From the NCBI RefSeq assembly GCF_000328475.2, contig NC_026497.1, forward strand, positions 248,001 to 312,000: a stretch of 64,000 nt of DNA, written 5' to 3'. Origin of the DNA: Mycosarcoma maydis (lineage: Eukaryota; Basidiomycota; Ustilaginomycetes; Ustilaginales). Positions 1 to 64,000 of this stretch are shown here, in pieces. The position numbers were made by a program, and so were the translations under genes. Position 1 is the first letter of the stretch, and every line of letters begins with the position of its first letter. Below the pieces are notes generated by a model. That model made no database searches. It worked only from the letters and a program-made list of their open reading frames with translations, and was not told the DNA's origin.

Positions 1-2096
1 AAGGCGTTTCTGAGGGAGCCACTCAATATGCCGACAGAAGCGGGAGAAAGGATGATCAGGGGGGGTTGCTGCACGGTTGACAGGCAGGATTGTGCACTCG
101 CTACGCCGATTTGCGGGGTGGACAACAGTTTCAAGTTCTGTCACATCGATTTGGCTGCAAGATCGTTGACCATTTGGCAGCGCCCAAGCGTGACAAAACC
201 CGAGCGGAGCCTAAATCCACTCTCACACTCTCATACCAGTCAGTGGTAAGAGACAGATATGGAAACTTATCCCACAGCCATTCTCGCTTATGTCCAAGCC
301 GGTCTCAGATTCTGCTCGCAATCGAGAGCCTCTGACCTCACGCGAGAAGGTGATCAACCCCGTGGTCCAACCCGATTCTTCCTGAGACATGCACTCTTGT
401 TTGCAATTCGACCCTCGAGAAACCAGGGCATGGCCTAGTATGAATTTGACTCGTCCCGACATGCTTGGCTGGAGACAAAGGCAAAGCTCATACACCGCTT
501 AGCCAGTAGTCGTCAGCCTTTTCTCTCTTTGTGGCAGTGTTCTGTGTAGAACGCCAATCGGATCGGATCGCAAGCTAGAGAGAGAGAGAGAAGGGGAAAA
601 CAAGACAATGCTCGAATCAAGTTGTGAGGACTCGACAGCAAGACGATTTGGGATAGATTCATTCCCTGGCTGGATCTCTCTATCTTTGCGACTCGTGATA
701 ACATACGTGATTAGTTGGCGCGGCGATCCAGACCCATGCTTGCACGTTTACGAGTTGCACCTCGACAAGTGCGTGAGTCGTGAGTCGTGAGCGGTGAGTG
801 GTGGGTTGGTGGTGGGTGGGTCTTGTTTAATTTAAATATATATCTATTCAATAAATGGAAACAGTGCGTTTTAGAGAGGATTGCAGCGCACATGTTGTCG
901 TGTTCGTGATTCACAGTCGTGAATTAGGTGACAGGAGAGGCTAACAGAACAACGAGATACCGACTATTACAGTCGTGAGTCTCGAGTAACTAGCACCGAC
1001 GCTCTCCAAGGTTGCGAATCGTGCGTGCGTTCAGGGTCTGCTGTCGACTTGGTGGGCTTTTGGCCAGTCGTGAGTCTCACACGCCTCGAACGGGGGATAC
1101 TGGTAAGTTAAATGAATTACAGAATACAGCGCGCGCTTGTCGGTCACGCCGAAATTGTGAATCGGAAATTGTGAATCACGAATGTATTATATTATTAAAA
1201 CTTGAGCACTGTTCTCTGCTGGCTGCGATGGCTGCTATTCATGATTCGTGATTGTTTCGACAAACCCTGCAGCGTTGGGATCGTTCTGGTCTCTTCCTGC
1301 TGCTGATCTTTGGCTACACTTGACGCTTGTGACTTGGTTGGCGCCCCATTCCACTCACAACTGTAGTGTTGATTTGGCACACCAGCTTCAGCCAATTTCC
1401 TGCTTGACATCCGCCGAGACTACATATTGGCCACGCCTGGCTCTTGATCATCCCTTCCGTCGTCTCCCTGTCCCATATCGCGACGCTTCACCTGCAGACC
1501 TTCCGTTCGACGAAGTAGGTGCCTTTTCACCACTCGCAACGCGGTCGCCTTCCGATACGCTCATCATCTCATCCACACTTTGTGCATCTTGCAAGTGGTT
1601 TGCCTTTGACGTTATCGTACCATTTGGATCACGCGTTCTTCGCCTTCTCCCACCGCATATTTTTCTTTTCGCTCCCACCGGTGCATCTCTTTCGTCACAG
1701 CTGGAAGCTTAGGATCCTATTCAACCGCATCGCAAAGCATTGTCTAGCAAAGCCTGATTCAGCTCGTCCTAGCAAAGCTTCTCCGTCTTGCACTTTGTAA
1801 GCTTGCTACCATTCGCTGCTTTCCTTCATCGGCCTCGATCTTTGTTCCCTTCTCCGCATCACGCTTCCCGAGTGCCACTGCATAATCCATCCGTAGTCGT
1901 TCCGCATATCGCATCGCATTGTCCGTTCCTCGTAGTGTCCTCTCCTTGTCCACATAGTCTTCTGCTCATCCGGTCGGCATCTGCCAGTGTACTCGCATTC
2001 ATCTACAAGACGGACCAACCCCAACCTTTGCTCCGATCATCATACCCTATCAAGCTCGGCCCTTCTCTCTCTCTCTCACTCACTTTGCGCTGCATC
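1..2096. other. Gene-poor left edge and long 5' leader region
   Basis: I see no supported gene here. The stretch 780-830 is a G/T-rich run of GTGAGT-like units, followed by an AT-rich patch near 830-860. From about 1300 to 2096 the plus strand is pyrimidine-rich, including a CT run at about 2064-2080, and contains scattered short open frames. This looks like promoter and 5' leader of the plus-strand gene that starts at 2097. The open frame of that gene extends upstream to 1788, but the upstream part begins without a convincing start and is low complexity. Confidence 0.5.
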
Positions 2097-3542
2097 ATGT
2101 CGAGACCAAGTCTGGGTTCTCGCTCCATTTCGGAGCAAGCACCTCTCTATGACCCATCATCGGCTCCTCATTCGGGCTCGCGTTTGCGCGGATCTAAAAC
2201 TGCTAGCGGTGCCCACACTGCTACGGGCTCCCAGTTGCCTTACTCGCCATTGCTTCCTCTTCCGCCTGCGTCTACCCCTAAGCTTGCGCCTCGTCTTGCC
2301 GACTTGGTCGATGCCGAGCAGGCCGAGAATGTGGCGCCGTCCCACGCGTTGGCTCAGCACGGTGCTCCGGCTAGCGCTAGCGCGCTTGCTGCCAGACGTC
2401 TCGCACGAAGAGGCCTTTCGGAAGGCTATGGTCTCCATTTCAACAATATCAAGCTCATGCGCAGCGCCACCGTCTTGGACAGCGTCGCTTCCGCGCTTGG
2501 TACCAAGGCTGCGCTTCGACTCGACATTCCTGCAACGTCGGACCTCGCCGCACAGCCAGTCGAAACCAAGTCGGCTGGTATGATTCGCAGCTACTCGCTT
2601 CCTGTTGCCACACAGGAGGAGCACGACGAGCAACAGCGCATCATGGCGCTTGGTCTGTCACCTGTCGGCCGTTATACCGGCAATACTGCTTGGTGGCAAT
2701 ATGGATGGCCGTCTCCTGGCGGTGTCAACCACCGACACATTCACCGAAGTCCCGCAACGCCGCGGTTCCCCTCTCAACGTCGTCGGTCTTCTCAGTCAAA
2801 GCTCTCGAATGTGATGACGCCCACCGCGGATGCTCAAGCCCGTGTTGTCAGCGCTGCAACGTCACCTTGCTCTGTGGCGTTGCCCATCCCGTCACAACCT
2901 GCCAAGCGAACCAGTAAGACTCACTCGAGCTGTTCGCCCAAGATGAAGAACAAGTATCTGCCTAGCATTCACCAACACTCTTTTCAAAACTCGTCTTCAC
3001 GATCCGCTTCGTCCTCGCCCAAGACGGGTCGCTCTCCACTCGCCATGATGTCGGTCAACTTGCCTGCTACTGATCAGCAACAAGGGCATATCGACGGTGT
3101 GGGCTGTGCCGGTTTGGAGCAAGGCCATGACAAAAACAATGACGATGACGACGACAAGGTCGCCGCCACACCTGTCGAAGCCGCTTTCGACATTGAAATG
3201 GATGCGCTCAACCAACGCTTTGCCGAGTGGTCGCGATCGCTAGCCATGGCGACGCCGTCGGCATGCGCTCCTCGCTGCTTGGACCAAGACGATTACTTCA
3301 ACTTGGTCCACGATGATCAACCCAACAATGGCTTGTTGGGAGTCGGCGGCGGCAGCGACACTTCGGACGAAGCACGTACACCGCGCGCTTCCTCTCCTCG
3401 TCCTCTCTCCAAGGCGGCGCTCTTCCGTCAGGAACACGACTTGCTCCAGCCGCAGGGTGTCGTGGACCACGACGAACGCTTTGTTCAAACCGACCGTTGG
3501 TCAGGGTCGTTTGACTTTATCCACCCTGATCATCTCGGCTAA
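2097..3542 (+). CDS. Unknown low-complexity Ser/Ala/Pro-rich protein (481 aa)
   Basis: I do not recognise this protein. The ATG at 2097 (MSRPSLGSRS) is chosen because the residues upstream of it, in a frame open from 1788, look like leader sequence. The product is rich in Ser, Ala, Pro and His. It has a basic Arg/Ser patch around residues 225-240 (SQRRRSSQSK), a short Asp run around residue 350 (NNDDDDDK) and a more acidic C-terminus ending in FDFIHPDHLG. There is no membrane segment, signal peptide or catalytic motif that I can see. The arrangement of short conserved-looking islands in disordered sequence fits a regulatory or scaffold protein, but that is inference only. It is a single exon and converges with the Msb1-like gene on the other strand. 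Confidence 0.7.
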   Translation: MSRPSLGSRSISEQAPLYDPSSAPHSGSRLRGSKTASGAHTATGSQLPYSPLLPLPPASTPKLAPRLADLVDAEQAENVAPSHALAQHGAPASASALAARRLARRGLSEGYGLHFNNIKLMRSATVLDSVASALGTKAALRLDIPATSDLAAQPVETKSAGMIRSYSLPVATQEEHDEQQRIMALGLSPVGRYTGNTAWWQYGWPSPGGVNHRHIHRSPATPRFPSQRRRSSQSKLSNVMTPTADAQARVVSAATSPCSVALPIPSQPAKRTSKTHSSCSPKMKNKYLPSIHQHSFQNSSSRSASSSPKTGRSPLAMMSVNLPATDQQQGHIDGVGCAGLEQGHDKNNDDDDDKVAATPVEAAFDIEMDALNQRFAEWSRSLAMATPSACAPRCLDQDDYFNLVHDDQPNNGLLGVGGGSDTSDEARTPRASSPRPLSKAALFRQEHDLLQPQGVVDHDERFVQTDRWSGSFDFIHPDHLG

Positions 3543-3806
3543 CCTGTTTTGCTCCAGCTCAATCTTACACCTCTGCTCTTGCTAATAACTTGCTCGTCTC
3601 TGCGCTTTTGTTTTATTCAGGATTGCTTGGACCTCATGATTTCACAGACGTGTGGCTACATGCGTGATTCACAATTGACGATTCGTGAATGTGCAGCATG
3701 GAGCGTGGAGCGTGGAGCGTGATGGGGCATGTGTATTTGCTCCATGTTCACGCTGGACCGGTGAGGTGAACCAAATGGGTGGCGGTTGGGGGTATGAGAG
3801 CGCTGG

Positions 3807-6800
3807 TTAGAGGTTCGTGGAGGAGCTGAGGACGCTTTCTGATTCTTCGAGGACGTTGTCTAGGGGCATGCCGGGTTGGTATGGTTGGGTGAAGCGCGAG
3901 GGGAGGGAGGGGTCTGGTTGTGGGAGAGCCTGATTTGAGCGCCACGAATACTGGTGGGGATGGTGCGCTAGGTGTTCTACGTGGTCAGTGTCGAGCGCGC
4001 GCGTGCACAGGAGCGGGCTGTCGCGACTCGCGTGGTCTTTCGGATCAAAGTTACTCGCCGCATCTTCCGGGTAGATCTCGTCTGGATCGCACGTCGAGTC
4101 GATCGAATCGCGTTGTTGCAAGCCCGGTCGAATCGACAAGCCTGCATCCGTCTCGTCAGCAACATCACTCGCAGAAGCAACAGCAACAGCAGAAGCAGGC
4201 GCAGGCGCAAGCGGCTTATCACCTATCTCACCGTGTGGCTTCCTCTTTATCTCGGGGATGCCACTACGAGCAGCCGATTCGGCCAACGCGGCAGACCCAC
4301 CAGCTGCAGCGCTACCGCCAAACTTACTGGCAACATCTGCCACCCTCCCCGCAACCGGATCCTTGGCAAACACATTCCTGTACGCCTTGGACTTGAGCGC
4401 ATCCTCACTGCCACTCGCGGATCCATCCGCCACTTGCGGAAACGCCGAACCTCGTGCTCCCTTGCTCGCACGCACAGCCTCGATCGGCGACAATCCAGCC
4501 CGCAAGGATTCGACCAGCTTCTTGGTATCGATCTGTGGCGCTGGACGTGCAGGGACCTGTTTGCGCGATTTCAGCGCGGCTCGTGCCGCTGCCACTGCGT
4601 CGATCGGCGGCCCAGGTTTCAGTGAAGCTGCTCGTGGCGGCGAGCACGACGAGCGCTGCGTGTGAGAGATCTCGCCAAGTGAGGCGTCGCGCATCGCCAT
4701 GTCGGACGCATCGGCTCTTGGCGTACCACTCGACGAATCAGCGCTTGGCTCAGCAAAGTCGCAAGATCTCGAGTGCGTTGCATCCATGAGCTCGCCCAAA
4801 TTCGCCGTGGATGCTCGCTTTGCAATGTGCAGAGGAGGAGTCGACGAACGCGGACCATCGCCTACAGCTTCATCCAACGACTCATCCGACCGCGCTGACC
4901 CGCCAATTTGCGCCTCGCTCACCGACAGCTGACCCGCCTCGTCCATATCAGTCGACGCTTGCCCCGGCCAAGTCTTTCTTGACACGCCAAACGGCGCATC
5001 CTGTCCATGCATCCGCTGGTTGTTGGCTTTGACCATAATATCGATCCACGCATCATCCCGACCGCCCGTCTGCCTCTTTGCTCCCTCTTTTGCCTTGAAC
5101 ACGCTGGGCTTCCGCTTGGGTGCACCAGACGACGAAGCAAGGCTCGCATTGTCCTCGCCATCAGTGGCAACGCTCCTCGTCTCGAAATCTGCACTGGTGA
5201 AAGAGCGGTCGACGTCCACATCACCATGCTGTGCGCGCGACGAGCGGCTGCCAACACGCGTGGAGCTAGTGCCAAACTCGTCAATCGCGGCAGCATGCTT
5301 TAGGGCGGGACTCGAGGCGCCCCTGCGTGCAGATTTGACAACACGAATGCTCTTGCTTCGCAATGTCGACATGAGCTTGCCTGCGCCCGCGCGCGATTGT
5401 GTGTTACTGGAAGCTGTCGCATCGAACGCTTCTTCGGGCTGGTTCGAATCGTGGACAGCGAGGGCGCTGCTAGGTCGTTCGTGATCGACACTTGTCCTAT
5501 TGCTTCGCAGTGTGCTTTGCGAGGCGTTCTTGGACATGTTCCGCTTGAGCTGGTCACTGAGAAAGATGCGTTTCGTCGATCCGCCGGGACCTGGTTGGAA
5601 CACATCGTCAGCAGTAGTAGGAGCGTCTTCGCACGTGCTCTCGTTGCCGTTTGATTTGTCTTTGTCCTTGCGGGAGCGAAACATGGTAAATTTGCGGATC
5701 ATGGCAAGACCCTTGAATGTTCCACGACCGGTAGCTTCCAAGTCGGCGCGGTACTGAGCCGGCACCACTTCCTGGATGACGAACCAGGCGGCATCGACTC
5801 GCTCATCTTTGGGCACGCTCTCGTCCTTCCTGGCAGATACCTGAAAACGTGTCGGAGCAGAGAGGCTCGAACCGGCGCTCTGAGAGCCGACCGTACTGGC
5901 GTTGGGTCGAGACTTGTACTGCACGACCACAAAGTTGGCATTGCGATGCGTAAGCTCGTCTCGATTGCTCCAGCCACTTCCCAAGAGGTAGTCGGCCCAG
6001 ACATCAGCAAAAGTCTCGTCCATGCGGCTAATAGGATGGTTGTCCGACTTGCCCTTGGGCGTACCTGCCAGCGTTGGGCTCGTTAGCAGCCGCGGGGTGG
6101 TATCGTAGTCGAAGGCGGGCAGTTTGTTTTGCCTTGCCTTGAGCTTGGCGCCAAGCTGATCTCGGTCTGATGGCCAGTTGTGCACGTCCTGTTTGAGCAC
6201 ATGGTCAAAGCTGAGCACGTCAGCCAGGTTGTCGTTCTCTTGGTCTTGGAAGCCAGCCTGGGAGAACTCGTTCCAGTGTCTGGTTTCGCGTCGGGTGGTA
6301 CGATTTCGTCGAGCCGACTCGTTGAGATCAAAAGCGAGCTTGGACGAGTCGGGTGCGGAGAAGCCCTCTGACATGAAGTCGCCCCACTGTTTGCTGACGA
6401 GTGATGAGTGCGCAGCTAGGGCATCGTCGTCCTCGGTGGATGCATCACGCGTGTTTGCTGAGCCTCGCTTGCGGCCCTGGACAGCGCCGCCGCGAAGGTT
6501 GACGAGCTTTCTGAATTTGTCAGACAGCTGTGGGTCCTTGCCAAGGGCTTCGTTGGTGTCTCGACAGTCTTGCCACTCGGGACAAGGCTGGGTGAGATCA
6601 ATTTCGCATGCGGACTGAACGAGGTCGACGCTGTACAGACGTACATTGCGCTCGATCTGAGTTACAGGAACCAGCTTGGATGAGGCGGAAGGAAGCGTCA
6701 TCTCTGCGGGAAGCATCGAGGGATAACCATTGATGTGCTGGGCAAGCCTGGGAGGTAAAGAAGTAGTGGTTGCTTGGAATCGAATGTAGGCCAGAAGAAG

Positions 6801-8024
6801 GTGCTCGGTAGCATTGCTTGCTCGGACATAGGCATCGTAGGTGCGAGCAAATGTCTCGTCCTCGGGCAGACCAAAGAGCAACGGCCCAAAATGCTTGCAA
6901 AGCTTGGCAGGCATCATGCCATTTTTGAACGAGTAGCTGGCGGTCGACGAGAGGAGCGAGAACAATGACGAGAGCAGTTTGACGTTTTCGGGTGCCAGAT
7001 GAGAGAGAAAGTCGCGAAAGGCAGTGGCAGGATACTGATGTCTACGCTCCTGTTCGCGCCAAGCGTTGTAAGTCTCGAGATCGAGAAAGCCGCGTTGATG
7101 AACATAGACCATCTCTTCGCGCATCTCGCCCTTCTTGGAACCTGGCAGAGGCACGGGGACAGCCAGGACGCGACCCATGCGGGCAAAGGCCCACTTGATG
7201 GTGGCTGCGAGATCGTGTGGATTGGCATATCGAAGCTCGTCTAGGAAAGCTGGTGGTAGGCTAGCTTGTGTAGCAGCCGAGGTCGAGTAATTTCTGATCA
7301 GAGAGGCGACATTGGAAGGGGAGAGATCTAGCGCCATGGAGGAAAAGATGAGAGGGTTGTCGAGACCGCGACTTCGGATTTGTTGGGCGCATGCCTCGAG
7401 GAGAGCCAGGACGCGCACGGCAGACAGATGATCTTGGCAAGCCTCGGTGGTGTAGCCGTAAAGATAAGTAGATTTGGTTGGGACAGCGGAAGCGAGGCAA
7501 GATGAAGACTCGTAGGCGGAGGAAGAGGAGGATTTGGGACGGTCGAATTGCGATGCGGAAGAGACTGTGTACAGCGAGCCTGTAGACGCGAGCCGACGGT
7601 TGGCAGCAAGTGTGGAAGCGGTCGAAGGCGGTTGAAGGTAGGAGGCGGTGGTGGATTGAGATGAGACAGCAAAGGTCGAAGGTCGGCTTGGGTTTTGGGT
7701 TAGCATTGGACCAAAATCATTCACGTTGGTTGATGTAGGCGACAGAGATGAGGGAGAGAGGTGCGGGGTTGGGTGTGCATTGTTGGTGATTGGCTGTAAA
7801 GGTGAGGGGGCAGAGACGTAGCTGGCGTGCTTGGGCGGTGGCGGAGGGATGTCATCCTTTGTGGGCACGGTAGGTAGCAAATGGGCGTCAGCCTTGCTGG
7901 GAGTGGGTGATGAAAGACCGAGACGGTCAATGTCGGCTGAGCTGACTGCGCCAAAGTAGGCCTTGGATGTGGCAAGTGGGAGGGGCTCTTTGGCTTTTGA
8001 TCTTCTGGAGAAGAGGCCAGGCAT
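3807..8024 (-). CDS. Msb1/Mug8-type morphogenesis protein (1405 aa)
   Basis: A very long intronless frame that starts MPGLFSRRSK. Residues about 185-480 form a folded block resembling the Msb1/Mug8 domain (formerly DUF1708, distantly RhoGAP-like). Visible elements are an N-terminal helix pair (HLSAVRVLALLEACAQQI), a central FKNGMMPAKLCKHFGPLLFG segment that recalls the RhoGAP 'LA..fgP.Lf' element, and helices ending in a LAYIRFQATT stretch. In yeast Msb1 works with Cdc42/Rho1 and Bem1 in polarised growth; fission yeast Mug8 is related. The first about 180 and last about 900 residues are disordered, rich in Ser, Ala, Asp and basic patches, which suits a cortical scaffold. The RhoGAP arginine finger is not evident, so GAP activity should not be assumed. 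The family call is from memory of the fold pattern. Confidence 0.78.
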   Translation of the reverse strand: MPGLFSRRSKAKEPLPLATSKAYFGAVSSADIDRLGLSSPTPSKADAHLLPTVPTKDDIPPPPPKHASYVSAPSPLQPITNNAHPTPHLSPSSLSPTSTNVNDFGPMLTQNPSRPSTFAVSSQSTTASYLQPPSTASTLAANRRLASTGSLYTVSSASQFDRPKSSSSSAYESSSCLASAVPTKSTYLYGYTTEACQDHLSAVRVLALLEACAQQIRSRGLDNPLIFSSMALDLSPSNVASLIRNYSTSAATQASLPPAFLDELRYANPHDLAATIKWAFARMGRVLAVPVPLPGSKKGEMREEMVYVHQRGFLDLETYNAWREQERRHQYPATAFRDFLSHLAPENVKLLSSLFSLLSSTASYSFKNGMMPAKLCKHFGPLLFGLPEDETFARTYDAYVRASNATEHLLLAYIRFQATTTSLPPRLAQHINGYPSMLPAEMTLPSASSKLVPVTQIERNVRLYSVDLVQSACEIDLTQPCPEWQDCRDTNEALGKDPQLSDKFRKLVNLRGGAVQGRKRGSANTRDASTEDDDALAAHSSLVSKQWGDFMSEGFSAPDSSKLAFDLNESARRNRTTRRETRHWNEFSQAGFQDQENDNLADVLSFDHVLKQDVHNWPSDRDQLGAKLKARQNKLPAFDYDTTPRLLTSPTLAGTPKGKSDNHPISRMDETFADVWADYLLGSGWSNRDELTHRNANFVVVQYKSRPNASTVGSQSAGSSLSAPTRFQVSARKDESVPKDERVDAAWFVIQEVVPAQYRADLEATGRGTFKGLAMIRKFTMFRSRKDKDKSNGNESTCEDAPTTADDVFQPGPGGSTKRIFLSDQLKRNMSKNASQSTLRSNRTSVDHERPSSALAVHDSNQPEEAFDATASSNTQSRAGAGKLMSTLRSKSIRVVKSARRGASSPALKHAAAIDEFGTSSTRVGSRSSRAQHGDVDVDRSFTSADFETRSVATDGEDNASLASSSGAPKRKPSVFKAKEGAKRQTGGRDDAWIDIMVKANNQRMHGQDAPFGVSRKTWPGQASTDMDEAGQLSVSEAQIGGSARSDESLDEAVGDGPRSSTPPLHIAKRASTANLGELMDATHSRSCDFAEPSADSSSGTPRADASDMAMRDASLGEISHTQRSSCSPPRAASLKPGPPIDAVAAARAALKSRKQVPARPAPQIDTKKLVESLRAGLSPIEAVRASKGARGSAFPQVADGSASGSEDALKSKAYRNVFAKDPVAGRVADVASKFGGSAAAGGSAALAESAARSGIPEIKRKPHGEIGDKPLAPAPASAVAVASASDVADETDAGLSIRPGLQQRDSIDSTCDPDEIYPEDAASNFDPKDHASRDSPLLCTRALDTDHVEHLAHHPHQYSWRSNQALPQPDPSLPSRFTQPYQPGMPLDNVLEESESVLSSSTNL

Positions 8025-9531
8025 GGTGAAGAGATACGGTGATGCTGCTGTGAGGGTGAGGGACGAGTTGGACCAACTCTATCGGCAAATTGCAAGGGAG
8101 AAACTTGGGTTGAATTGACTCGAGCAGCAGTGTGTGGTATGTTGGAGGGATGTATGAACGAACGAGTGGGTATCACTGACAATCACGAATGTGGGAATGA
8201 TCAAGGCCAAGAGGCAAGCGCGGGCGGCAGTAAAGGATGATGAAAGCCGGTGAGTTTGGCCAACCGTACGAGCTGTGAGTCGGACTGCGCCGGAAACCGA
8301 GGCTCACTTTAGAGGAAAAGGCTGATTCGCAAGGACACGAGAAGCGTGGGCATGTGTGTTGGATTGGCGACGTAAGCGTAGATGGATATCAGTCAGATGC
8401 AACCGCAGACTTGAGACGTTTCTAGTTGGTCTGTTCGAATCACGAATCACGAATCATGAATCATGAATCACGATTCAGATTGTAGGCAAGGGGCGGCGGA
8501 AGGGGGGCGCGATATGAACAGCCGTTGCAACTACGCACCGTCCACCGCACACGCACACGCATACACACGCACGCACCCACGCATCACGCAACACGCATCA
8601 CGCTTTTTTTCGGTTGGGCTGCAGCTGGGCGGTGGTGTGCAGTGGGAATACATATCGAGTGACAAAGCACCAAATCGTGAATCGTGAATCGTGAATCGTT
8701 GGTCACAGAGTCGTGAGTCACGAGTGTTGGTCTTGCAAGCACCTCTCTGCTCTCTCACTCATGCCTTAAGACTGTGACCCACGCCGCACGCATTCACGAT
8801 TCAGATTCGTGATTACACGATTCGCAGTTCACAATCCACAATTTCATGATTCCGCAACGCCTAAAAGGAAAGCAGGAAACCGCACACCGAAGGCCCAGAA
8901 AACCACAATCATGAATCATGAAAAAGAAAAAAGAAATCAGCACACAGCACAACGCACAACGCAACCAGACTTGGGACTCTCACTTTTCAGCGTTCTTCGT
9001 CGTGCCTGTGGTTGTTCGCACACTTGGTGCTTGGTTGAAAGGGTCGGCAGATCAAGCCTCGACTTTGACGCAATCACATATTACGACCACCGTCACAGAG
9101 TAGCATCCATCCGTGGTTCGCGGTTTGTGGTTCGCTTGTCTGACAACGCCGTACATGTGTAGCGGTGGCTGTCTCCTTCCAGCTTCTTCCGAACCGTGAA
9201 TAGAATCCAACCAAAGAGCCAAAGTAATGTCCGACTGAGCTCATTCATCATTTGCGATTCGTGATTCACGCTGGTCCAGAACAGGCTTTCTCCCTTGTCT
9301 CTCTCATAGACAGCGAGTAGCATAGAGCGCATGGCTTCCCATTCTGCACGAGACGCTGGTCTTTTCTGGCTATTGTTCTATGATCGATAACGGATGCTCA
9401 GCTATTTACAGTCGAGTCGTGAGTGGTGCTTGGGCGTGTCGCGATGCTACGTGTGCGTCAGACGTTCAACTGGCTCAACAGCCGCGCCCTAGACGTAGTG
9501 CAAGAGGTGGTGGTGATCATGTTGAGTGCAT
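8025..9531. other. Intergenic region with dispersed heptamer repeats
   Basis: No gene is supported here. The region holds repeated CACGAATCATGAAT-type motifs (8436-8477), a tandem ATCGTGA run (about 8673-8700), more GATTCGTGATT motifs at 8800-8830, and short ACGCACGC-type runs near 8550-8600. It separates the divergent Msb1-like promoter from the 3' end of ERG25. Confidence 0.55.
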
Positions 9532-10473
9532 TTACTGCGCTTTCGCCTTCGCAGCTTGCAAGGCCTCTCGCTTCTTCTCGGCCTGACGAGCACGCGCACG
9601 CTTGTACGACAGGTCGGTACCCAGCATGTGGTCCCACCATCGGAACGACGTCGAGTAGCAGCCTACAAACGCCTGGTGGTGGTAGTCGTGGTGGTCCGCA
9701 CCCGCCCAGAACGGGACCCAGTTGTGCAAAGAAATCGGAAAGTCGTAACCAGAGTGAGCGTCAATAGCTTGGAACAGACGCAGCACAATCCAGATGTAGA
9801 CGGTCAAAATGTGAAGGTCCTTGGTGAACGCGCAAAGCGCAAACGGTCCTCCAATCGTACCCATGCCCAGAATCAGCACTTCCAGAGGATGTGCGTATTC
9901 AGCCGCAAGTCCGAACGGCGCCGAGTATTCGTGGTGCTTCTTGTGGATGTGCTTGTACAGAGGACCCCAGTGGAGAGCGCGATGAGCCCAGTAGTGAAAC
10001 GCGTCTTCAAACAGGAAAAACACGCCAATCTGCCAGGCGATCTTGGTCCAGTGAGGGAAAGGAACGTCGTGCGTGGCGAGACCAAAGTACTCGCAAATCG
10101 GGTGAAACGACCAGATCTGTGGCAACTCGACCGTAAAGTGCGAGAGCAGCACGTACTTGGTGCACTTCCACTGCTGCTCAGGCGTGGGGATCTTTTCGTC
10201 CTGCAGCTTGTACTTGCGCATGCTAGGCATCGAGTCGATGATGATCCAAGGAATGGCTCGTCCAAAGTACACGAGCTCGTGCAGCACAAACGACATGATA
10301 CCCGTCGCGAGCACCGGGTTGCCCCAGTAGAGGTACCAGTTGGCCCATGCCCTCTCCAACACGTTGAGCGAAGCAAAGTCAGTGTTCTTGTACAAATCGG
10401 CTGCCAAGTGCGTCGTGGTCGGGTTCAAAATCGACCCCACGGTCGAGTTGAACTGCTGCGAGACGAACTCCAT
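9532..10473 (-). CDS. ERG25: C-4 methylsterol oxidase (313 aa)
   Basis: Fatty-acid-hydroxylase-superfamily di-iron oxidase that removes the C-4 methyl groups of 4,4-dimethylzymosterol in ergosterol synthesis, acting in the ER membrane with Erg26, Erg27 and Erg28. The sequence shows all three histidine boxes: HYWAHRALH, HIHKKHHEYS and HHDYHHQAF. Hydrophobic membrane spans surround them, for example near VLATGIMSFVLHELVYF and LTVYIWIVLRLF. The C-terminus is a basic Ala/Lys helix. The start MEFVSQQ at 10473 gives 313 aa, close to the yeast length of about 309. The frame is open a further 69 codons upstream, but that extension lacks family character and is rejected. Intronless. Confidence 0.95.
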   Translation of the reverse strand: MEFVSQQFNSTVGSILNPTTTHLAADLYKNTDFASLNVLERAWANWYLYWGNPVLATGIMSFVLHELVYFGRAIPWIIIDSMPSMRKYKLQDEKIPTPEQQWKCTKYVLLSHFTVELPQIWSFHPICEYFGLATHDVPFPHWTKIAWQIGVFFLFEDAFHYWAHRALHWGPLYKHIHKKHHEYSAPFGLAAEYAHPLEVLILGMGTIGGPFALCAFTKDLHILTVYIWIVLRLFQAIDAHSGYDFPISLHNWVPFWAGADHHDYHHQAFVGCYSTSFRWWDHMLGTDLSYKRARARQAEKKREALQAAKAKAQ

Positions 10474-10716
10474 CGTGCCTCGAGTCGTATTACCAGTATG
10501 TGCGAGCAAGAGTCTATCTCCAACTGTACAGATCAAGAGGACGCACAAGGTGCGATTTGTGTGTGCCAAGATGTTCGAGGTGATGGTGGTAATATGGACC
10601 TGAAGCAAGCGTCTCACTAAAACATTAGCAAACCAATCACGCACACACACAAAGTTTGCGTATTGAGGGTCCTTGCACATCTACTCTCGAGTCGTGCGTG
10701 AGTGGAAGAAGTCACG

Positions 10717-10754
<38 letters not shown>

Positions 10755-11586
10755 TCACACTCACTCACACTCACTCACACTCACTCACACTCACTCACAC
10801 TCACTCACACTCACTCACACTCACTCACACACGCGTGCGCTCACGTTACGCAAATTCCCGCTTCTTCTCAAAAATATTTTTTAAAGTTATACACAAATAC
10901 TTACTATACACACACAACTAACGTTATTCAGCTCGTACAAGGCAGCAGGTCACGTGAAACGACCCACACAGGTTCGTGATCAGTAAGGCAAAGCGTTGTT
11001 CTCGATGGGAACTGGGCGTTGCATAATGGAACGGGACGGACAGACAGCAAGAAACAGATCATGCAGTTGTCCTGGTCCGGAGCTTCAGAGTCAGCAGAGT
11101 CTGAGATTGTAAATCGTACGATCAACCAACGCTTATTCACAATTCACGATTGGGCGACGTCGAGGTTGTTTGTCAAGCGTGTTTTCTGTGCCAGTTTCCT
11201 GCCTTGTCGATCCTTCTCGGGTCGGGTCGCAGGTCGCGGGTCAATCAAACGATCATTCATGTATGCATTACTTGAGTCACTCCCCAAAATTTGTTCACAA
11301 GTTATTCACGATTTGTGATACAATCAAGCCTACAAACACGTGTACGTGTTGGTTGCGAAAATCACCCGATTTTGCCTTTTTTGCTCCAGACAGCTGGGCT
11401 ACCTACTGTATTCACCATTCGTGATTCGTGTTTGCTGCCAATCAAGAATCACTTTGCCACACTTGTCACTCACGCTAAATTATCAGCCATCCTATTCACG
11501 ATTCTTGCTTCATGATTGGTGGCCTTTCTTACCTAGCTGCGCATCGTGCATTTACGATTACGATCCACGGATCACGGTTCACGCCT
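10474..11586. other. Intergenic region with satellite, left edge of the accessory island
   Basis: No gene is supported. The region contains the AC/decamer satellite listed separately, AT-rich sequence at 10860-10930, and several GATTCACGATT-type motifs (for example 11138-11150, 11410-11430). It ends at the outer boundary of the long inverted repeat. Confidence 0.5.
10718..10830. repeat. (AC)n run followed by 8 tandem TCACTCACAC decamers
   Basis: Positions 10718-10750 are an uninterrupted AC dinucleotide run. Positions 10751-10830 are eight exact copies of the decamer TCACTCACAC. The decamer probably arose from the dinucleotide by a short insertion and then expanded. The repeat lies just upstream of the ERG25 start codon region, so it could affect its promoter. 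That effect is inference. Confidence 0.95.
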
Positions 11587-12999
11587 CACGGGGCTAGCTG
11601 CACAGATACATCTGTCTGATCACATATCGCACCGACGGAAGCTGTGACCGCACGACTACTTTTCTGTAAGGTCAAAAGACCCTCGGGTCATGGGACCCTG
11701 TTTTCAGAAAAGGTTTCAGTCTTCCCGGTGCGCCTTCTGAGTGAGAGCGCAATATATAAGTTAAGGTACACCGTACACTCTGTTCATAGTTGCAGGTCGA
11801 CTGGTGGGGGGGAACGGACATACTTTGAACTCAGCTCCTGGCGAATGTAGAGGCACGAGCCGCGCGAGGTGGTTATAGAGAAAAACAGCAAGGTACGCAT
11901 CGCGCTTATGGAAAGCAGTCACAGTCTCAGCTGCGGACACGGCGAATCGGGGGACCAATCTCGCCCGATTTCCTCCTTCTTTTCTTTCTTTCTTTTTTTT
12001 CTTTTTTGTTTTTTGGTCAAACACGATCAAGAAGCTTGCGCAAAGACTTCTCGTGACTCTTGTCAGTCACGAGTGATTCACGATTTAATCGTGAATGGAG
12101 AAGTGGGCGACGCATCGCGCGCGCAATCATGTGCAGGAGCAACATGAGCATCTGTGCTTTCAGCCTCTCTCTTTACCACCAAATCCATCCACCTGCTCAA
12201 CATGGTACCCGCCAAAGCTTGGGACAACCGCGTTCCCCAGTCATCTTCCGCCTCGCAGCCCTCGTCATCCTCGATGGCGGCCGACCATCCATCCTTGCCG
12301 ATACGCAGTCAGGATCAATTGGCACCAGACACGAATTACCCCGACATCGCATTCGAGGTAAGTGCAGCCTTCTCGGGATGGCGTCACTGCGGGTCACTGC
12401 GGGAACAGAACACCTTACGTATTCTTCTTCTTCTTCTTCTTCTTCTTCTTCTTCTTCTTCTTCTTCTTCTTCTTCTTCGTCTTCTTCTTCGTCTTCGTCT
12501 TTTCTTTTATTTTCTTTTATTTTCTTGTTTTCTTCTTTCTTTTGGCCTTCATCAGTTTAGCAACAGAAAATGGCGAAGCACAGCCGCGTATCTGCAAACG
12601 GAACTTTTGTCGAGCATGAGACTCGTGATTAGTGCAGATCAGCTCTCTGCTAGTCCTAGAGTGGCGCAGAAATGCTGCGTCAGACTTGTCCAACTCGAGG
12701 AACAGGAGACTGGATATGATCCGATATTTCGTGTTTGGTCGAACCAACCAAGCAATCCTGATAGGCTGGAACTTATCTGGGACTATCATACCGAAGGCGG
12801 CTTCCCGACCGCGCGTGCCCTTGTATGTTTTTGCCTATACTGTTGATCTAGCAGCACACTCGCTGACGTTGTCTGACTTTCTTGTCACACTAATTACATG
12901 CAGCGTCGAAGAGTGCAATGGTCTTCGATGCAGTGAGGTCGGACTAGCGATGGTTTCCATACCTCTCGTGTCGACGCAAGTTGCATCACTGGTTGATCC
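11587..12999 (+). repeat. Left arm of long inverted repeat (1413 bp)
   Basis: This segment is the reverse complement of 15302-16705. The outer edge is set by divergence before CACGGGGCTAGC at 11587, and the inner edge by divergence after GGTTGATCC at 12999. Positions map with a constant sum of 28292 outside the microsatellite and 28301 inside it. The only difference I found is a 9-bp (three-unit) length change in the CTT microsatellite at about 12421-12500. I checked by matching many blocks and by identity of predicted peptides in several frames. It contains a TATA-like ATATATAAG at about 11752 and the first exons of an intron-containing gene. Confidence 0.95.
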
Positions 13000-13112
13000 C
13001 ACACGATTTATTGAAAAGGCAGTCCAACTCGAATCACAATAAAAAATCAACTTGCCTGGAGAAGAACTTCATTCCGATCCGCAATCCACTCCCTGCATCA
13101 GTCCGAGCATAG
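12202..13112 (+). pseudogene. Truncated left-arm copy of the accessory five-exon gene
   Basis: Inferred exons are 12202-12357, 12556-12822, 12912-12932 and 12981-13112. They match exons 1-3 and the first 19 nt of exon 4 of the right-arm gene. The inverted repeat ends at 12999, inside exon 4, so the copy loses the rest. Reading on into unique sequence gives a 43-residue replacement ending at the TAG at 13110-13112, about 191 aa in all. Intron 1 carries the CTT microsatellite and ends TTCATCAG. Intron 2 starts GTATGT and has a CTAAT branch-like site. Using the nearer acceptor after ATGCAG would instead give a 151-aa product ending at 12936. Whether this copy is expressed is unknown; it is best treated as a partial or chimeric duplicate. 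Confidence 0.45.
12421..12500 (+). repeat. CTT/TTC trinucleotide microsatellite in the arm intron
   Basis: A nearly pure TTC/CTT run with a few CTTCGT interruptions at its 3' end, inside inferred intron 1. The matching tract in the right arm (about 15801-15870, read as GAA) is three units shorter. The poly-Leu, poly-Phe and poly-Ser open frames across it are artefacts of the repeat. Confidence 0.9.
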
Positions 13113-14659
13113 CTCACGACTTCGTGCGAGAGAGAACATACCAGCTGCGCCGACTTACCATCGTCGCGCGCTTGCCTCGCTCCTTTACCGGCAATGCTGA
13201 CTGCCATAGAAGCTCGAACAGAGACGAACCTGCGCCCGTTCCTAGGGTGGGCCGTCGCTGCAGCGATGTACGCGGAAATGCGATTTGAATGCGCGTCTGG
13301 GGAAGAGAATTCCGGCATTGGGTCTATGGCGAAACTTTGGCTGGGTGGTTCGCGTCAACCTCGAAGCCTGTCTGCGGCAAAGAAGAATGTCGTCAGCATC
13401 CTGATCAGCAGCTGTGCGGCCAGTCATATTTTTGAATAGCATTGCAATCAAAGGCCTACACGGGTTGCAACGTACTGCCGAATCAATCAGAGTAATTTAA
13501 TCCTTTGTCTTTCTAGGCACCTGTACTTCCTACGCTGGCTTTGAGCTTATGGTGTGAATCAATGCTTGTACACGCTGGATCGTGAACATGGCATTTGACT
13601 GGCTGTGAACGGCTGGAACTTGAATGCAGGGACGTGAGATGCTACTACATGGTGGGCAAGACCGAATTCAAAGCCTCGAACGAGAGGTGCGGGCTCGCAG
13701 AAAGAGTTTTAACAAACCGCAACTTGTATCGGCACTGAGGTTGGTGTATCAATCGGCGCGCTATTCGGCAGTCTTTTCCGTCGTGTCAAGTTTGCCATTG
13801 CAGCACCGAGGCCTCCGTCAAGCACAATTATCGCAATGAAAACAACGGTCGCCATCTTTGTCCAGCACTTGGAAGCGCTCGCCGCTGATATACAGTTAAT
13901 TGACCCACCGCCTCAGCACTCGGCGCAAGGTCATCTAGATTAGATCGTCAGATCAAGGTTCCTCGACCCAAGCATTGCTTCGTTTCATCCAAATCTCTAT
14001 ACACAAATTGATATGCGTTCAAAGTGTAGTAAGGTGTGCAAGAGACTGACACCAGAAAATATAGCTAGACATCGGAAGAGCTAAGAGAAGAGTGATTCAT
14101 AATCCTGGCGGTTTCGTACGCCCTGCTCTCGTGTTCAAACTACATAGTCGTTCCTTTGCTGACTGAAACTGACGTGCACTGATTTCACGCGACTGGATGA
14201 AGATCAACTTCCAGGCGACTGAATGGAAACCGGGTTGCAGACGACTGGATGAAGACCGGACTACAAGCGCCTGTACAAATGGTGGAGTAAGGACGACTGG
14301 ATGAAGATCGGACTGGACGTGCGGCGCCGACATGGCAGGCCAAGACGAAGTTGATTGAGGTGACGGTGGCGCAACTATCCCGGCAGCAAGGTGCTTTGTA
14401 AATAGTTGGTCAGCAATCCGACAGCGTCTGACGTGACAGATAGGATGGGAAGTGATTGACAGATCGACTTCGATAAGTGGAAAGACCCGCAGAAAGCAGG
14501 TAGCTCAGTTGCCCCTCCAAGCATGAAGAGAGGTCGAATTTACCCGGACTGGTGCAACAGCCATGAACTTCTCGTCATGCAACAATACGTACAGTGCCGA
14601 AGCTGATTCCATCGCAAGGGGTCGCGCTCACAAAGTGTCTAAACCCTACCGCAATCATG
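13000..14659. other. Spacer of the inverted repeat, part without a firm gene
   Basis: Unique sequence between the arms, downstream of the spacer gene. An open frame at 13194-13439 on the plus strand (81 aa, starting MLTAIEARTE, with a segment GWAVAAAMYAEMRFE) looks protein-like but has no recognised family and could be a last exon. Degenerate repeats of CGACTGGATGAAGATC lie at about 14189-14311. Nothing else is supported. Confidence 0.4.
14189..14311 (+). repeat. Degenerate repeat of CGACTGGATGAAGATC in the spacer
   Basis: Near-copies start at about 14189 (GCGACTGGATGAAGATC), 14215 (CGACTGAATGGAAACC), 14241 (CGACTGGATGAAGACC) and 14294 (CGACTGGATGAAGATC). Spacing is uneven at about 26, 26 and 53 bp, as if one unit between the last two has decayed. 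The nature of the array is unknown. Confidence 0.7.
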
Positions 14660-16090
14660 TCATGACGTGCCATCGAGATCTCGATCAACCGCACGCCTTT
14701 CTCGGAAATCTAAGGCGGACCCCTTCTCCTGATTCAATTCGTCGGTGTCTGGAAGACAGTGAGTTGGTGTGATCCTCTCCTTCTTCGGTGTGGTTGCTCT
14801 TCTCAGGTAGTCAGGTAGGGACATCTTGGCTAGACGAGCGAGATTACTCTTGTCCACCTCAAAATCTTGACGCCCCGTCGTGGGGAAACCGAGAAGCACC
14901 GGGACCTTGTTGCGACTATTTTCGTCTACCTGTCCGATTGCCGGGATACTCGACTCCACGTGACCACTGATTTGGAAGTGATGGATCGTTTGTTTCGGAT
15001 TATTCTTGTGCGATCTCGACCAAAAGTTGCGCTCACATCGTAAAGTTGGAATATCGAGAAGGAGCTCTTTGATTTGGATTCGAGCTTCTGAGGGACGGCC
15101 CGAGAATTTCGGGCTTTTTCGGAGCGTCTTGATAGTTTCTGATCTGCAGAGCCACGTAGGGGAGCTTCGACTTTGAGAACATTTTGGTCCCGAATGGAGG
15201 ATCTTCGGAATGGCTTTCGTACACAGAAATCGTCAGATCCCAGCCGCATTGATTGCTGATGCCACGTAGCGCAGCTTGACGAGTCCAAAATTCGCCCAGC
15301 AGGATCAACCAGTGATGCAACTTGCGTCGACACGAGAGGTATGGAAACCATCGCTAGTCCGACCTCACTGCATCGAAGACCATTGCACTCTTCGACGCTG
15401 CATGTAATTAGTGTGACAAGAAAGTCAGACAACGTCAGCGAGTGTGCTGCTAGATCAACAGTATAGGCAAAAACATACAAGGGCACGCGCGGTCGGGAAG
15501 CCGCCTTCGGTATGATAGTCCCAGATAAGTTCCAGCCTATCAGGATTGCTTGGTTGGTTCGACCAAACACGAAATATCGGATCATATCCAGTCTCCTGTT
15601 CCTCGAGTTGGACAAGTCTGACGCAGCATTTCTGCGCCACTCTAGGACTAGCAGAGAGCTGATCTGCACTAATCACGAGTCTCATGCTCGACAAAAGTTC
15701 CGTTTGCAGATACGCGGCTGTGCTTCGCCATTTTCTGTTGCTAAACTGATGAAGGCCAAAAGAAAGAAGAAAACAAGAAAATAAAAGAAAATAAAAGAAA
15801 AGACGAAGACGAAGAAGAAGACGAAGAAGAAGAAGAAGAAGAAGAAGAAGAAGAAGAAGAAGAAGAAGAATACGTAAGGTGTTCTGTTCCCGCAGTGACC
15901 CGCAGTGACGCCATCCCGAGAAGGCTGCACTTACCTCGAATGCGATGTCGGGGTAATTCGTGTCTGGTGCCAATTGATCCTGACTGCGTATCGGCAAGGA
16001 TGGATGGTCGGCCGCCATCGAGGATGACGAGGGCTGCGAGGCGGAAGATGACTGGGGAACGCGGTTGTCCCAAGCTTTGGCGGGTACCAT
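14660..16090 (-). CDS. Intron-rich accessory gene spanning right arm and spacer (338 aa, five exons)
   Basis: I do not recognise a named family. Inferred exons on the minus strand are 16090-15935, 15745-15479, 15389-15369, 15320-15037 and 14948-14660; all joins keep one frame and give 338 aa. Introns are 189, 89, 48 and 88 nt, with donors GTAAGT, GTATGT, GTGAGG and GTGAGC. Residues about 1-50 are Ser/Pro-rich. The middle has GYDPIFRVWSN and LHHWLILLGEFWTRQAALRG. Exon 4 has GWDLTISVYES followed by KLPYVALQIRNYQ, which recalls the strand-Q-x-K/R-N core of restriction-nuclease-like proteins in basidiomycete accessory genomes; that comparison is from memory and weak. Exons 1-3 and the start of exon 4 lie in the inverted-repeat arm, the rest in the spacer. 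The 48-nt intron and the choice of acceptor for exon 3 are the least certain parts. Confidence 0.5.
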
Positions 16091-16705
16091 GTTGAGCAGG
16101 TGGATGGATTTGGTGGTAAAGAGAGAGGCTGAAAGCACAGATGCTCATGTTGCTCCTGCACATGATTGCGCGCGCGATGCGTCGCCCACTTCTCCATTCA
16201 CGATTAAATCGTGAATCACTCGTGACTGACAAGAGTCACGAGAAGTCTTTGCGCAAGCTTCTTGATCGTGTTTGACCAAAAAACAAAAAAGAAAAAAAAG
16301 AAAGAAAGAAAAGAAGGAGGAAATCGGGCGAGATTGGTCCCCCGATTCGCCGTGTCCGCAGCTGAGACTGTGACTGCTTTCCATAAGCGCGATGCGTACC
16401 TTGCTGTTTTTCTCTATAACCACCTCGCGCGGCTCGTGCCTCTACATTCGCCAGGAGCTGAGTTCAAAGTATGTCCGTTCCCCCCCACCAGTCGACCTGC
16501 AACTATGAACAGAGTGTACGGTGTACCTTAACTTATATATTGCGCTCTCACTCAGAAGGCGCACCGGGAAGACTGAAACCTTTTCTGAAAACAGGGTCCC
16601 ATGACCCGAGGGTCTTTTGACCTTACAGAAAAGTAGTCGTGCGGTCACAGCTTCCGTCGGTGCGATATGTGATCAGACAGATGTATCTGTGCAGCTAGCC
16701 CCGTG
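15302..16705 (-). repeat. Right arm of long inverted repeat (1404 bp)
   Basis: Reverse complement of 11587-12999, differing only by the three-unit-shorter GAA tract as far as I could check. The two arms point toward each other across a 2302-bp spacer. No target-site duplication is evident: the outer flanks (GTTCACGCCT on the left, GCTTGGGCTC on the right) do not match, nor do the inner flanks. Confidence 0.95.
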
Positions 16706-17607
16706 GCTTGGGCTCGAACCGCTGACGGAAGCATCGTACGCAGCTGCATTAGATGGGGTCTGAGAGAACCCATCCTAAATTCACTAGCCCATAATGTAGC
16801 GGCATCTTCACCGCGCACGGCCCAAATATTTAATGTTTCAACCGCGGCAAGCTTACCGAAGGTCAGTGAATCGTTCGACTTCCTTGGTTCCTTGGTTCCT
16901 TGAAAAATTACCCAAAATTACTTGTGCATATTATTTCTTATTTCCATACTGTATCAGTAAGCACACACACCGAGACAGAAGAAATCAAAGGCAAACTTTA
17001 GAAAAAGAAATTCATTCATTACGCGTATTTAGATTTAACTTTTTTCTAGTTAAGTTTAGGGTCGCTCGCAGCGAGTGTTGATCATTTGCAGTAAAACAAG
17101 TCCCCGCATCATTCAATTGCGCAACGGCTTGCACATTAGACGAGGAAGTGAGACGTGGTGCTGAGGTTGAGCTGATCACGTCTGCCCTTCTTCGCATCTC
17201 GGTTGCAAAGAAAATTCCGTCGGAGGTCGAAAGCGACAGTCCCCGCAAGTGCCGTTTAGGCAACGAGTGAACAATGGGGCGAAAACAGCGAATGACGGAG
17301 GTTCGGGTGTACTCTCTTTGGATTCGGAGCAAGCGCTCGCCGCCATGTGCACAAGCCACTTAGTTTCGAAGTCTGAACCTGAACGTAGACCATGCGAACA
17401 GTACGTCTGCACTCGGGTGCAAGCTCTGTTCAGTGCCATGGACGTAGTGTAGACGTAGTAGACGTAGTAGACGTAGTACTTGCCTAAAAATTGAATAGCA
17501 GACTCGTGTGACATTGACACCAAGCAATATGAGTTCCAGTCGCGAGAAGTTACATGAGGCGCATGTGTATTGGCAACAGATGTATAGAGTTTTTGCAATG
17601 ACCCCGA
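16706..17607. other. Intergenic region outside the right arm
   Basis: No gene is supported. AT-rich sequence lies at 16900-17070, and a short 9-bp tandem repeat at 17441-17478 (units GACGTAGTA). The short open frames here have no family character. Confidence 0.45.
17441..17478 (+). repeat. Short GACGTAGTA tandem repeat
   Basis: One imperfect unit (GACGTAGTGTA) followed by three copies of GACGTAGTA. It lies just beyond the stop of the exonuclease-like gene on the minus strand. Confidence 0.85.
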
Positions 17608-18540
17608 CTATGGGCCACTTGCAGTAAGCGTGGTCTGAGACTTGCCGTCATCTTTAAGACGCCTTTCCGGTGCGTTCAGGACAAAATCCTTTTGCCTCGA
17701 CGTCAGGAGTCTGGAATTGCTGAGCTTTAATGCCTCTTCTTGTGCCGGCAGCGCAAGAGAAAGGTAGGACTTCATGAGATATGGCAGCAAGATGGCATCG
17801 TTAGCGCAGTAAAGCATCACCTTCCTGGGCAGAGGCCGTAGGTAGAGAGGGGTCGAATCTCCACCTTTCTGATCAACGAAAGCTTTAGACCTCTTTGTGC
17901 GTTCGCAAACCGCCTGTCGGATTGCCTTAGGGACCGGACCAGACTTTGTTGAGAGAACGGCTGTTCTCAGACTCGGCAAGAAGGGGCTTTCAATGTCACT
18001 TTGTTGCAGAATCGAGAGCACTTGAAGATCCAGGATTCCCGTCATCTTCACCCCGAAGCTTGAGTATAAGTAGTTGCTCAGGCTGCGAACATCGAATCCA
18101 ATCTTCAAACGTCGCGGGTCTTCAAGTACGTGCTGAAGGGTGTACATCGGATCTTCCGTCGACGCGATCTGGAATAGCCGTAGGCCATGCTTGTATGGGT
18201 CAAGAATGAACATTTGATTGAGGAAGATGATCTGAAGAATTGCCACGCCGTCTGGCTCGCCGAAGCCACGTCCCTTTGCGGATAAGTAGATGCATTCGTC
18301 TGGGTGGAAGTTCAACCAGAAGAGAAGATGTGCGACGTACTCGAGGTCCAGAAGGGCCGTAAGTCGAATCATCTTGGAGGATCGAGGTCTTAGTTCTTGG
18401 AATGGATAGTGGAAATTCAACAAGCTGTAAGAATGGCCGCTATAATATACGTGATGCTCTGAATCAGCGTCATTTCTCAAGTTGTATGTGTACGAATTTG
18501 ATAGACGAACTCTTGATAGACATCTAGCACAATTGTCCAT
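17608..18540 (-). CDS. 3'-5' exonuclease-like protein with degenerate active site (310 aa)
   Basis: The sequence follows the DEDD (RNase D/WRN-like) fold: an N-terminal strand (DECIYLSAKGRGFGEPDG), AILQIIFLNQMFILDP, a helix after LQHVLEDPRRLKIGFDVR, then GVKMTGILDLQVLSIL, and a late YCANDAILLPYL. Active family members carry D-x-E in the first motif, D in the second and D in the third. Here the first motif reads S-A-K in place of D-x-E, while the second (GFDVR) and third (YCANDA) aspartates remain. Two metal ions are coordinated by these residues in active enzymes, so this copy is probably inactive and may only bind nucleic acid. The start ATG at 18540 (MDNCARC) is preferred over a TTG four codons upstream. 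No intron is needed. It sits between the inverted repeat and the capping pair. Confidence 0.72.
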   Translation of the reverse strand: MDNCARCLSRVRLSNSYTYNLRNDADSEHHVYYSGHSYSLLNFHYPFQELRPRSSKMIRLTALLDLEYVAHLLFWLNFHPDECIYLSAKGRGFGEPDGVAILQIIFLNQMFILDPYKHGLRLFQIASTEDPMYTLQHVLEDPRRLKIGFDVRSLSNYLYSSFGVKMTGILDLQVLSILQQSDIESPFLPSLRTAVLSTKSGPVPKAIRQAVCERTKRSKAFVDQKGGDSTPLYLRPLPRKVMLYCANDAILLPYLMKSYLSLALPAQEEALKLSNSRLLTSRQKDFVLNAPERRLKDDGKSQTTLTASGP

Positions 18541-19316
18541 GAATGGCCTCAAGCCTGCCAGTTTGTATCAGGGTTGTGAAGTACAGGCGGATGTACTTTG
18601 ACCGGGTACAACTGATCCAATTGAGCGTTTCCATTACCTCGGCGAACGGAAGACGGCACCCTAATCGTAAATTAGAGCGCGCCGTCTAGTATGCATTCGA
18701 CTGCAAGCCAGTTATCTCGCTTATTTTCGATGAAAGAGTCGTGAGTCGAAATATTCCAACAGGATGTTGGAAGTCGTGCTATCTTAACGCAAATCTCCGC
18801 CAGACAAGCACCATAAATCGTGAATCACGAATCACGAATCGTGAATACGGTCGCCTTTTTCTACAATCTTTCATGTTTGATTCACGATTGGCCACCTTTC
18901 TGTTTCGTTTAACATCCGCCGAGCAACCGTGGGAAACAAGACTCGTAGCGGATTTCATGCGGTCTCGGGTGACGAAGCACTGCGACTGTCACCCAGCTTC
19001 TGGATCAAGGTAGCTTAAGCGAACACCATCTTCAGCTCGTAGAAGCTACACATGCACCTTGTGGCAATCCTAGGCAAAAGTTTTGTCGCATAACTACATT
19101 TAACTCCTCTCTCGGGGATCATTCGTGATTGTCTCTATCTCAATGTACCCAAAAAGGGAATAATCCTCACGTTCACTGTATTTAGCCCGGTACTGAAGCA
19201 GCTAGTACTGTTAGTGATAGTAGCAGTAGAATGTACTTAAAAGGGCTGTGACGGTGCCTCCCCTTTTCCAGACCCCACACCTCTGCCAGGCAAGGAGCCA
19301 CAATCAGCCACTCAGG
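18541..19316. other. Intergenic region between exonuclease-like gene and cap methyltransferase-like gene
   Basis: Contains an AATCGTGAATCACGAATCA-type cluster at about 18816-18847 and further GATTCACGATTGG motifs. The two genes are transcribed away from each other, so both promoters should lie here. I see no firm TATA box. Confidence 0.45.
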
Positions 19317-20559
19317 ATGCTGTCTATTGAGCGTACATGTGAGTCCGTTTCTAGTCGATGGTAGTTGAGATCAATCAAACTGACCTTTGATGCCTCCAAG
19401 CTATAAGATCAACATAAGCAAGCTTGTGCTCATAAAAAGAGGCACTTGCGAAAGAGTCATGCGTTCACAAGCTTGACGAACTACGTAAAAGAGTGTCTCA
19501 TTCTTGACAATACGAATATGTGCAGAACTAGCACTCCTCGTGTCGTCGATCTTGGCTGCGGAAGGGGAGCAGATTTCATTCGATTCGAACGACGCTTCCC
19601 TGGAGTAAATTATACTGGCATTGGTGTGTTGCGTTTCGTCCCTTCCATGTCCTCCCCAATCGACTAAATTTGCTGACCACCTTGATTGGGCAGACATGAG
19701 CGAGAACATGCTTTCTCAGGGACCGTTCCGACATCATGACAGAGTCCGACTCATTTGCCAATCCATCGAGGTAGGTAAGGGAAACTTGGCATATCTCGCA
19801 GTGCCTTCTTCCTGACAACTCTCTCTTCTCCCCTTCCAGACAGCATCCCTCCCCACCGCCGACATTATTTGGAGCTTCATGGGCATGCAGAATGCGTGCA
19901 GCACAAGGTCCAAGCTCAAGACTTTCCTCGGAAGGATCAATGACTGTCTGGAAACCGACGGCATCTTCCTAGGTGCTTTCCCGAATGGTACCAGAATACT
20001 GTAGGCATTTTTTACCTCGGCGCTTTTTACATCTCTTCGCCTGCTGCTGACAAGATGATTTGTCTTTTTGGGTGGAAGGCGAGACATGCACCATCTCGAC
20101 GATCATAAGCAACTATACCGTTTCTGTCCCATCCCGGCACCAAATCGACAGGAGAAGTGGTATTCCTTCACGCTGAAGGATGCCTATGAAAACTTGCAAG
20201 AAGCCGCCATCTCTCCAGCCGAGGTTTTCGAGTGAGTGTCATTCTTGGCGCTTCGACTGACAGGCGATTGCTGACACTTGCCTTCTCAATAGTTGTGCAA
20301 AGACTCTTGGCTTTGAAGTTCAAGCCCTTTCATTCGCAGAGTACATTAGGAGCTGTGCCAGCAGCTCTGACAAAAGTGAACTGTTCTCGAAAATTGTCGG
20401 AGACGCCGAGGTGCCTGCATGGGCTATGCGGCTAGCAGGTAAGAACCGAATCCTTTCGTACCTTCTCGCCACAACGGCATTTCCTAATCATCTGCTTCTG
20501 TTTTGGTTGATGCAGAGTACTACACTTGTTTCGTCATTCGCAAACGAACCGTCACATAG
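19317..20559 (+). CDS. mRNA cap guanine-N7 methyltransferase-like protein (272 aa, seven exons)
   Basis: Abd1-type enzymes methylate N7 of the cap guanosine using S-adenosylmethionine. Inferred exons: 19317-19338, 19408-19623, 19694-19770, 19840-20000, 20079-20231, 20293-20438 and 20516-20559; all six introns (61-78 nt, donors GTGAGT, GTGTGT, GTAGGT, GTAGGC, GTGAGT, GTAAGA) keep one frame and total 819 nt. In order: TSLTNYVKECLI (residues 29-39) matches the 'NNWvKs.LI' entry segment; VVDLGCGRGADF (53-64) is the SAM loop; YTGIDMSENML follows; then IIWSFMGMQNACS, with LETDGIFLGAFPNG matching the 'LkpGG.fi.t.p' strand; and WAMRLAEYYTCFVIRKR matches the family's C-terminal strand. At 272 aa it is much shorter than yeast Abd1 (about 436), lacking the N-terminal tail. 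Its six introns are unusual for this window. It converges on the guanylyltransferase-like gene 384 bp away. Confidence 0.78.
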
Positions 20560-20942
20560 GCAACTTGGTAAAAGTTTTTCCTTTCGACACGTCTGTGCTT
20601 TTCTGCAACGACCTTCGGAACTAGTCATAAATGATTGGAAAGAGCTTGACGGAGGAGTCTGTTTCCTAGCCTGCCAAGGAAACCCCCGGCCTTTAGAGGA
20701 TGATACTGAGCGGACAGAGGTTATCAGAAAGTGACGGAGCAAGGACAACTCATTGAGTGCTGTGCATTTGCGGTGCCTAGAACAAATCGCTCGCTGTCAA
20801 GGTGAGCAACACAATGAAGAGTCGAGGAGCGCAGTTCTTCCGCGAAAAAGTTCCTATGCAAATCAAGTTGATCTTTCCCCATTCGTGAGTCTACGACCGT
20901 TGACGTCCTCGACTATCTTGCGTATCTAGGTGATTCTCAGTA
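20560..20942. other. Convergent intergenic gap of the capping pair
   Basis: Shared 3' region of the two capping genes (383 bp). It contains no gene and no clear poly(A) signal pair. Confidence 0.5.
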
Positions 20943-22685
20943 CTATCTTGTCGCTTCCACGAGCTAAGTGGAGCGCATTCCCATTGGTGTCAGAAGAAAT
21001 CAAATGGATACACAAGTGGCAGAGGCGTACGGGACTTACCAAAGACCAGGTTAACGGTTGCTGTTGCTGGCGTATGGTTCGAAGCACTTGTTGCGAGTGA
21101 TTGGCGCAATACTTGTCATCTCTCCAGCGAACAAATGTGACCATGTCCTTGTTGACAACAAATTCGGCTATGCGCTCGGATCCTTCCCTTGAAGAGAGTA
21201 AGATGGTGGTCAGTAAGGGAAAGCTTCGCCAAGAGGGCTGACAGATGGAGACCCTACCATTCTGGTACCCCTTGCACTCGCTGTTTCATCGTGACGGGCT
21301 TGTAGATACCCTTGCCTTCCCAGGCAAAAAGAGAATGACGTTGCTGCTCCGAGTCGTGTTTGCGAATCAGCAGATCGATGGTGAGAACATGTGGGGGTTT
21401 CCATCGGTAACTGTCCCATGACGCTTCGTCTCAGTAATTGTCCGTGAACGGCTCTGGTGTATCGGATAGAGGGCGACTCACCATGCGATTGTGCCTTTCT
21501 CGAAATAGGAGCAGTTTCTGTGGTAAAGAACGATGCCGTCGCATTGAGGAACGAGCTCTGGTTGCAATGCCATTGCAAGTTCGCTTGTTTCGCGGGCAGC
21601 TACCTTTGTCCAAACTGAACACTGGCGGAGATCTGCGCAATTTCGAACGCTGATACCTCGAAGGAAGCGTTCGTTAGTCGCTTTGTTGCGCAACTATACC
21701 AGGTCGTTGGCAAAGGTGAACAACTCACCAGACATGTATCCTGTAGTCTTCACCACGTTCTCGAGGGCTCACCACATCGTGTTTGGGAAATTGCTCGCCG
21801 AGGAGCTAAGTGCAAAATAAAGAAGGGTACAGTCAGCTTATCGGTTTGTCGATCATCGAAAAGGTTAACAGATCGTACCCTGTGCCGTATCCAAAACGGC
21901 TTATGGGCATAGTCCCGTCCGGCCCAACGCAGAAGATCGAAGCAGAACAGATCGAAAGAGCGCTGCGGTGTGCTATCTGTCGCTTCCGATGGTACAGAAG
22001 GCTCGGCAGCAGGCTCGATGAGATCATTCAATACAAGCTCGGCGTCAAGAACGGCGCAAAGGACCACGTCAAATTTCTCTAACGGTGAATCTTTGAGGTG
22101 CCTTCGCGAAAGTATGTAGGTCTCGTTCCGACGGTCCGTCTGTAGAAGAAGCCCAGAGACATCAATCGAGCCACTATCAGTAATTGCCGGTCAAAGGCCA
22201 CGGAGATATAGACTAACTACTTACAGCGTACCACACCTCATGCTGACAAGTCTGGACGATCGAGATCAAGGTTCGCGTACCGTCCACTTTATAGCCCCAT
22301 ACAAAACTGAAGCAACAGAAAGCGTGAGCTGCATGAAAGGTCACGAGACGGTACGAGAAAAGCTGGCCGAGCTTACTGGTTGAAGTTGAAAGAGATGGTC
22401 TCTAGCTCCTCACTAGTGAGATCGCGGGGATGGATACCTACACACATGAGCCAGGTCATGAGTAACGTTTCTCGTCATGCTTCTAGAACATCCGCTTGAC
22501 CTACCTATGAAGCTGTGAAGAGAACGCTCGCGCGAAAAGTCAGTGCGAAGCACGAACGCATTACCTGTTGCGATGAACGAGACTTACTGAGGTCTAGTCG
22601 AGTCTGCCAAGCGATTCAAGCTGGACCTGACAAACTCTGCTTCATAGCGCGACGCTGGTTTCAAGAAGGTGGAGAGGCTGCCCAT
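20943..22685 (-). CDS. mRNA guanylyltransferase-like capping enzyme (358 aa, ten exons)
   Basis: Ceg1-type enzymes transfer GMP from GTP to the 5' diphosphate end of RNA through a lysyl-GMP intermediate. Inferred exons: 22685-22588, 22512-22505, 22437-22377, 22306-22225, 22139-21879, 21805-21729, 21649-21482, 21410-21258, 21187-21040 and 20963-20943; nine introns of 67-85 nt keep one frame over 1077 nt. Motif I is KVDGTR with catalytic Lys62; TDRRNETYIL (84-93) fits the 'iDR.n..y' strand. Motif III is VLDAELV (D115, E117) where the family has DGE. RSFDLFCFDLL fits IIIa. Motif IV is DGIVLY (D233). Motif V is RWKP (254-257) where yeast has KWKP. Motif VI is RWRDDKYCAN (D326, K328). All nucleotidyltransferase motifs are thus present in order with two conservative changes. 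A separate triphosphatase domain is absent, as in other fungi. The 8-nt second exon is the least certain part. Confidence 0.83.
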
Positions 22686-24849
22686 GCTTGCTGCCGGTCT
22701 GCTGAATGGTCACCAAGTGGGTTGCGGAGGATGGTGATAAATTTGAAAGCGTGTGCGCTCCACGCTACCCATCTGCACGTTGCCACAAACCGCCACATCC
22801 CGCTCGAGAGCAACACCCTCATGTTACTGTCATGAATTTACTAACGTTATGGTGCTTGGTTTCAACTACGAAGACACATTTCCCGCCCAGTGGAAACACT
22901 GAGGCTCCGACCAAATGCACGGGCCATGTTACTGGTAGCCCTTTTCTCTGTTTTTGCAATTTCTTTTTTTTTTCTTTCTATGTTCTCGGGTCAGAGTTAG
23001 GAACAAGAACGGTCAATGCTCGGCTATTTGCCAAGCTTCGAGAATGGAAGCAGGACAGACAGGATTCTATTATCGAAGCCATTAGGGTCCCAGTCACGAC
23101 GGAGGGCTGGCCAGAAAAAGTCCAGCGAATTCAAAAAGAAATCCAGACATTTGAAGCTTCTGCATTCAGCCAGAGGACTGTAGAAAATGATCACCCAAGT
23201 GTTACAGGCGCCGCAAGATACCACGAGTCTGCCAGGAATAACAGGATTGTCCACGGGCCAGAAATGACTATTCGTGGATAAGCTGGTTGTCATCCATTAT
23301 AGCTAGGTACATTACGCTATCTACTGATGGGCTGGACCTCATCCTACTCTCTTATCGCCACTCTCTCTTATCGCCACACGCAGGCCGTGGGTGCGGAGCA
23401 CACCCTTTATAAGACATGATTTCCCTTCTTCTGGACGAGCTGGTCCTCATCCACCGGGTCATCCACTCTATTATTCTTTTATCTTACTGTTTACTCGCCA
23501 TCGCGAAACTAGTTACGTTACGTTTGTTCGACCAGTGCAGCAATCCAATATATTGCTGCCATACACGCTCGTGCCCTTAGGCCTGTGGATCAGCGTGTTC
23601 AAGATCCAAAACCTACACCGACACTGCAGCACCTACACTGCAGACGGTCCCCCAATCATCACTAGATATCATATAGCAGAGCACCGTCGTTAAGAACGCT
23701 CACGAGGTGCGCTGCACACTAATCGGAACCGAGCTAGGCCGCATCACCGCTGAGTGGGGCGTTCAACACTCCCGGCCGATACCGCGTCCTGTCACGGATT
23801 TTCCAACTTATTGCGTCATCCGCCCAGACCGCGGTCATCAGGCACAGGATCGTGACACCAAGCAGCGAGGATTGGCAGGCATATTAAAAAGGGCGTGAGA
23901 AAAGTTTGCACCATGGCGTCCCGTTATACTCTAATTGTAGCCCTTGTATAGCGTCGACGATCTGTAAGCTCGCATGCACTACTGTACTTGATAGCGTATA
24001 AGCGAAAGTGAAAGGTACAAGGGGTAACCCAGCTAGGGTTGACGATGCAACACCCCCTTTTCTTTGTGTTACTGGATAGGCCCATGGTGAATAAAGTCAA
24101 AGTCATTAGTCAACCCTAGCCCAAGGCGGTGGCCGTCGGTGGGAGTCTTGTGGCTCCTCTCACGGTCCGCAGTACCGCTTTGTTGGATCGACGCCTTGTA
24201 CAGTGCTTTGTGACCACAGACCATAAGCTTTGTGACCGTGAGTCTCAAGCTGTCCACTGTGGAATCCAAGAGTCTGTCGGATCTTGCAGCCTGCCAATCG
24301 AGGGGTGCGTGTGGTGAGAACTTCTGAAGATCTCCAACCGTGGATGGTGTTGCGGCCAGCAGGAGTGGGGTTAGGCAAAGCTTACGGCCTGTTCGAGTAA
24401 CGGTCTGACATTGTCTGCACTAAATGAGTTGACTGGTACAATCGCTGTCTGCTTGCTGCCGCCGCGATGGTCCCAGCTGAAAGACAGAGATGGTTGCCTT
24501 TGTCTGTCTCGTATGCTCAGCCGTGCGTCTCTGCCAATCCTGTTTGAGCCTGCTGAGGGTGATGCTGAACACAAACACGCTGGCTTCTTGCTGATGGACG
24601 GACTGAGATCCATCACTCACTCACTGAACTCTTCTGCTCCCAGCTCCGCATCTCTCTTCCCCAAGTCACAAATCCTCGACTGCTCTTTTGGTGCTGGCAA
24701 CGACGGCACCAACATCCAAAACAACAACGCCTAGTGTGCAGCGACTTCTGTTCCCAGCTCTCCTGGTGAGAGGTAAGCATTCGTGATTTGCAACACGCGT
24801 CACCACGTATCATTGCAATAACTGAGAATCTATTGCTTTTTCCGATTCA
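22686..24849. other. Gene-poor stretch with one doubtful open frame
   Basis: An open frame runs from ATG 22706 to 23281 on the plus strand (191 aa). Its second half (LFAKLREWKQDRQDSIIEAI, then WPEKVQRIQKEIQ) looks helical and protein-like. Its first half includes a T-rich stretch at about 22965-22985 that reads like an intron ending TCGGGTCAG. It begins 20 bp from the start of the divergent guanylyltransferase-like gene, so it is doubtful. From 23300 to 24850 I see no gene. A perfect 12-bp inverted pair GCTAGGGTTGAC / GTCAACCCTAGC lies at 24032-24043 and 24109-24120. Confidence 0.4.
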
Positions 24850-25950
24850 GACTGCTGATTCCGCTCCAATCAGCACTGCACAGATCATGCAGCTGCAGAA
24901 GTTCCACCTTGGCTTGGTTGCTCACCCACGCATCCTAGTCTGCACACGTCCCAACTGCGGTTATGGACTCGCTCTGATGCCGTCAGTCAAGGAGAGGGTG
25001 GCTCATGTCAAGCAGTCCCACTCCTACACGCTGATCGATGCTCAGCTAGCTACACTCAAGCTGCTCCTTCAAGAGCAGAAGCTGGAGAATTCTCGGCTGT
25101 GGAACTCAAGAAGGAACTCTTGCCAGTGCCGTGCATCCCAGAGCTGGCGGTCAGCTACGATGGCCGCCACTGCACGGTCTGCACGTACAGCATCAAGAGC
25201 AAGTCTGCCGTGAAGGGCCACATTAAGCAGCACACTTCTGCTGGCGGTGCAAGCACATACCACTGCAATGACGCTGTCGGCAATGACGCTGTCGGCAATG
25301 ACGCTGTCCAGCTGTATTGGTAGAGTAGCCAGACCTACGCTCGCTAGGTGCATGCTAGCCATCCCACATTGGTGTCTCCGCCTCCGCCTGCAGCACTCAG
25401 TACGGCTGAGTCTGCAGACAAGCTGGACGATGCCGCCAAGGCCAAGGTCAGCGCTCTCATCAAGATGGATCAGGAGCTCCTCCACCGTGCCGGTCTCCTT
25501 GCTCCGCAGATTCAGCCGTCAGGGTACAACAGTAACCTTGGTCCTTGGCAACATGCCCTGGACGGGCAGACGTACTCGGGCTGGCAAGACGGCCACTGCT
25601 ATTGGCCTCCTACATGGTGAGCCCAACAAATGGAGAGGCGCTCACCGCTACGGGGCGCACTGGATCTACGTTGCCAGCAAGAGGTGTGCCGCTGCGTGGA
25701 TGAGCGGTCTGCTCACCTCCAGCCGCAAGACGCAGACCAACTTCCACGCTCACGGTCCAGATGCAAGCGAGCCGTACAGCCTTAGCAAAGGCACAGTCTA
25801 GAAGCGTGCCGAGCTGTGGGCGCACATGCTGGCGCTGCTCTTGCACCTCTCCTTTGATACTGACAATGCTGGCTACTATGGCGAGGCCGAGATGTACGCT
25901 CACCTTGGCTTGGATGCAGAGCTGGAGGATACCGGCTTTCAGTACAGCAG
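24850..25950 (+). pseudogene. Broken OrsD-like zinc-finger gene remnant
   Basis: The plus strand carries pieces of a protein resembling the fungal OrsD/DUF3505 domain, often found in transposon-associated or accessory genes. The first piece has HPRILVCTRPNCGYGLAL and VAHVKQSH (a C-x4-C ... H-x4-H finger). After a change of frame at about 25090-25100, a second has CTVCTYSIKSKSAVKGHIKQH-like spacing (C-x2-C ... H-x3-H). In-frame stops follow at 25321 and nearby. Coding character then moves to another frame (about 25610-25800, with GAHWIYVASK), stops at 25800, and resumes with RAELWAHMLALLLHL to about 25950. A three-copy repeat of a CAATGACGCTGTCGG unit sits at about 25266-25310. Several frame changes and stops mark it as decayed unless extra introns exist. 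The family call is from memory of the paired fingers. Confidence 0.55.
25266..25310 (+). repeat. Three tandem CAATGACGCTGTCGG units
   Basis: A 15-bp unit repeated three times in frame within the OrsD-like remnant, encoding a repeated NDAVG peptide. Confidence 0.85.
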
Positions 25951-26132
25951 TCTAACATTTTCTCGCAGCCCCCATGCGCTAGATCTCTCTCACACAGACC
26001 CTATCTTTTGTTCTTACCACAAAAACACAGAGACTTGCGAGAGTCGAGCAGACCCTGTGAGGTACAATCGGGAATGTGGGTGGATTGTGCTTCATGTCGC
26101 GCAATGTGAATGATCGGAGCAAGTTGCGCCCA

Positions 26133-29100
26133 CTACGCGCTCTGAACGATATAGTTGACAATAGACCCTAGACTGTCAACATCCAAACGTGCTTCGTCCA
26201 AGAGCTTCGAGAGGTCTGGTTGACCCTGGAGCCAGTCAAGCTCTGCCTGGAAAGGAATGGGTGGCTGCGATGGCGCAAGGAACGTATTGGTAGCCGAGGC
26301 CGGCTCAGCCACCGCTTGTGCTCGAGGAGCTGCATGCGACTGCACCTCGCCACCATTAATTCCATGTCGCCTCATCTTGTTGCGCAGCAGACGCGCCTCG
26401 ATTTCATCTACATTAAGCTCTTCGAAGCCGTGCGCCTCGAGTAGCACGGCCACCAGATGCAAAACATCGAGCGTGTGACCAGTGATGGGTCGGATGACTT
26501 CCTCCTCCACCACATGTGCTAGAGGTTTGCGCAACGGAGCCAGCTTTGTTTCCCCCTTTTCCAGGTCCTCAAGCACCTCGGATATGACCGGCTTGACCAC
26601 TGAATCTTCCAATTCTGCCATCCAAGTGCCAAGAGCAGTGGTGTGAGCAACACAAGAGGTGTCTGGCTCACCACCTACCGACGGTGTAGCTGTGCCAGCT
26701 GCTTCCTCGGTCGTATCACGCCACATGAACGGTCCACGCCGCGAAGCAGCGCTCGGCTCGGGTGTGGCTTCGGTCTCTGTCACCTTGCGCATCGCTGCTG
26801 CCAGCAAAAGCTTCTTCTCTGCTTCTGCAATTTGCTGCTCTTCTGCATCGTCGGCCTCATCCAGCAACATGGCGTGGTGTATCGCACCACCTACAAATTC
26901 GCCCACGCTGCGGACGTAGGCATTTCCGGTAACTCCAGCATACACTGTATCTGACACATATCTGCTGGCTGCTTGTTGCTCCGCCTGAGTCCAGCTACCG
27001 TTTCGTGTCGTTGCAATACCAGCTTTAGCGGCCCCAATGTATCGCATGAGGATCCCCTGTGCTTGCCTGAGACCTTCCTCGCTTTGTCCAAGCTCCGTTT
27101 TGATAGCCTGAATGCCTTGCTCCCCCAGTAGAGTCGTAGAGAACGCCGGTGTGGGCGAGGTCACTGCTTGCGCGCCCTTGGTAGCTCTTGCCGTCTTGCC
27201 CTTCGCCATCATCTTCGCCGGTTCCGACCTTTGGTCTTGTTCGGTTGTCGGCACTAACGCAGTAAAAGGTCCGAGATCGGTGATCTCGAGAAGACGCGTC
27301 AGAGTGGGTCGGAAGTAACTCCAGTCTTCGAGCGTCTCGCGTTCCTTCTCGCGCTCCTTGTCCTTTTGCTTTTTGGGTCTCTTGTCATTCTTGAGAGCTT
27401 CAGCGTAGGCTGGATTGTCCCACGAGTGAAGCACGCCGTACGATGCCTGATCCTGCAGCGACCTGGTCGGTAAGCTCGGTGCGTGGAAGGGCAAGTTTCG
27501 AAAGTGTCGTGGCAGTGGCTCCACATCGTGGCTGAGGTTGCTCTGTAGCGGCTCAGGCTCAGGTGCAATGGCAGAGTAGAGTGGATCAGGCGCACCAGGA
27601 CGCGAGGGTGGAAGTGTCGAGAGCGGATCTTTGTCGCCCTTTTCCCTGGTGTCACCTTTGCCGTCCTCGTCCTCGTCATCGCCATCGTCTGTTGCACCCT
27701 TATCCTTTGCCTTTTCCTTCTCCTTTGAGCGCTCCTGTTCTTTGTCCTGGTCTTTAGCTTTGCCTTCTGCGCCGCTATTAGTGATATAGTCGCCAGGAAT
27801 AAAAGGTATTGGATGAAGCGACTCTATTGTCGGCATCAGTATGTGCTTGCCACTACGATGGAGCGTCAAGAAAGCCTGCAGATCGTCGATATCTTCTGGA
27901 TTAATCGAGCCGTTGTCCTCGAATGAGTAGCTGGCTGCGGTTGTCTGAATCTGGGTTTGTGACAAATCGGCAATGAGCTGGGCTGCGGCGGCAGCAGTCG
28001 CAGCTGGGTCGAGTGTGAGTCCGGCGCTATCCGTTGCCGCACCAGAAGAAGAAGCTACACTGGCAAGAGGTGTGCCCGAGCCCGTCAGTCCCGTTCGTGC
28101 AAGCAAACGCTTGGGGGTTCCTGGTGCACTAAGACGTTTCCTGTGCTTGGAATGCTTAGAAGCCCTACTCGTTCCACCTGCTACAGCTGACAACGCTCCC
28201 ATAGGACTAGCCAAAGCCTGAGCAGGTGTACCTGTCACTGCTGCCAGCCGACGCCTCAACGCGCCCGGGCTGGCCTGCCGTTGTCCCAGAGGTGTCGAGG
28301 GTGTGCCGCATGGCTGCGATGAGCCACATTGTCGGCCATTGACGCCTGCTGCACAATCCACGGTTACCGAACGCTCTCTGGTGACATTGGCGCGTATGCC
28401 GCCTTCCTCGTCCGACACATTCTCGTCCTCGTCATCGTCGATGTCCATATCAGCATTGCCCTCGGCCTTTACACCTGCGCCTGGCTGTACCGAGTCTTCG
28501 CGTGTCAAAGTACCCCCTGTCAAGCCCAGTGCGATGGCTGCACGTTGCCTTGCCTGTGAAGTGACTCGCGCAGCTTCCATCAACGCCTCTACACCCGCGC
28601 TGAAGGCAAAGCGTGATCCCCTTGCAGCTGAACGTGTTGTCAGCTCTTCGGATGCGTTTTGGTCGCCTACTCGCTGCTGACTCGCATCGTCCAGCGCCGG
28701 CTGCTGATTGGCTGTCGAGCCGCGAAGGGGCCTACGACTGTGGCCATCGTCCACAGACGACGGACCTTCCAAAACGCCGACAGAAGTAACAGTAGCTGCT
28801 TCTCTTTCCAGTCTTCTTTGCCGCCTCATCTCTTCGCCCTTGAGACCTGCACGTCCATTGTCATTGACAGCCATGCCTTCTCGCTCAATCGCCCGATTAC
28901 CCCATGCAGCGATGCGTTTTGCTTCGTTGTAGTAGAGTGTGCCTTCAGGATTGAATGTCATTGCGTTGGAAATGACGAGCTGAAAGTCAGCCTTGACCTG
29001 GTCCATGTGGCTGTACAGTCGGTCTTGGACTTTGCGTTGCATGGTACCAAAGTCCATGGGCGATTTGATAACGTCCGAGTAACCAGGGACCTCGTCCGGA

Positions 29101-29771
29101 TTGACAGGCTCGCAGAAGAACTTGTAGCTATCGCGGCGCTGCAGATTCTCGATCAGCTTGGGCAGCGCTTCGTAGAGACCCTTTGATCGGAGGCGTTTGA
29201 TAGGTCGGCGAGAAGGGTTGGCGGTACCAGCAGAAATGCTCCTGAAAGCGCCATTCAATCCGCGAGTACGTGGATTGGATGCAGCATTGCCGCGCGCTAC
29301 GCTATCGACGTTGTCACCTTCGCCATCTTGATTCTCATCAAGGTCGTCTTGTTGATCCTCTTCCTCTTCGTCTTGCTCTTCTTCTCCATCGTCATCCTGC
29401 TGGTCATCTTCGGCATTGTCTGGTTCCCTGTCATCGTCGTCTTGCTCGGAAGCGTTTAATGTACCAACATCCTGATCGTCATCCTCATTCTCATCCTCGT
29501 CCCTGTCGTCGTCCTCATCCTGATCTTCTGCGGGGTAAGCAGCCAATCGAGATGGGGCAGCTTGCGATTCTGAGACGGTCGATTTGCGCTTGAGAGATAT
29601 GCGAATGGCGTGCGAATGGCCAGGCCGACTGCGATTGAGCGATGGAGACGGCTGTTCGGGGTGTGAAAAGTCAGATGATGGACGTGGACGACCTAGCTTG
29701 ATCTGGAGCGTGCGCCGTTTGGCTGGTGGTTCATCGGGATGCGAGCTGGCATCTCTACTTTGCTGCACCAT
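26133..29771 (-). CDS. Bromodomain protein of BRD7/BRD9 type (1212 aa)
   Basis: Reads acetyl-lysine on chromatin; animal BRD7/BRD9 are subunits of SWI/SNF-class remodellers. The bromodomain spans about residues 195-300: GLYEALPKLIENLQRRDSY starts helix Z, PGYSDVIKSPMDFGTM is the ZA-loop/helix A signature with the PMDF element, and NAMTFNPEGTLYY holds the acetyl-lysine-contacting Asn. The order and wording fit BRD9 more closely than BET or Gcn5 bromodomains. Before it, residues about 80-155 form a highly acidic Asp/Glu/Gln tract. After it come Ser/Ala-rich stretches, a Lys/Glu/Asp charged run (KEKEKAKDKG), and a C-terminal half with a LEDWSYFRPTLTRLLEIT segment that may correspond to the family's C-terminal domain. 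Intronless, with a clear ATG (MVQQSRD). Confidence 0.85.
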   Translation of the reverse strand: MVQQSRDASSHPDEPPAKRRTLQIKLGRPRPSSDFSHPEQPSPSLNRSRPGHSHAIRISLKRKSTVSESQAAPSRLAAYPAEDQDEDDDRDEDENEDDDQDVGTLNASEQDDDDREPDNAEDDQQDDDGEEEQDEEEEDQQDDLDENQDGEGDNVDSVARGNAASNPRTRGLNGAFRSISAGTANPSRRPIKRLRSKGLYEALPKLIENLQRRDSYKFFCEPVNPDEVPGYSDVIKSPMDFGTMQRKVQDRLYSHMDQVKADFQLVISNAMTFNPEGTLYYNEAKRIAAWGNRAIEREGMAVNDNGRAGLKGEEMRRQRRLEREAATVTSVGVLEGPSSVDDGHSRRPLRGSTANQQPALDDASQQRVGDQNASEELTTRSAARGSRFAFSAGVEALMEAARVTSQARQRAAIALGLTGGTLTREDSVQPGAGVKAEGNADMDIDDDEDENVSDEEGGIRANVTRERSVTVDCAAGVNGRQCGSSQPCGTPSTPLGQRQASPGALRRRLAAVTGTPAQALASPMGALSAVAGGTSRASKHSKHRKRLSAPGTPKRLLARTGLTGSGTPLASVASSSGAATDSAGLTLDPAATAAAAAQLIADLSQTQIQTTAASYSFEDNGSINPEDIDDLQAFLTLHRSGKHILMPTIESLHPIPFIPGDYITNSGAEGKAKDQDKEQERSKEKEKAKDKGATDDGDDEDEDGKGDTREKGDKDPLSTLPPSRPGAPDPLYSAIAPEPEPLQSNLSHDVEPLPRHFRNLPFHAPSLPTRSLQDQASYGVLHSWDNPAYAEALKNDKRPKKQKDKEREKERETLEDWSYFRPTLTRLLEITDLGPFTALVPTTEQDQRSEPAKMMAKGKTARATKGAQAVTSPTPAFSTTLLGEQGIQAIKTELGQSEEGLRQAQGILMRYIGAAKAGIATTRNGSWTQAEQQAASRYVSDTVYAGVTGNAYVRSVGEFVGGAIHHAMLLDEADDAEEQQIAEAEKKLLLAAAMRKVTETEATPEPSAASRRGPFMWRDTTEEAAGTATPSVGGEPDTSCVAHTTALGTWMAELEDSVVKPVISEVLEDLEKGETKLAPLRKPLAHVVEEEVIRPITGHTLDVLHLVAVLLEAHGFEELNVDEIEARLLRNKMRRHGINGGEVQSHAAPRAQAVAEPASATNTFLAPSQPPIPFQAELDWLQGQPDLSKLLDEARLDVDSLGSIVNYIVQSA

Positions 29772-30334
29772 ACCTCGTTGAAAATCTCGAGCCGGGTAAG
29801 CGCAGCGCTAATCGTCGGCCGATGAAGCTTCTCTGACGACCAAGTTTGGACGGCAGCTAATGCGACACTCTGTTCGATCTGGATATCGAATCTTCTTGCG
29901 ACGCAAGCGCCCAAGCTGCGATTCTTCCAATATCGAGATTCGTGATTCACGATTGCCTCGCTTTGCTGTTTCAAGTGCTTTGGCTTGTGTGCTTGAGGTG
30001 CGATCTGGGCGAGACGAATATCGAAAATTCGGAAGAGCGTCGAGCACTGAGCACCGAGATGAAGTGTGCCTGTTGGCCAATTCACGATTTTTCGGCTTGG
30101 GTTTGGCTGAGCCTCGGATGTCTCTTTTGCGCACCAACTTCTTTCGTACGAAAAGCCGTTTTGGATCTCAATCACGAATGAATCGCCTCACTTTCAACAA
30201 CAAGGTAGCTTGTTCACGGTTGCTCTCACACTACAACTTTGCTGATGCGATACACGCATACTTTAGGACAAGAGCTACGATGGGTATGCTTTGTAGGATT
30301 GGTATGGCTCAGTTGTGCACAATACAGGTCTTCT
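29772..30334. other. Intergenic region upstream of the bromodomain gene
   Basis: Holds the promoter of the bromodomain gene and the 3' end of the PRP46-like gene. GATTCGTGATTCACGATT-type motifs occur at about 29937-29953. No additional gene is seen. Confidence 0.5.
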
Positions 30335-31855
30335 TCAGACCTCTTTGTAAATCTTGATCGTCTTGTCCGCACCACCGGTAATAAGGCGTGTTCCGGTCTG
30401 ATCAAACGCCGAGCAGAATACACCAGCCTCAGCATCCAAAGAGCCTGGTTGTGGCACGTCCTCGGCCACTTGGAACGGTGTGCCGGTCGCATAATCGAAA
30501 AACTTGAGACTTCCATCGTCACCGCCACTGAACAGTACGCCATCAGCATTGACGCTGAGCGTATTAACGATGGTATCATGCGCCATGTTGTTGACCAACG
30601 TGCCCTCGGGACATCTCCACGTCTTGACATTGTGACCCCCTGCACTTCCGGATGCAAACGTATACTGTGTCGGATGGATGGCGAGGGTACGGACACTCTT
30701 CTTGTGGTGGGTGAGCGTGGTGATCGATTTGCCGGCCGCCAAATCCCACAGTTTGACAGTAGCATCCATCGAGCCCGAGATGATCTGCGGCTCCGAGTCT
30801 TGACAAACAACCGAGGCGACCGTGCCACGGTGACCTGTCATTGTAAAGATAGCCTCGCGTGTGCGCATGTCCCATACACGCACCGTTGCGTCTCTTCCTC
30901 CGGTTACTACAACATCCAGCGTCGGGTGCAGCGCTAGCGAGTAGATGCCAGAGAGATGCCCACGGAATTGTCGAATCACACGGTTGGTCTCCAAGTCCCA
31001 GCATTTGATGATTCTGTCTTCGCCCGCCGAAAACAGGTATGGATGTCTCGCGGATATAGCGAGACCACGAACAGGCGAGATGTGTCCCGTCAGCGAGAGC
31101 TTCAGCTCGCCCGATGCCAGGTCCCAGATTTTGATCATGCGATCACCTGCACCTGTTGCGAACCATTTGTTGTCCGGTTCCACAGCAACGCAGCGCACCC
31201 ATCCCAAATGACCCGAGATAACGCGCGCGAGCTTCCAATTGGGATGAAACGCTGGTTTAGCTTTGCGATTTGCCATTTCCTTCTTCTGAATGAGGGCCTG
31301 CGATAGCAAGCCAGACGACCCTCCTCGGTGAAGCGCAAGTGCGGATGAGCCTGCTGAGGATGATGCTTGCGCAGCCGAAGCCAAATTACTGTTGCTTCGA
31401 ACAGTGAGAGCTTGACTGGACGGAAAAGGCGCCGCCGGCCCTACTGATGTTGAAGATGACGCGGCGCCTCCATCTATCTGATCTATGAGCCTCGATAGGT
31501 GCGATTCGTCTCCTCTTCGCTTGCTAGACCGGCTTGCTACTGTTGCGGCCGCCGCTCCAGGTCGCATCGGACCAGCAGCAGCTTGTTGTTGAGCCAGAAT
31601 CGCCGATGGCAGCACTTTGGCGTCCACATATTCTGAGTTGATCTTGCAACTCAAGTGAGCTCTGGCAGGCTCAAAAGCCGAGGTGTCGCCGAAGTTGTCA
31701 AAGTCGTAATCGTCATCAATGTGGAACAGAAGCCTTGCCCGCTTTGAGGATCGCGCAAGCAAGTCTGAGAGTGGAGGCAAGCTGTGCTCTTGGGCGCTTG
31801 CATGTGACGGACCCGGGCCAGCTGCTAGGCTTGCTGATGTTGAGGCAGATGCCAT
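30335..31855 (-). CDS. PRP46: Pre-mRNA splicing factor Prp46/PLRG1, WD40 protein (506 aa)
   Basis: Component of the Prp19-associated complex that activates the spliceosome. About 190 N-terminal residues are disordered, Ser/Ala-rich. A linker [20 protein letters not shown] then leads into seven WD40 repeats filling the C-terminal 320 residues. The repeats show the characteristic GH...WD pattern, for example [61 protein letters not shown] and [12 protein letters not shown], ending [14 protein letters not shown]. Order, spacing and the [11 protein letters not shown] entry are those of PLRG1/Prl1/Prp46. Intronless. It sits head-to-tail with the bromodomain gene. Confidence 0.93.
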
Positions 31856-32497
31856 AATTGCTACGTAGCAGCTTTTGAGGTCGATGTGATCCCTTCGAAG
31901 TCAGCTGTGCAAAGGATGTTGGAGATATCGAAGATCAAATGACCAGATGACCGCGTTGTAGAAAAGTCTTGGACGTGATTGAACTCGGCTCTCGGAATTC
32001 AATCGCTGAATAGCCAAGCGGCGCCGTTGGCGAACTTTCAAGCACTTTTGAGCAAAAAGAGCCGTCTTCCAGTACTGATCACGAGTCGCATTCAATTCGC
32101 AAAATTCCCACTATGGATGGGTGGTATAGCTTTTGAATGAGACTTTGTATGGCGCCCGACACGTATCGCATCATGGCTCTGTCGTTTCCAGCAACTATCC
32201 CATAGACGTCCATCCGCTACAGGTGCTGACAACCCCTCTTCCGTCGACAACGCCTTCATAGACGCCTCAAGTACATATACATCCACTGAAAGAACTATAC
32301 GGTTCAATCTACGCTGGTGTCGCCGCAGTACAACAAACGAGCAAGCGAGAGGCATCACGCGACTATTGCAGCTTGTTCGGACACGTCTCTCAAGAAACGC
32401 ACGCCACCCATCCGCGAGCTTTCCACCTTTCACAAAAGCAGCTAGCACTTTCTATCAAGGCTTCATACTACGTCTAGTACCATCTTGGCTGGCCAGC
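31856..32497. other. Divergent promoter region of PRP46-like and TFIIS genes
   Basis: A 642-bp gap between divergently transcribed genes. The TFIIS frame is open from 32366, but the first convincing ATG is 32498. No other feature is seen. Confidence 0.5.
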
Positions 32498-33445
32498 ATG
32501 TCCTCGAAAGATATGTCGCTCGACGAGCTCAAGGATCTGCAAAAGCAGTTATCCAAGCTCGCCACCTCGTCAGATTCGGAGGCCATCCTCTCCATTTTTT
32601 CCAAGCTCAAGTCTGGGCTATCGGCACCAACAGAGGATGTTATTCGTCAAAGCAAGATCGGTGTGGCGGTCGGAAAAATGCGTTCGCACTCGGACAAAAA
32701 GGTGGCGGACCAGGCAAAGTCTTTGGTTAAGGATTGGAAGGCCATCGTAGACAAGCAAAGGGCACAGTCGTCTGCGAATAGCAGCAAAGCTCCCTCTTCC
32801 ACCGCTTCGCCTGCACCGACAACATCGAAACCAGATGGCACAATCAACGGCAACGGCACAGCATCGGCATCTCCAGCTTCGACACCATCAGCAGCAGCCA
32901 AATCCACGTCCTCCACCAAGATCGACTTTGAGATCCTGAACGACAAGGTGCGCAATGCGTGTCTCAAACTCCTCTACCAGTCGCTGGAAATCGGTAAGGA
33001 ATCACACGTCTGGAACGACTCTCAGATCTTTGACGCGGCTGTGGCTGTGGAAGCTGCGATCCTCTCGAATCAGGGCAAAGGCTCGGTCACCGCCGATTAC
33101 CGCAACAAAGTGCGTAGCCTTTCGCTCAACATTAAGGACAAGAACAACCCAGACCTTCGCGTTCGCGTCGTAGAAGGAGATATTGCAGCAGACAAGCTGG
33201 TAACCATGACCAACGAAGAGTTGGCGAGCGACAAGAGAAAACGAGAAATCGAAGAGTTGCAGATGCAAAATCTCTTCAAGGCTAAAGGTGCTGCCGCGCA
33301 GGAGGCCGAGACCGACGCATTCCAGTGCGGCAGGTGCAAGCAGAGGAAGACAAGGTACTACCAGATGCAGACGCGATCCGCCGACGAACCGATGACTACA
33401 TTTGTGACGTGTACCAACTGCAACCACAAGTGGAAGTTCTGTTGA
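32498..33445 (+). CDS. DST1: Transcription elongation factor TFIIS (315 aa)
   Basis: Rescues backtracked RNA polymerase II by stimulating RNA cleavage. Start MSSKDMSLDELK at 32498 gives 315 aa, close to yeast Dst1 (309). Residues 1-85 are the LW/N-terminal helical bundle (AILSIFSKLKSGLSAP, VGKMRSHSDKKVADQAKSLV). A Ser/Ala/Thr linker follows. The central domain II starts near DKVRNACLKLLYQSLEIG and includes YRNKVRSLSLNIKDKNNPDL. The C-terminal zinc ribbon has CGRCKQRKTRYYQMQTRSAD with CTNCNHKWKFC; the Arg-Ser-Ala-Asp-Glu-Pro loop supplies the two acidic residues inserted into the polymerase active site. Intronless. Confidence 0.97.
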   Translation: MSSKDMSLDELKDLQKQLSKLATSSDSEAILSIFSKLKSGLSAPTEDVIRQSKIGVAVGKMRSHSDKKVADQAKSLVKDWKAIVDKQRAQSSANSSKAPSSTASPAPTTSKPDGTINGNGTASASPASTPSAAAKSTSSTKIDFEILNDKVRNACLKLLYQSLEIGKESHVWNDSQIFDAAVAVEAAILSNQGKGSVTADYRNKVRSLSLNIKDKNNPDLRVRVVEGDIAADKLVTMTNEELASDKRKREIEELQMQNLFKAKGAAAQEAETDAFQCGRCKQRKTRYYQMQTRSADEPMTTFVTCTNCNHKWKFC

Positions 33446-33928
33446 TCGGCACTTGACCGCACCTCAATAGTCACCAGACTCAGTCGCTCTGTTACTCATC
33501 GAAAATTTGTCCACCTTCAAGAGGAGATCTTTTGTATTAGTATATCAATCACAGTCATCTTGATGCCCTCGGTCGTAAAAGTTTGTTTTGCAGCTGTACA
33601 TACGGCTGAGTGATCTTATGTGAAGCAAGACGCTGCAGCATGAAAGACCTACTTGATAAACGCTTCTGTCCTCTTTCAACATAGCCGGCTCACTAAGTAA
33701 GCACGACCCATATCGCGCGCGCCACGATTTCGCCTAAATGCACACTGCCAACCACAGACGCAGTTCCGGTTTACAGAGAGAATGATATGGTATCGTCGAA
33801 ACTCAAACAGGGACGGAAGGCCAATAGGGAGGAACGAATAAGAAAAAGTACAACCGACCTGGAGGGTCACTCAAAGAAAGCCCAAAGATAGGGGCCAAGA
33901 ATAGCGGGGAGGGGGGCAGGAGTCAAGC
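33446..33928. other. Convergent 3' region of DST1 and ammonium transporter genes
   Basis: Holds both 3' untranslated regions; no gene is supported. Confidence 0.5.
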
Positions 33929-35490
33929 TTAGACAGCAGTAGGCTGTGGACGAGCAGCCTCGAGGTCCTTCTCGCTGTGAGCAGGCGAGAACTTGAGATC
34001 GGTGGATGCAGTAGCGTGATGAATCTCTGCGCCGTCCTCTGGGCGAACAAAGTCGTGAAGCAGAGGCATCACCATGACCTCTTCTCCGATCTGAGTGAGA
34101 TCGATACCCAGAGACTCGTCCTCCTCGCTAGATCGGAAGTGGCAGCCAGGGATGCGGTCGATGGCGAACAGCAGGATGAGCGTAACCACAAACGACCAAC
34201 CGAAACCGGCAGCCGAGTCGGCAAGCTGATAACCAAGCTGAATCCAGTTCTTGTTGATCCAACCACCAGGGATCGGAGCGGTACCGTCAAACGACGCAAC
34301 GCGGTTGTCGGCAAAGATACCAGTAAGCAAGTTGCCCACAATACCACCAATACCGTGAGCAGCAAAGATGTCGAGAGCATCATCGTAACCGAAAAGGTTC
34401 TTGAGACCAGTGGCAAAGTTGCAAGCCGTACCACCGAGCACGCCAAAGGCAACAGCTGCGGGCGTTCCGACGTAACCAGAAGCTGGCGTGATAGCGACCA
34501 GACCCGAGATGGCACCAGAGCAGAAACCGACAGCCGACCACTTGCGCTCCAGCCTCCAGTCCCAGAACATCCAGGTGAGACCACCGACCGAGGTAGCCAC
34601 CTGAGTGACCATCATGGCCTGAACAGCACGAAGGTTGGCACCAAGAGCCGAACCACCGTTGAAGCCGAACCAGCCAAACCACAGCAGCACGGTTCCCAAG
34701 ATGACGTAGGCAACGTTGTGGGGTCGGTAGGCCAACTGCTCCGTGCCGTACCCCTTACGCTTGCCGAGGAAGATCGAGATGGCGAGCGCAGCGGTACCCG
34801 AAGAGATGTGAACAGGTGTACCACCGGCGAAGTCGAGACCACCCATGACGTTGGCCCAACCCTTGCCGACGTTCCATGTCCAATAGGCGATGGGATTGTA
34901 GACAATAGTGCACCAGCAGAAGGCGAAAATGAGAACGGGACCCAATCGAGCACGGTCGGCAAACGCACCGCAGGCAATCACAGGGGTGATGGCGGCGAAC
35001 ATCATCTGGTAGATGCAGAAGAGCAGCTGTGGAAGCCCGGTCCCTCCTGTAGAAGGCCCAATGTCGACGTTGATCAGACCAAAGTTGTCAAGGTTCTATT
35101 TAAAAAAGAGCAAGACATTTGGCACCACAAACACGTTAGTGATGGATCCTCCAACATCCTCTTGCAATACCAGACAAAGATGGCCGCACTTACACCAATG
35201 AACTTGTTGCTAGAGCTGGTGGAGAAAGCGAGAGAAAAGCCCCAGAAGAACCACTCGAAGGATGCGACCGACAAAATCACCATGGACATCCAGATCATCG
35301 AGAGCGCCGACTTCTTTCTGAGCAGACCGGCGTAGAAGAAACCAAGACCGGGAATCATGATAAAGACCAAGGCGGTCGAAACAATGATCCACGACATGTT
35401 GCCGAGGTTATAGATGAGTTCGGTGGGCGTGCCTTGGTCATCGTAGTAGGTGATCAGATCGCCGCTGGGCGTGTAGCTGGCGTTAACCAT
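33929..35490 (-). CDS. Mep/Amt/Ump ammonium transporter (487 aa, two exons)
   Basis: Plasma-membrane ammonium permease. Exon 1 is 35490-35194 and exon 2 is 35095-33929; the 98-nt intron starts GTAAGTGC and ends AAATAG, and the join restores NKFIGNLDNFGLINVD. Eleven hydrophobic spans are evident. Family marks include GNMSWIIVSTALVFIMIPGL and FFYAGLLRKKSALSM at the start, GAFADRARLGP, the DFAGGTPVHISSGTAAL signature with its pore histidine, and FAAHGIGGIVGNLLTGIFA with the second. The C-terminal tail (about 65 residues) is cytosolic and includes DLTQIGEEV, part of the conserved regulatory tail. Smut fungi have two such genes, ump1 and ump2; ump2 is the ammonium sensor for filamentation. I cannot tell which this is. 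Confidence 0.93.
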
Positions 35491-38169
35491 TTTTGGGAGA
35501 GATCAGCGATGCCGCTCTGGAAAGGGAAAAGTGGGAATGGCGAAGCTGTTGTACAAGCTTGCTCAGAAACAGGGGAGCTGAGCGGCTACAAGCCTAGTCG
35601 AGGCTGCTTGATGCAACTCGGGATGTTGGCGGCGATGGTGGAGAAGACAGACAGTGGTACAGAACAAATAGGAAGCAAGGAGCATGAACGAGATTGGCTT
35701 GGGTTATATAGTCGCTCTACTTCAAGACAATGAAGTGGGGGAGGGCGGTGAGCGTGATTGTTCAACCATCGCCAAGACACCGCTACGGCCGTGGACAGAG
35801 AACGAGAGACTGAGAAATCAAGCTTGATCAAGATGGTACAAGACAACGAGTCCGGTTCAGGAACTAATGACACCCATGCAGCAGCCACAACAATCGTGGA
35901 TTCAAAGTGCGAAGAAAGACCAATACCGACAAAGGCACGATTATCGCCGCTCGAGTGAGGGGAGAGCGCCGTACCAGAGGAAAGGTCCGACAGATTCAAC
36001 AGATGAGAGTGTACGGCGCACGCGCACGGCGGATTGAACATCTTTATTTGGTCTTTCAAACTGTCACAACACCGGCGCGACGAAGGGCCCTGCATGGGTT
36101 CGCTGTGGATTGGTGATAGGAGCAAAACGGATTGGGTGGAAACGGCATCCCGCTTGTTCCGTTGCTTTGCCCCACTTTGAGATTCTATGACTGTTCCAAT
36201 TCCACTTGTAGTAGCTTGTTGACACCCTCCTCAACCTTGGTGCTCAGGGCTTTCTTTCGTCCGCCCAATCTTTGCCAAGACGGTTCAAACACGCAATATG
36301 ATGAGGTTGCAGAGCGGTGGCTCACCAAGCCAAGACACGGTGGGGGGTTTTAACGAGGTGCTACGCGAGGGTTGCCAAGAAGGTTGGCTGGTTCTGCGTG
36401 GGTCCCACCTCGGAGCCTGATCGATGTATGGCCTCACAGCAGCGCAAGAAAGGGGCGAAGGATCGGCAAAGTGTTTCTCTGTTTGACGAACGGAGTTTTT
36501 GAGGGAGCGTGATAGCCTCGGCAAGCCAAAAATCTGTGGCCATGCAATTCGTTATCTTTGACTCTGTTTCGTTCTGTTCCTGAATCTTCTCGTCTTGTCT
36601 TGCCTTGTCGTGCCTTGTCTTGCCTTGCCTTCGCTCGCTACTCTAAATCCTCTTTCCTCTTTGTGAGTGCTCTTACGTGACCACGTTGAGCGGCTGTGGG
36701 GTCTTATGAACTTCAGACCAATTTCGGCGGCACGACGTTCACAGCATTGAGTATTATTAGATTACCATCATCGCTTTCCAACCGGCATCGTACCCACTTC
36801 ACGGTTGGAAACGAGACCGCTTGACACCTGGCATCCAATGGCGAGGGTCGGCGAGCCCTCGATTGAACGCCACTAGGCTGTTCGAATCGAGTCACATTAT
36901 CACTCTCTTGTCACCCAGACAACCCAGACAAGCAAGATTTTGCGATTCGTTGTCCGCGCTTGGTGGATCTTGGCATCGTGCATCCGAAGACTCTGATCCA
37001 CCTGTATGTAACGAAGCGGTAGGTACAGTATGTTGGTATCATTGTCCATCATGCATTCAATACAGGGCGAGAGAGGTACAAGCCTCTTGGCAATGGGAGG
37101 CGAGACCTGACGAGCGACCACCTTATCAGTAAGATTGGCGGGGGTTAATCTGCATGTTCTGCTATTGGTGTACCGTACCGCTCTTGAGCCGAGAAAGGAT
37201 TCGCTGTTCCTGAAATCCATCAGGCAGCGCGATAAGCAGCCAAAAAGAAACTTGAAAACCCAAAATAAAGAACCAAAAAAGAGTCTCGCTTGCAGCCACG
37301 CACATGACGCGTGGAAGTCAGATCCTCGCTCAACTATCGACGTTTCAGTCAAACAGAGATAAGGACGATGCACGAATGCGTGATGCGCGCCAAGCTGGAT
37401 TGCGCTCTCTACAACTCGTCCGGCGGGTCGTAGCTTGAGCCAGATAAGCAAATCCACTCAAATTCGCTCTCCGCTCTTGCTCTCTCCCTCTGTGACGCAG
37501 TCGCGATTCGCATCTAAACCTGCAAGCATATAGATATAGTAGTTCAGCCCGCCGCTCGCAACCGCTTTGCAATCTTGAATGTGATGAATGCACTCACCGA
37601 CATAATCCAGCTATGACAGCGATCAACCAAGACACGAGACGCGTCGCAATTTTTTAGTCTGGGGAGTCGAAGGTGGGCCTAAAGATGCGTAAGCTTGTTG
37701 AAAGCGAAGAGGATCGAGCGCCTGAAGGTCTCAGCTACATGGGAACATTGAAGAGGAAGATGCCGAGCTTTGAACCATGTTTTTATCTTGGACCAATCAG
37801 AACGCGTGCTTTCCACCAAGGCTAGGTCGATATTGCGTGTCACGTGTATTCACGATTCACGATTCGTGATTGCAAACATCAGTGTGTTACACATCGCTCT
37901 AACACGTTATAATCCAAAATCAATCGGGCTGTCAATCACGCGCGATTCACGATTCTTCGTGATTTTTGGATCGGAAAGGATTTCTGTCGATCTCCACCAA
38001 CCTATGCCATCAATCGCGAATCGCGTTCTTTGCTTGGTAATATGAATAATGGCTCAGAGACAGGTTCGGACGCTAGTTTGCCGCCTTCTACCATATGCAG
38101 TCCGCCTTGGACACAGATTCCGGATCAGATCATCACTTGTTTGTATGCAAAGCACAAGGAACAATGGGG
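35491..38169. other. Long gene-free interval upstream of the ammonium transporter
   Basis: No gene is supported in 2.7 kb. It includes CTTGT/CTTGC-type pentamer runs at about 36588-36632, and GATTCACGATTCGTGATT motifs at 37849-37870 and 37940-37960. A long regulatory region would suit a nitrogen-regulated gene, but no binding site was assigned with confidence. Confidence 0.45.
36588..36632 (+). repeat. CTTGY pentamer-like repeat
   Basis: Consecutive imperfect copies of CTTGT/CCTTG (for example CTTGTCTTGCCTTGTCGTGC) in the gene-free interval upstream of the ammonium transporter. Confidence 0.7.
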
Positions 38170-38913
38170 TCACAACCACTCCTTAGGGAAGTCCTTCAAC
38201 GAAGGTCGATCCGCCCTCAGGTAGTGTCGCTTCTTATCCTGTCTGACCAAGAAAGGCCTCAGATCCAGAGGCAAATCATCCACCTCCTTTGTCCTCACAT
38301 TCGCCTCCTTCACGAGCGCATCAAGCGTATCCGAGCACCACTTCATGTTCTGCCTTTCGTTGGGGAACAGTTCGCATGAGATCTTGATCACCCCCTCGCC
38401 CTGCTTCGCTGCGGCGTTGGATTTCGGATGAAATCTGCTACCCGCTAGTAGTAGCAGCTTGTGCTTTGACGGTGTGTCTTTCACCGCACCCACCTTGACG
38501 AGTTCATCGACGTTGACGGTAAGCACCACTTTTCGCGAAGCTGGGTGGTTTTCTCCCTGGTAGTGCTGGAATCGGAATTGCAAGCACTGTTCCGGCTTTG
38601 GCGGAGTGTAGGCTTGACGGAACTTGGCAAGTTTCGGGATTTCAAACTCGACCGTTCGCATCACCTTGAGCAACTCGCGTTTGCGCTGCAAGATCTGGTG
38701 ACCGAGCGAGGGCACATCGTCATAGTTGAACTTGGGCATCCTGCGCAGTGACATGGGGTCATCTGCATTGCGCTGCTTCCTGGGCTTGGCGTTGACCCGT
38801 ACGGAGATGGAAAAGGCTCTAGCAGCTGTCGACGAGCAAGAAGGACCAGACGCAATGCTGATGCTGCTAGTCGCTGTCCGTAACGACGATCCGAGATTTG
38901 TGACCAACGACAT
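38170..38913 (-). CDS. RSM24: Mitochondrial small-subunit ribosomal protein mS35 (Rsm24 type, 247 aa)
   Basis: Structural protein of the mitoribosomal small subunit. The ATG at 38913 begins MSLVTNLGSSLRTATSS, an Arg/Ser-rich presequence-like N-terminus with AARAFSISVRVNA as a probable processing region. The core from residue 55 reads MSLRRMPKFNYDDVPSLGHQ. It continues LRFQHY-like sequence (QFRFQHYQGENHPASRKVVL), then KHKLLLLAGSRFHP and GVIKISCELFPNERQNMKW, matching the MRPS28/mS35 domain that runs from a 'p..DD..s.gH' opening to an 'F....qN..w' close. The length fits the family. The frame is open 67 codons further upstream without domain character. Intronless. Confidence 0.87.
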   Translation of the reverse strand: MSLVTNLGSSLRTATSSISIASGPSCSSTAARAFSISVRVNAKPRKQRNADDPMSLRRMPKFNYDDVPSLGHQILQRKRELLKVMRTVEFEIPKLAKFRQAYTPPKPEQCLQFRFQHYQGENHPASRKVVLTVNVDELVKVGAVKDTPSKHKLLLLAGSRFHPKSNAAAKQGEGVIKISCELFPNERQNMKWCSDTLDALVKEANVRTKEVDDLPLDLRPFLVRQDKKRHYLRADRPSLKDFPKEWL

Positions 38914-39335
38914 GGTGAAATCTAAGGTAGCTCGTGATGCGCTGTTTCGAGTTGTATAAACGTGATGTCGTGATTCAGTTGAGGACTTGGTCTCCGGATG
39001 ACGAGGTGACGATGATGGTCGTCGATGGCAGACTTGATCGGAGGCGATGCTGAAAGAGTGCAAAGGGTGGCAGCAATTCAAGAAGAAATATTCACGATTC
39101 ACGATTCCAGGCAAGAAAGCTCATTTCTTCCCGTCGTGAGTCACGTGAAAATTCCGATCTAACAATCGAGCTTGGCGGCGCCCCGTGGCGCACGCTAAAA
39201 ACCGCGGAAGCTGAAAACTTGGAGAAGAAAGTAACTCGTGACTGTCAAAAAAGTAACTTTCGAATCAATACCTGCGCATCCTTTACCTCTGTACACCAAG
39301 CATTCGCATAATCATCGGTGCGGTACTCGGCCATC
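38914..39335. other. Divergent promoter region of mS35 and P-loop kinase genes
   Basis: A 422-bp gap with a TTCACGATTCACGATTCC motif at about 39091-39108. No gene is seen. Confidence 0.5.
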
Positions 39336-40349
39336 ATGCAGCCAACCGCTGTGGTCGGCGCATACGAGACAGAGACAGGCTCTTCTGATCTGCTTTCCTC
39401 CTTATCCGCAAACCCAACAGCAGCAGCAGCAACGACAACAACAACAACAACAACAACCACTTGGCAGCGATCAATAGACTTGAACAGCGATAACGTCCAA
39501 GAGCAGTACCTCGTAGTGCTATCTGGACTGATAGGAAGTGGCAAGTCCACTTTCGCACGCGCTCTATGCCAACACTATCCGGACTGGCGTCGGTGCAACC
39601 AAGATGAATTAGGAGATCGACACGCCGTGGTCTATGCTGCGCGCACAGCGCTTCTCGCTGGACACAATGTGGTGATCGACAGGACCAACATCGACGCTAA
39701 ACAGAGAAGAACGTGGCTCGAGCTCGCACAGGAACTTTGCGCTCCACCATCGTCAGACGAAGCGCCCGAAGCAAGCAGCACATTGCCAAGAAAGATCATC
39801 ACAATCTCATTGACCTTGACCATCTCGACCGTCGTTGCGCAAGAGCGCCTGCAAGTCAGGGTGGACCATGAAACCATCAAGACGGCACAAGAAGCGTTGA
39901 GAATCTTGCCACATTTCTTGCGGACGTATCAGAAGGCGACTGTTGAGGAAGGCTTTCACTATGCTCTATCCTACCCGGCGGCAAAGATGTCGAGCGACCC
40001 AAGTGCGGACGAGGTCAAGGAGATTCTGTTTGATCGGTTGGAGAGCGAAACAAGAGCTGACGGAGTGCTGCCGGATAGATTGCCGTTGAGAGTGGGTGGT
40101 GCAGGGAGAGCAAGAGGTGGAGCAGGAGGAAAAGGTAGGGGAGCGAGAGGCGCCTCCGCTGTTTATGCTCCTCAGCATCAGCATCAGCATCAGTATCAAG
40201 CTTTGTTGCCGAGGCAATCACCAAACGCGATGCAGGACCACGTGGCAGCGCCTCGCATAGACACGATCACGGATGCGCAGATGCAGCGGCCATCTTCTGA
40301 TGCAGCCGCTTTGCAGCCCGAGCCTTACCTCCAGCCGCCACAATATTAG
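39336..40349 (+). CDS. P-loop polynucleotide-kinase-like protein (337 aa)
   Basis: AAA_33/PNKP-type P-loop phosphotransferase. The ATG at 39336 (MQPTAVVGAYE) is used because no ATG lies upstream in frame. After a Thr run encoded by an ACA/ACG repeat (about residues 30-40), the domain begins EQYLVVLSGLIGSGKSTFAR, with the Walker A motif GLIGSGKST. It continues CNQDELGDRHAVV and NVVIDRTNIDAKQRRTWLEL, the pattern of the kinase half of polynucleotide kinase 3'-phosphatase, where the Asp of 'NqDeLG' is catalytic. The lid region holds ERLQVRVDHETIK. No phosphatase half is present. The C-terminal 100 residues are Gly/Arg-rich (RGGAGGKGRGARG) then Gln/His-rich, suggesting RNA binding. The substrate is unknown; a nucleic-acid 5' end is the natural guess. 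Confidence 0.75.
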   Translation: MQPTAVVGAYETETGSSDLLSSLSANPTAAAATTTTTTTTTTWQRSIDLNSDNVQEQYLVVLSGLIGSGKSTFARALCQHYPDWRRCNQDELGDRHAVVYAARTALLAGHNVVIDRTNIDAKQRRTWLELAQELCAPPSSDEAPEASSTLPRKIITISLTLTISTVVAQERLQVRVDHETIKTAQEALRILPHFLRTYQKATVEEGFHYALSYPAAKMSSDPSADEVKEILFDRLESETRADGVLPDRLPLRVGGAGRARGGAGGKGRGARGASAVYAPQHQHQHQYQALLPRQSPNAMQDHVAAPRIDTITDAQMQRPSSDAAALQPEPYLQPPQY

Positions 40350-40462
40350 ATAATCAGCCACAGTCTGGCACATATACCCTGCTTTACGCCGCAAAGCTTG
40401 CCCGTGTATCAACAGCACAACCACCACGACCAAAGGGCATTTTGCTGCATGTCGGCGTCTCC
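40350..40462. other. Convergent 3' gap
   Basis: Short 113-bp gap between the P-loop kinase and the sirtuin gene; nothing seen. Confidence 0.4.
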
Positions 40463-41767
40463 TCATGATGACGGTTTGTTCGAAACCACACCTTGACTAT
40501 CTCTCGCGACCTCTTTCGACTGATCATCGAGCTTGACCTTGGTTTCCAAATCGCGTGTCAACTCATCCAGCTTGGTGCTGTCGCCCTTGATCGTCGAAGA
40601 ATTCGCAAGTCCTTCTACCTTTGTCTTGGAGTCTTCCTGTTTCCTGCTGCTGTCCGTGTGTCCTGATCCATTTTTCGACTCTGTAGCCATTTGCGTGGAC
40701 TTCTTATCTCGGTCGAGTTGTTTGTATCCCTCTTCTTTGAGTTTTTCCAATTCTGTCTGCCACTCTTTCCCGATGAGCTTGACGAGCTCTGCTACGCCAT
40801 CGTCCGCTTTCCCCTCGTAGAACACATCGCGGGTTTTGTGCTTGCCGCCATGGGTGAGGCCATCAAAGTCGAAGCCTGATTCGTTGTACATGCCAGCGCC
40901 CATGCCGCCACCCAGATAGCCGTTGGACGAAGCGAGCTCTCCTACGCGCTCCAAGTTGATCAGCAACCTGGGGCAAGTGGCTGGAACAGCATCGATCAAC
41001 GAAGCAAACGGTTGCACCTGCAAGCTCGTCCCCATGACAATGAGTAGGTCGGCTGTTTTCAGATCCGGAATGCACCTGAAAAACCTTGGTGGTAAAGACT
41101 CGCCGAAGAAGACGATATCCGGTTTGACCAGTCCTCCGCGCTGCTCGCCCTTGCTACCTGTTTTCCTACCGGGACACTTTGGCCTAGGACACCTAGCCAC
41201 TTGTCCACTCTCGACCTTGTTCCTGATCCAATCGTCATCTACGCTGTGCTTACAAACAATGCATGTCGAGGTGGCAAAACTTCCATGTGCTTCAACAACC
41301 TTGTCCGCTTCGACACCGGCGATCCTCTCCAGAGTGTCGACATTCTGCGTGAAAACTCGCTTCAACTTTTGCTTGCGCTGCAGTAGAGTCAAAAAGTAGT
41401 GCGCAAGTGCAGGCTTGAAGTTGCCCGGATACAAATGTTTCGCCAATGTGAAAAACGGTTGTGGATGACGTTGAAAGTAGCCAATGTCGAAGATGGCCTC
41501 AGCGTAAGGTAGGTTGTAAGCCGCGAGGTTGGCGTACAGACCGGTACCGGGAGAGCGGAAATCGGGGATGGGTGGGGAAGCTGATGTAGAGATACCGGCG
41601 CCGGCGAGCACAATGACATTGCGTGTAGTGGGTGATGCGAGGAGCGAGGCTACTCCGCTGAGCGTCGGACCATGTGAGGAAGGGAAGAAGCGGTTGTCAC
41701 CAGCTGTTGAACTGGAGCTGGAGGTGCTACTCGAGTCGGAAGGGATGGAGCTCTTTGTCTCTGGCAT
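40463..41767 (-). CDS. Hst2/SIRT2-type NAD-dependent deacetylase (434 aa)
   Basis: Sirtuin that removes acetyl groups from lysine using NAD. The start MPETKSSIPS at 41767 is chosen over an upstream non-ATG extension. The NAD-binding opening reads NVIVLAGAGISTSASPPIPD followed by FRSPGTGLYANLAAY. The family norm is GAGISTSAGIPDFRSP, so this copy has SPP where one Gly is expected, a net two-residue insertion. Then come FTQNVDTLERIAGV, the catalytic His in VVEAHGSFATSTC, and the zinc site CIVCKHS with CPRPKCPG. VKPDIVFFGESLPPRFF and VMGTSLQVQPFASLID complete the fold. The SIRT2/Hst2 grouping rests on the NLAAYNLPYAEAIFDI region. A charged Lys/Asp/Ser tail of about 120 residues follows the domain. 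Intronless. Confidence 0.92.
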   Translation of the reverse strand: MPETKSSIPSDSSSTSSSSSTAGDNRFFPSSHGPTLSGVASLLASPTTRNVIVLAGAGISTSASPPIPDFRSPGTGLYANLAAYNLPYAEAIFDIGYFQRHPQPFFTLAKHLYPGNFKPALAHYFLTLLQRKQKLKRVFTQNVDTLERIAGVEADKVVEAHGSFATSTCIVCKHSVDDDWIRNKVESGQVARCPRPKCPGRKTGSKGEQRGGLVKPDIVFFGESLPPRFFRCIPDLKTADLLIVMGTSLQVQPFASLIDAVPATCPRLLINLERVGELASSNGYLGGGMGAGMYNESGFDFDGLTHGGKHKTRDVFYEGKADDGVAELVKLIGKEWQTELEKLKEEGYKQLDRDKKSTQMATESKNGSGHTDSSRKQEDSKTKVEGLANSSTIKGDSTKLDELTRDLETKVKLDDQSKEVARDSQGVVSNKPSS

Positions 41768-42733
41768 TCTGCTGCAACGACGATGACGATGGCATCCAAT
41801 CCCAGAATACGATGATGGCGCAAAGGTTAAGGCTTTCACGTTTGGGTGTTCTGATTGAGTGTCTAGTATACTTGGCTGTCAGAACAAACAAGAGGCTGCT
41901 GCAGCCATCATGCGTTGCTGTCGTGTGGAGGCACCATCGTCCGTGCGTTAACATACGACTACAACGCGAATCACGGATCGTGAATCGTGAATCGTGAATC
42001 GTGAATCGTGAATCGTGAATCGTAGATTTTTTTGTGACCCTAATTTCTGCTTTCGCTTTTCATCCAACGAGTTTATCACGATTTGGCGTTTTCAGGCGCA
42101 TACACGAAAATTCGTGATTCCATTTTGATTGATAAACTTGGCGTTCGTGGTTCGCGTGATTTCTTGCGGCGCTCATGGAACGACTCAACCAAAGGTAAGT
42201 TCGGTTAGAATCATTCACGAATGGCAAAACAAACGCTGGTAGTGCTCAAAGGCACACGGTGCGACGCACACTCGTAACTCACGACTGCAATTCAGAAGAA
42301 CACGGAAAGGCGTCATCGATGATGCTGATCAACAATCACGAATCACGAATGCCCCGGATTTACACCGCTCGTCGCTTGCTTTTTCTCTCCCCTATGGTAG
42401 ATAGAGCTTTATTACCGTTGTGAATGATGTTGTGAAATAACGTCCAGCCCCTTCGGGCTTTGATGAAACGCGGAACTGATGGTCACAGAGTGGTACTTAT
42501 CAGTCGTGAGTGTAGCGCATACCGACAAAGCTGGGCTCCACCGAATCTCGGACTGCACATGGTGGTGAGTGATTAAGGCAGTCGGCGCATTTCTAATTCC
42601 ATTTACAACTGCAACCCCCACTGGTTGCTTCCTCTTTACCTCACCATCACTATCGCCTCCTACATCCTTTCCTTTTTTCCTCAATCAACGTTGGACCCGC
42701 TCGTCTTCACTCACGATCCATACACACACAACA
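41768..42733. other. Intergenic region with heptamer array
   Basis: 966 bp between divergent genes. It contains the GAATCGT tandem array at 41976-42023, GAAAATTCGTGATTCC at about 42106, ATCACGAATCACGAATG at about 42335-42352, and the 5' leader of the reductase gene from about 42600. No further gene is seen. Confidence 0.55.
41976..42023 (+). repeat. Tandem heptamer GATCGTG/AATCGTG, seven units
   Basis: Seven consecutive units of the heptamer AATCGTG (first unit GATCGTG). The same word and its reverse complement CACGATT are scattered through nearly all larger gaps of this window, so this array is the purest local expansion of a dispersed motif. Confidence 0.9.
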
Positions 42734-43769
42734 ATGGCTAACCTCGTCACCGCTAACGATCCGCGCAAAGTCGTCGTCATTACCGGTTGCTCGTCCGGAC
42801 TTGGCCGCTCAATGGCCATCGAGTTTGACGCTCAGAAGGAGTACCGCGTGTTTGCAACCGCACGCAACGTCGAAGCCCTTCGCGATCTGCCGGCAGGCAT
42901 CGAACGTGTTCAACTAGACGTCACCAACACCACTTCCATCAACGACGCCTTCAAGGCGATCACTAGCTCTACTCACAATCGGATCGATGTGCTGATTAAC
43001 AATGCCGGTGTAAACCTCGCCGTCGGTCCACTGATCGAAACGCCAATTGACGATATCCGAAAGACCTTTGAAGCTAATGTAAGCATCGCCGCCACCCTCA
43101 CGTTTGGCTTGGCTTAGCTGAGAGAGGCGATAGATAAACGCTGACCATGCCACTTTTGCCTTTTCTTGTACCGGCCCAACCCAACAGCTCTTCGGATTGG
43201 TCGCAGTGACACAAGTCGCCGCTCCTTACATGATTCGTCGTCGATCCGGCACCATTGTAAACATTGGATCTGTGGCCGCCATTGCCTGCATGCCCTTTGG
43301 CGGCCCCTACTCCGCCTCGAAATCCGCCGTACACGCTATCTCTGACACACTTCGGCTCGAACTCTCTCCGTTTGGCGTCAACGTTGTCGTCGTCGCCCCT
43401 GGAGCCATCAAATCGTCTATTGCGGAAAACACATTGAAGAACCGTTCCAACTCGTCCAAACCCTCTGGCGACGACGGAGACCTCGGCTACCTTCCGGCGG
43501 AATCGCTATACAAACACGTCGAAGATCTCGTCAAGTTTAGGGCCGAGTTCAGCCAGCAGGGCGAACCAACGCCAAGCGAAACGTTTGCAAAGAACGTCAG
43601 ACAATGGGTAGCAGCAACTCGACCGGGCGCATACCTCTTTACGGGCAAGAAGAGTTCGGTTGTCTGGATCTCGTATTATCTACCTGTGAGAGTAAAGGAT
43701 TGGATCTTGGGTAGAATCTTCCAGATTCACAGGATCGGTCAGAACGCTCATAAAAACAAGAACATCTGA
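42734..43769 (+). CDS. Short-chain dehydrogenase/reductase, Ayr1-like (308 aa, two exons)
   Basis: NAD(P)H-dependent reductase. Exon 1 is 42734-43078 and exon 2 is 43188-43769; the 109-nt intron begins GTAAGC and ends CCCAACAG, joining EAN to LFGLVAV. Motifs are VVVITGCSSGLGRSMA (TGxxxGxG), LDVTNTTS, VLINNAGVN (NNAG), VNIGSVAAI with the catalytic Ser, and YSASKSAVHAISD with the YxxxK pair. The C-terminal extension ends with hydrophobic SSVVWISYYLPVRVKDWILG and a basic tail, consistent with membrane association. The overall pattern recalls yeast Ayr1, which reduces 1-acyl-dihydroxyacetone phosphate on lipid droplets and ER; the actual substrate is not shown by the sequence. Confidence 0.88.
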
Positions 43770-44007
43770 AGACGATGCTCACGACGAATTCGTGATTCAC
43801 GATTCCTGTGCTTTGGTTAGATGCTCTTGGCTTCTCAAGTGATAAAATCAAATTCACATTCTTCGCCAGGCGCGCTGCGCCACGCGCGTTCATCATACAT
43901 CCTCAACACATTGTCCGTCCGAACGTGAGTGTTTGCCCAAATCGAGAAGAAAAGTGTGACGCTTGGGTTCAGCAGTATAATTTAAGCCAACAAGGGAACG
44001 ATAAGGT

Positions 44008-45969
44008 TCATGAGCAAGCCCGAATAGGCAGCCAAACAGTCTTTCCTTGATCCGCGACCAGAAACACGTCTTGCTCGTCCTCATTCTGCTCCCGCTGTGC
44101 ACCTGTTAGCAGACACGTCTCGTCCCTGACCCTCTGGAACTTCAACCCATGCATCCTACACGCCTTTCTCAACTCCCTCACATCGCCACGTGTCTGCTCG
44201 TCGTTTCTGACAAACGTCCCATAGTGTACTGCTAGGCTAACCATGGCTCTTGGGTTTCCCTCTTTCTGGAAAATGGCGTGGCATTCGACCGCATCATGCG
44301 GGTCCATGTGGATGCTCGACGTCAAGGTGCTGCTCACCCTTGGAAAAGGTGAGAACGCTCTCGGGAAGGGATCCCATGATCGGAAGTAGCTTAGACTCGA
44401 GCCTACTGAGATGGGCAAGAGGAGAAGGTCGAAAGGCTGGAATTTGCGAGCGATCTCGGCGAACGCCGGGCAGGCTGGGTATTTGGATCGCTTGTGCGGA
44501 TTATCATGATGATACTTGAGCCCAGTATCACCAGCGAAAAAGGCGCAGAACCTTTGGTGTTGGGAAATCCATTCAACAACCCAACTCGCCCACAGACTTG
44601 CATCCTTGTCACCTGAGCCTCTCCCACTTCCGTGCTGTGCTGGCGTACACCAGATCTTGACTTGCCCCTCTTGTGATCCTCCGAGAGACAAGGTGGCCGA
44701 ATCCCACCAATCCAATTCGCTCACCTGCTCCGATTTCCAACCAAACCCACCACTTCCCGTCAACTTTTCCTTGACTCCTAGCGGCACGAACGCATGGACG
44801 GCGTCTCCACGCGTGTGGAGAAGTTGTTGAAAAGTGTGGTAGTCCAGGTGGTCGTAGTGCGAGTGAGAGATGACGACGAAATCAATCGGTGGGAGGTCTT
44901 TCACCGAGCAGGGTGCCGGAGTGAAGCGTTGTGGGCCGGCGGATTGCGAGGGAGAACAGCGTTCCGAGAAGATCGGGTCGAAGAGGATGTTGATGGATCG
45001 AGAAGAGACGTCTTGCCTCTCGCCGTCGGCGGCGGATGTTGAGAGTGGTGGAAGCTGAACAAGTGTGGTTGCATGACCTAGCCAAGTGACTCTGGCTGCT
45101 GTGCGATCCGGATTCGTTGGATCTTGCCAATCCCTCCAAGGTTTTTCCTGCGCTGCGTAGTCCGCTTCCGTTCCAGCTCTCTTTTCCATCTTGTGCTTAG
45201 TCTGTTGTTGCGCTGCAGGATGTTCCGCCTTCTCTTGCTCTCGCAGCTGATCCACTTGATTCTCCAAGTGCCTCGATGGCCATCCCCACTCTGGCTTGAC
45301 CACCTCGACGTGATCCCACTCCTCGCCTAAGTCCTGATCCTCCTTTCTAGCCGTTAGCCGCTGCCTCTGAATCTTCTTGTTGGACTTGAATCCACTCGAC
45401 CTCTTACTTCCCCTCCCGGAACCTTCCTCGTAACTATCAGGTAGACCCCACTTGAGCCCACCGTTCAGGATCCCTTTGATACCAGTTTTGCGAAAGCTCT
45501 GTTCCCAAGGATTGCGGAATGTGAGGTGATCCAACATGTGACTCTGCTGCTTGTTGAGTGATTGCTGCTCCTCTCCTGATTGGTGGTCGTGGCGAGAAGA
45601 CGCGCTTTGACGCGGCGAGCTGAGCTGTCCAACGGCGGTAGATGTAGCGCGTGTGACCTGGGATACTACTGTAGGCACCCAGTGTGAGGGCAGTTCATCC
45701 GGATCCAGAGTATGCAAGTCTGCGATCGGATCGGAAGATCGACAGTTGAGCACGATTCGATACGGCGTGCAACGGTTCGAGTTCGCCTTGGTGGATTCAT
45801 TGTGAGCATAGCATGTGTCGTCCGTCGTTGTCTGCGCGGCGGGCTCGTCGGATGAGGAGGATGAACGAGACGAGGAAACCGACTCGGCGTCATTCGGTTG
45901 ATCCTGGCCGTGAACCATCTCATCTATCGTTCTATGGTGTCGTTTATGTTGTTGCTCTGCAGCTGACAT
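44008..45969 (-). CDS. NAPE-PLD-like metallo-beta-lactamase-fold hydrolase (653 aa)
   Basis: Related to N-acyl-phosphatidylethanolamine phospholipase D and yeast Fmp30, zinc enzymes of membrane-lipid metabolism. The start MSAAEQQHKR at 45969 is used; the 12 codons upstream lack an ATG. About 275 N-terminal residues are Ser/Gln/His-rich and disordered, with a segment FRNPWEQSFRKTGIKGILNG. The domain begins AARVTWLGHATTLVQL, then ILFDPIFSERCSPSQSAGPQ, and FVVISHSHYDHLDYHTFQQL with the HxHxDH metal motif. CTPAQHGSGRG and FFAGDTGLKY supply the next ligands, with LLLLPISVGSS and HMDPHDAVECH later. The family order is intact, so an active enzyme is likely. The N-terminal extension is longer than in animal NAPE-PLD. 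Confidence 0.88.
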   Translation of the reverse strand: MSAAEQQHKRHHRTIDEMVHGQDQPNDAESVSSSRSSSSSDEPAAQTTTDDTCYAHNESTKANSNRCTPYRIVLNCRSSDPIADLHTLDPDELPSHWVPTVVSQVTRATSTAVGQLSSPRQSASSRHDHQSGEEQQSLNKQQSHMLDHLTFRNPWEQSFRKTGIKGILNGGLKWGLPDSYEEGSGRGSKRSSGFKSNKKIQRQRLTARKEDQDLGEEWDHVEVVKPEWGWPSRHLENQVDQLREQEKAEHPAAQQQTKHKMEKRAGTEADYAAQEKPWRDWQDPTNPDRTAARVTWLGHATTLVQLPPLSTSAADGERQDVSSRSINILFDPIFSERCSPSQSAGPQRFTPAPCSVKDLPPIDFVVISHSHYDHLDYHTFQQLLHTRGDAVHAFVPLGVKEKLTGSGGFGWKSEQVSELDWWDSATLSLGGSQEGQVKIWCTPAQHGSGRGSGDKDASLWASWVVEWISQHQRFCAFFAGDTGLKYHHDNPHKRSKYPACPAFAEIARKFQPFDLLLLPISVGSSLSYFRSWDPFPRAFSPFPRVSSTLTSSIHMDPHDAVECHAIFQKEGNPRAMVSLAVHYGTFVRNDEQTRGDVRELRKACRMHGLKFQRVRDETCLLTGAQREQNEDEQDVFLVADQGKTVWLPIRACS

Positions 45970-46657
45970 CTTGCGTTCCACACTATAGTGTTTGGTGGTT
46001 TCCAACGTGGATCTTTATCCAGCAAACCGGCTATCGTTGAGCCAGAAACCGATGTAGATAGAGCACAGGTCTAAGTGGAGGGCCTCCCCGGATGTGGTGG
46101 GACAGCAAGATGCTAGCTCGTCGAACGGTGGGCACAGGAATTCCCATCAAGAGGGGGCGCGGATTGCTGACCCTAACTAACTTAACTCTGTGACTTGGAC
46201 TTTCACGCCTGCCAAAACCAAAACGCCAAGACAATCAAGAATCTGCAAAAGTGACTCAGAGGATGCCAGACAGCTTCGTGGTTTAGCAGGGTTGTGTGGA
46301 ATGTCGCATGTGAATCTGAGATGGATCGACCAAGCATATCAACAGCCTGTCCAACGCTGCAATATGGGCGTCATCGCGCAGTCACGAGTCTTTAGTGGCT
46401 CAACACGATCATGCGTGACGGATACGTGACTCGTGACTTACGTGATATTCCCTCATTCGTGATTTCTGCCTCGTCTCAGTCGATCTAACACTTGTACTTT
46501 CTTCCATGTTCCATGTTCCATGTTCCGTGTTCCTCTTCGTGCTTCTTCGCTCCTTGTATGTCTTGGAAGTGCACCCTGATTTCCTCCAGAACATACAAAG
46601 CTTGCTCAGCGACACCCTCTGACAACCAACATTGTCGTTTGCGTCGACGGTGGCGGC
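45970..46657. other. Divergent promoter region of NAPE-PLD-like and TAD1 genes
   Basis: 688 bp with a GTGACTCGTGACTTACGTGA motif area at about 46424-46445 and the TTCCATG tandem repeat at 46502-46532 in the TAD1 leader. No gene is seen. Confidence 0.5.
46502..46532 (+). repeat. TTCCATG tandem repeat
   Basis: Four units of the heptamer TTCCATG (the last TTCCGTG) in the leader of the TAD1 gene, giving several upstream ATG triplets that could affect start choice. Confidence 0.85.
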
Positions 46658-48412
46658 ATGGCTACGCATCAAAGTTCTCTGCAGGTCGATCACGAACTCA
46701 TAGCTCATCTAGCCCTTTCAGCTTACCACCAGCTGCCACCTCGAGGCGGCAAACCGGGCATCAAATCCAACAACCGAATTGAATGGACCGTACTAGCTGC
46801 CTTTATCCTCTCCTACCCTGCCACGGAATCGCGTCAATACACGCTTATAAGCCTAGCTACGGGACTCAAATGTTTACCATTCACCTTGCTACCCGCTCAC
46901 GGAGACGTACTGCACGATCAGCATGCCGAAGTACTCGCTCGCAGAGGCGCTCGATCGTGGCTTCTACATCGACTGGAGCAGGAAGTCGATTCTGGTGAAC
47001 TCAAGCTCTTTCAGGAGGCTGAAGCTAAGGCTGGGAAGAGGTGGAGGCTAAGTCAAGGGGTGAGATTGCATCTTTATGTGTCTACGTTGCCATGCGGCGA
47101 TGCTAGCAGCAAGTTGCTCGACTTTCAAAGGGCTGCACAGGATGTACTCGCAGCTACACCAAATGCACCCACGCCGACCGAGCTGCTCGCATCAGATACT
47201 CAAACGTCTTCAAGCTCAAGCTGCACATCCAGTAGCATTGTACGAGGCCGCGCCTCTTCAACGCACCATTTGCTCCCAGCCGCCTCGCTTCGCACAAAAC
47301 CAGGACGACCTGACTCGCCACCCTCGATCAGCATGTCGTGCTCCGACAAGATCGCACTCTGCAACGCACCCGGTATAGGTATGCAGGGGAGCCTACTCTC
47401 CTCGCTTATGGAACCAATTTATATTCACTCGCTCACGATGTGTGACCACCCCACTCGACACATCTTTCCCGCGTTTCCTTGGACTCCGCCGGACCAAGAG
47501 ATAGAATTCCAAGAACAGGCAAGGCAAGCGCTGAAACACGTGCTGGCACAAGACTGCCGTCGCGCTTTGCAGAGGGCACGGCCCATCGACGACCCTCATC
47601 CAATCATCGTAGGTTGGTCAACGGTCGCATTCGTCGACAGCAGAGAGTCTCGTCTCGAATTCGCCTGGTCGACCTTGTCCTCCTCCCCGGTTTCAGATAG
47701 CCATATTGCTGATGGCAAAGTGCCAAACATGTCGCAGCTCAAGTCATGCGAACCAGTCAGCTGCCCTAACTCGATCCTCTACATCCGCGATTCAGCTTTA
47801 CAGTCTAAAAAGGGCAGAGTGGAGAACCTCGCAAGCGGCACCAAGATGGGCGCGCCCACGCGAAGGACGAAGTCCCAAATCGATGGACAGCTGAGCGAAC
47901 CATTGAAGCCACCAGCTAGGTCTTGGCTGTGTCGACTCAACTTTTTTCAGTCTTTCGTTGCTGCCTACGATTCCATCACTGGCATTGCACCGCCACCAGA
48001 GCGGAAATCGCTGCTATATCGTGATGCAAAGCAAGGGGCCTTTGGTGAAGGATCCAAGGCATACACGACGAGAAAGGCCGAGTTGTTGGGTGGGACAGAG
48101 GACGCGCAAAAGCGTGTGCAGCAGTTCTTGGCTGGCGCCAGGCATGCCACGGCAATCAAGGCTACGATGCCGACAAATGAGGTGCAAAACACGATCGCGA
48201 CACGAGAACCAGGTGAATCTGACAAGCTAAACGCGCCTGCACAGGACGCGAGCGTTTTCACCGCCTGGTTGAGAACTCCAGTCGCCTTGTCACAGTTCGA
48301 CCTTCGAGGCCATACAGCTCAAGCGCAAGCGCAAGCCCAACCCCCTTGCGCATCTGCACCCACCATTGGCGTCCCAACCTCGCTCATTCCACACCACGGC
48401 ACAGAGCAATGA
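46658..48412 (+). CDS. TAD1: tRNA-specific adenosine deaminase (584 aa)
   Basis: Deaminates adenosine 37 of tRNA-Ala to inosine; single-domain relative of ADAR enzymes. The ATG at 46658 begins MATHQSSLQVDHELIAHLAL. The zinc/catalytic site is clear: LPAHGDVLHDQHAEVLARRG provides His and the proton-shuttling Glu, STLPCGDASSKLL the first Cys, and SMSCSDKIALCNAPGIGMQ the second Cys. GSLLSSLMEPIYIHSLTM follows, as in the family. SLATGLKCLPFTLL matches the inositol-hexakisphosphate-linked region. A Ser/Thr-rich insert separates the two cysteine motifs. The C-terminal part includes KSLLYRDAKQGAFGEGSKAY, typical of the final helices. Length is larger than yeast Tad1 (about 400) because of inserts. 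Intronless. Confidence 0.94.
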   Translation: MATHQSSLQVDHELIAHLALSAYHQLPPRGGKPGIKSNNRIEWTVLAAFILSYPATESRQYTLISLATGLKCLPFTLLPAHGDVLHDQHAEVLARRGARSWLLHRLEQEVDSGELKLFQEAEAKAGKRWRLSQGVRLHLYVSTLPCGDASSKLLDFQRAAQDVLAATPNAPTPTELLASDTQTSSSSSCTSSSIVRGRASSTHHLLPAASLRTKPGRPDSPPSISMSCSDKIALCNAPGIGMQGSLLSSLMEPIYIHSLTMCDHPTRHIFPAFPWTPPDQEIEFQEQARQALKHVLAQDCRRALQRARPIDDPHPIIVGWSTVAFVDSRESRLEFAWSTLSSSPVSDSHIADGKVPNMSQLKSCEPVSCPNSILYIRDSALQSKKGRVENLASGTKMGAPTRRTKSQIDGQLSEPLKPPARSWLCRLNFFQSFVAAYDSITGIAPPPERKSLLYRDAKQGAFGEGSKAYTTRKAELLGGTEDAQKRVQQFLAGARHATAIKATMPTNEVQNTIATREPGESDKLNAPAQDASVFTAWLRTPVALSQFDLRGHTAQAQAQAQPPCASAPTIGVPTSLIPHHGTEQ

Positions 48413-48611
48413 ATCAGTTTGAGGATCGCATTCCGTTCAGCATCCTGAGCGTTTGCGACACCTGGAGACTTGGCTCCCCTGTCGTCTTGCACTTCAGGAT
48501 CAAGTGTGATCAGAGGCGCAACAACATTGCGTCAAGCTTCACCATTCGTCTTCGAGACGATCGAATAGGGATGGTTGTCCCGAGGAAGCGCGCCCAACCA
48601 GCACCATGACC

Positions 48612-50988
48612 CTAACTGTCTGCAACAGGTGCTCCCTGAAATAGCTTGAGAAGCTCCCAGAGACCTTGAAGCCCGGCACGGCTGGCAATTCGAAGGCGAC
48701 GCTTAGCACTGCGATTGACATCGCCATTGTCATCTCTATTGAGCGCAGAGACGTCTCCGAGGCTTGAAACCGAGGAGTTGCTGAGACTAGGTGCACTCTT
48801 GAAAGGTCGCTCAGGTGTACTTGCTCGCTCATCTGCATTCGTGATTGTCTCGCTTCCCGCCAAACGTCTCGCTATTGGATGTGACCAATTGTGACTCGTC
48901 CGCCATAGAGGTAATGGGGTGATCTTGCGATCTCGGAACCGGATACGTATTGTTTGGACGTGGCAGATCTTCACGGGTATACGCTTTTGACTGTAGCGCG
49001 CATGCGATCGTCTCGTGCTGTGAGAGGCAGCACTCAGCATTTGGCAGCCCGAGGTCAGTCCAAAGGCTGCTCGATTTGATCCGGCTGTATCAGCTTGTTT
49101 GATTTTCCACACACTGTGTAAATTAGCCTTGATTCGGAGACCTATGAGGCCAGCATCTCTATCTCTCTGTCACACTTGCTGACGATTTGCTGATCCGTGA
49201 AGGAATAACAAGCCAAGACGCTTGGCGGGTTTCGCGAGGCAGATCGCCTGTCCAATACCAGCCATGGTCAGATGCGCCGGTTGCTTTGAAGGAGAGATAT
49301 GGCGCAGTTTCGACAAGCGAAAACACGTCAGGATCTGCCCAGCAACCTACCTGGCGCGCTGCTTCTCTGTGTGTGTCGCGCGTCGAACCAGCAGGTGAAG
49401 AGATGTGATGATGCGAACGATTCGTTGACGCAAGCGACGTCTGGAAAGGCTCATGCTGTGCTTGGCAGTAAAAGTCTTGAAACTCCTCGTGACGATCGTG
49501 TCCGTTGGAGCGTGCTGCTACAATGCGTACTTCTAGAGGCGAGTCATTTGGGACGTCGAGCTTGGAATCGCGTTGGCAAGACGACCAAAGTTTGACGAGT
49601 GCCATCTTACCGCTTTCAACGTGACGCCAGTACTGGTCGCGTTCGCCGATGCGCAACTCTTCCGCGCTTATGGTAGATGCTGCATCGTCGTTGTCGAGAC
49701 CACCTTGGTTCTCCAGCCGTAAGCCATCGGCAAGTTGTTCAAGAAGCGCTTCCCCAGATGCACTTTGTCGCAGTGTCGCTGCTCTCGGAAGTGTTCGCAT
49801 TGCATCTTGGAAATGACTCGCGTCGAAGCGTGTTGCTCTTGAGTCACCAGCTTGCGCTTTGCAAGCGTTGGCACCTGGATCAGCCCGACTGCGTAAAGGT
49901 GGTGCCACACCACCAATCGGCGAACGCCTAATGTCGTGAGACCGCGTTGAAGCAACGGAACGGAAGCTTTCTTGTTCTTTTTCCCTTGGCGATGGCAGAG
50001 CGCCCAGCGGACTCAGCTCCAGCAACAGTAGCCTGAGCCGGGGTAGACAGGACGAGTGGACTGCAAGGTCGTAGAGTGCTTCTTGCACAGCAAATCTTCT
50101 GGCAGGGCCATGAGGTGCGCGCGGTGCTGGCTCATGTGCTTGTTGGTGAGCCGAGAGTTGTTCATACAGCTTCCATGCCTTTCTCCAAGCAACGTACGCC
50201 TCAAAATTGACCAATGCATCTGGTGGCAGCAGCGACAGTCGAAGGCATTCCAGTGTCTTGCGCGGTGAAAGACGTGCTTTGATGCCACTGGATACATCTG
50301 CTTGCTCGTACGAGACGATCTGTTCGCCAACCAGAAACGAAAGTAGAGCCGGGGGCGGGACGAGCTTGATTAGATGCAGGTGCGTGACCTCGGACAGTGG
50401 TGCAAGCGACTGCATGGTGGAGAACGGCGGCGCTGAGAACGACAGATTTGACAGTGTGATCCTACGTGGGCGACAGACAGTCGAAGCTCGAAGGAACTCG
50501 ATCAGGGCTTCTCCACTTTGACGATGTTCAAGCGACACAAAGTCGAGTCGGGTCGCATGATCAAATAGTATGCGCAGGCTGTCTGTGTAGCAGTTCTGAT
50601 CTGCCAGTGTATCGCCTGGCTGAAGCAAACCATCGCCTGGTGGCAAGTGAATGCAGCGAATCTTTGTCGCACAGCGTAACGAGTCGTCGTTCCGATTCTT
50701 GACTTGGGCGGCAATAGTACCGGCTAGGAGATTGAGCGATTTCAAACTGCCAAGTAGCGGCGTGCGGTACAGAACTTGGCTAGAGAGATTGTGCAGCAGT
50801 TTGCATGACAACGCAGCCGAAAGAAGGTCGACATTCGGCGAAGCAGGGAGTACAGGTGTGTCCTCCAGATCGACTCCATCCGGGTGGGGCAAGGTGGATG
50901 CGTATCGATCTACTGTTGGCACCAGCCAGGTGATGATCCTGGAAAGCAGCTCTGCAGGCAGGGCTGGCGTCTGGCTGTCCGCCTTCAT
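48612..50988 (-). CDS. F-box-like protein (about 768 aa if spliced; 609 aa if not)
   Basis: Start MKADSQTPALPAELLSRI at 50988; LPAELLSRIITWLVPT and VDLLSAALSCKLLHNLSSQ resemble an F-box opening, typical of SCF ubiquitin-ligase substrate receptors. The middle holds irregular leucine-rich stretches (ATRLDFVSLEHRQSGEALIE, ITLSNLSFSAPP, VTHLHLIKLVPPP). Read straight through, the frame stops at 49159. A 166-codon frame immediately downstream (49112 to 48612) looks coding and ends FQGAPVADS. A 70-nt intron (49183-49114), donor GTCAGC, acceptor TTTACACAG with a CTAAT branch-like site, joins the two in frame to about 768 aa. The acceptor is good and the donor weak, so both versions are possible. The frame upstream of 50988 has a hydrophobic extension without an evident domain. 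Confidence 0.55.
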
Positions 50989-51386
50989 CGCGGAACGAGC
51001 CTTTCCCTGTAGGATGAAACCAGGCAACAGACGCAGGCTGAAATATCGAGACTTCAACGTCAAGACGACCTCCCGTGGTGATGGGAAGCAAAGACAGAGC
51101 TTGGCAAAGTCCAGCGCAGGCGCAAACTTGTGCTGTGCCTGTGCACACCATCCACGCACGTGAACGCACGACGTCTGAAAACCCCGACGTTGGACCCTGA
51201 CGGTGCAAATCGCAGTGGCGTATCGGTGTCGATGGTCAAGTTAAATCGTGCCGCTTTGCGACCGTGCACGCCTCAGTGATACTCACGACTGAGCCAATTC
51301 GACGCCCCCTATCTTACCTTTCCTGTTCCCCCCTCACCTCTATCTGGACACACTTTCGGGTCTTTTTCAAGCTGTCCTTCACTGCC
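50989..51386. other. Divergent promoter region of F-box-like and CPS1-like genes
   Basis: A 398-bp gap; nothing beyond leaders is seen. The apparent start of the plus-strand frame at 51264 is GTG, so the ATG at 51387 is used. Confidence 0.5.
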
Positions 51387-53252
51387 ATGGGTCGAATCGA
51401 AGAGAGCAAAGCTGACCTGCCCACCAGCCACCACCCCGAGCATGCGCGCAAACAGCCTCGGGTGGCCAGGCTGATTAGGACCTGCGCTTTGGCTCTCGCT
51501 CTCGCTCTCTCGTTGGTGACATTGTTCTACACCGACACGGACCTGTTGAAGCTTGCGTCGCACACTCGGCATCGCGATCTGTCTGCTCATCTGGGTAACA
51601 CAGCTTGCCCACAGGCTGCGCCGTTCGAGCTTCCAAGCTTTGGTGCAACGCTAGACCATGCCAACACCACCAACGACATCAAGTTGCCTTCGAGTGATGA
51701 ACTGGCCAAACTACTGTCGGGTGCAGTTCAGGTCGACACTACTGTTGGAGACGACTGGCCGACTGTGAAAGAGGATCCTGAACGATGGAGAGCAGTGTTT
51801 GCGCCGTTCCACGATTATCTCCGCACCGCGTTCCCGTCGATCTATGCTGCCGACTCGCCCATCAAGCTCGAGAAGGTCAACGAGTGGGGCCTCGTGTATA
51901 CATTTCCCGGATCGAACGAGACTTTGGCACCGTTGTTGCTGATGGCGCATCAGGACGTGGTACCTGTAGAACCCGAGACGATCCCTTCCTGGACGCATGC
52001 GCCCTTTTCTGGCTTTATCGATAACGAACACGGACTCGTCTGGGGCCGAGGAGCAGGAGATTGCAAAGCCACCATCGTTTCGATTCTTGCGACGATCGAA
52101 AGTTTGCTCAAGTCGCGCTTCAGGCCTCAACGAACGATTGTATGCTCTTTTGGGTTCGACGAAGAAAGTGCTGGTACGCAAGGCGGTGTGGAATTGGCGA
52201 ATTTCCTGCACGAGCGATACGGCGACGATGGGGTTGCTATGATCGTCGACGAGGGCGGTGAGATCGATTTGGATCTGGGCATTCCGGTTGCCGCCCCTGC
52301 CGTGGCTGAGAAAGGCTATCTGGACGCTAGAGTGAGCGTCTACACTCCAGGCGGTCACTCTTCGGCTCCTAGCGATCACACATCGATCGGCATGCTCGCG
52401 CAGCTCATCAGCGCGATCGAGGCGAATCCTTATACTGCCACACTGCAGATCACAGGAAAACAAGTGAATCCTGCATTGCAGTACCTTCAATGCACACGAG
52501 ATGCACCTCGAGCTGATCGCAAGCTGTCGAAAGCACTCAAGAAGCTTGAAAAGATGCAGCGTAAGCTCGAATCTGTGCGGTGGGGGCGGACGTGGATGGA
52601 CAAGAAGCTCGACAGCCAAGCCGCCAAAGTACTGTCGCTGATGGATCGATGGCAACGATTCGGTTTCCAGACCACGCAAGCTGTGGACCTGATTTCGGGC
52701 GGTGTAAAGATCAACGCTCTGCCTGAACAGGCGACCGCGGTGATCAACCATCGTATTGACGTCACCTCATCCACTGCGCAAGTCCGCCGCCACATCTACC
52801 GTACTTTGCTGCCCGTGGCGCGAAAGCTCAAGCTTTCCATTCAAGCCGATGGTGAAGCGTGGAACTTTATCTCTGCTTCGCATAGCGCTCAGCACACAGG
52901 CAAGATCGTTCTCTCGGACGCATTCGACTCGGCACTCGAACCGGCGCCGTTTACACCAATCGACGCGCAGGCGCCTCCCTGGCAGCTGCTCCAGAGCGTG
53001 ATGCGTCGCGTGTGGAAAGATTTGCTCGTCGCTCCCGACGTGATGGGCGGCAACACTGATACCAAATCCTATTGGGCCTTGACCAAACACATTTTCAGAT
53101 TCAGTCCAGGTTCCGACAAACCCTTCCCGATCAAAGGCGGTCACGAGAACATCCACACCGTCGACGAACGCGCTACAATCTACGGCTTGCTCAAAGCGGT
53201 CGAGTTTTACAGTCTGCTCATCCAGGCGGTTGGGTCGCAGACAGATTTCTAG
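51387..53252 (+). CDS. CPS1: Carboxypeptidase S-type M20 zinc peptidase (621 aa)
   Basis: Gly-X carboxypeptidase of the yeast vacuole; delivered as a type II membrane protein. After 30 hydrophilic residues, a single membrane segment reads CALALALALSLVTLFYT. The M20 metal ligands are present: LLMAHQDVVPV (His, Asp), VWGRGAGDCKATI (bridging Asp), SFGFDEESAGTQGG (catalytic Glu and ligand Glu), VDEGGEID, and the late KGGHENIHTVDE with the last His. The dimerisation lid carries VSVYTPGGHSSAPSDHTSIG. Length and architecture match Cps1. The lumenal part has NTTND and SNETL N-glycosylation sites. Intronless. Confidence 0.93.
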   Translation: MGRIEESKADLPTSHHPEHARKQPRVARLIRTCALALALALSLVTLFYTDTDLLKLASHTRHRDLSAHLGNTACPQAAPFELPSFGATLDHANTTNDIKLPSSDELAKLLSGAVQVDTTVGDDWPTVKEDPERWRAVFAPFHDYLRTAFPSIYAADSPIKLEKVNEWGLVYTFPGSNETLAPLLLMAHQDVVPVEPETIPSWTHAPFSGFIDNEHGLVWGRGAGDCKATIVSILATIESLLKSRFRPQRTIVCSFGFDEESAGTQGGVELANFLHERYGDDGVAMIVDEGGEIDLDLGIPVAAPAVAEKGYLDARVSVYTPGGHSSAPSDHTSIGMLAQLISAIEANPYTATLQITGKQVNPALQYLQCTRDAPRADRKLSKALKKLEKMQRKLESVRWGRTWMDKKLDSQAAKVLSLMDRWQRFGFQTTQAVDLISGGVKINALPEQATAVINHRIDVTSSTAQVRRHIYRTLLPVARKLKLSIQADGEAWNFISASHSAQHTGKIVLSDAFDSALEPAPFTPIDAQAPPWQLLQSVMRRVWKDLLVAPDVMGGNTDTKSYWALTKHIFRFSPGSDKPFPIKGGHENIHTVDERATIYGLLKAVEFYSLLIQAVGSQTDF

Positions 53253-53331
53253 AGAAGCGGATAAGTTAGATCGGACCAACGGCAACCGTTCCGTACCAAT
53301 CATGAATACAATTTCTTTTCCCTAGCCAGCC

Positions 53332-54642
53332 TCATTCGCCGAGCCGTTGACCGCCAGATCCCCAGCTGTACCCAGCATCTCTCGACGGTTCCTCATCTTG
53401 ACTTTCATCTTTCGCCTTTTCCTTGCCCTTGCCCTTAGCCGTTCCCCATCGCTGCTCGGCAACAGCACCGCCGCTGGAACTGTGATCTTGTTCGTCCTCC
53501 GCGTGTACATCGTTACTCTTCGCTTTGAGCTGACCAAACGAAAATGTGTTGCTCTGGCTTGATGCTGCAGCGGTTTTCCTCAAGTTGCTTGTGCGTTCGG
53601 CGGCGGGCCGAGGGTTGACGCTTGTGGTGCCGGGAGTGTTTGAGCCTGCCGGTTTAGATGCGCGTTCCGACGCGTTGCGGCCGACAATGGACGACGCCTG
53701 CGAGGCGCGTAGACGACGCTCTGCCGCTGCCAGCAGGTCTTGCCTGCTTGGACCTGTGTTGGTGCGAGATGCTGTACCTGCACTGCCGCGGAACGGGTTG
53801 AGCGAGTTGAGCGTCGAACGCGCACCTGCACCGAGAGCCGAGGCGATGCTCGTCGGCCTAGGCGTCGCGCTTGAAGAGCGTTCGGAAAGTCTATGACCAC
53901 GATCGCGCGCAGCATTCCATACTATTCCCCCAGCAACACGCCTAGCGTTTCTAATGCCCATGTTCTGACCTTGCAGACTGGGATCGAGCGAATCCGGTAA
54001 TATTGTCTCCAGGAAGGCAGGCGTTGGGATGTAGCTTCCACCCCTTCCGCCACCTCTGCCTCCGCCACCACGCTGAGCAGGAAGCACCTGATCCAACATC
54101 CAATATGCGTACCCCGCCAACAGCCCTGTGGCATTTGTGATCGCCGAGCCAGGCCCGCCTTGCAGGAGATCCAATCCCAAATATACATACGGCAACCATC
54201 GACTTGGACAGTTGACCATACCGAAGAAACTCACGCTGCTCGTCGGATTGGCTCTAGCCCAGACGTAGATGAGTGCATTCAGCAGAGGTCCGAAGTAGAT
54301 GGGCGATCCCAACGGGTAGTTGGTTGCAAGGATGACGACACCCATGACGAGCAAAGACCAAGTGTAGTCGGCAGTACGACGACCAAAATGGTTCAGTTCG
54401 AGATCCGAGCTATTGCGATAGAGCAAGAAGACATCAAACAGAAGTTTCAGCCCACCACCTCCGTAGAAGAACGAGGTAAAGATGCGATGAATGTGGAACT
54501 TGCGTATGACGAGCGGCCAGAAGAGTGCAAAGCGGTAAGGCGACGTAATCACGAGCAAGCAGGGCAACGTGATGGCAGCCGTTGCACCCAGCATGTACCG
54601 CGTCACTGGCGGGATCTTGCGTATCTCATCCATCGCTGACAT
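53332..54642 (-). CDS. Derlin family protein (436 aa)
   Basis: ER membrane pseudo-rhomboid used in ER-associated degradation (Der1/Dfm1). Start MSAMDEIRKIPPVTRYMLGA. Membrane spans cover about residues 15-190, with the family features RKFHIHRIFTSFFYGGGG, LELNHFGRRTADYTW and LGSPIYFGPLLNALIYVWAR, and a later MVNCPSRWLPYVYLGLDLL. The Derlin 'GG' rhomboid-like turn is present, but no catalytic Ser/His pair is expected. The cytosolic tail of about 240 residues is Gly/Arg then Ser/Ala-rich and ends GYSWGSGGQRLGE, a good match to the SHP box that binds Cdc48/p97. A long tail with SHP box resembles Dfm1 rather than Der1. Intronless. Confidence 0.9.
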   Translation of the reverse strand: MSAMDEIRKIPPVTRYMLGATAAITLPCLLVITSPYRFALFWPLVIRKFHIHRIFTSFFYGGGGLKLLFDVFLLYRNSSDLELNHFGRRTADYTWSLLVMGVVILATNYPLGSPIYFGPLLNALIYVWARANPTSSVSFFGMVNCPSRWLPYVYLGLDLLQGGPGSAITNATGLLAGYAYWMLDQVLPAQRGGGGRGGGRGGSYIPTPAFLETILPDSLDPSLQGQNMGIRNARRVAGGIVWNAARDRGHRLSERSSSATPRPTSIASALGAGARSTLNSLNPFRGSAGTASRTNTGPSRQDLLAAAERRLRASQASSIVGRNASERASKPAGSNTPGTTSVNPRPAAERTSNLRKTAAASSQSNTFSFGQLKAKSNDVHAEDEQDHSSSGGAVAEQRWGTAKGKGKEKAKDESQDEEPSRDAGYSWGSGGQRLGE

Positions 54643-55088
54643 GATTGCTCCTTGTGCTGACGTTGACGGTGAGCGGAGAAGAGCGAAAAGATCGCGAACA
54701 GGTCACAACGTGAGTGAGCCATGTACGGCCAGGTGGAGAGCTCAGCAGGCGCTGATGTGGTCGACGTGGCCCGAACTCCGACAGCCGCACGCAAAAAATT
54801 ACAGCATGTTACGTCGCCAAAACTTCGAGTCAGCATGAAGTAAAAGAAGCGACAAGCAAAAGCAAAAAGCAAAAAGCAACAAGCAAAAAGCACGAAGGAC
54901 CCTGAACGAAATTCATTTCGATGTCGTTTTCACTCCAGCAAAAAATTTGTGGAGACTTTTCAGACACAGAGAAACTTTGTCCGGTGTCACTTTGCCTCTG
55001 CTGGTTGTTGAAGCTCACTTCTTACTCTTGCCATCTTTGTCTAACGATCTTCATCCAATCAGCAGCACCGCAGCAGCACCGCAGCACC
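54643..55088. other. Divergent promoter region of Derlin and zinc-knuckle genes
   Basis: A 446-bp gap with an A-rich stretch of AAGCAAAAAGC-type repeats at about 54853-54890. No gene is seen. Confidence 0.5.
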
Positions 55089-56489
55089 ATGACGAGATAC
55101 ACCAAGTTAGACGGGAGGCGATCGCTTGCCAAAAAGACCGTGGACTCGGACAGCGAGCCCGATGTTCCTCCTGTTGAGCTCGAGGTGCAGCCATCTGTGC
55201 TGGAGTCTACACTCGAAACGCCTTCCGCCGACCAAAAGAACAAGCAAATGAAGGACAAGAAGGACAAGAAGGACAAGAAGGACAAGAAGGACAAGAAGGA
55301 CAAGAAGGGCAAGAAGGACAAGAGTGATAACGACGCTGGCGACGAAGCTGCCGACCCCGCCGATGTCAAGCAGGAAGCACAGCCCACAGAACCGGTCGCA
55401 TCGACGTCTGCATCCGCCTCCGTCGATCCTGCACCAGCTGCGCAAACCGCGACAGCAGCAACAGTTACTGCAGATACCGAGCCACCAACGGTAGAAAAGC
55501 TACTCAAGCGCGCCAAGCTGCTCAAACTCAAGGCGAAGAAAGCCAAGAACGAGGAAAGCAAGAAACGATTCCAACGCATGACGCGCGATGTGGAGCGTCA
55601 AGTGGAAGAGATGTTCGGCTCATTCGAATACGGACCCAAAGGCCAATTGATTCGTCTGGGAGCACCGCAAACGGATACCATGTGGCAATCACGACACAAA
55701 GGCCAAGATTGGTCGGCGACTGCTTCTTCGCACGGTGGTGATGGTGGATGGGGAGCGCGTGCTGGTGGACATTCCAACGGTGCTGGAGGATATTCTCAGA
55801 ACGACAACTACAAGAGCAGCAGCAATGGCTCTCACTGGGGCAAGACAGATGAAGAGAAAAGGATGGATCGACGAGATGCAAGACGCGAGGAGCGCGCCGA
55901 GCAGCGACAATCGAAACTAAAGTGTTTCGCCTGTCGCGGCATGGGTCATTCTGCCAAAGACTGCCCTAATGCCCTGGATGCACAATCGATCTCTCTCAAG
56001 GCCGATACTGCACCTAGTGATTCGCCCATGATTGGACGTGACGCTGTGGGCATCTGCTTCCGCTGCGGATCCACCGAACATACTCTCTCGAAATGTCGCA
56101 AACCGGCGCTCAAGAACGACGCGCTCCCGTACGCCACCTGCTTCATCTGCCACTCAAAAGGCCATCTTTCGTCCAAATGCCCGAACAATGCTGGACGCGG
56201 TGTCTACCCGGAAGGTGGATCGTGTAAGCTCTGTTCAAGTGTAGAGCACCTCGCCAAAGACTGCCCGTTGGCCATACGAAACGAAGGAAAGAGTCACAAG
56301 GCGGACAAGGAGGCGAAATCATTGGTCAACCAGGTCATCGTCGGCAGCACAAAGAATGCAACGAATGGCGGAGACGAGGACGAGTTCCATAGCTTTGCCA
56401 GGAAGAGGGCCCAAGTGGATAGCGAGGCCAAAGCGGACAAGAGAGAGGCCAAGAAGCTAAAGAAGGACGTCAAGGTGGTCTCTTTCTGA
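55089..56489 (+). CDS. CCHC zinc-knuckle protein of ZCCHC9 type (466 aa)
   Basis: Probable nucleolar RNA-binding protein. Start MTRYTKLDGRRSLAKKTVDS at 55089. Residues about 52-80 form a Lys/Asp array (units KDK) encoded by a 9-bp tandem repeat. A coiled Lys-rich segment follows (KLLKRAKLLKLKAKKAKNEE), then a Gly/Ser-rich part. Four zinc knuckles close the protein: CFACRGMGHSAKDC, CFRCGSTEHTLSKC, CFICHSKGHLSSKC and CKLCSSVEHLAKDC, each C-x2-C-x4-H-x4-C. The stretch NNAGRGVYPEGGSCKLCSSV between the last two is a hallmark of ZCCHC9, a regulator of snoRNA and rRNA biogenesis in animals. The frame is open upstream to 54921 without domain content. Intronless. Confidence 0.88.
   Translation: MTRYTKLDGRRSLAKKTVDSDSEPDVPPVELEVQPSVLESTLETPSADQKNKQMKDKKDKKDKKDKKDKKDKKGKKDKSDNDAGDEAADPADVKQEAQPTEPVASTSASASVDPAPAAQTATAATVTADTEPPTVEKLLKRAKLLKLKAKKAKNEESKKRFQRMTRDVERQVEEMFGSFEYGPKGQLIRLGAPQTDTMWQSRHKGQDWSATASSHGGDGGWGARAGGHSNGAGGYSQNDNYKSSSNGSHWGKTDEEKRMDRRDARREERAEQRQSKLKCFACRGMGHSAKDCPNALDAQSISLKADTAPSDSPMIGRDAVGICFRCGSTEHTLSKCRKPALKNDALPYATCFICHSKGHLSSKCPNNAGRGVYPEGGSCKLCSSVEHLAKDCPLAIRNEGKSHKADKEAKSLVNQVIVGSTKNATNGGDEDEFHSFARKRAQVDSEAKADKREAKKLKKDVKVVSF
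55250..55322 (+). repeat. GACAAGAAG tandem array coding KDK repeats
   Basis: About seven or eight units of the 9-bp word GACAAGAAG in frame inside the zinc-knuckle gene, with one AAG-GGC variant unit. Copy number is likely to vary between strains. Confidence 0.88.
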
Positions 56490-56782
56490 ATGGTCGCTGA
56501 GGGTCTCTCCAAAATTCAAAACCAGGATGCCCAAGTCGTCAGTCTACTTTCTTGCTCACTCTGTGACTGTATGCGTTTATGTGGCAACGCGGGTGACTGC
56601 TTGGAAACCAATGAGACACAGTTGCACACAACAGAGAGCCGCAAGTGAGAGAACAATCTATACAAGGCTGAAAAAAAAGGCTTCTGTTGCCTCAGTTGAC
56701 AGGGCAGAGAGGGCGAAAGAAATCTATTTCAGTGATCTTTGTCCGTTGGCTTGGTGGAAGTGTATCAATCACGAATAAAAAT

Positions 56783-58796
<2,014 letters not shown>

Positions 58797-59594
58797 ATGA
58801 ACTCGCTCTACAATCAAGCATTGCGGCAGTTTTCGTCGATCCAGTCTGACATTTCGCGCATCGATTCGGAAGGCGATGTTGGCTCGTCGACCGCGTTCGG
58901 ACCGGTCACTGTCTCGCTCTCTTCACTGGAACGGACGATTGACGAGTACGAAAATCTGGCCAAAAAGGAACTCATCCAATCCAAGCAGGACAAGGCGCTG
59001 AATCGAGTGGCGAAATTTCGTACCGACTATGCCGAGCTTTCATCGCAACTTGCGCGGCTGAAAACCAAAGGTTCGCTCTGCAACGGCTCCAACGTGTCTA
59101 ACGGAGCATCGTCATCAACGCTTCGATCGCCCACCAGTATTGGCACGTTTGCTCAGAACGCCAATCGACGCGTTTCAGCCATCGCCGAATCACCGTTCAG
59201 CTTGCATGCGCGAAATCCCGTCTCTTCCGCTCCCTCCGACCCGTTAGCAGCGTACAAAATGAATCCGTCCGCCGCCGCCATGTTTGGCACCGACACATCG
59301 TTTTCAGCACGAGAATCACATGCGTTAAGAGAACACTCGTTCATCCAGCAAACCGAAGCGCAGCTAGACGTCTTCATCGCCCAGGGCCGAGAAGTCTTCG
59401 GAAACCTCGTCGAACAAAGGGGCATCCTAAAAGCCACTCAACGAAGACTCAGAGACGCCGCAAATACCTTGGGCCTCAGCAGAAGCGTCATTGGTTACAT
59501 CGAAAGGAGAAGTACTCAAGACAACATCATCTTTGCACTAGGCGCCCTCTTCACTTTGGTTTGCTTCTGGTACATCTACAAGTGGTTCGGTTGA
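58797..59594 (+). CDS. BOS1: ER-Golgi Qb-SNARE Bos1/membrin (265 aa)
   Basis: v-/t-SNARE component acting with Sec22, Bet1 and Sed5 in ER-to-Golgi fusion. The ATG at 58797 begins MNSLYNQALRQFSSIQSDIS, the typical Bos1 opening. An N-terminal three-helix region (SLERTIDEYENLAKKELIQS, AKFRTDYAELSSQLARLK) is followed by a Ser/Ala-rich linker, the SNARE helix (VFGNLVEQRGILKATQRRLR, then DAANTLGLSRSVIGYIERRS with its LGLS element), and a C-terminal membrane anchor (NIIFALGALFTLVCFWYIY). The central-layer glutamine is in NLVEQRGIL. Intronless; length compares with yeast Bos1 (244). Confidence 0.92.
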   Translation: MNSLYNQALRQFSSIQSDISRIDSEGDVGSSTAFGPVTVSLSSLERTIDEYENLAKKELIQSKQDKALNRVAKFRTDYAELSSQLARLKTKGSLCNGSNVSNGASSSTLRSPTSIGTFAQNANRRVSAIAESPFSLHARNPVSSAPSDPLAAYKMNPSAAAMFGTDTSFSARESHALREHSFIQQTEAQLDVFIAQGREVFGNLVEQRGILKATQRRLRDAANTLGLSRSVIGYIERRSTQDNIIFALGALFTLVCFWYIYKWFG

Positions 59595-59898
59595 AGCGCC
59601 CTCATTGCAATCACGAATATTTACTTGATTTTTTCAAAGTCATCACACCCTCCAGACCACGGACTGCTGTTCTCGCTTGGTAGTCAAGACGAGAGCGACC
59701 CACCCGTGCTATTGCTCTGTTGAACAGCAACACACGGAGCCCTATCATCCGTTCGTCTGGCAGAGATCCAACTTGGACCATTGAGGAAACCATGAAAGCT
59801 GTATTGCAAAAGAGATAAATCCACCGCACCGGCTCCCCTAGAGCAGGGGATCAAACAACCGAAACGCGTCCAAGGAGGAAGGAATACTGTTTGTGCTG
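59595..59898. other. Convergent 3' gap
   Basis: About 300 bp containing both 3' untranslated regions; a CAATCACGAATATT motif follows the BOS1 stop. Confidence 0.45.
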
Positions 59899-60585
59899 TT
59901 ACTTTCGGTACCAAAGCGTGGTCTTCCTGTTCCTCCTGATCTTTCTGTGCAACTGCAAGAAGCCATAGAGCAGCGCCTCGGCTGTAGGAGGGCATCCAGG
60001 CACGTACAAGTCAACGGGAACGATCCTGTCACAACCCCGGACGACCGAGTACGAGTAGTGGTAGTATCCACCTCCGTTAGCGCACGAGCCCATCGAGATG
60101 ACCCATCGCGGTTCGGGCATCTGGTCGTACACCTTTCTCAACGCCGGTGCCATCTTGTTGGTCAGGGTACCTGCGACGATCATGCAGTCCGACTGACGCG
60201 GCGACGCACGGAAAACCACACCCAAGCGATCCTGATCGTATCGTGCGGTGGCAACGTGCATCATCTCTACGGCGCAGCACGCGAGACCAAACGTCATGGG
60301 CCAGAAACTCGATTGACGTGCCCAGTTGGCCATCTTGTCCATCGAAGAAAGCACGTACTCGACGCCGTTCTTGGGCGTCTCGAGCGAGAGCTGGTTCGAG
60401 CCGCGGTTGGCCACCGACATGAGCGGCAAGGGTCCGTCGGGCCCGGCATCCTTGGCGGGCGCCGACGACGAGATGCTACGATAAGTGCAAGGTTTCTGCT
60501 GCTGCTTCGACGGCCCAGCCATAGCTGCGGCGATCTTGGGCACCGATTTGATGGTCGATGTCTGGAACGAGCGAGTCAGAGCCAT
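59899..60585 (-). CDS. NDUFS7: Mitochondrial complex I PSST/NDUFS7 subunit (228 aa)
   Basis: Peripheral-arm subunit of NADH:ubiquinone oxidoreductase that carries iron-sulfur cluster N2 next to the quinone site. Start [20 protein letters not shown] at 60585 is an Arg/Ser/Thr-rich mitochondrial targeting sequence. The core runs from [20 protein letters not shown] through [17 protein letters not shown] (two adjacent cysteines of N2), [40 protein letters not shown] and [19 protein letters not shown], which supply the remaining cysteines. All four cluster ligands are present. Ends TTLWYRK. Intronless; the frame upstream of 60585 has no family character. Confidence 0.97.
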
Positions 60586-63500
60586 GGTTGGCTTGGAGGA
60601 GAGGCCTGTTGTTCTCCAATGTAACATAGTTCCAAATAAAGTTGTCAAAGAGGACAGATTGAACGTTTGTTGTCCAAACCGGAATATCAAGGTGTTGAAA
60701 ATGAGTGATCCGTTCAGGATGTCGAGACAAAGAGTTAGGATCCGAGGCAGCGTTGAAGAGAAGAACAAGGAGCAGAAGCAGTCAATATCACCATGGCGCT
60801 CGGATAGCGTGCAGAAACGTGCTCTATCGTGCAGCAGTCCACTTTCGCATACGTACCGACTCGAGATAGTGAGCGAAGAGAAGCCATCTTCGCAACAAAC
60901 TTGATGCTTGATTGGTGTACAATCAACTGGCAACGAGATGGTGGTGGCGATGACGAGGTCATGACTGGAATTTTGAGAGGCTTCTGGTGCGCATGTGGTT
61001 TGTGGCTGCAGCTGCTAACCCAACAGCAGGCAGAGCGCTATTTCTCGACCGTCTCATTACCAATCAACTCGTCAATTTCGGATCCGTATTAGCGTGCAAA
61101 ATCTAAATTCGTGCGACAAGTCAATTTGCCACATTCAAGAGGGTGACGCCGATGTAACATTGTTAAAGCGGTTTTGGCAAACGCGGGCCGTTCGATAATC
61201 TGAATCGGGTGGTGGGTGCAAATGTTGGTTTGTGAATACTCGAGGTCTAACAAAGTCTAAATTCACAATTCGTGATTCGTGATTCACGATTCACGATTTC
61301 TCGTAACACCGTCGTGCAATCGTGATTAAAGGAGCGTTGCGAGGCTTGGCTGTTCAACACCACCGCGCTCTACTGAAATCGCCACGAGTTGCCGGGGTGA
61401 TGACGCCCACAACAACCCAAATGAGTCAGCCAGCTGTTCTTTATCGAGGTCGTCCCGAGCGACTGCTCCCTGCATGTATTTGTTGCGCTTGAGTGGAATG
61501 AAATGCAACCACCCGACTAAACGCCGTATGACCAGAAGCGTGATGGTGTAAGCAACGGGCGCAGGCTGCAGCCCGAGCCCGTCCGTGCCTTTGTTTGGCG
61601 TTCGTTTGTTCGGCTTAACTTACCAGTTTCAGCTGAGCGTGCATAAATTGAATATCTTGTCTGAGTAGGCGAGCCGCACTTTCACGATTCACGATTCGCG
61701 ATTCACAATCACTAATTGTTGACTGACTTGTGACAAGGCTCATCCTGGCGGAATCACGTATTCATGTTTACATATCGACGTTGACGATGAACGATCCATC
61801 TCTTCAATGAGGCATGGGTAAAGCGAACATGTCAATTGGCGAGCTCAGAAGCTTTGACGTCCACTCATTCTGGGCGTGTTCCCCAAAACATTGACAGCCG
61901 CCAACCATCACCAAGAAGCCATGTTCGCTTTCGAAGTTGGGTCCACTCAAGTAGCGATATGGTCAATTTGATGATATCAGTCAAGAGTCTCGCCGGTCTG
62001 ACTGGGTTGGGTGCTTACAAGCTTCGAAAGGTGGACAAGCAAAGGCACCGTCAGCTTCCGAGTCGCTTTGTGGAAAAAAAAATGTAAAAAAAATCTACCC
62101 TCGCAACGCTTCTCTGGTCACCGCACTGCACCGGGCTGCCTAGCTCAGCATCTCCTTGCATATGTCGGACAGCCATAATAGCGTTCAACTGCTCGAGCCT
62201 GATGATGGGACGAGCTTATCCCTTGCTGACTTTCCCATGTACGACCGTATCTTCTGCCCGAGTCTACTATAACTAGTGACAGCCAAACGAGGCGGCCTGG
62301 ACCGACAACGCTCAGAACGACCCTCTGCTAGCAGAAACTGCTCCTAGTTGAGCCGAATTACTGGTAGCATAATTGGCGTGAGAGATTGTGACTAGCTTCG
62401 ATGTGGGCCAAAGGAGGTATCACCACAAATGGTACAGGGCCGCGGCTCATGTGGTATGATATGCGAGGATCAAGATCCGGGTTCTGGACGCTCAACCATT
62501 CTCAATGGGCTCGACCGCATCCTCGTGCCTCGCCAAAGCACACGTGAGTACAGTCGCGAGGGTTGCCGAACAAAGCTTCTTCGACGGAATCCTTGTCCCG
62601 AGAATTGGAAGCCTCAACGTAGCTAGGTATTTGGGCGAGGCATGAATGAGACTTACATGATCACGCGGTTGTGGTGACAGGACAAGGAGGTACGCAAGGA
62701 GGAGACAGCTTGGTGCTAAGCGAGAATATGGTCGTAGCAGTAAATACCGAGTTAAACCCGCAAGTGATATTACTTGAGTCAAGGCAGCAGTACAAACTTT
62801 GACCTGAGGAATCCAGGTCAAGCGAACGACTACCGCGACAACCACCATGCCTGGATGGCATACAGCACAAAGTATGCAGGTAGGAGTGAAAGGACGCGGA
62901 CCCTCTGACTGCCAGCAGCAAAGCCGCCTCGTGAGCTCGAGACGCTAGCCACCCCTTTAACCTGCGTTGATGCGCTATCAGCGTCGTATCTCGAGGTCTG
63001 CTCGGTGTCGCTTGGTTCGAACGCGGCTCCACAGCGCCAGTGCTTCCGATAGGAAAAGTACAGTGATGAAGGAACAAGTGAGGTGGTGACACTAGCAGTG
63101 TCCAAATCTTCCTTTTTGCGTCTCTGGATCGTGATTGTCGAGTCGTATTGTACCTGCATTCTTGGTCAATTAAGCTTATCTATGGTGTCCACTACTAGCG
63201 TCGCTGTGGTCGCACCGTATACTGCTGTAGATGTGTATCTCACGGGCACTGACGGAAGCTTGGGTAGGACCGTCGTCGGGGTCACACCAGCTCGGCGAAG
63301 TTGAAACTCAACCGACAAATCCATGCACGATGTTTACACAATTAGAAAATGGAACCCGCTCTCTTTCAGCACTAACTTGACTTCAATTATTACCACATAC
63401 AGTACGATAGTTGCTGGGGATTCCATACTTTAATTGAAAATGCAATACGTGATTGTCAATAACTACGTGATGGTGAAACTCCAATTCAAGCCATATGCCG

Positions 63501-64000
63501 AACGGCGTCTAAGTAACTTATGAGGCGTCCTTCATACGCGAGTGTGGCTGGGCGTTGCGCGGCGGGGGGGAACGGCGAGTGCTGAGAGCAACGGATGCCA
63601 GCAGCTACGTCGGGCGTTTCCGCCAAACTCGATGTCCCCAGCGAATGTGGCTAGATTCGAACTTTCAGTTTCCGCCTGTAATCGTGAATATCGCGGTTGG
63701 CCCACAGCACCACGATGTTTTCTCGTGTTTGGCGCGCAACTTCTGGTTGATTACAGCGGACAGTGAGGAGCCAGCTGGTATCCTGACTTGGGGCACTCGT
63801 CAGCTGCTGCGACTGCTCCAAGTTGACGCTTAACCTGTTGACTCGGACCTGACCTCGTTACGCATTTCAGAATTATCCACTCGCTCTCGCTTCCAAAAAG
63901 GTGAAGCTTGGTGTGAACACCTCGGCTCAGCGCTCGTCGCCCAATGATCGGCAGCTGGGCCAAGCTGAGACAGGAATGAGCCGTGTGAAAATTGCGGGGG
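60586..64000. other. Gene-poor right edge
   Basis: No gene is supported over 3.4 kb. Heptamer-type motifs appear at 61266-61300 and 61682-61708. Open frames such as 62661-63092 (minus, 143 aa), 62429-62626 (plus) and 61326-61508 (minus) have no recognised family. Since accessory genes elsewhere in this window are cut into small exons, exons of an intron-rich gene could be missed here. Confidence 0.4.

Follow-up and report, generated by a model that had tools for sequence, protein, structure and literature searches.

In fungi, cap synthesis is regarded as a housekeeping pathway whose genes occur in single copy. Second capping enzymes exist in trypanosomes, and cytoplasmic re-capping in animals re-uses the nuclear enzymes. 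None of the titles listed in our searches of the open-licence PMC literature concerned a second pair of capping genes, either in Ustilago or on another fungal chromosome. Here we describe a convergent and intron-dense gene pair of Ustilago maydis (Mycosarcoma maydis), located in a 64,000-bp stretch of DNA (hereafter the window, C20:248001-312000) of a genome assembly of 27 contigs and 19,664,356 bases. The pair comprises MT2, a cap guanine-N7 methyltransferase-like gene (window positions 19317-20559, plus strand), and GT2, a cap guanylyltransferase-like gene (22685-20943, minus strand). By analogy with animal re-capping and the second enzymes of trypanosomes, GT2 and MT2 would form a second route for special RNAs. 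The pair would also resemble the pGKL2 ORF3 enzyme of yeast virus-like elements and the NCLDV D1 type in adding a capping activity to that of the host. Those enzymes are each described as one three-domain protein in two reports (PMC6211774, PMC3493329), whereas GT2 and MT2 are two separate chromosomal genes. On balance, the evidence leans modestly towards GT2 and MT2 being an accessory second cap-forming pair, native to smut fungi, which parted long ago from core Ceg1 and Abd1 and would serve a limited class of RNA or a particular stage of life.

The seven exons of MT2 (19317-19338, 19408-19623, 19694-19770, 19840-20000, 20079-20231, 20293-20438 and 20516-20559, plus strand) join into a single frame of 272 aa across six introns of 61-78 bp. 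Likewise, the ten exons of GT2 (22685-22588, 22512-22505, 22437-22377, 22306-22225, 22139-21879, 21805-21729, 21649-21482, 21410-21258, 21187-21040 and 20963-20943, minus strand) form a single 358-aa frame with nine introns of 67-85 bp. All introns are of the GT..AG type and, in a raw count made by reading, 12 of the 15 have a branch-site-like YTRAY beginning 20-41 bases upstream of the intron end. Searches of a public protein set of approximately 5.8 billion entries returned two spliced proteins that confirmed 11 of the 15 introns. P0002 is identical to MT2 residues 45-272 and covers introns 2-6 (5/6), while P0001, its start residue aside, is identical to GT2 residues 64-358 and covers introns 4-9 (6/9). 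MT2 intron 1 and GT2 introns 1-3 were modelled from splice consensus and frame. Our first placing of GT2 intron 6 was ruled out by P0001, which gave the correct junction. The only source label of both entries is 'lgn', taken to mean assemblies from public sequencing runs, and because both are spliced they are presumably derived from RNA. No named Ustilago record for GT2 or MT2 was found in the public set within the length and word limits of the search; the set may thus lack both Ustilago products. Taken together, the frames, the spliced database proteins and the profile matches given below establish that the methyltransferase-like and guanylyltransferase-like pair, spliced by hand in a preliminary description of this DNA, is real. 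The convergent spacing reported there also stands, although the gap between the stop codons, calculated from gene coordinates, is 383 bp (20560-20942) instead of 384 bp.

The same description had suggested that GT2 and MT2 may be an accessory set in addition to the core one, and the genome searches support this. A whole-genome profile search located a separate core CEG1 at C17:540515-541102 (460-aa frame from ATG) and a separate core ABD1 at C5:13071-13982 (787-aa frame, counted from TTG), both with standard motifs. With core copies on these other contigs, the assignment of GT2 and MT2 as the core single-copy capping genes was ruled out. GT2 is 23% identical to core CEG1, and MT2 is 22% identical to core ABD1. 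The PF01331 search of the genome caught the core gene alone and the PF03291 search caught the window as one exon below cut-off. Searching with the spliced proteins recovered the window genes, with eight matches for GT2 and six of seven for MT2, and the MT2 protein also reached core ABD1 (E 1.1e-4). For the triphosphatase step, the genome search returned one Cet1-type enzyme, on C13 and as two exon matches, and no second one. The genome also contains two strong eIF4E family matches (C23:65513-66064 and C7:776075-776605) and, besides stronger ones on C20 and C13, a third ATP-ligase-type match (C2:1170177-1170686, minus strand, 28.8 bits, 778-aa frame).

As in the Ceg1/Pce1/Cgt1 enzymes (PF01331 and PF03919), motifs I, IIIa, IV, V and VI are present in order in GT2. 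Motif I (KxDG) reads KVDGTR with the nucleotidyl lysine at K62, and it is followed by IIIa (FDLL), IV (DGIVL), V (RWKP) and a capping-type motif VI (RWRDDKYCANH), which has the DDK..NH form and resembles that of four fungal references. K62 is just outside P0001, yet within the exon in which P0001 starts (exon 4, residues 56-83). Unlike these enzymes, GT2 has a short C terminus, contains nine introns and is a second copy besides the core gene; its identity to four fungal enzymes is 21-23%, and its PF01331 score is below the Pfam cut-off. Motif III also differs, reading LDAELV, with the Glu retained and the Gly replaced by Ala, compared to LDGELV or MDGELV in the four fungal references and LDGEMI in the mammalian enzyme, and is followed by a 15-residue insert. 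GT2 starts with MGSLST (22685-22668, minus strand), which fits an N-myristoylation pattern; such a start would suggest the cytoplasm.

A profile of five reference guanylyltransferases matched the corrected GT2 with an E value of 1.8e-11 (search space 6500, query left out of the profile). Among PDB sequences (E up to 10), the sole match was 4pz6 (E 4.4e-4), the Pce1 enzyme of fission yeast. In Pfam, the corrected GT2 scored 27.4 bits against PF01331 (E 3.6e-6), under the cut-off of 29.6 (26.7 bits with the first model), and 26.5 bits against the DNA-ligase domain PF01068 (E 6.2e-6), over the cut-off of 26.2. The match to PF01068 stops ahead of the capping-type motif VI, and the capping C-terminal domain PF03919 was matched at 17.7 bits (E 0.0061), under its cut-off of 26.5. 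P0001 bears a precomputed PF01331 label. PF01331 and PF01068 are related domain families, within a superfamily that includes both ligases and capping enzymes. The Pfam scores on their own would place GT2 among the nucleotidyltransferases of this superfamily, and not with certainty among capping enzymes; what we claim, as likely, is kinship with the Ceg1 family and a similar mode of action, short of certified membership. The best NCBIfam match of P0001 was a ligase domain, far below cut-off, PHROGs gave no match for this protein, and its structure model (mean pLDDT of 31.9) was useless. No relatives of GT2 in other species were obtained in two protein searches: only P0001 was reported from 1372 candidates with the first model (E up to 0.001), and again from 12 candidates with 109 residues of the corrected model (E up to 10). 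The search depends on shared exact 5-residue words and misses divergent or badly annotated relatives. Some may also have been missed because nine small introns may leave wrong gene models in other assemblies.

For MT2, the match to the cap guanine-N7 methyltransferase family PF03291 was clear (E 1.1e-12, 48.1 bits, cut-off 26.6). From 307 candidates, the protein search reported P0002, P0003 and P0004. P0003, from Violaceomyces palustris (Ustilaginomycetes, order Violaceomycetales), is 49% identical to MT2 across 98% of its length and reached 63.6 bits against PF03291 (cut-off 26.6). With a profile of four reference cap methyltransferases (search space 6500, query left out), the E values were 4.6e-14 for MT2 and 5.5e-20 for P0003. 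P0004 is a partial relative that matches MT2 at 18/21 and 32/54 residues over two coding stretches; its sequence reads through intron 3 (25 residues), placed as in MT2, and, judged by eye, seemingly through intron 4 too. Like Abd1, RNMT and Ecm1 (PF03291), MT2 possesses equivalents of the SAM-site Asp, Lys151, Glu344 and Tyr413, the profile match spans most of the protein, and the modelled fold of its relative P0003 is similar. The guanine-reading Glu and Tyr (Glu344 and Tyr413 in KlAbd1) are retained in P0003 as well. Unlike these enzymes, MT2 lacks the long N-terminal region, is only 18-27% identical to the four references and has a remodelled cap-guanine pocket, in which His-Tyr (His250 and Tyr251 in KlAbd1) is replaced by Gln-Asn, as in P0003 and P0004, and Arg/Asn by Thr.

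When the structure model of the MT2 family was searched with Foldseek, cap methyltransferases were mixed with other SAM methyltransferases and the top row was a Plasmodium N-methyltransferase, while re-ranking with VIA-align put RNMT and Ecm1 at the top. Viral cap methyltransferases appeared among matches of other kinds in BFVD. At the level of the predicted fold, these comparisons show kinship of the MT2 family with cap methyltransferases. In NCBIfam, the best match for P0002 and P0003 was BioC, far below cut-off, and in PHROGs P0003 matched phrog_4752, 'tRNA methyltransferase' (E 3.8e-9). Judging from its sequence, we claim that MT2 would work like, or derive from, the Abd1/RNMT family without being a standard member.

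The remodelled pocket could also indicate that GT2 and MT2 are chance neighbours with separate jobs, MT2 methylating a small substrate or a different one that contains guanine, and GT2 being a ligase-like nucleotidyltransferase with another acceptor. This would fit with GT2 scoring over the ligase-domain cut-off and under the capping one. It would also fit with relatives elsewhere being found for MT2 and none for GT2, an asymmetry that counts most heavily against a joint module. However, GT2 carries the capping-type motif VI and weak matches to PF03919 (E 0.0061, below cut-off) and to Pce1, and the guanine-reading Glu and Tyr persist in MT2. Moreover, chance adjacency of homologues of successive steps seems unlikely given that the core pair is on different contigs, a judgement made without a computed probability. 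As the corrected GT2 passes the ligase cut-off and misses the capping cut-off, we slightly raised our estimate for separate functions, which we still consider unlikely though worth keeping in view, and slightly lowered that for an accessory capping pair. Functionless duplicates in decay would account for the high divergence and for the GC3 of MT2 (0.535), slightly under the range of eight comparison genes (0.544-0.712). Yet both multi-exon frames are open and their products spliced, and MT2 maintains 49% identity with its Violaceomycetales relative and several catalytic-site residues, making decay very improbable.

An origin from a mobile element, linear plasmid or virus had been suggested as well; it drew no support from scans of viral contigs, GC3, flanking repeats or the match to Pce1, which are weak tests. 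Scanning viral contigs, a procedure needing near-exact short words, gave 18 pattern matches for the MT2 family and three for GT2, with no confirmed relative of either. With core-type enzymes as queries, 218 and 56 pattern matches similarly included no confirmed relative, and since viral capping enzymes known to exist were missed in these scans, the approach is insensitive. The GC3 of GT2 (0.565) is within the range of the comparison genes. No long flanking repeats were detected between positions 16500 and 26200, where direct repeats amounted to four pairs of 25-30 nt (72-73%) and inverted repeats to zero. The family trees proposed in the preliminary description were run on a small scale. MT2 and P0003 split from the four cap methyltransferases with 100% support, the stem of the MT2 clade measuring 2.0, but the placement of GT2 was uninformative, with a branch of 4.5 substitutions per site and the mammalian enzyme grouped with the core smut enzyme. 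Such small trees are too thin to speak against an old transfer. Acquisition of the pair from an element such as a DNA virus or a linear plasmid, with introns gained later, would be consistent with these very long branches and with the viral cap methyltransferases among the BFVD fold matches. Accessory capping enzymes of yeast virus-like elements (PMC6211774) offer a precedent. We nevertheless regard acquisition as improbable, and an old fungal paralogue, while unproven, is the simplest reading.

Upstream of MT2 and divergent from it is a frame with an EXD1/Egalitarian-like 3'-5' exonuclease fold (17611-18567, minus strand, 319 aa stop to stop). This frame matched PF01612 (E 3.1e-6) and, weakly, the PDB sequences of Egalitarian (E 0.12) and EXD1 (E 0.21-0.23). 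It is the sole copy found in the genome, and its acidic catalytic motif 1 appears degenerate by eye. This frame and MT2 are possibly co-regulated. Further neighbours look ordinary and include bromodomain, WD40, TFIIS, Sir2 and mitochondrial ribosomal proteins. Next to GT2 (22706-25798), frames of 90-195 aa were observed and none of the four tested scored above a Pfam cut-off. The upstream region common to the exonuclease-like gene and MT2 contains, at 18800-18890, repeated short words of the type CGTGATTCACGA.

If GT2 and MT2 act as an accessory capping pair, GT2 would bind GMP via the motif I lysine and pass it to 5'-diphosphate RNA, giving GpppRNA, after which MT2 would add a methyl group to N7 of the guanine. 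Either the one Cet1-type triphosphatase found would supply the diphosphate end, or the RNA would already carry it. Because a core set is present, the pair would most likely act on a limited class of RNA or in a particular life stage, and not on bulk Pol II transcripts. Intron loss tends to accompany strong expression. The species is reported to have 0.51 introns per gene, the lowest density among the genomes compared in a published survey (PMC10262431). That 15 introns have been kept in such an intron-poor species, whose core capping genes are single frames, suggests that GT2 and MT2 are expressed weakly or only at certain stages. More tentatively, the pair could constitute a linked second capping system of smut fungi that, with its remodelled cap-guanine pocket, caps RNAs outside the route of the Pol II CTD (e.g., RNAs that have been processed, are re-capped in the cytoplasm or belong to one life stage) and possibly makes or tolerates a non-standard cap. 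Docking sites on the Pol II CTD vary across taxa (PMC8034621). We found no paper in the open-licence PMC literature on a monophosphate end in the telomerase RNA of Ustilago. In a genetically tractable fungus, an accessory guanylyltransferase linked to an N7 methyltransferase would allow a direct test of a separate eukaryotic capping route and of the RNAs that it serves.
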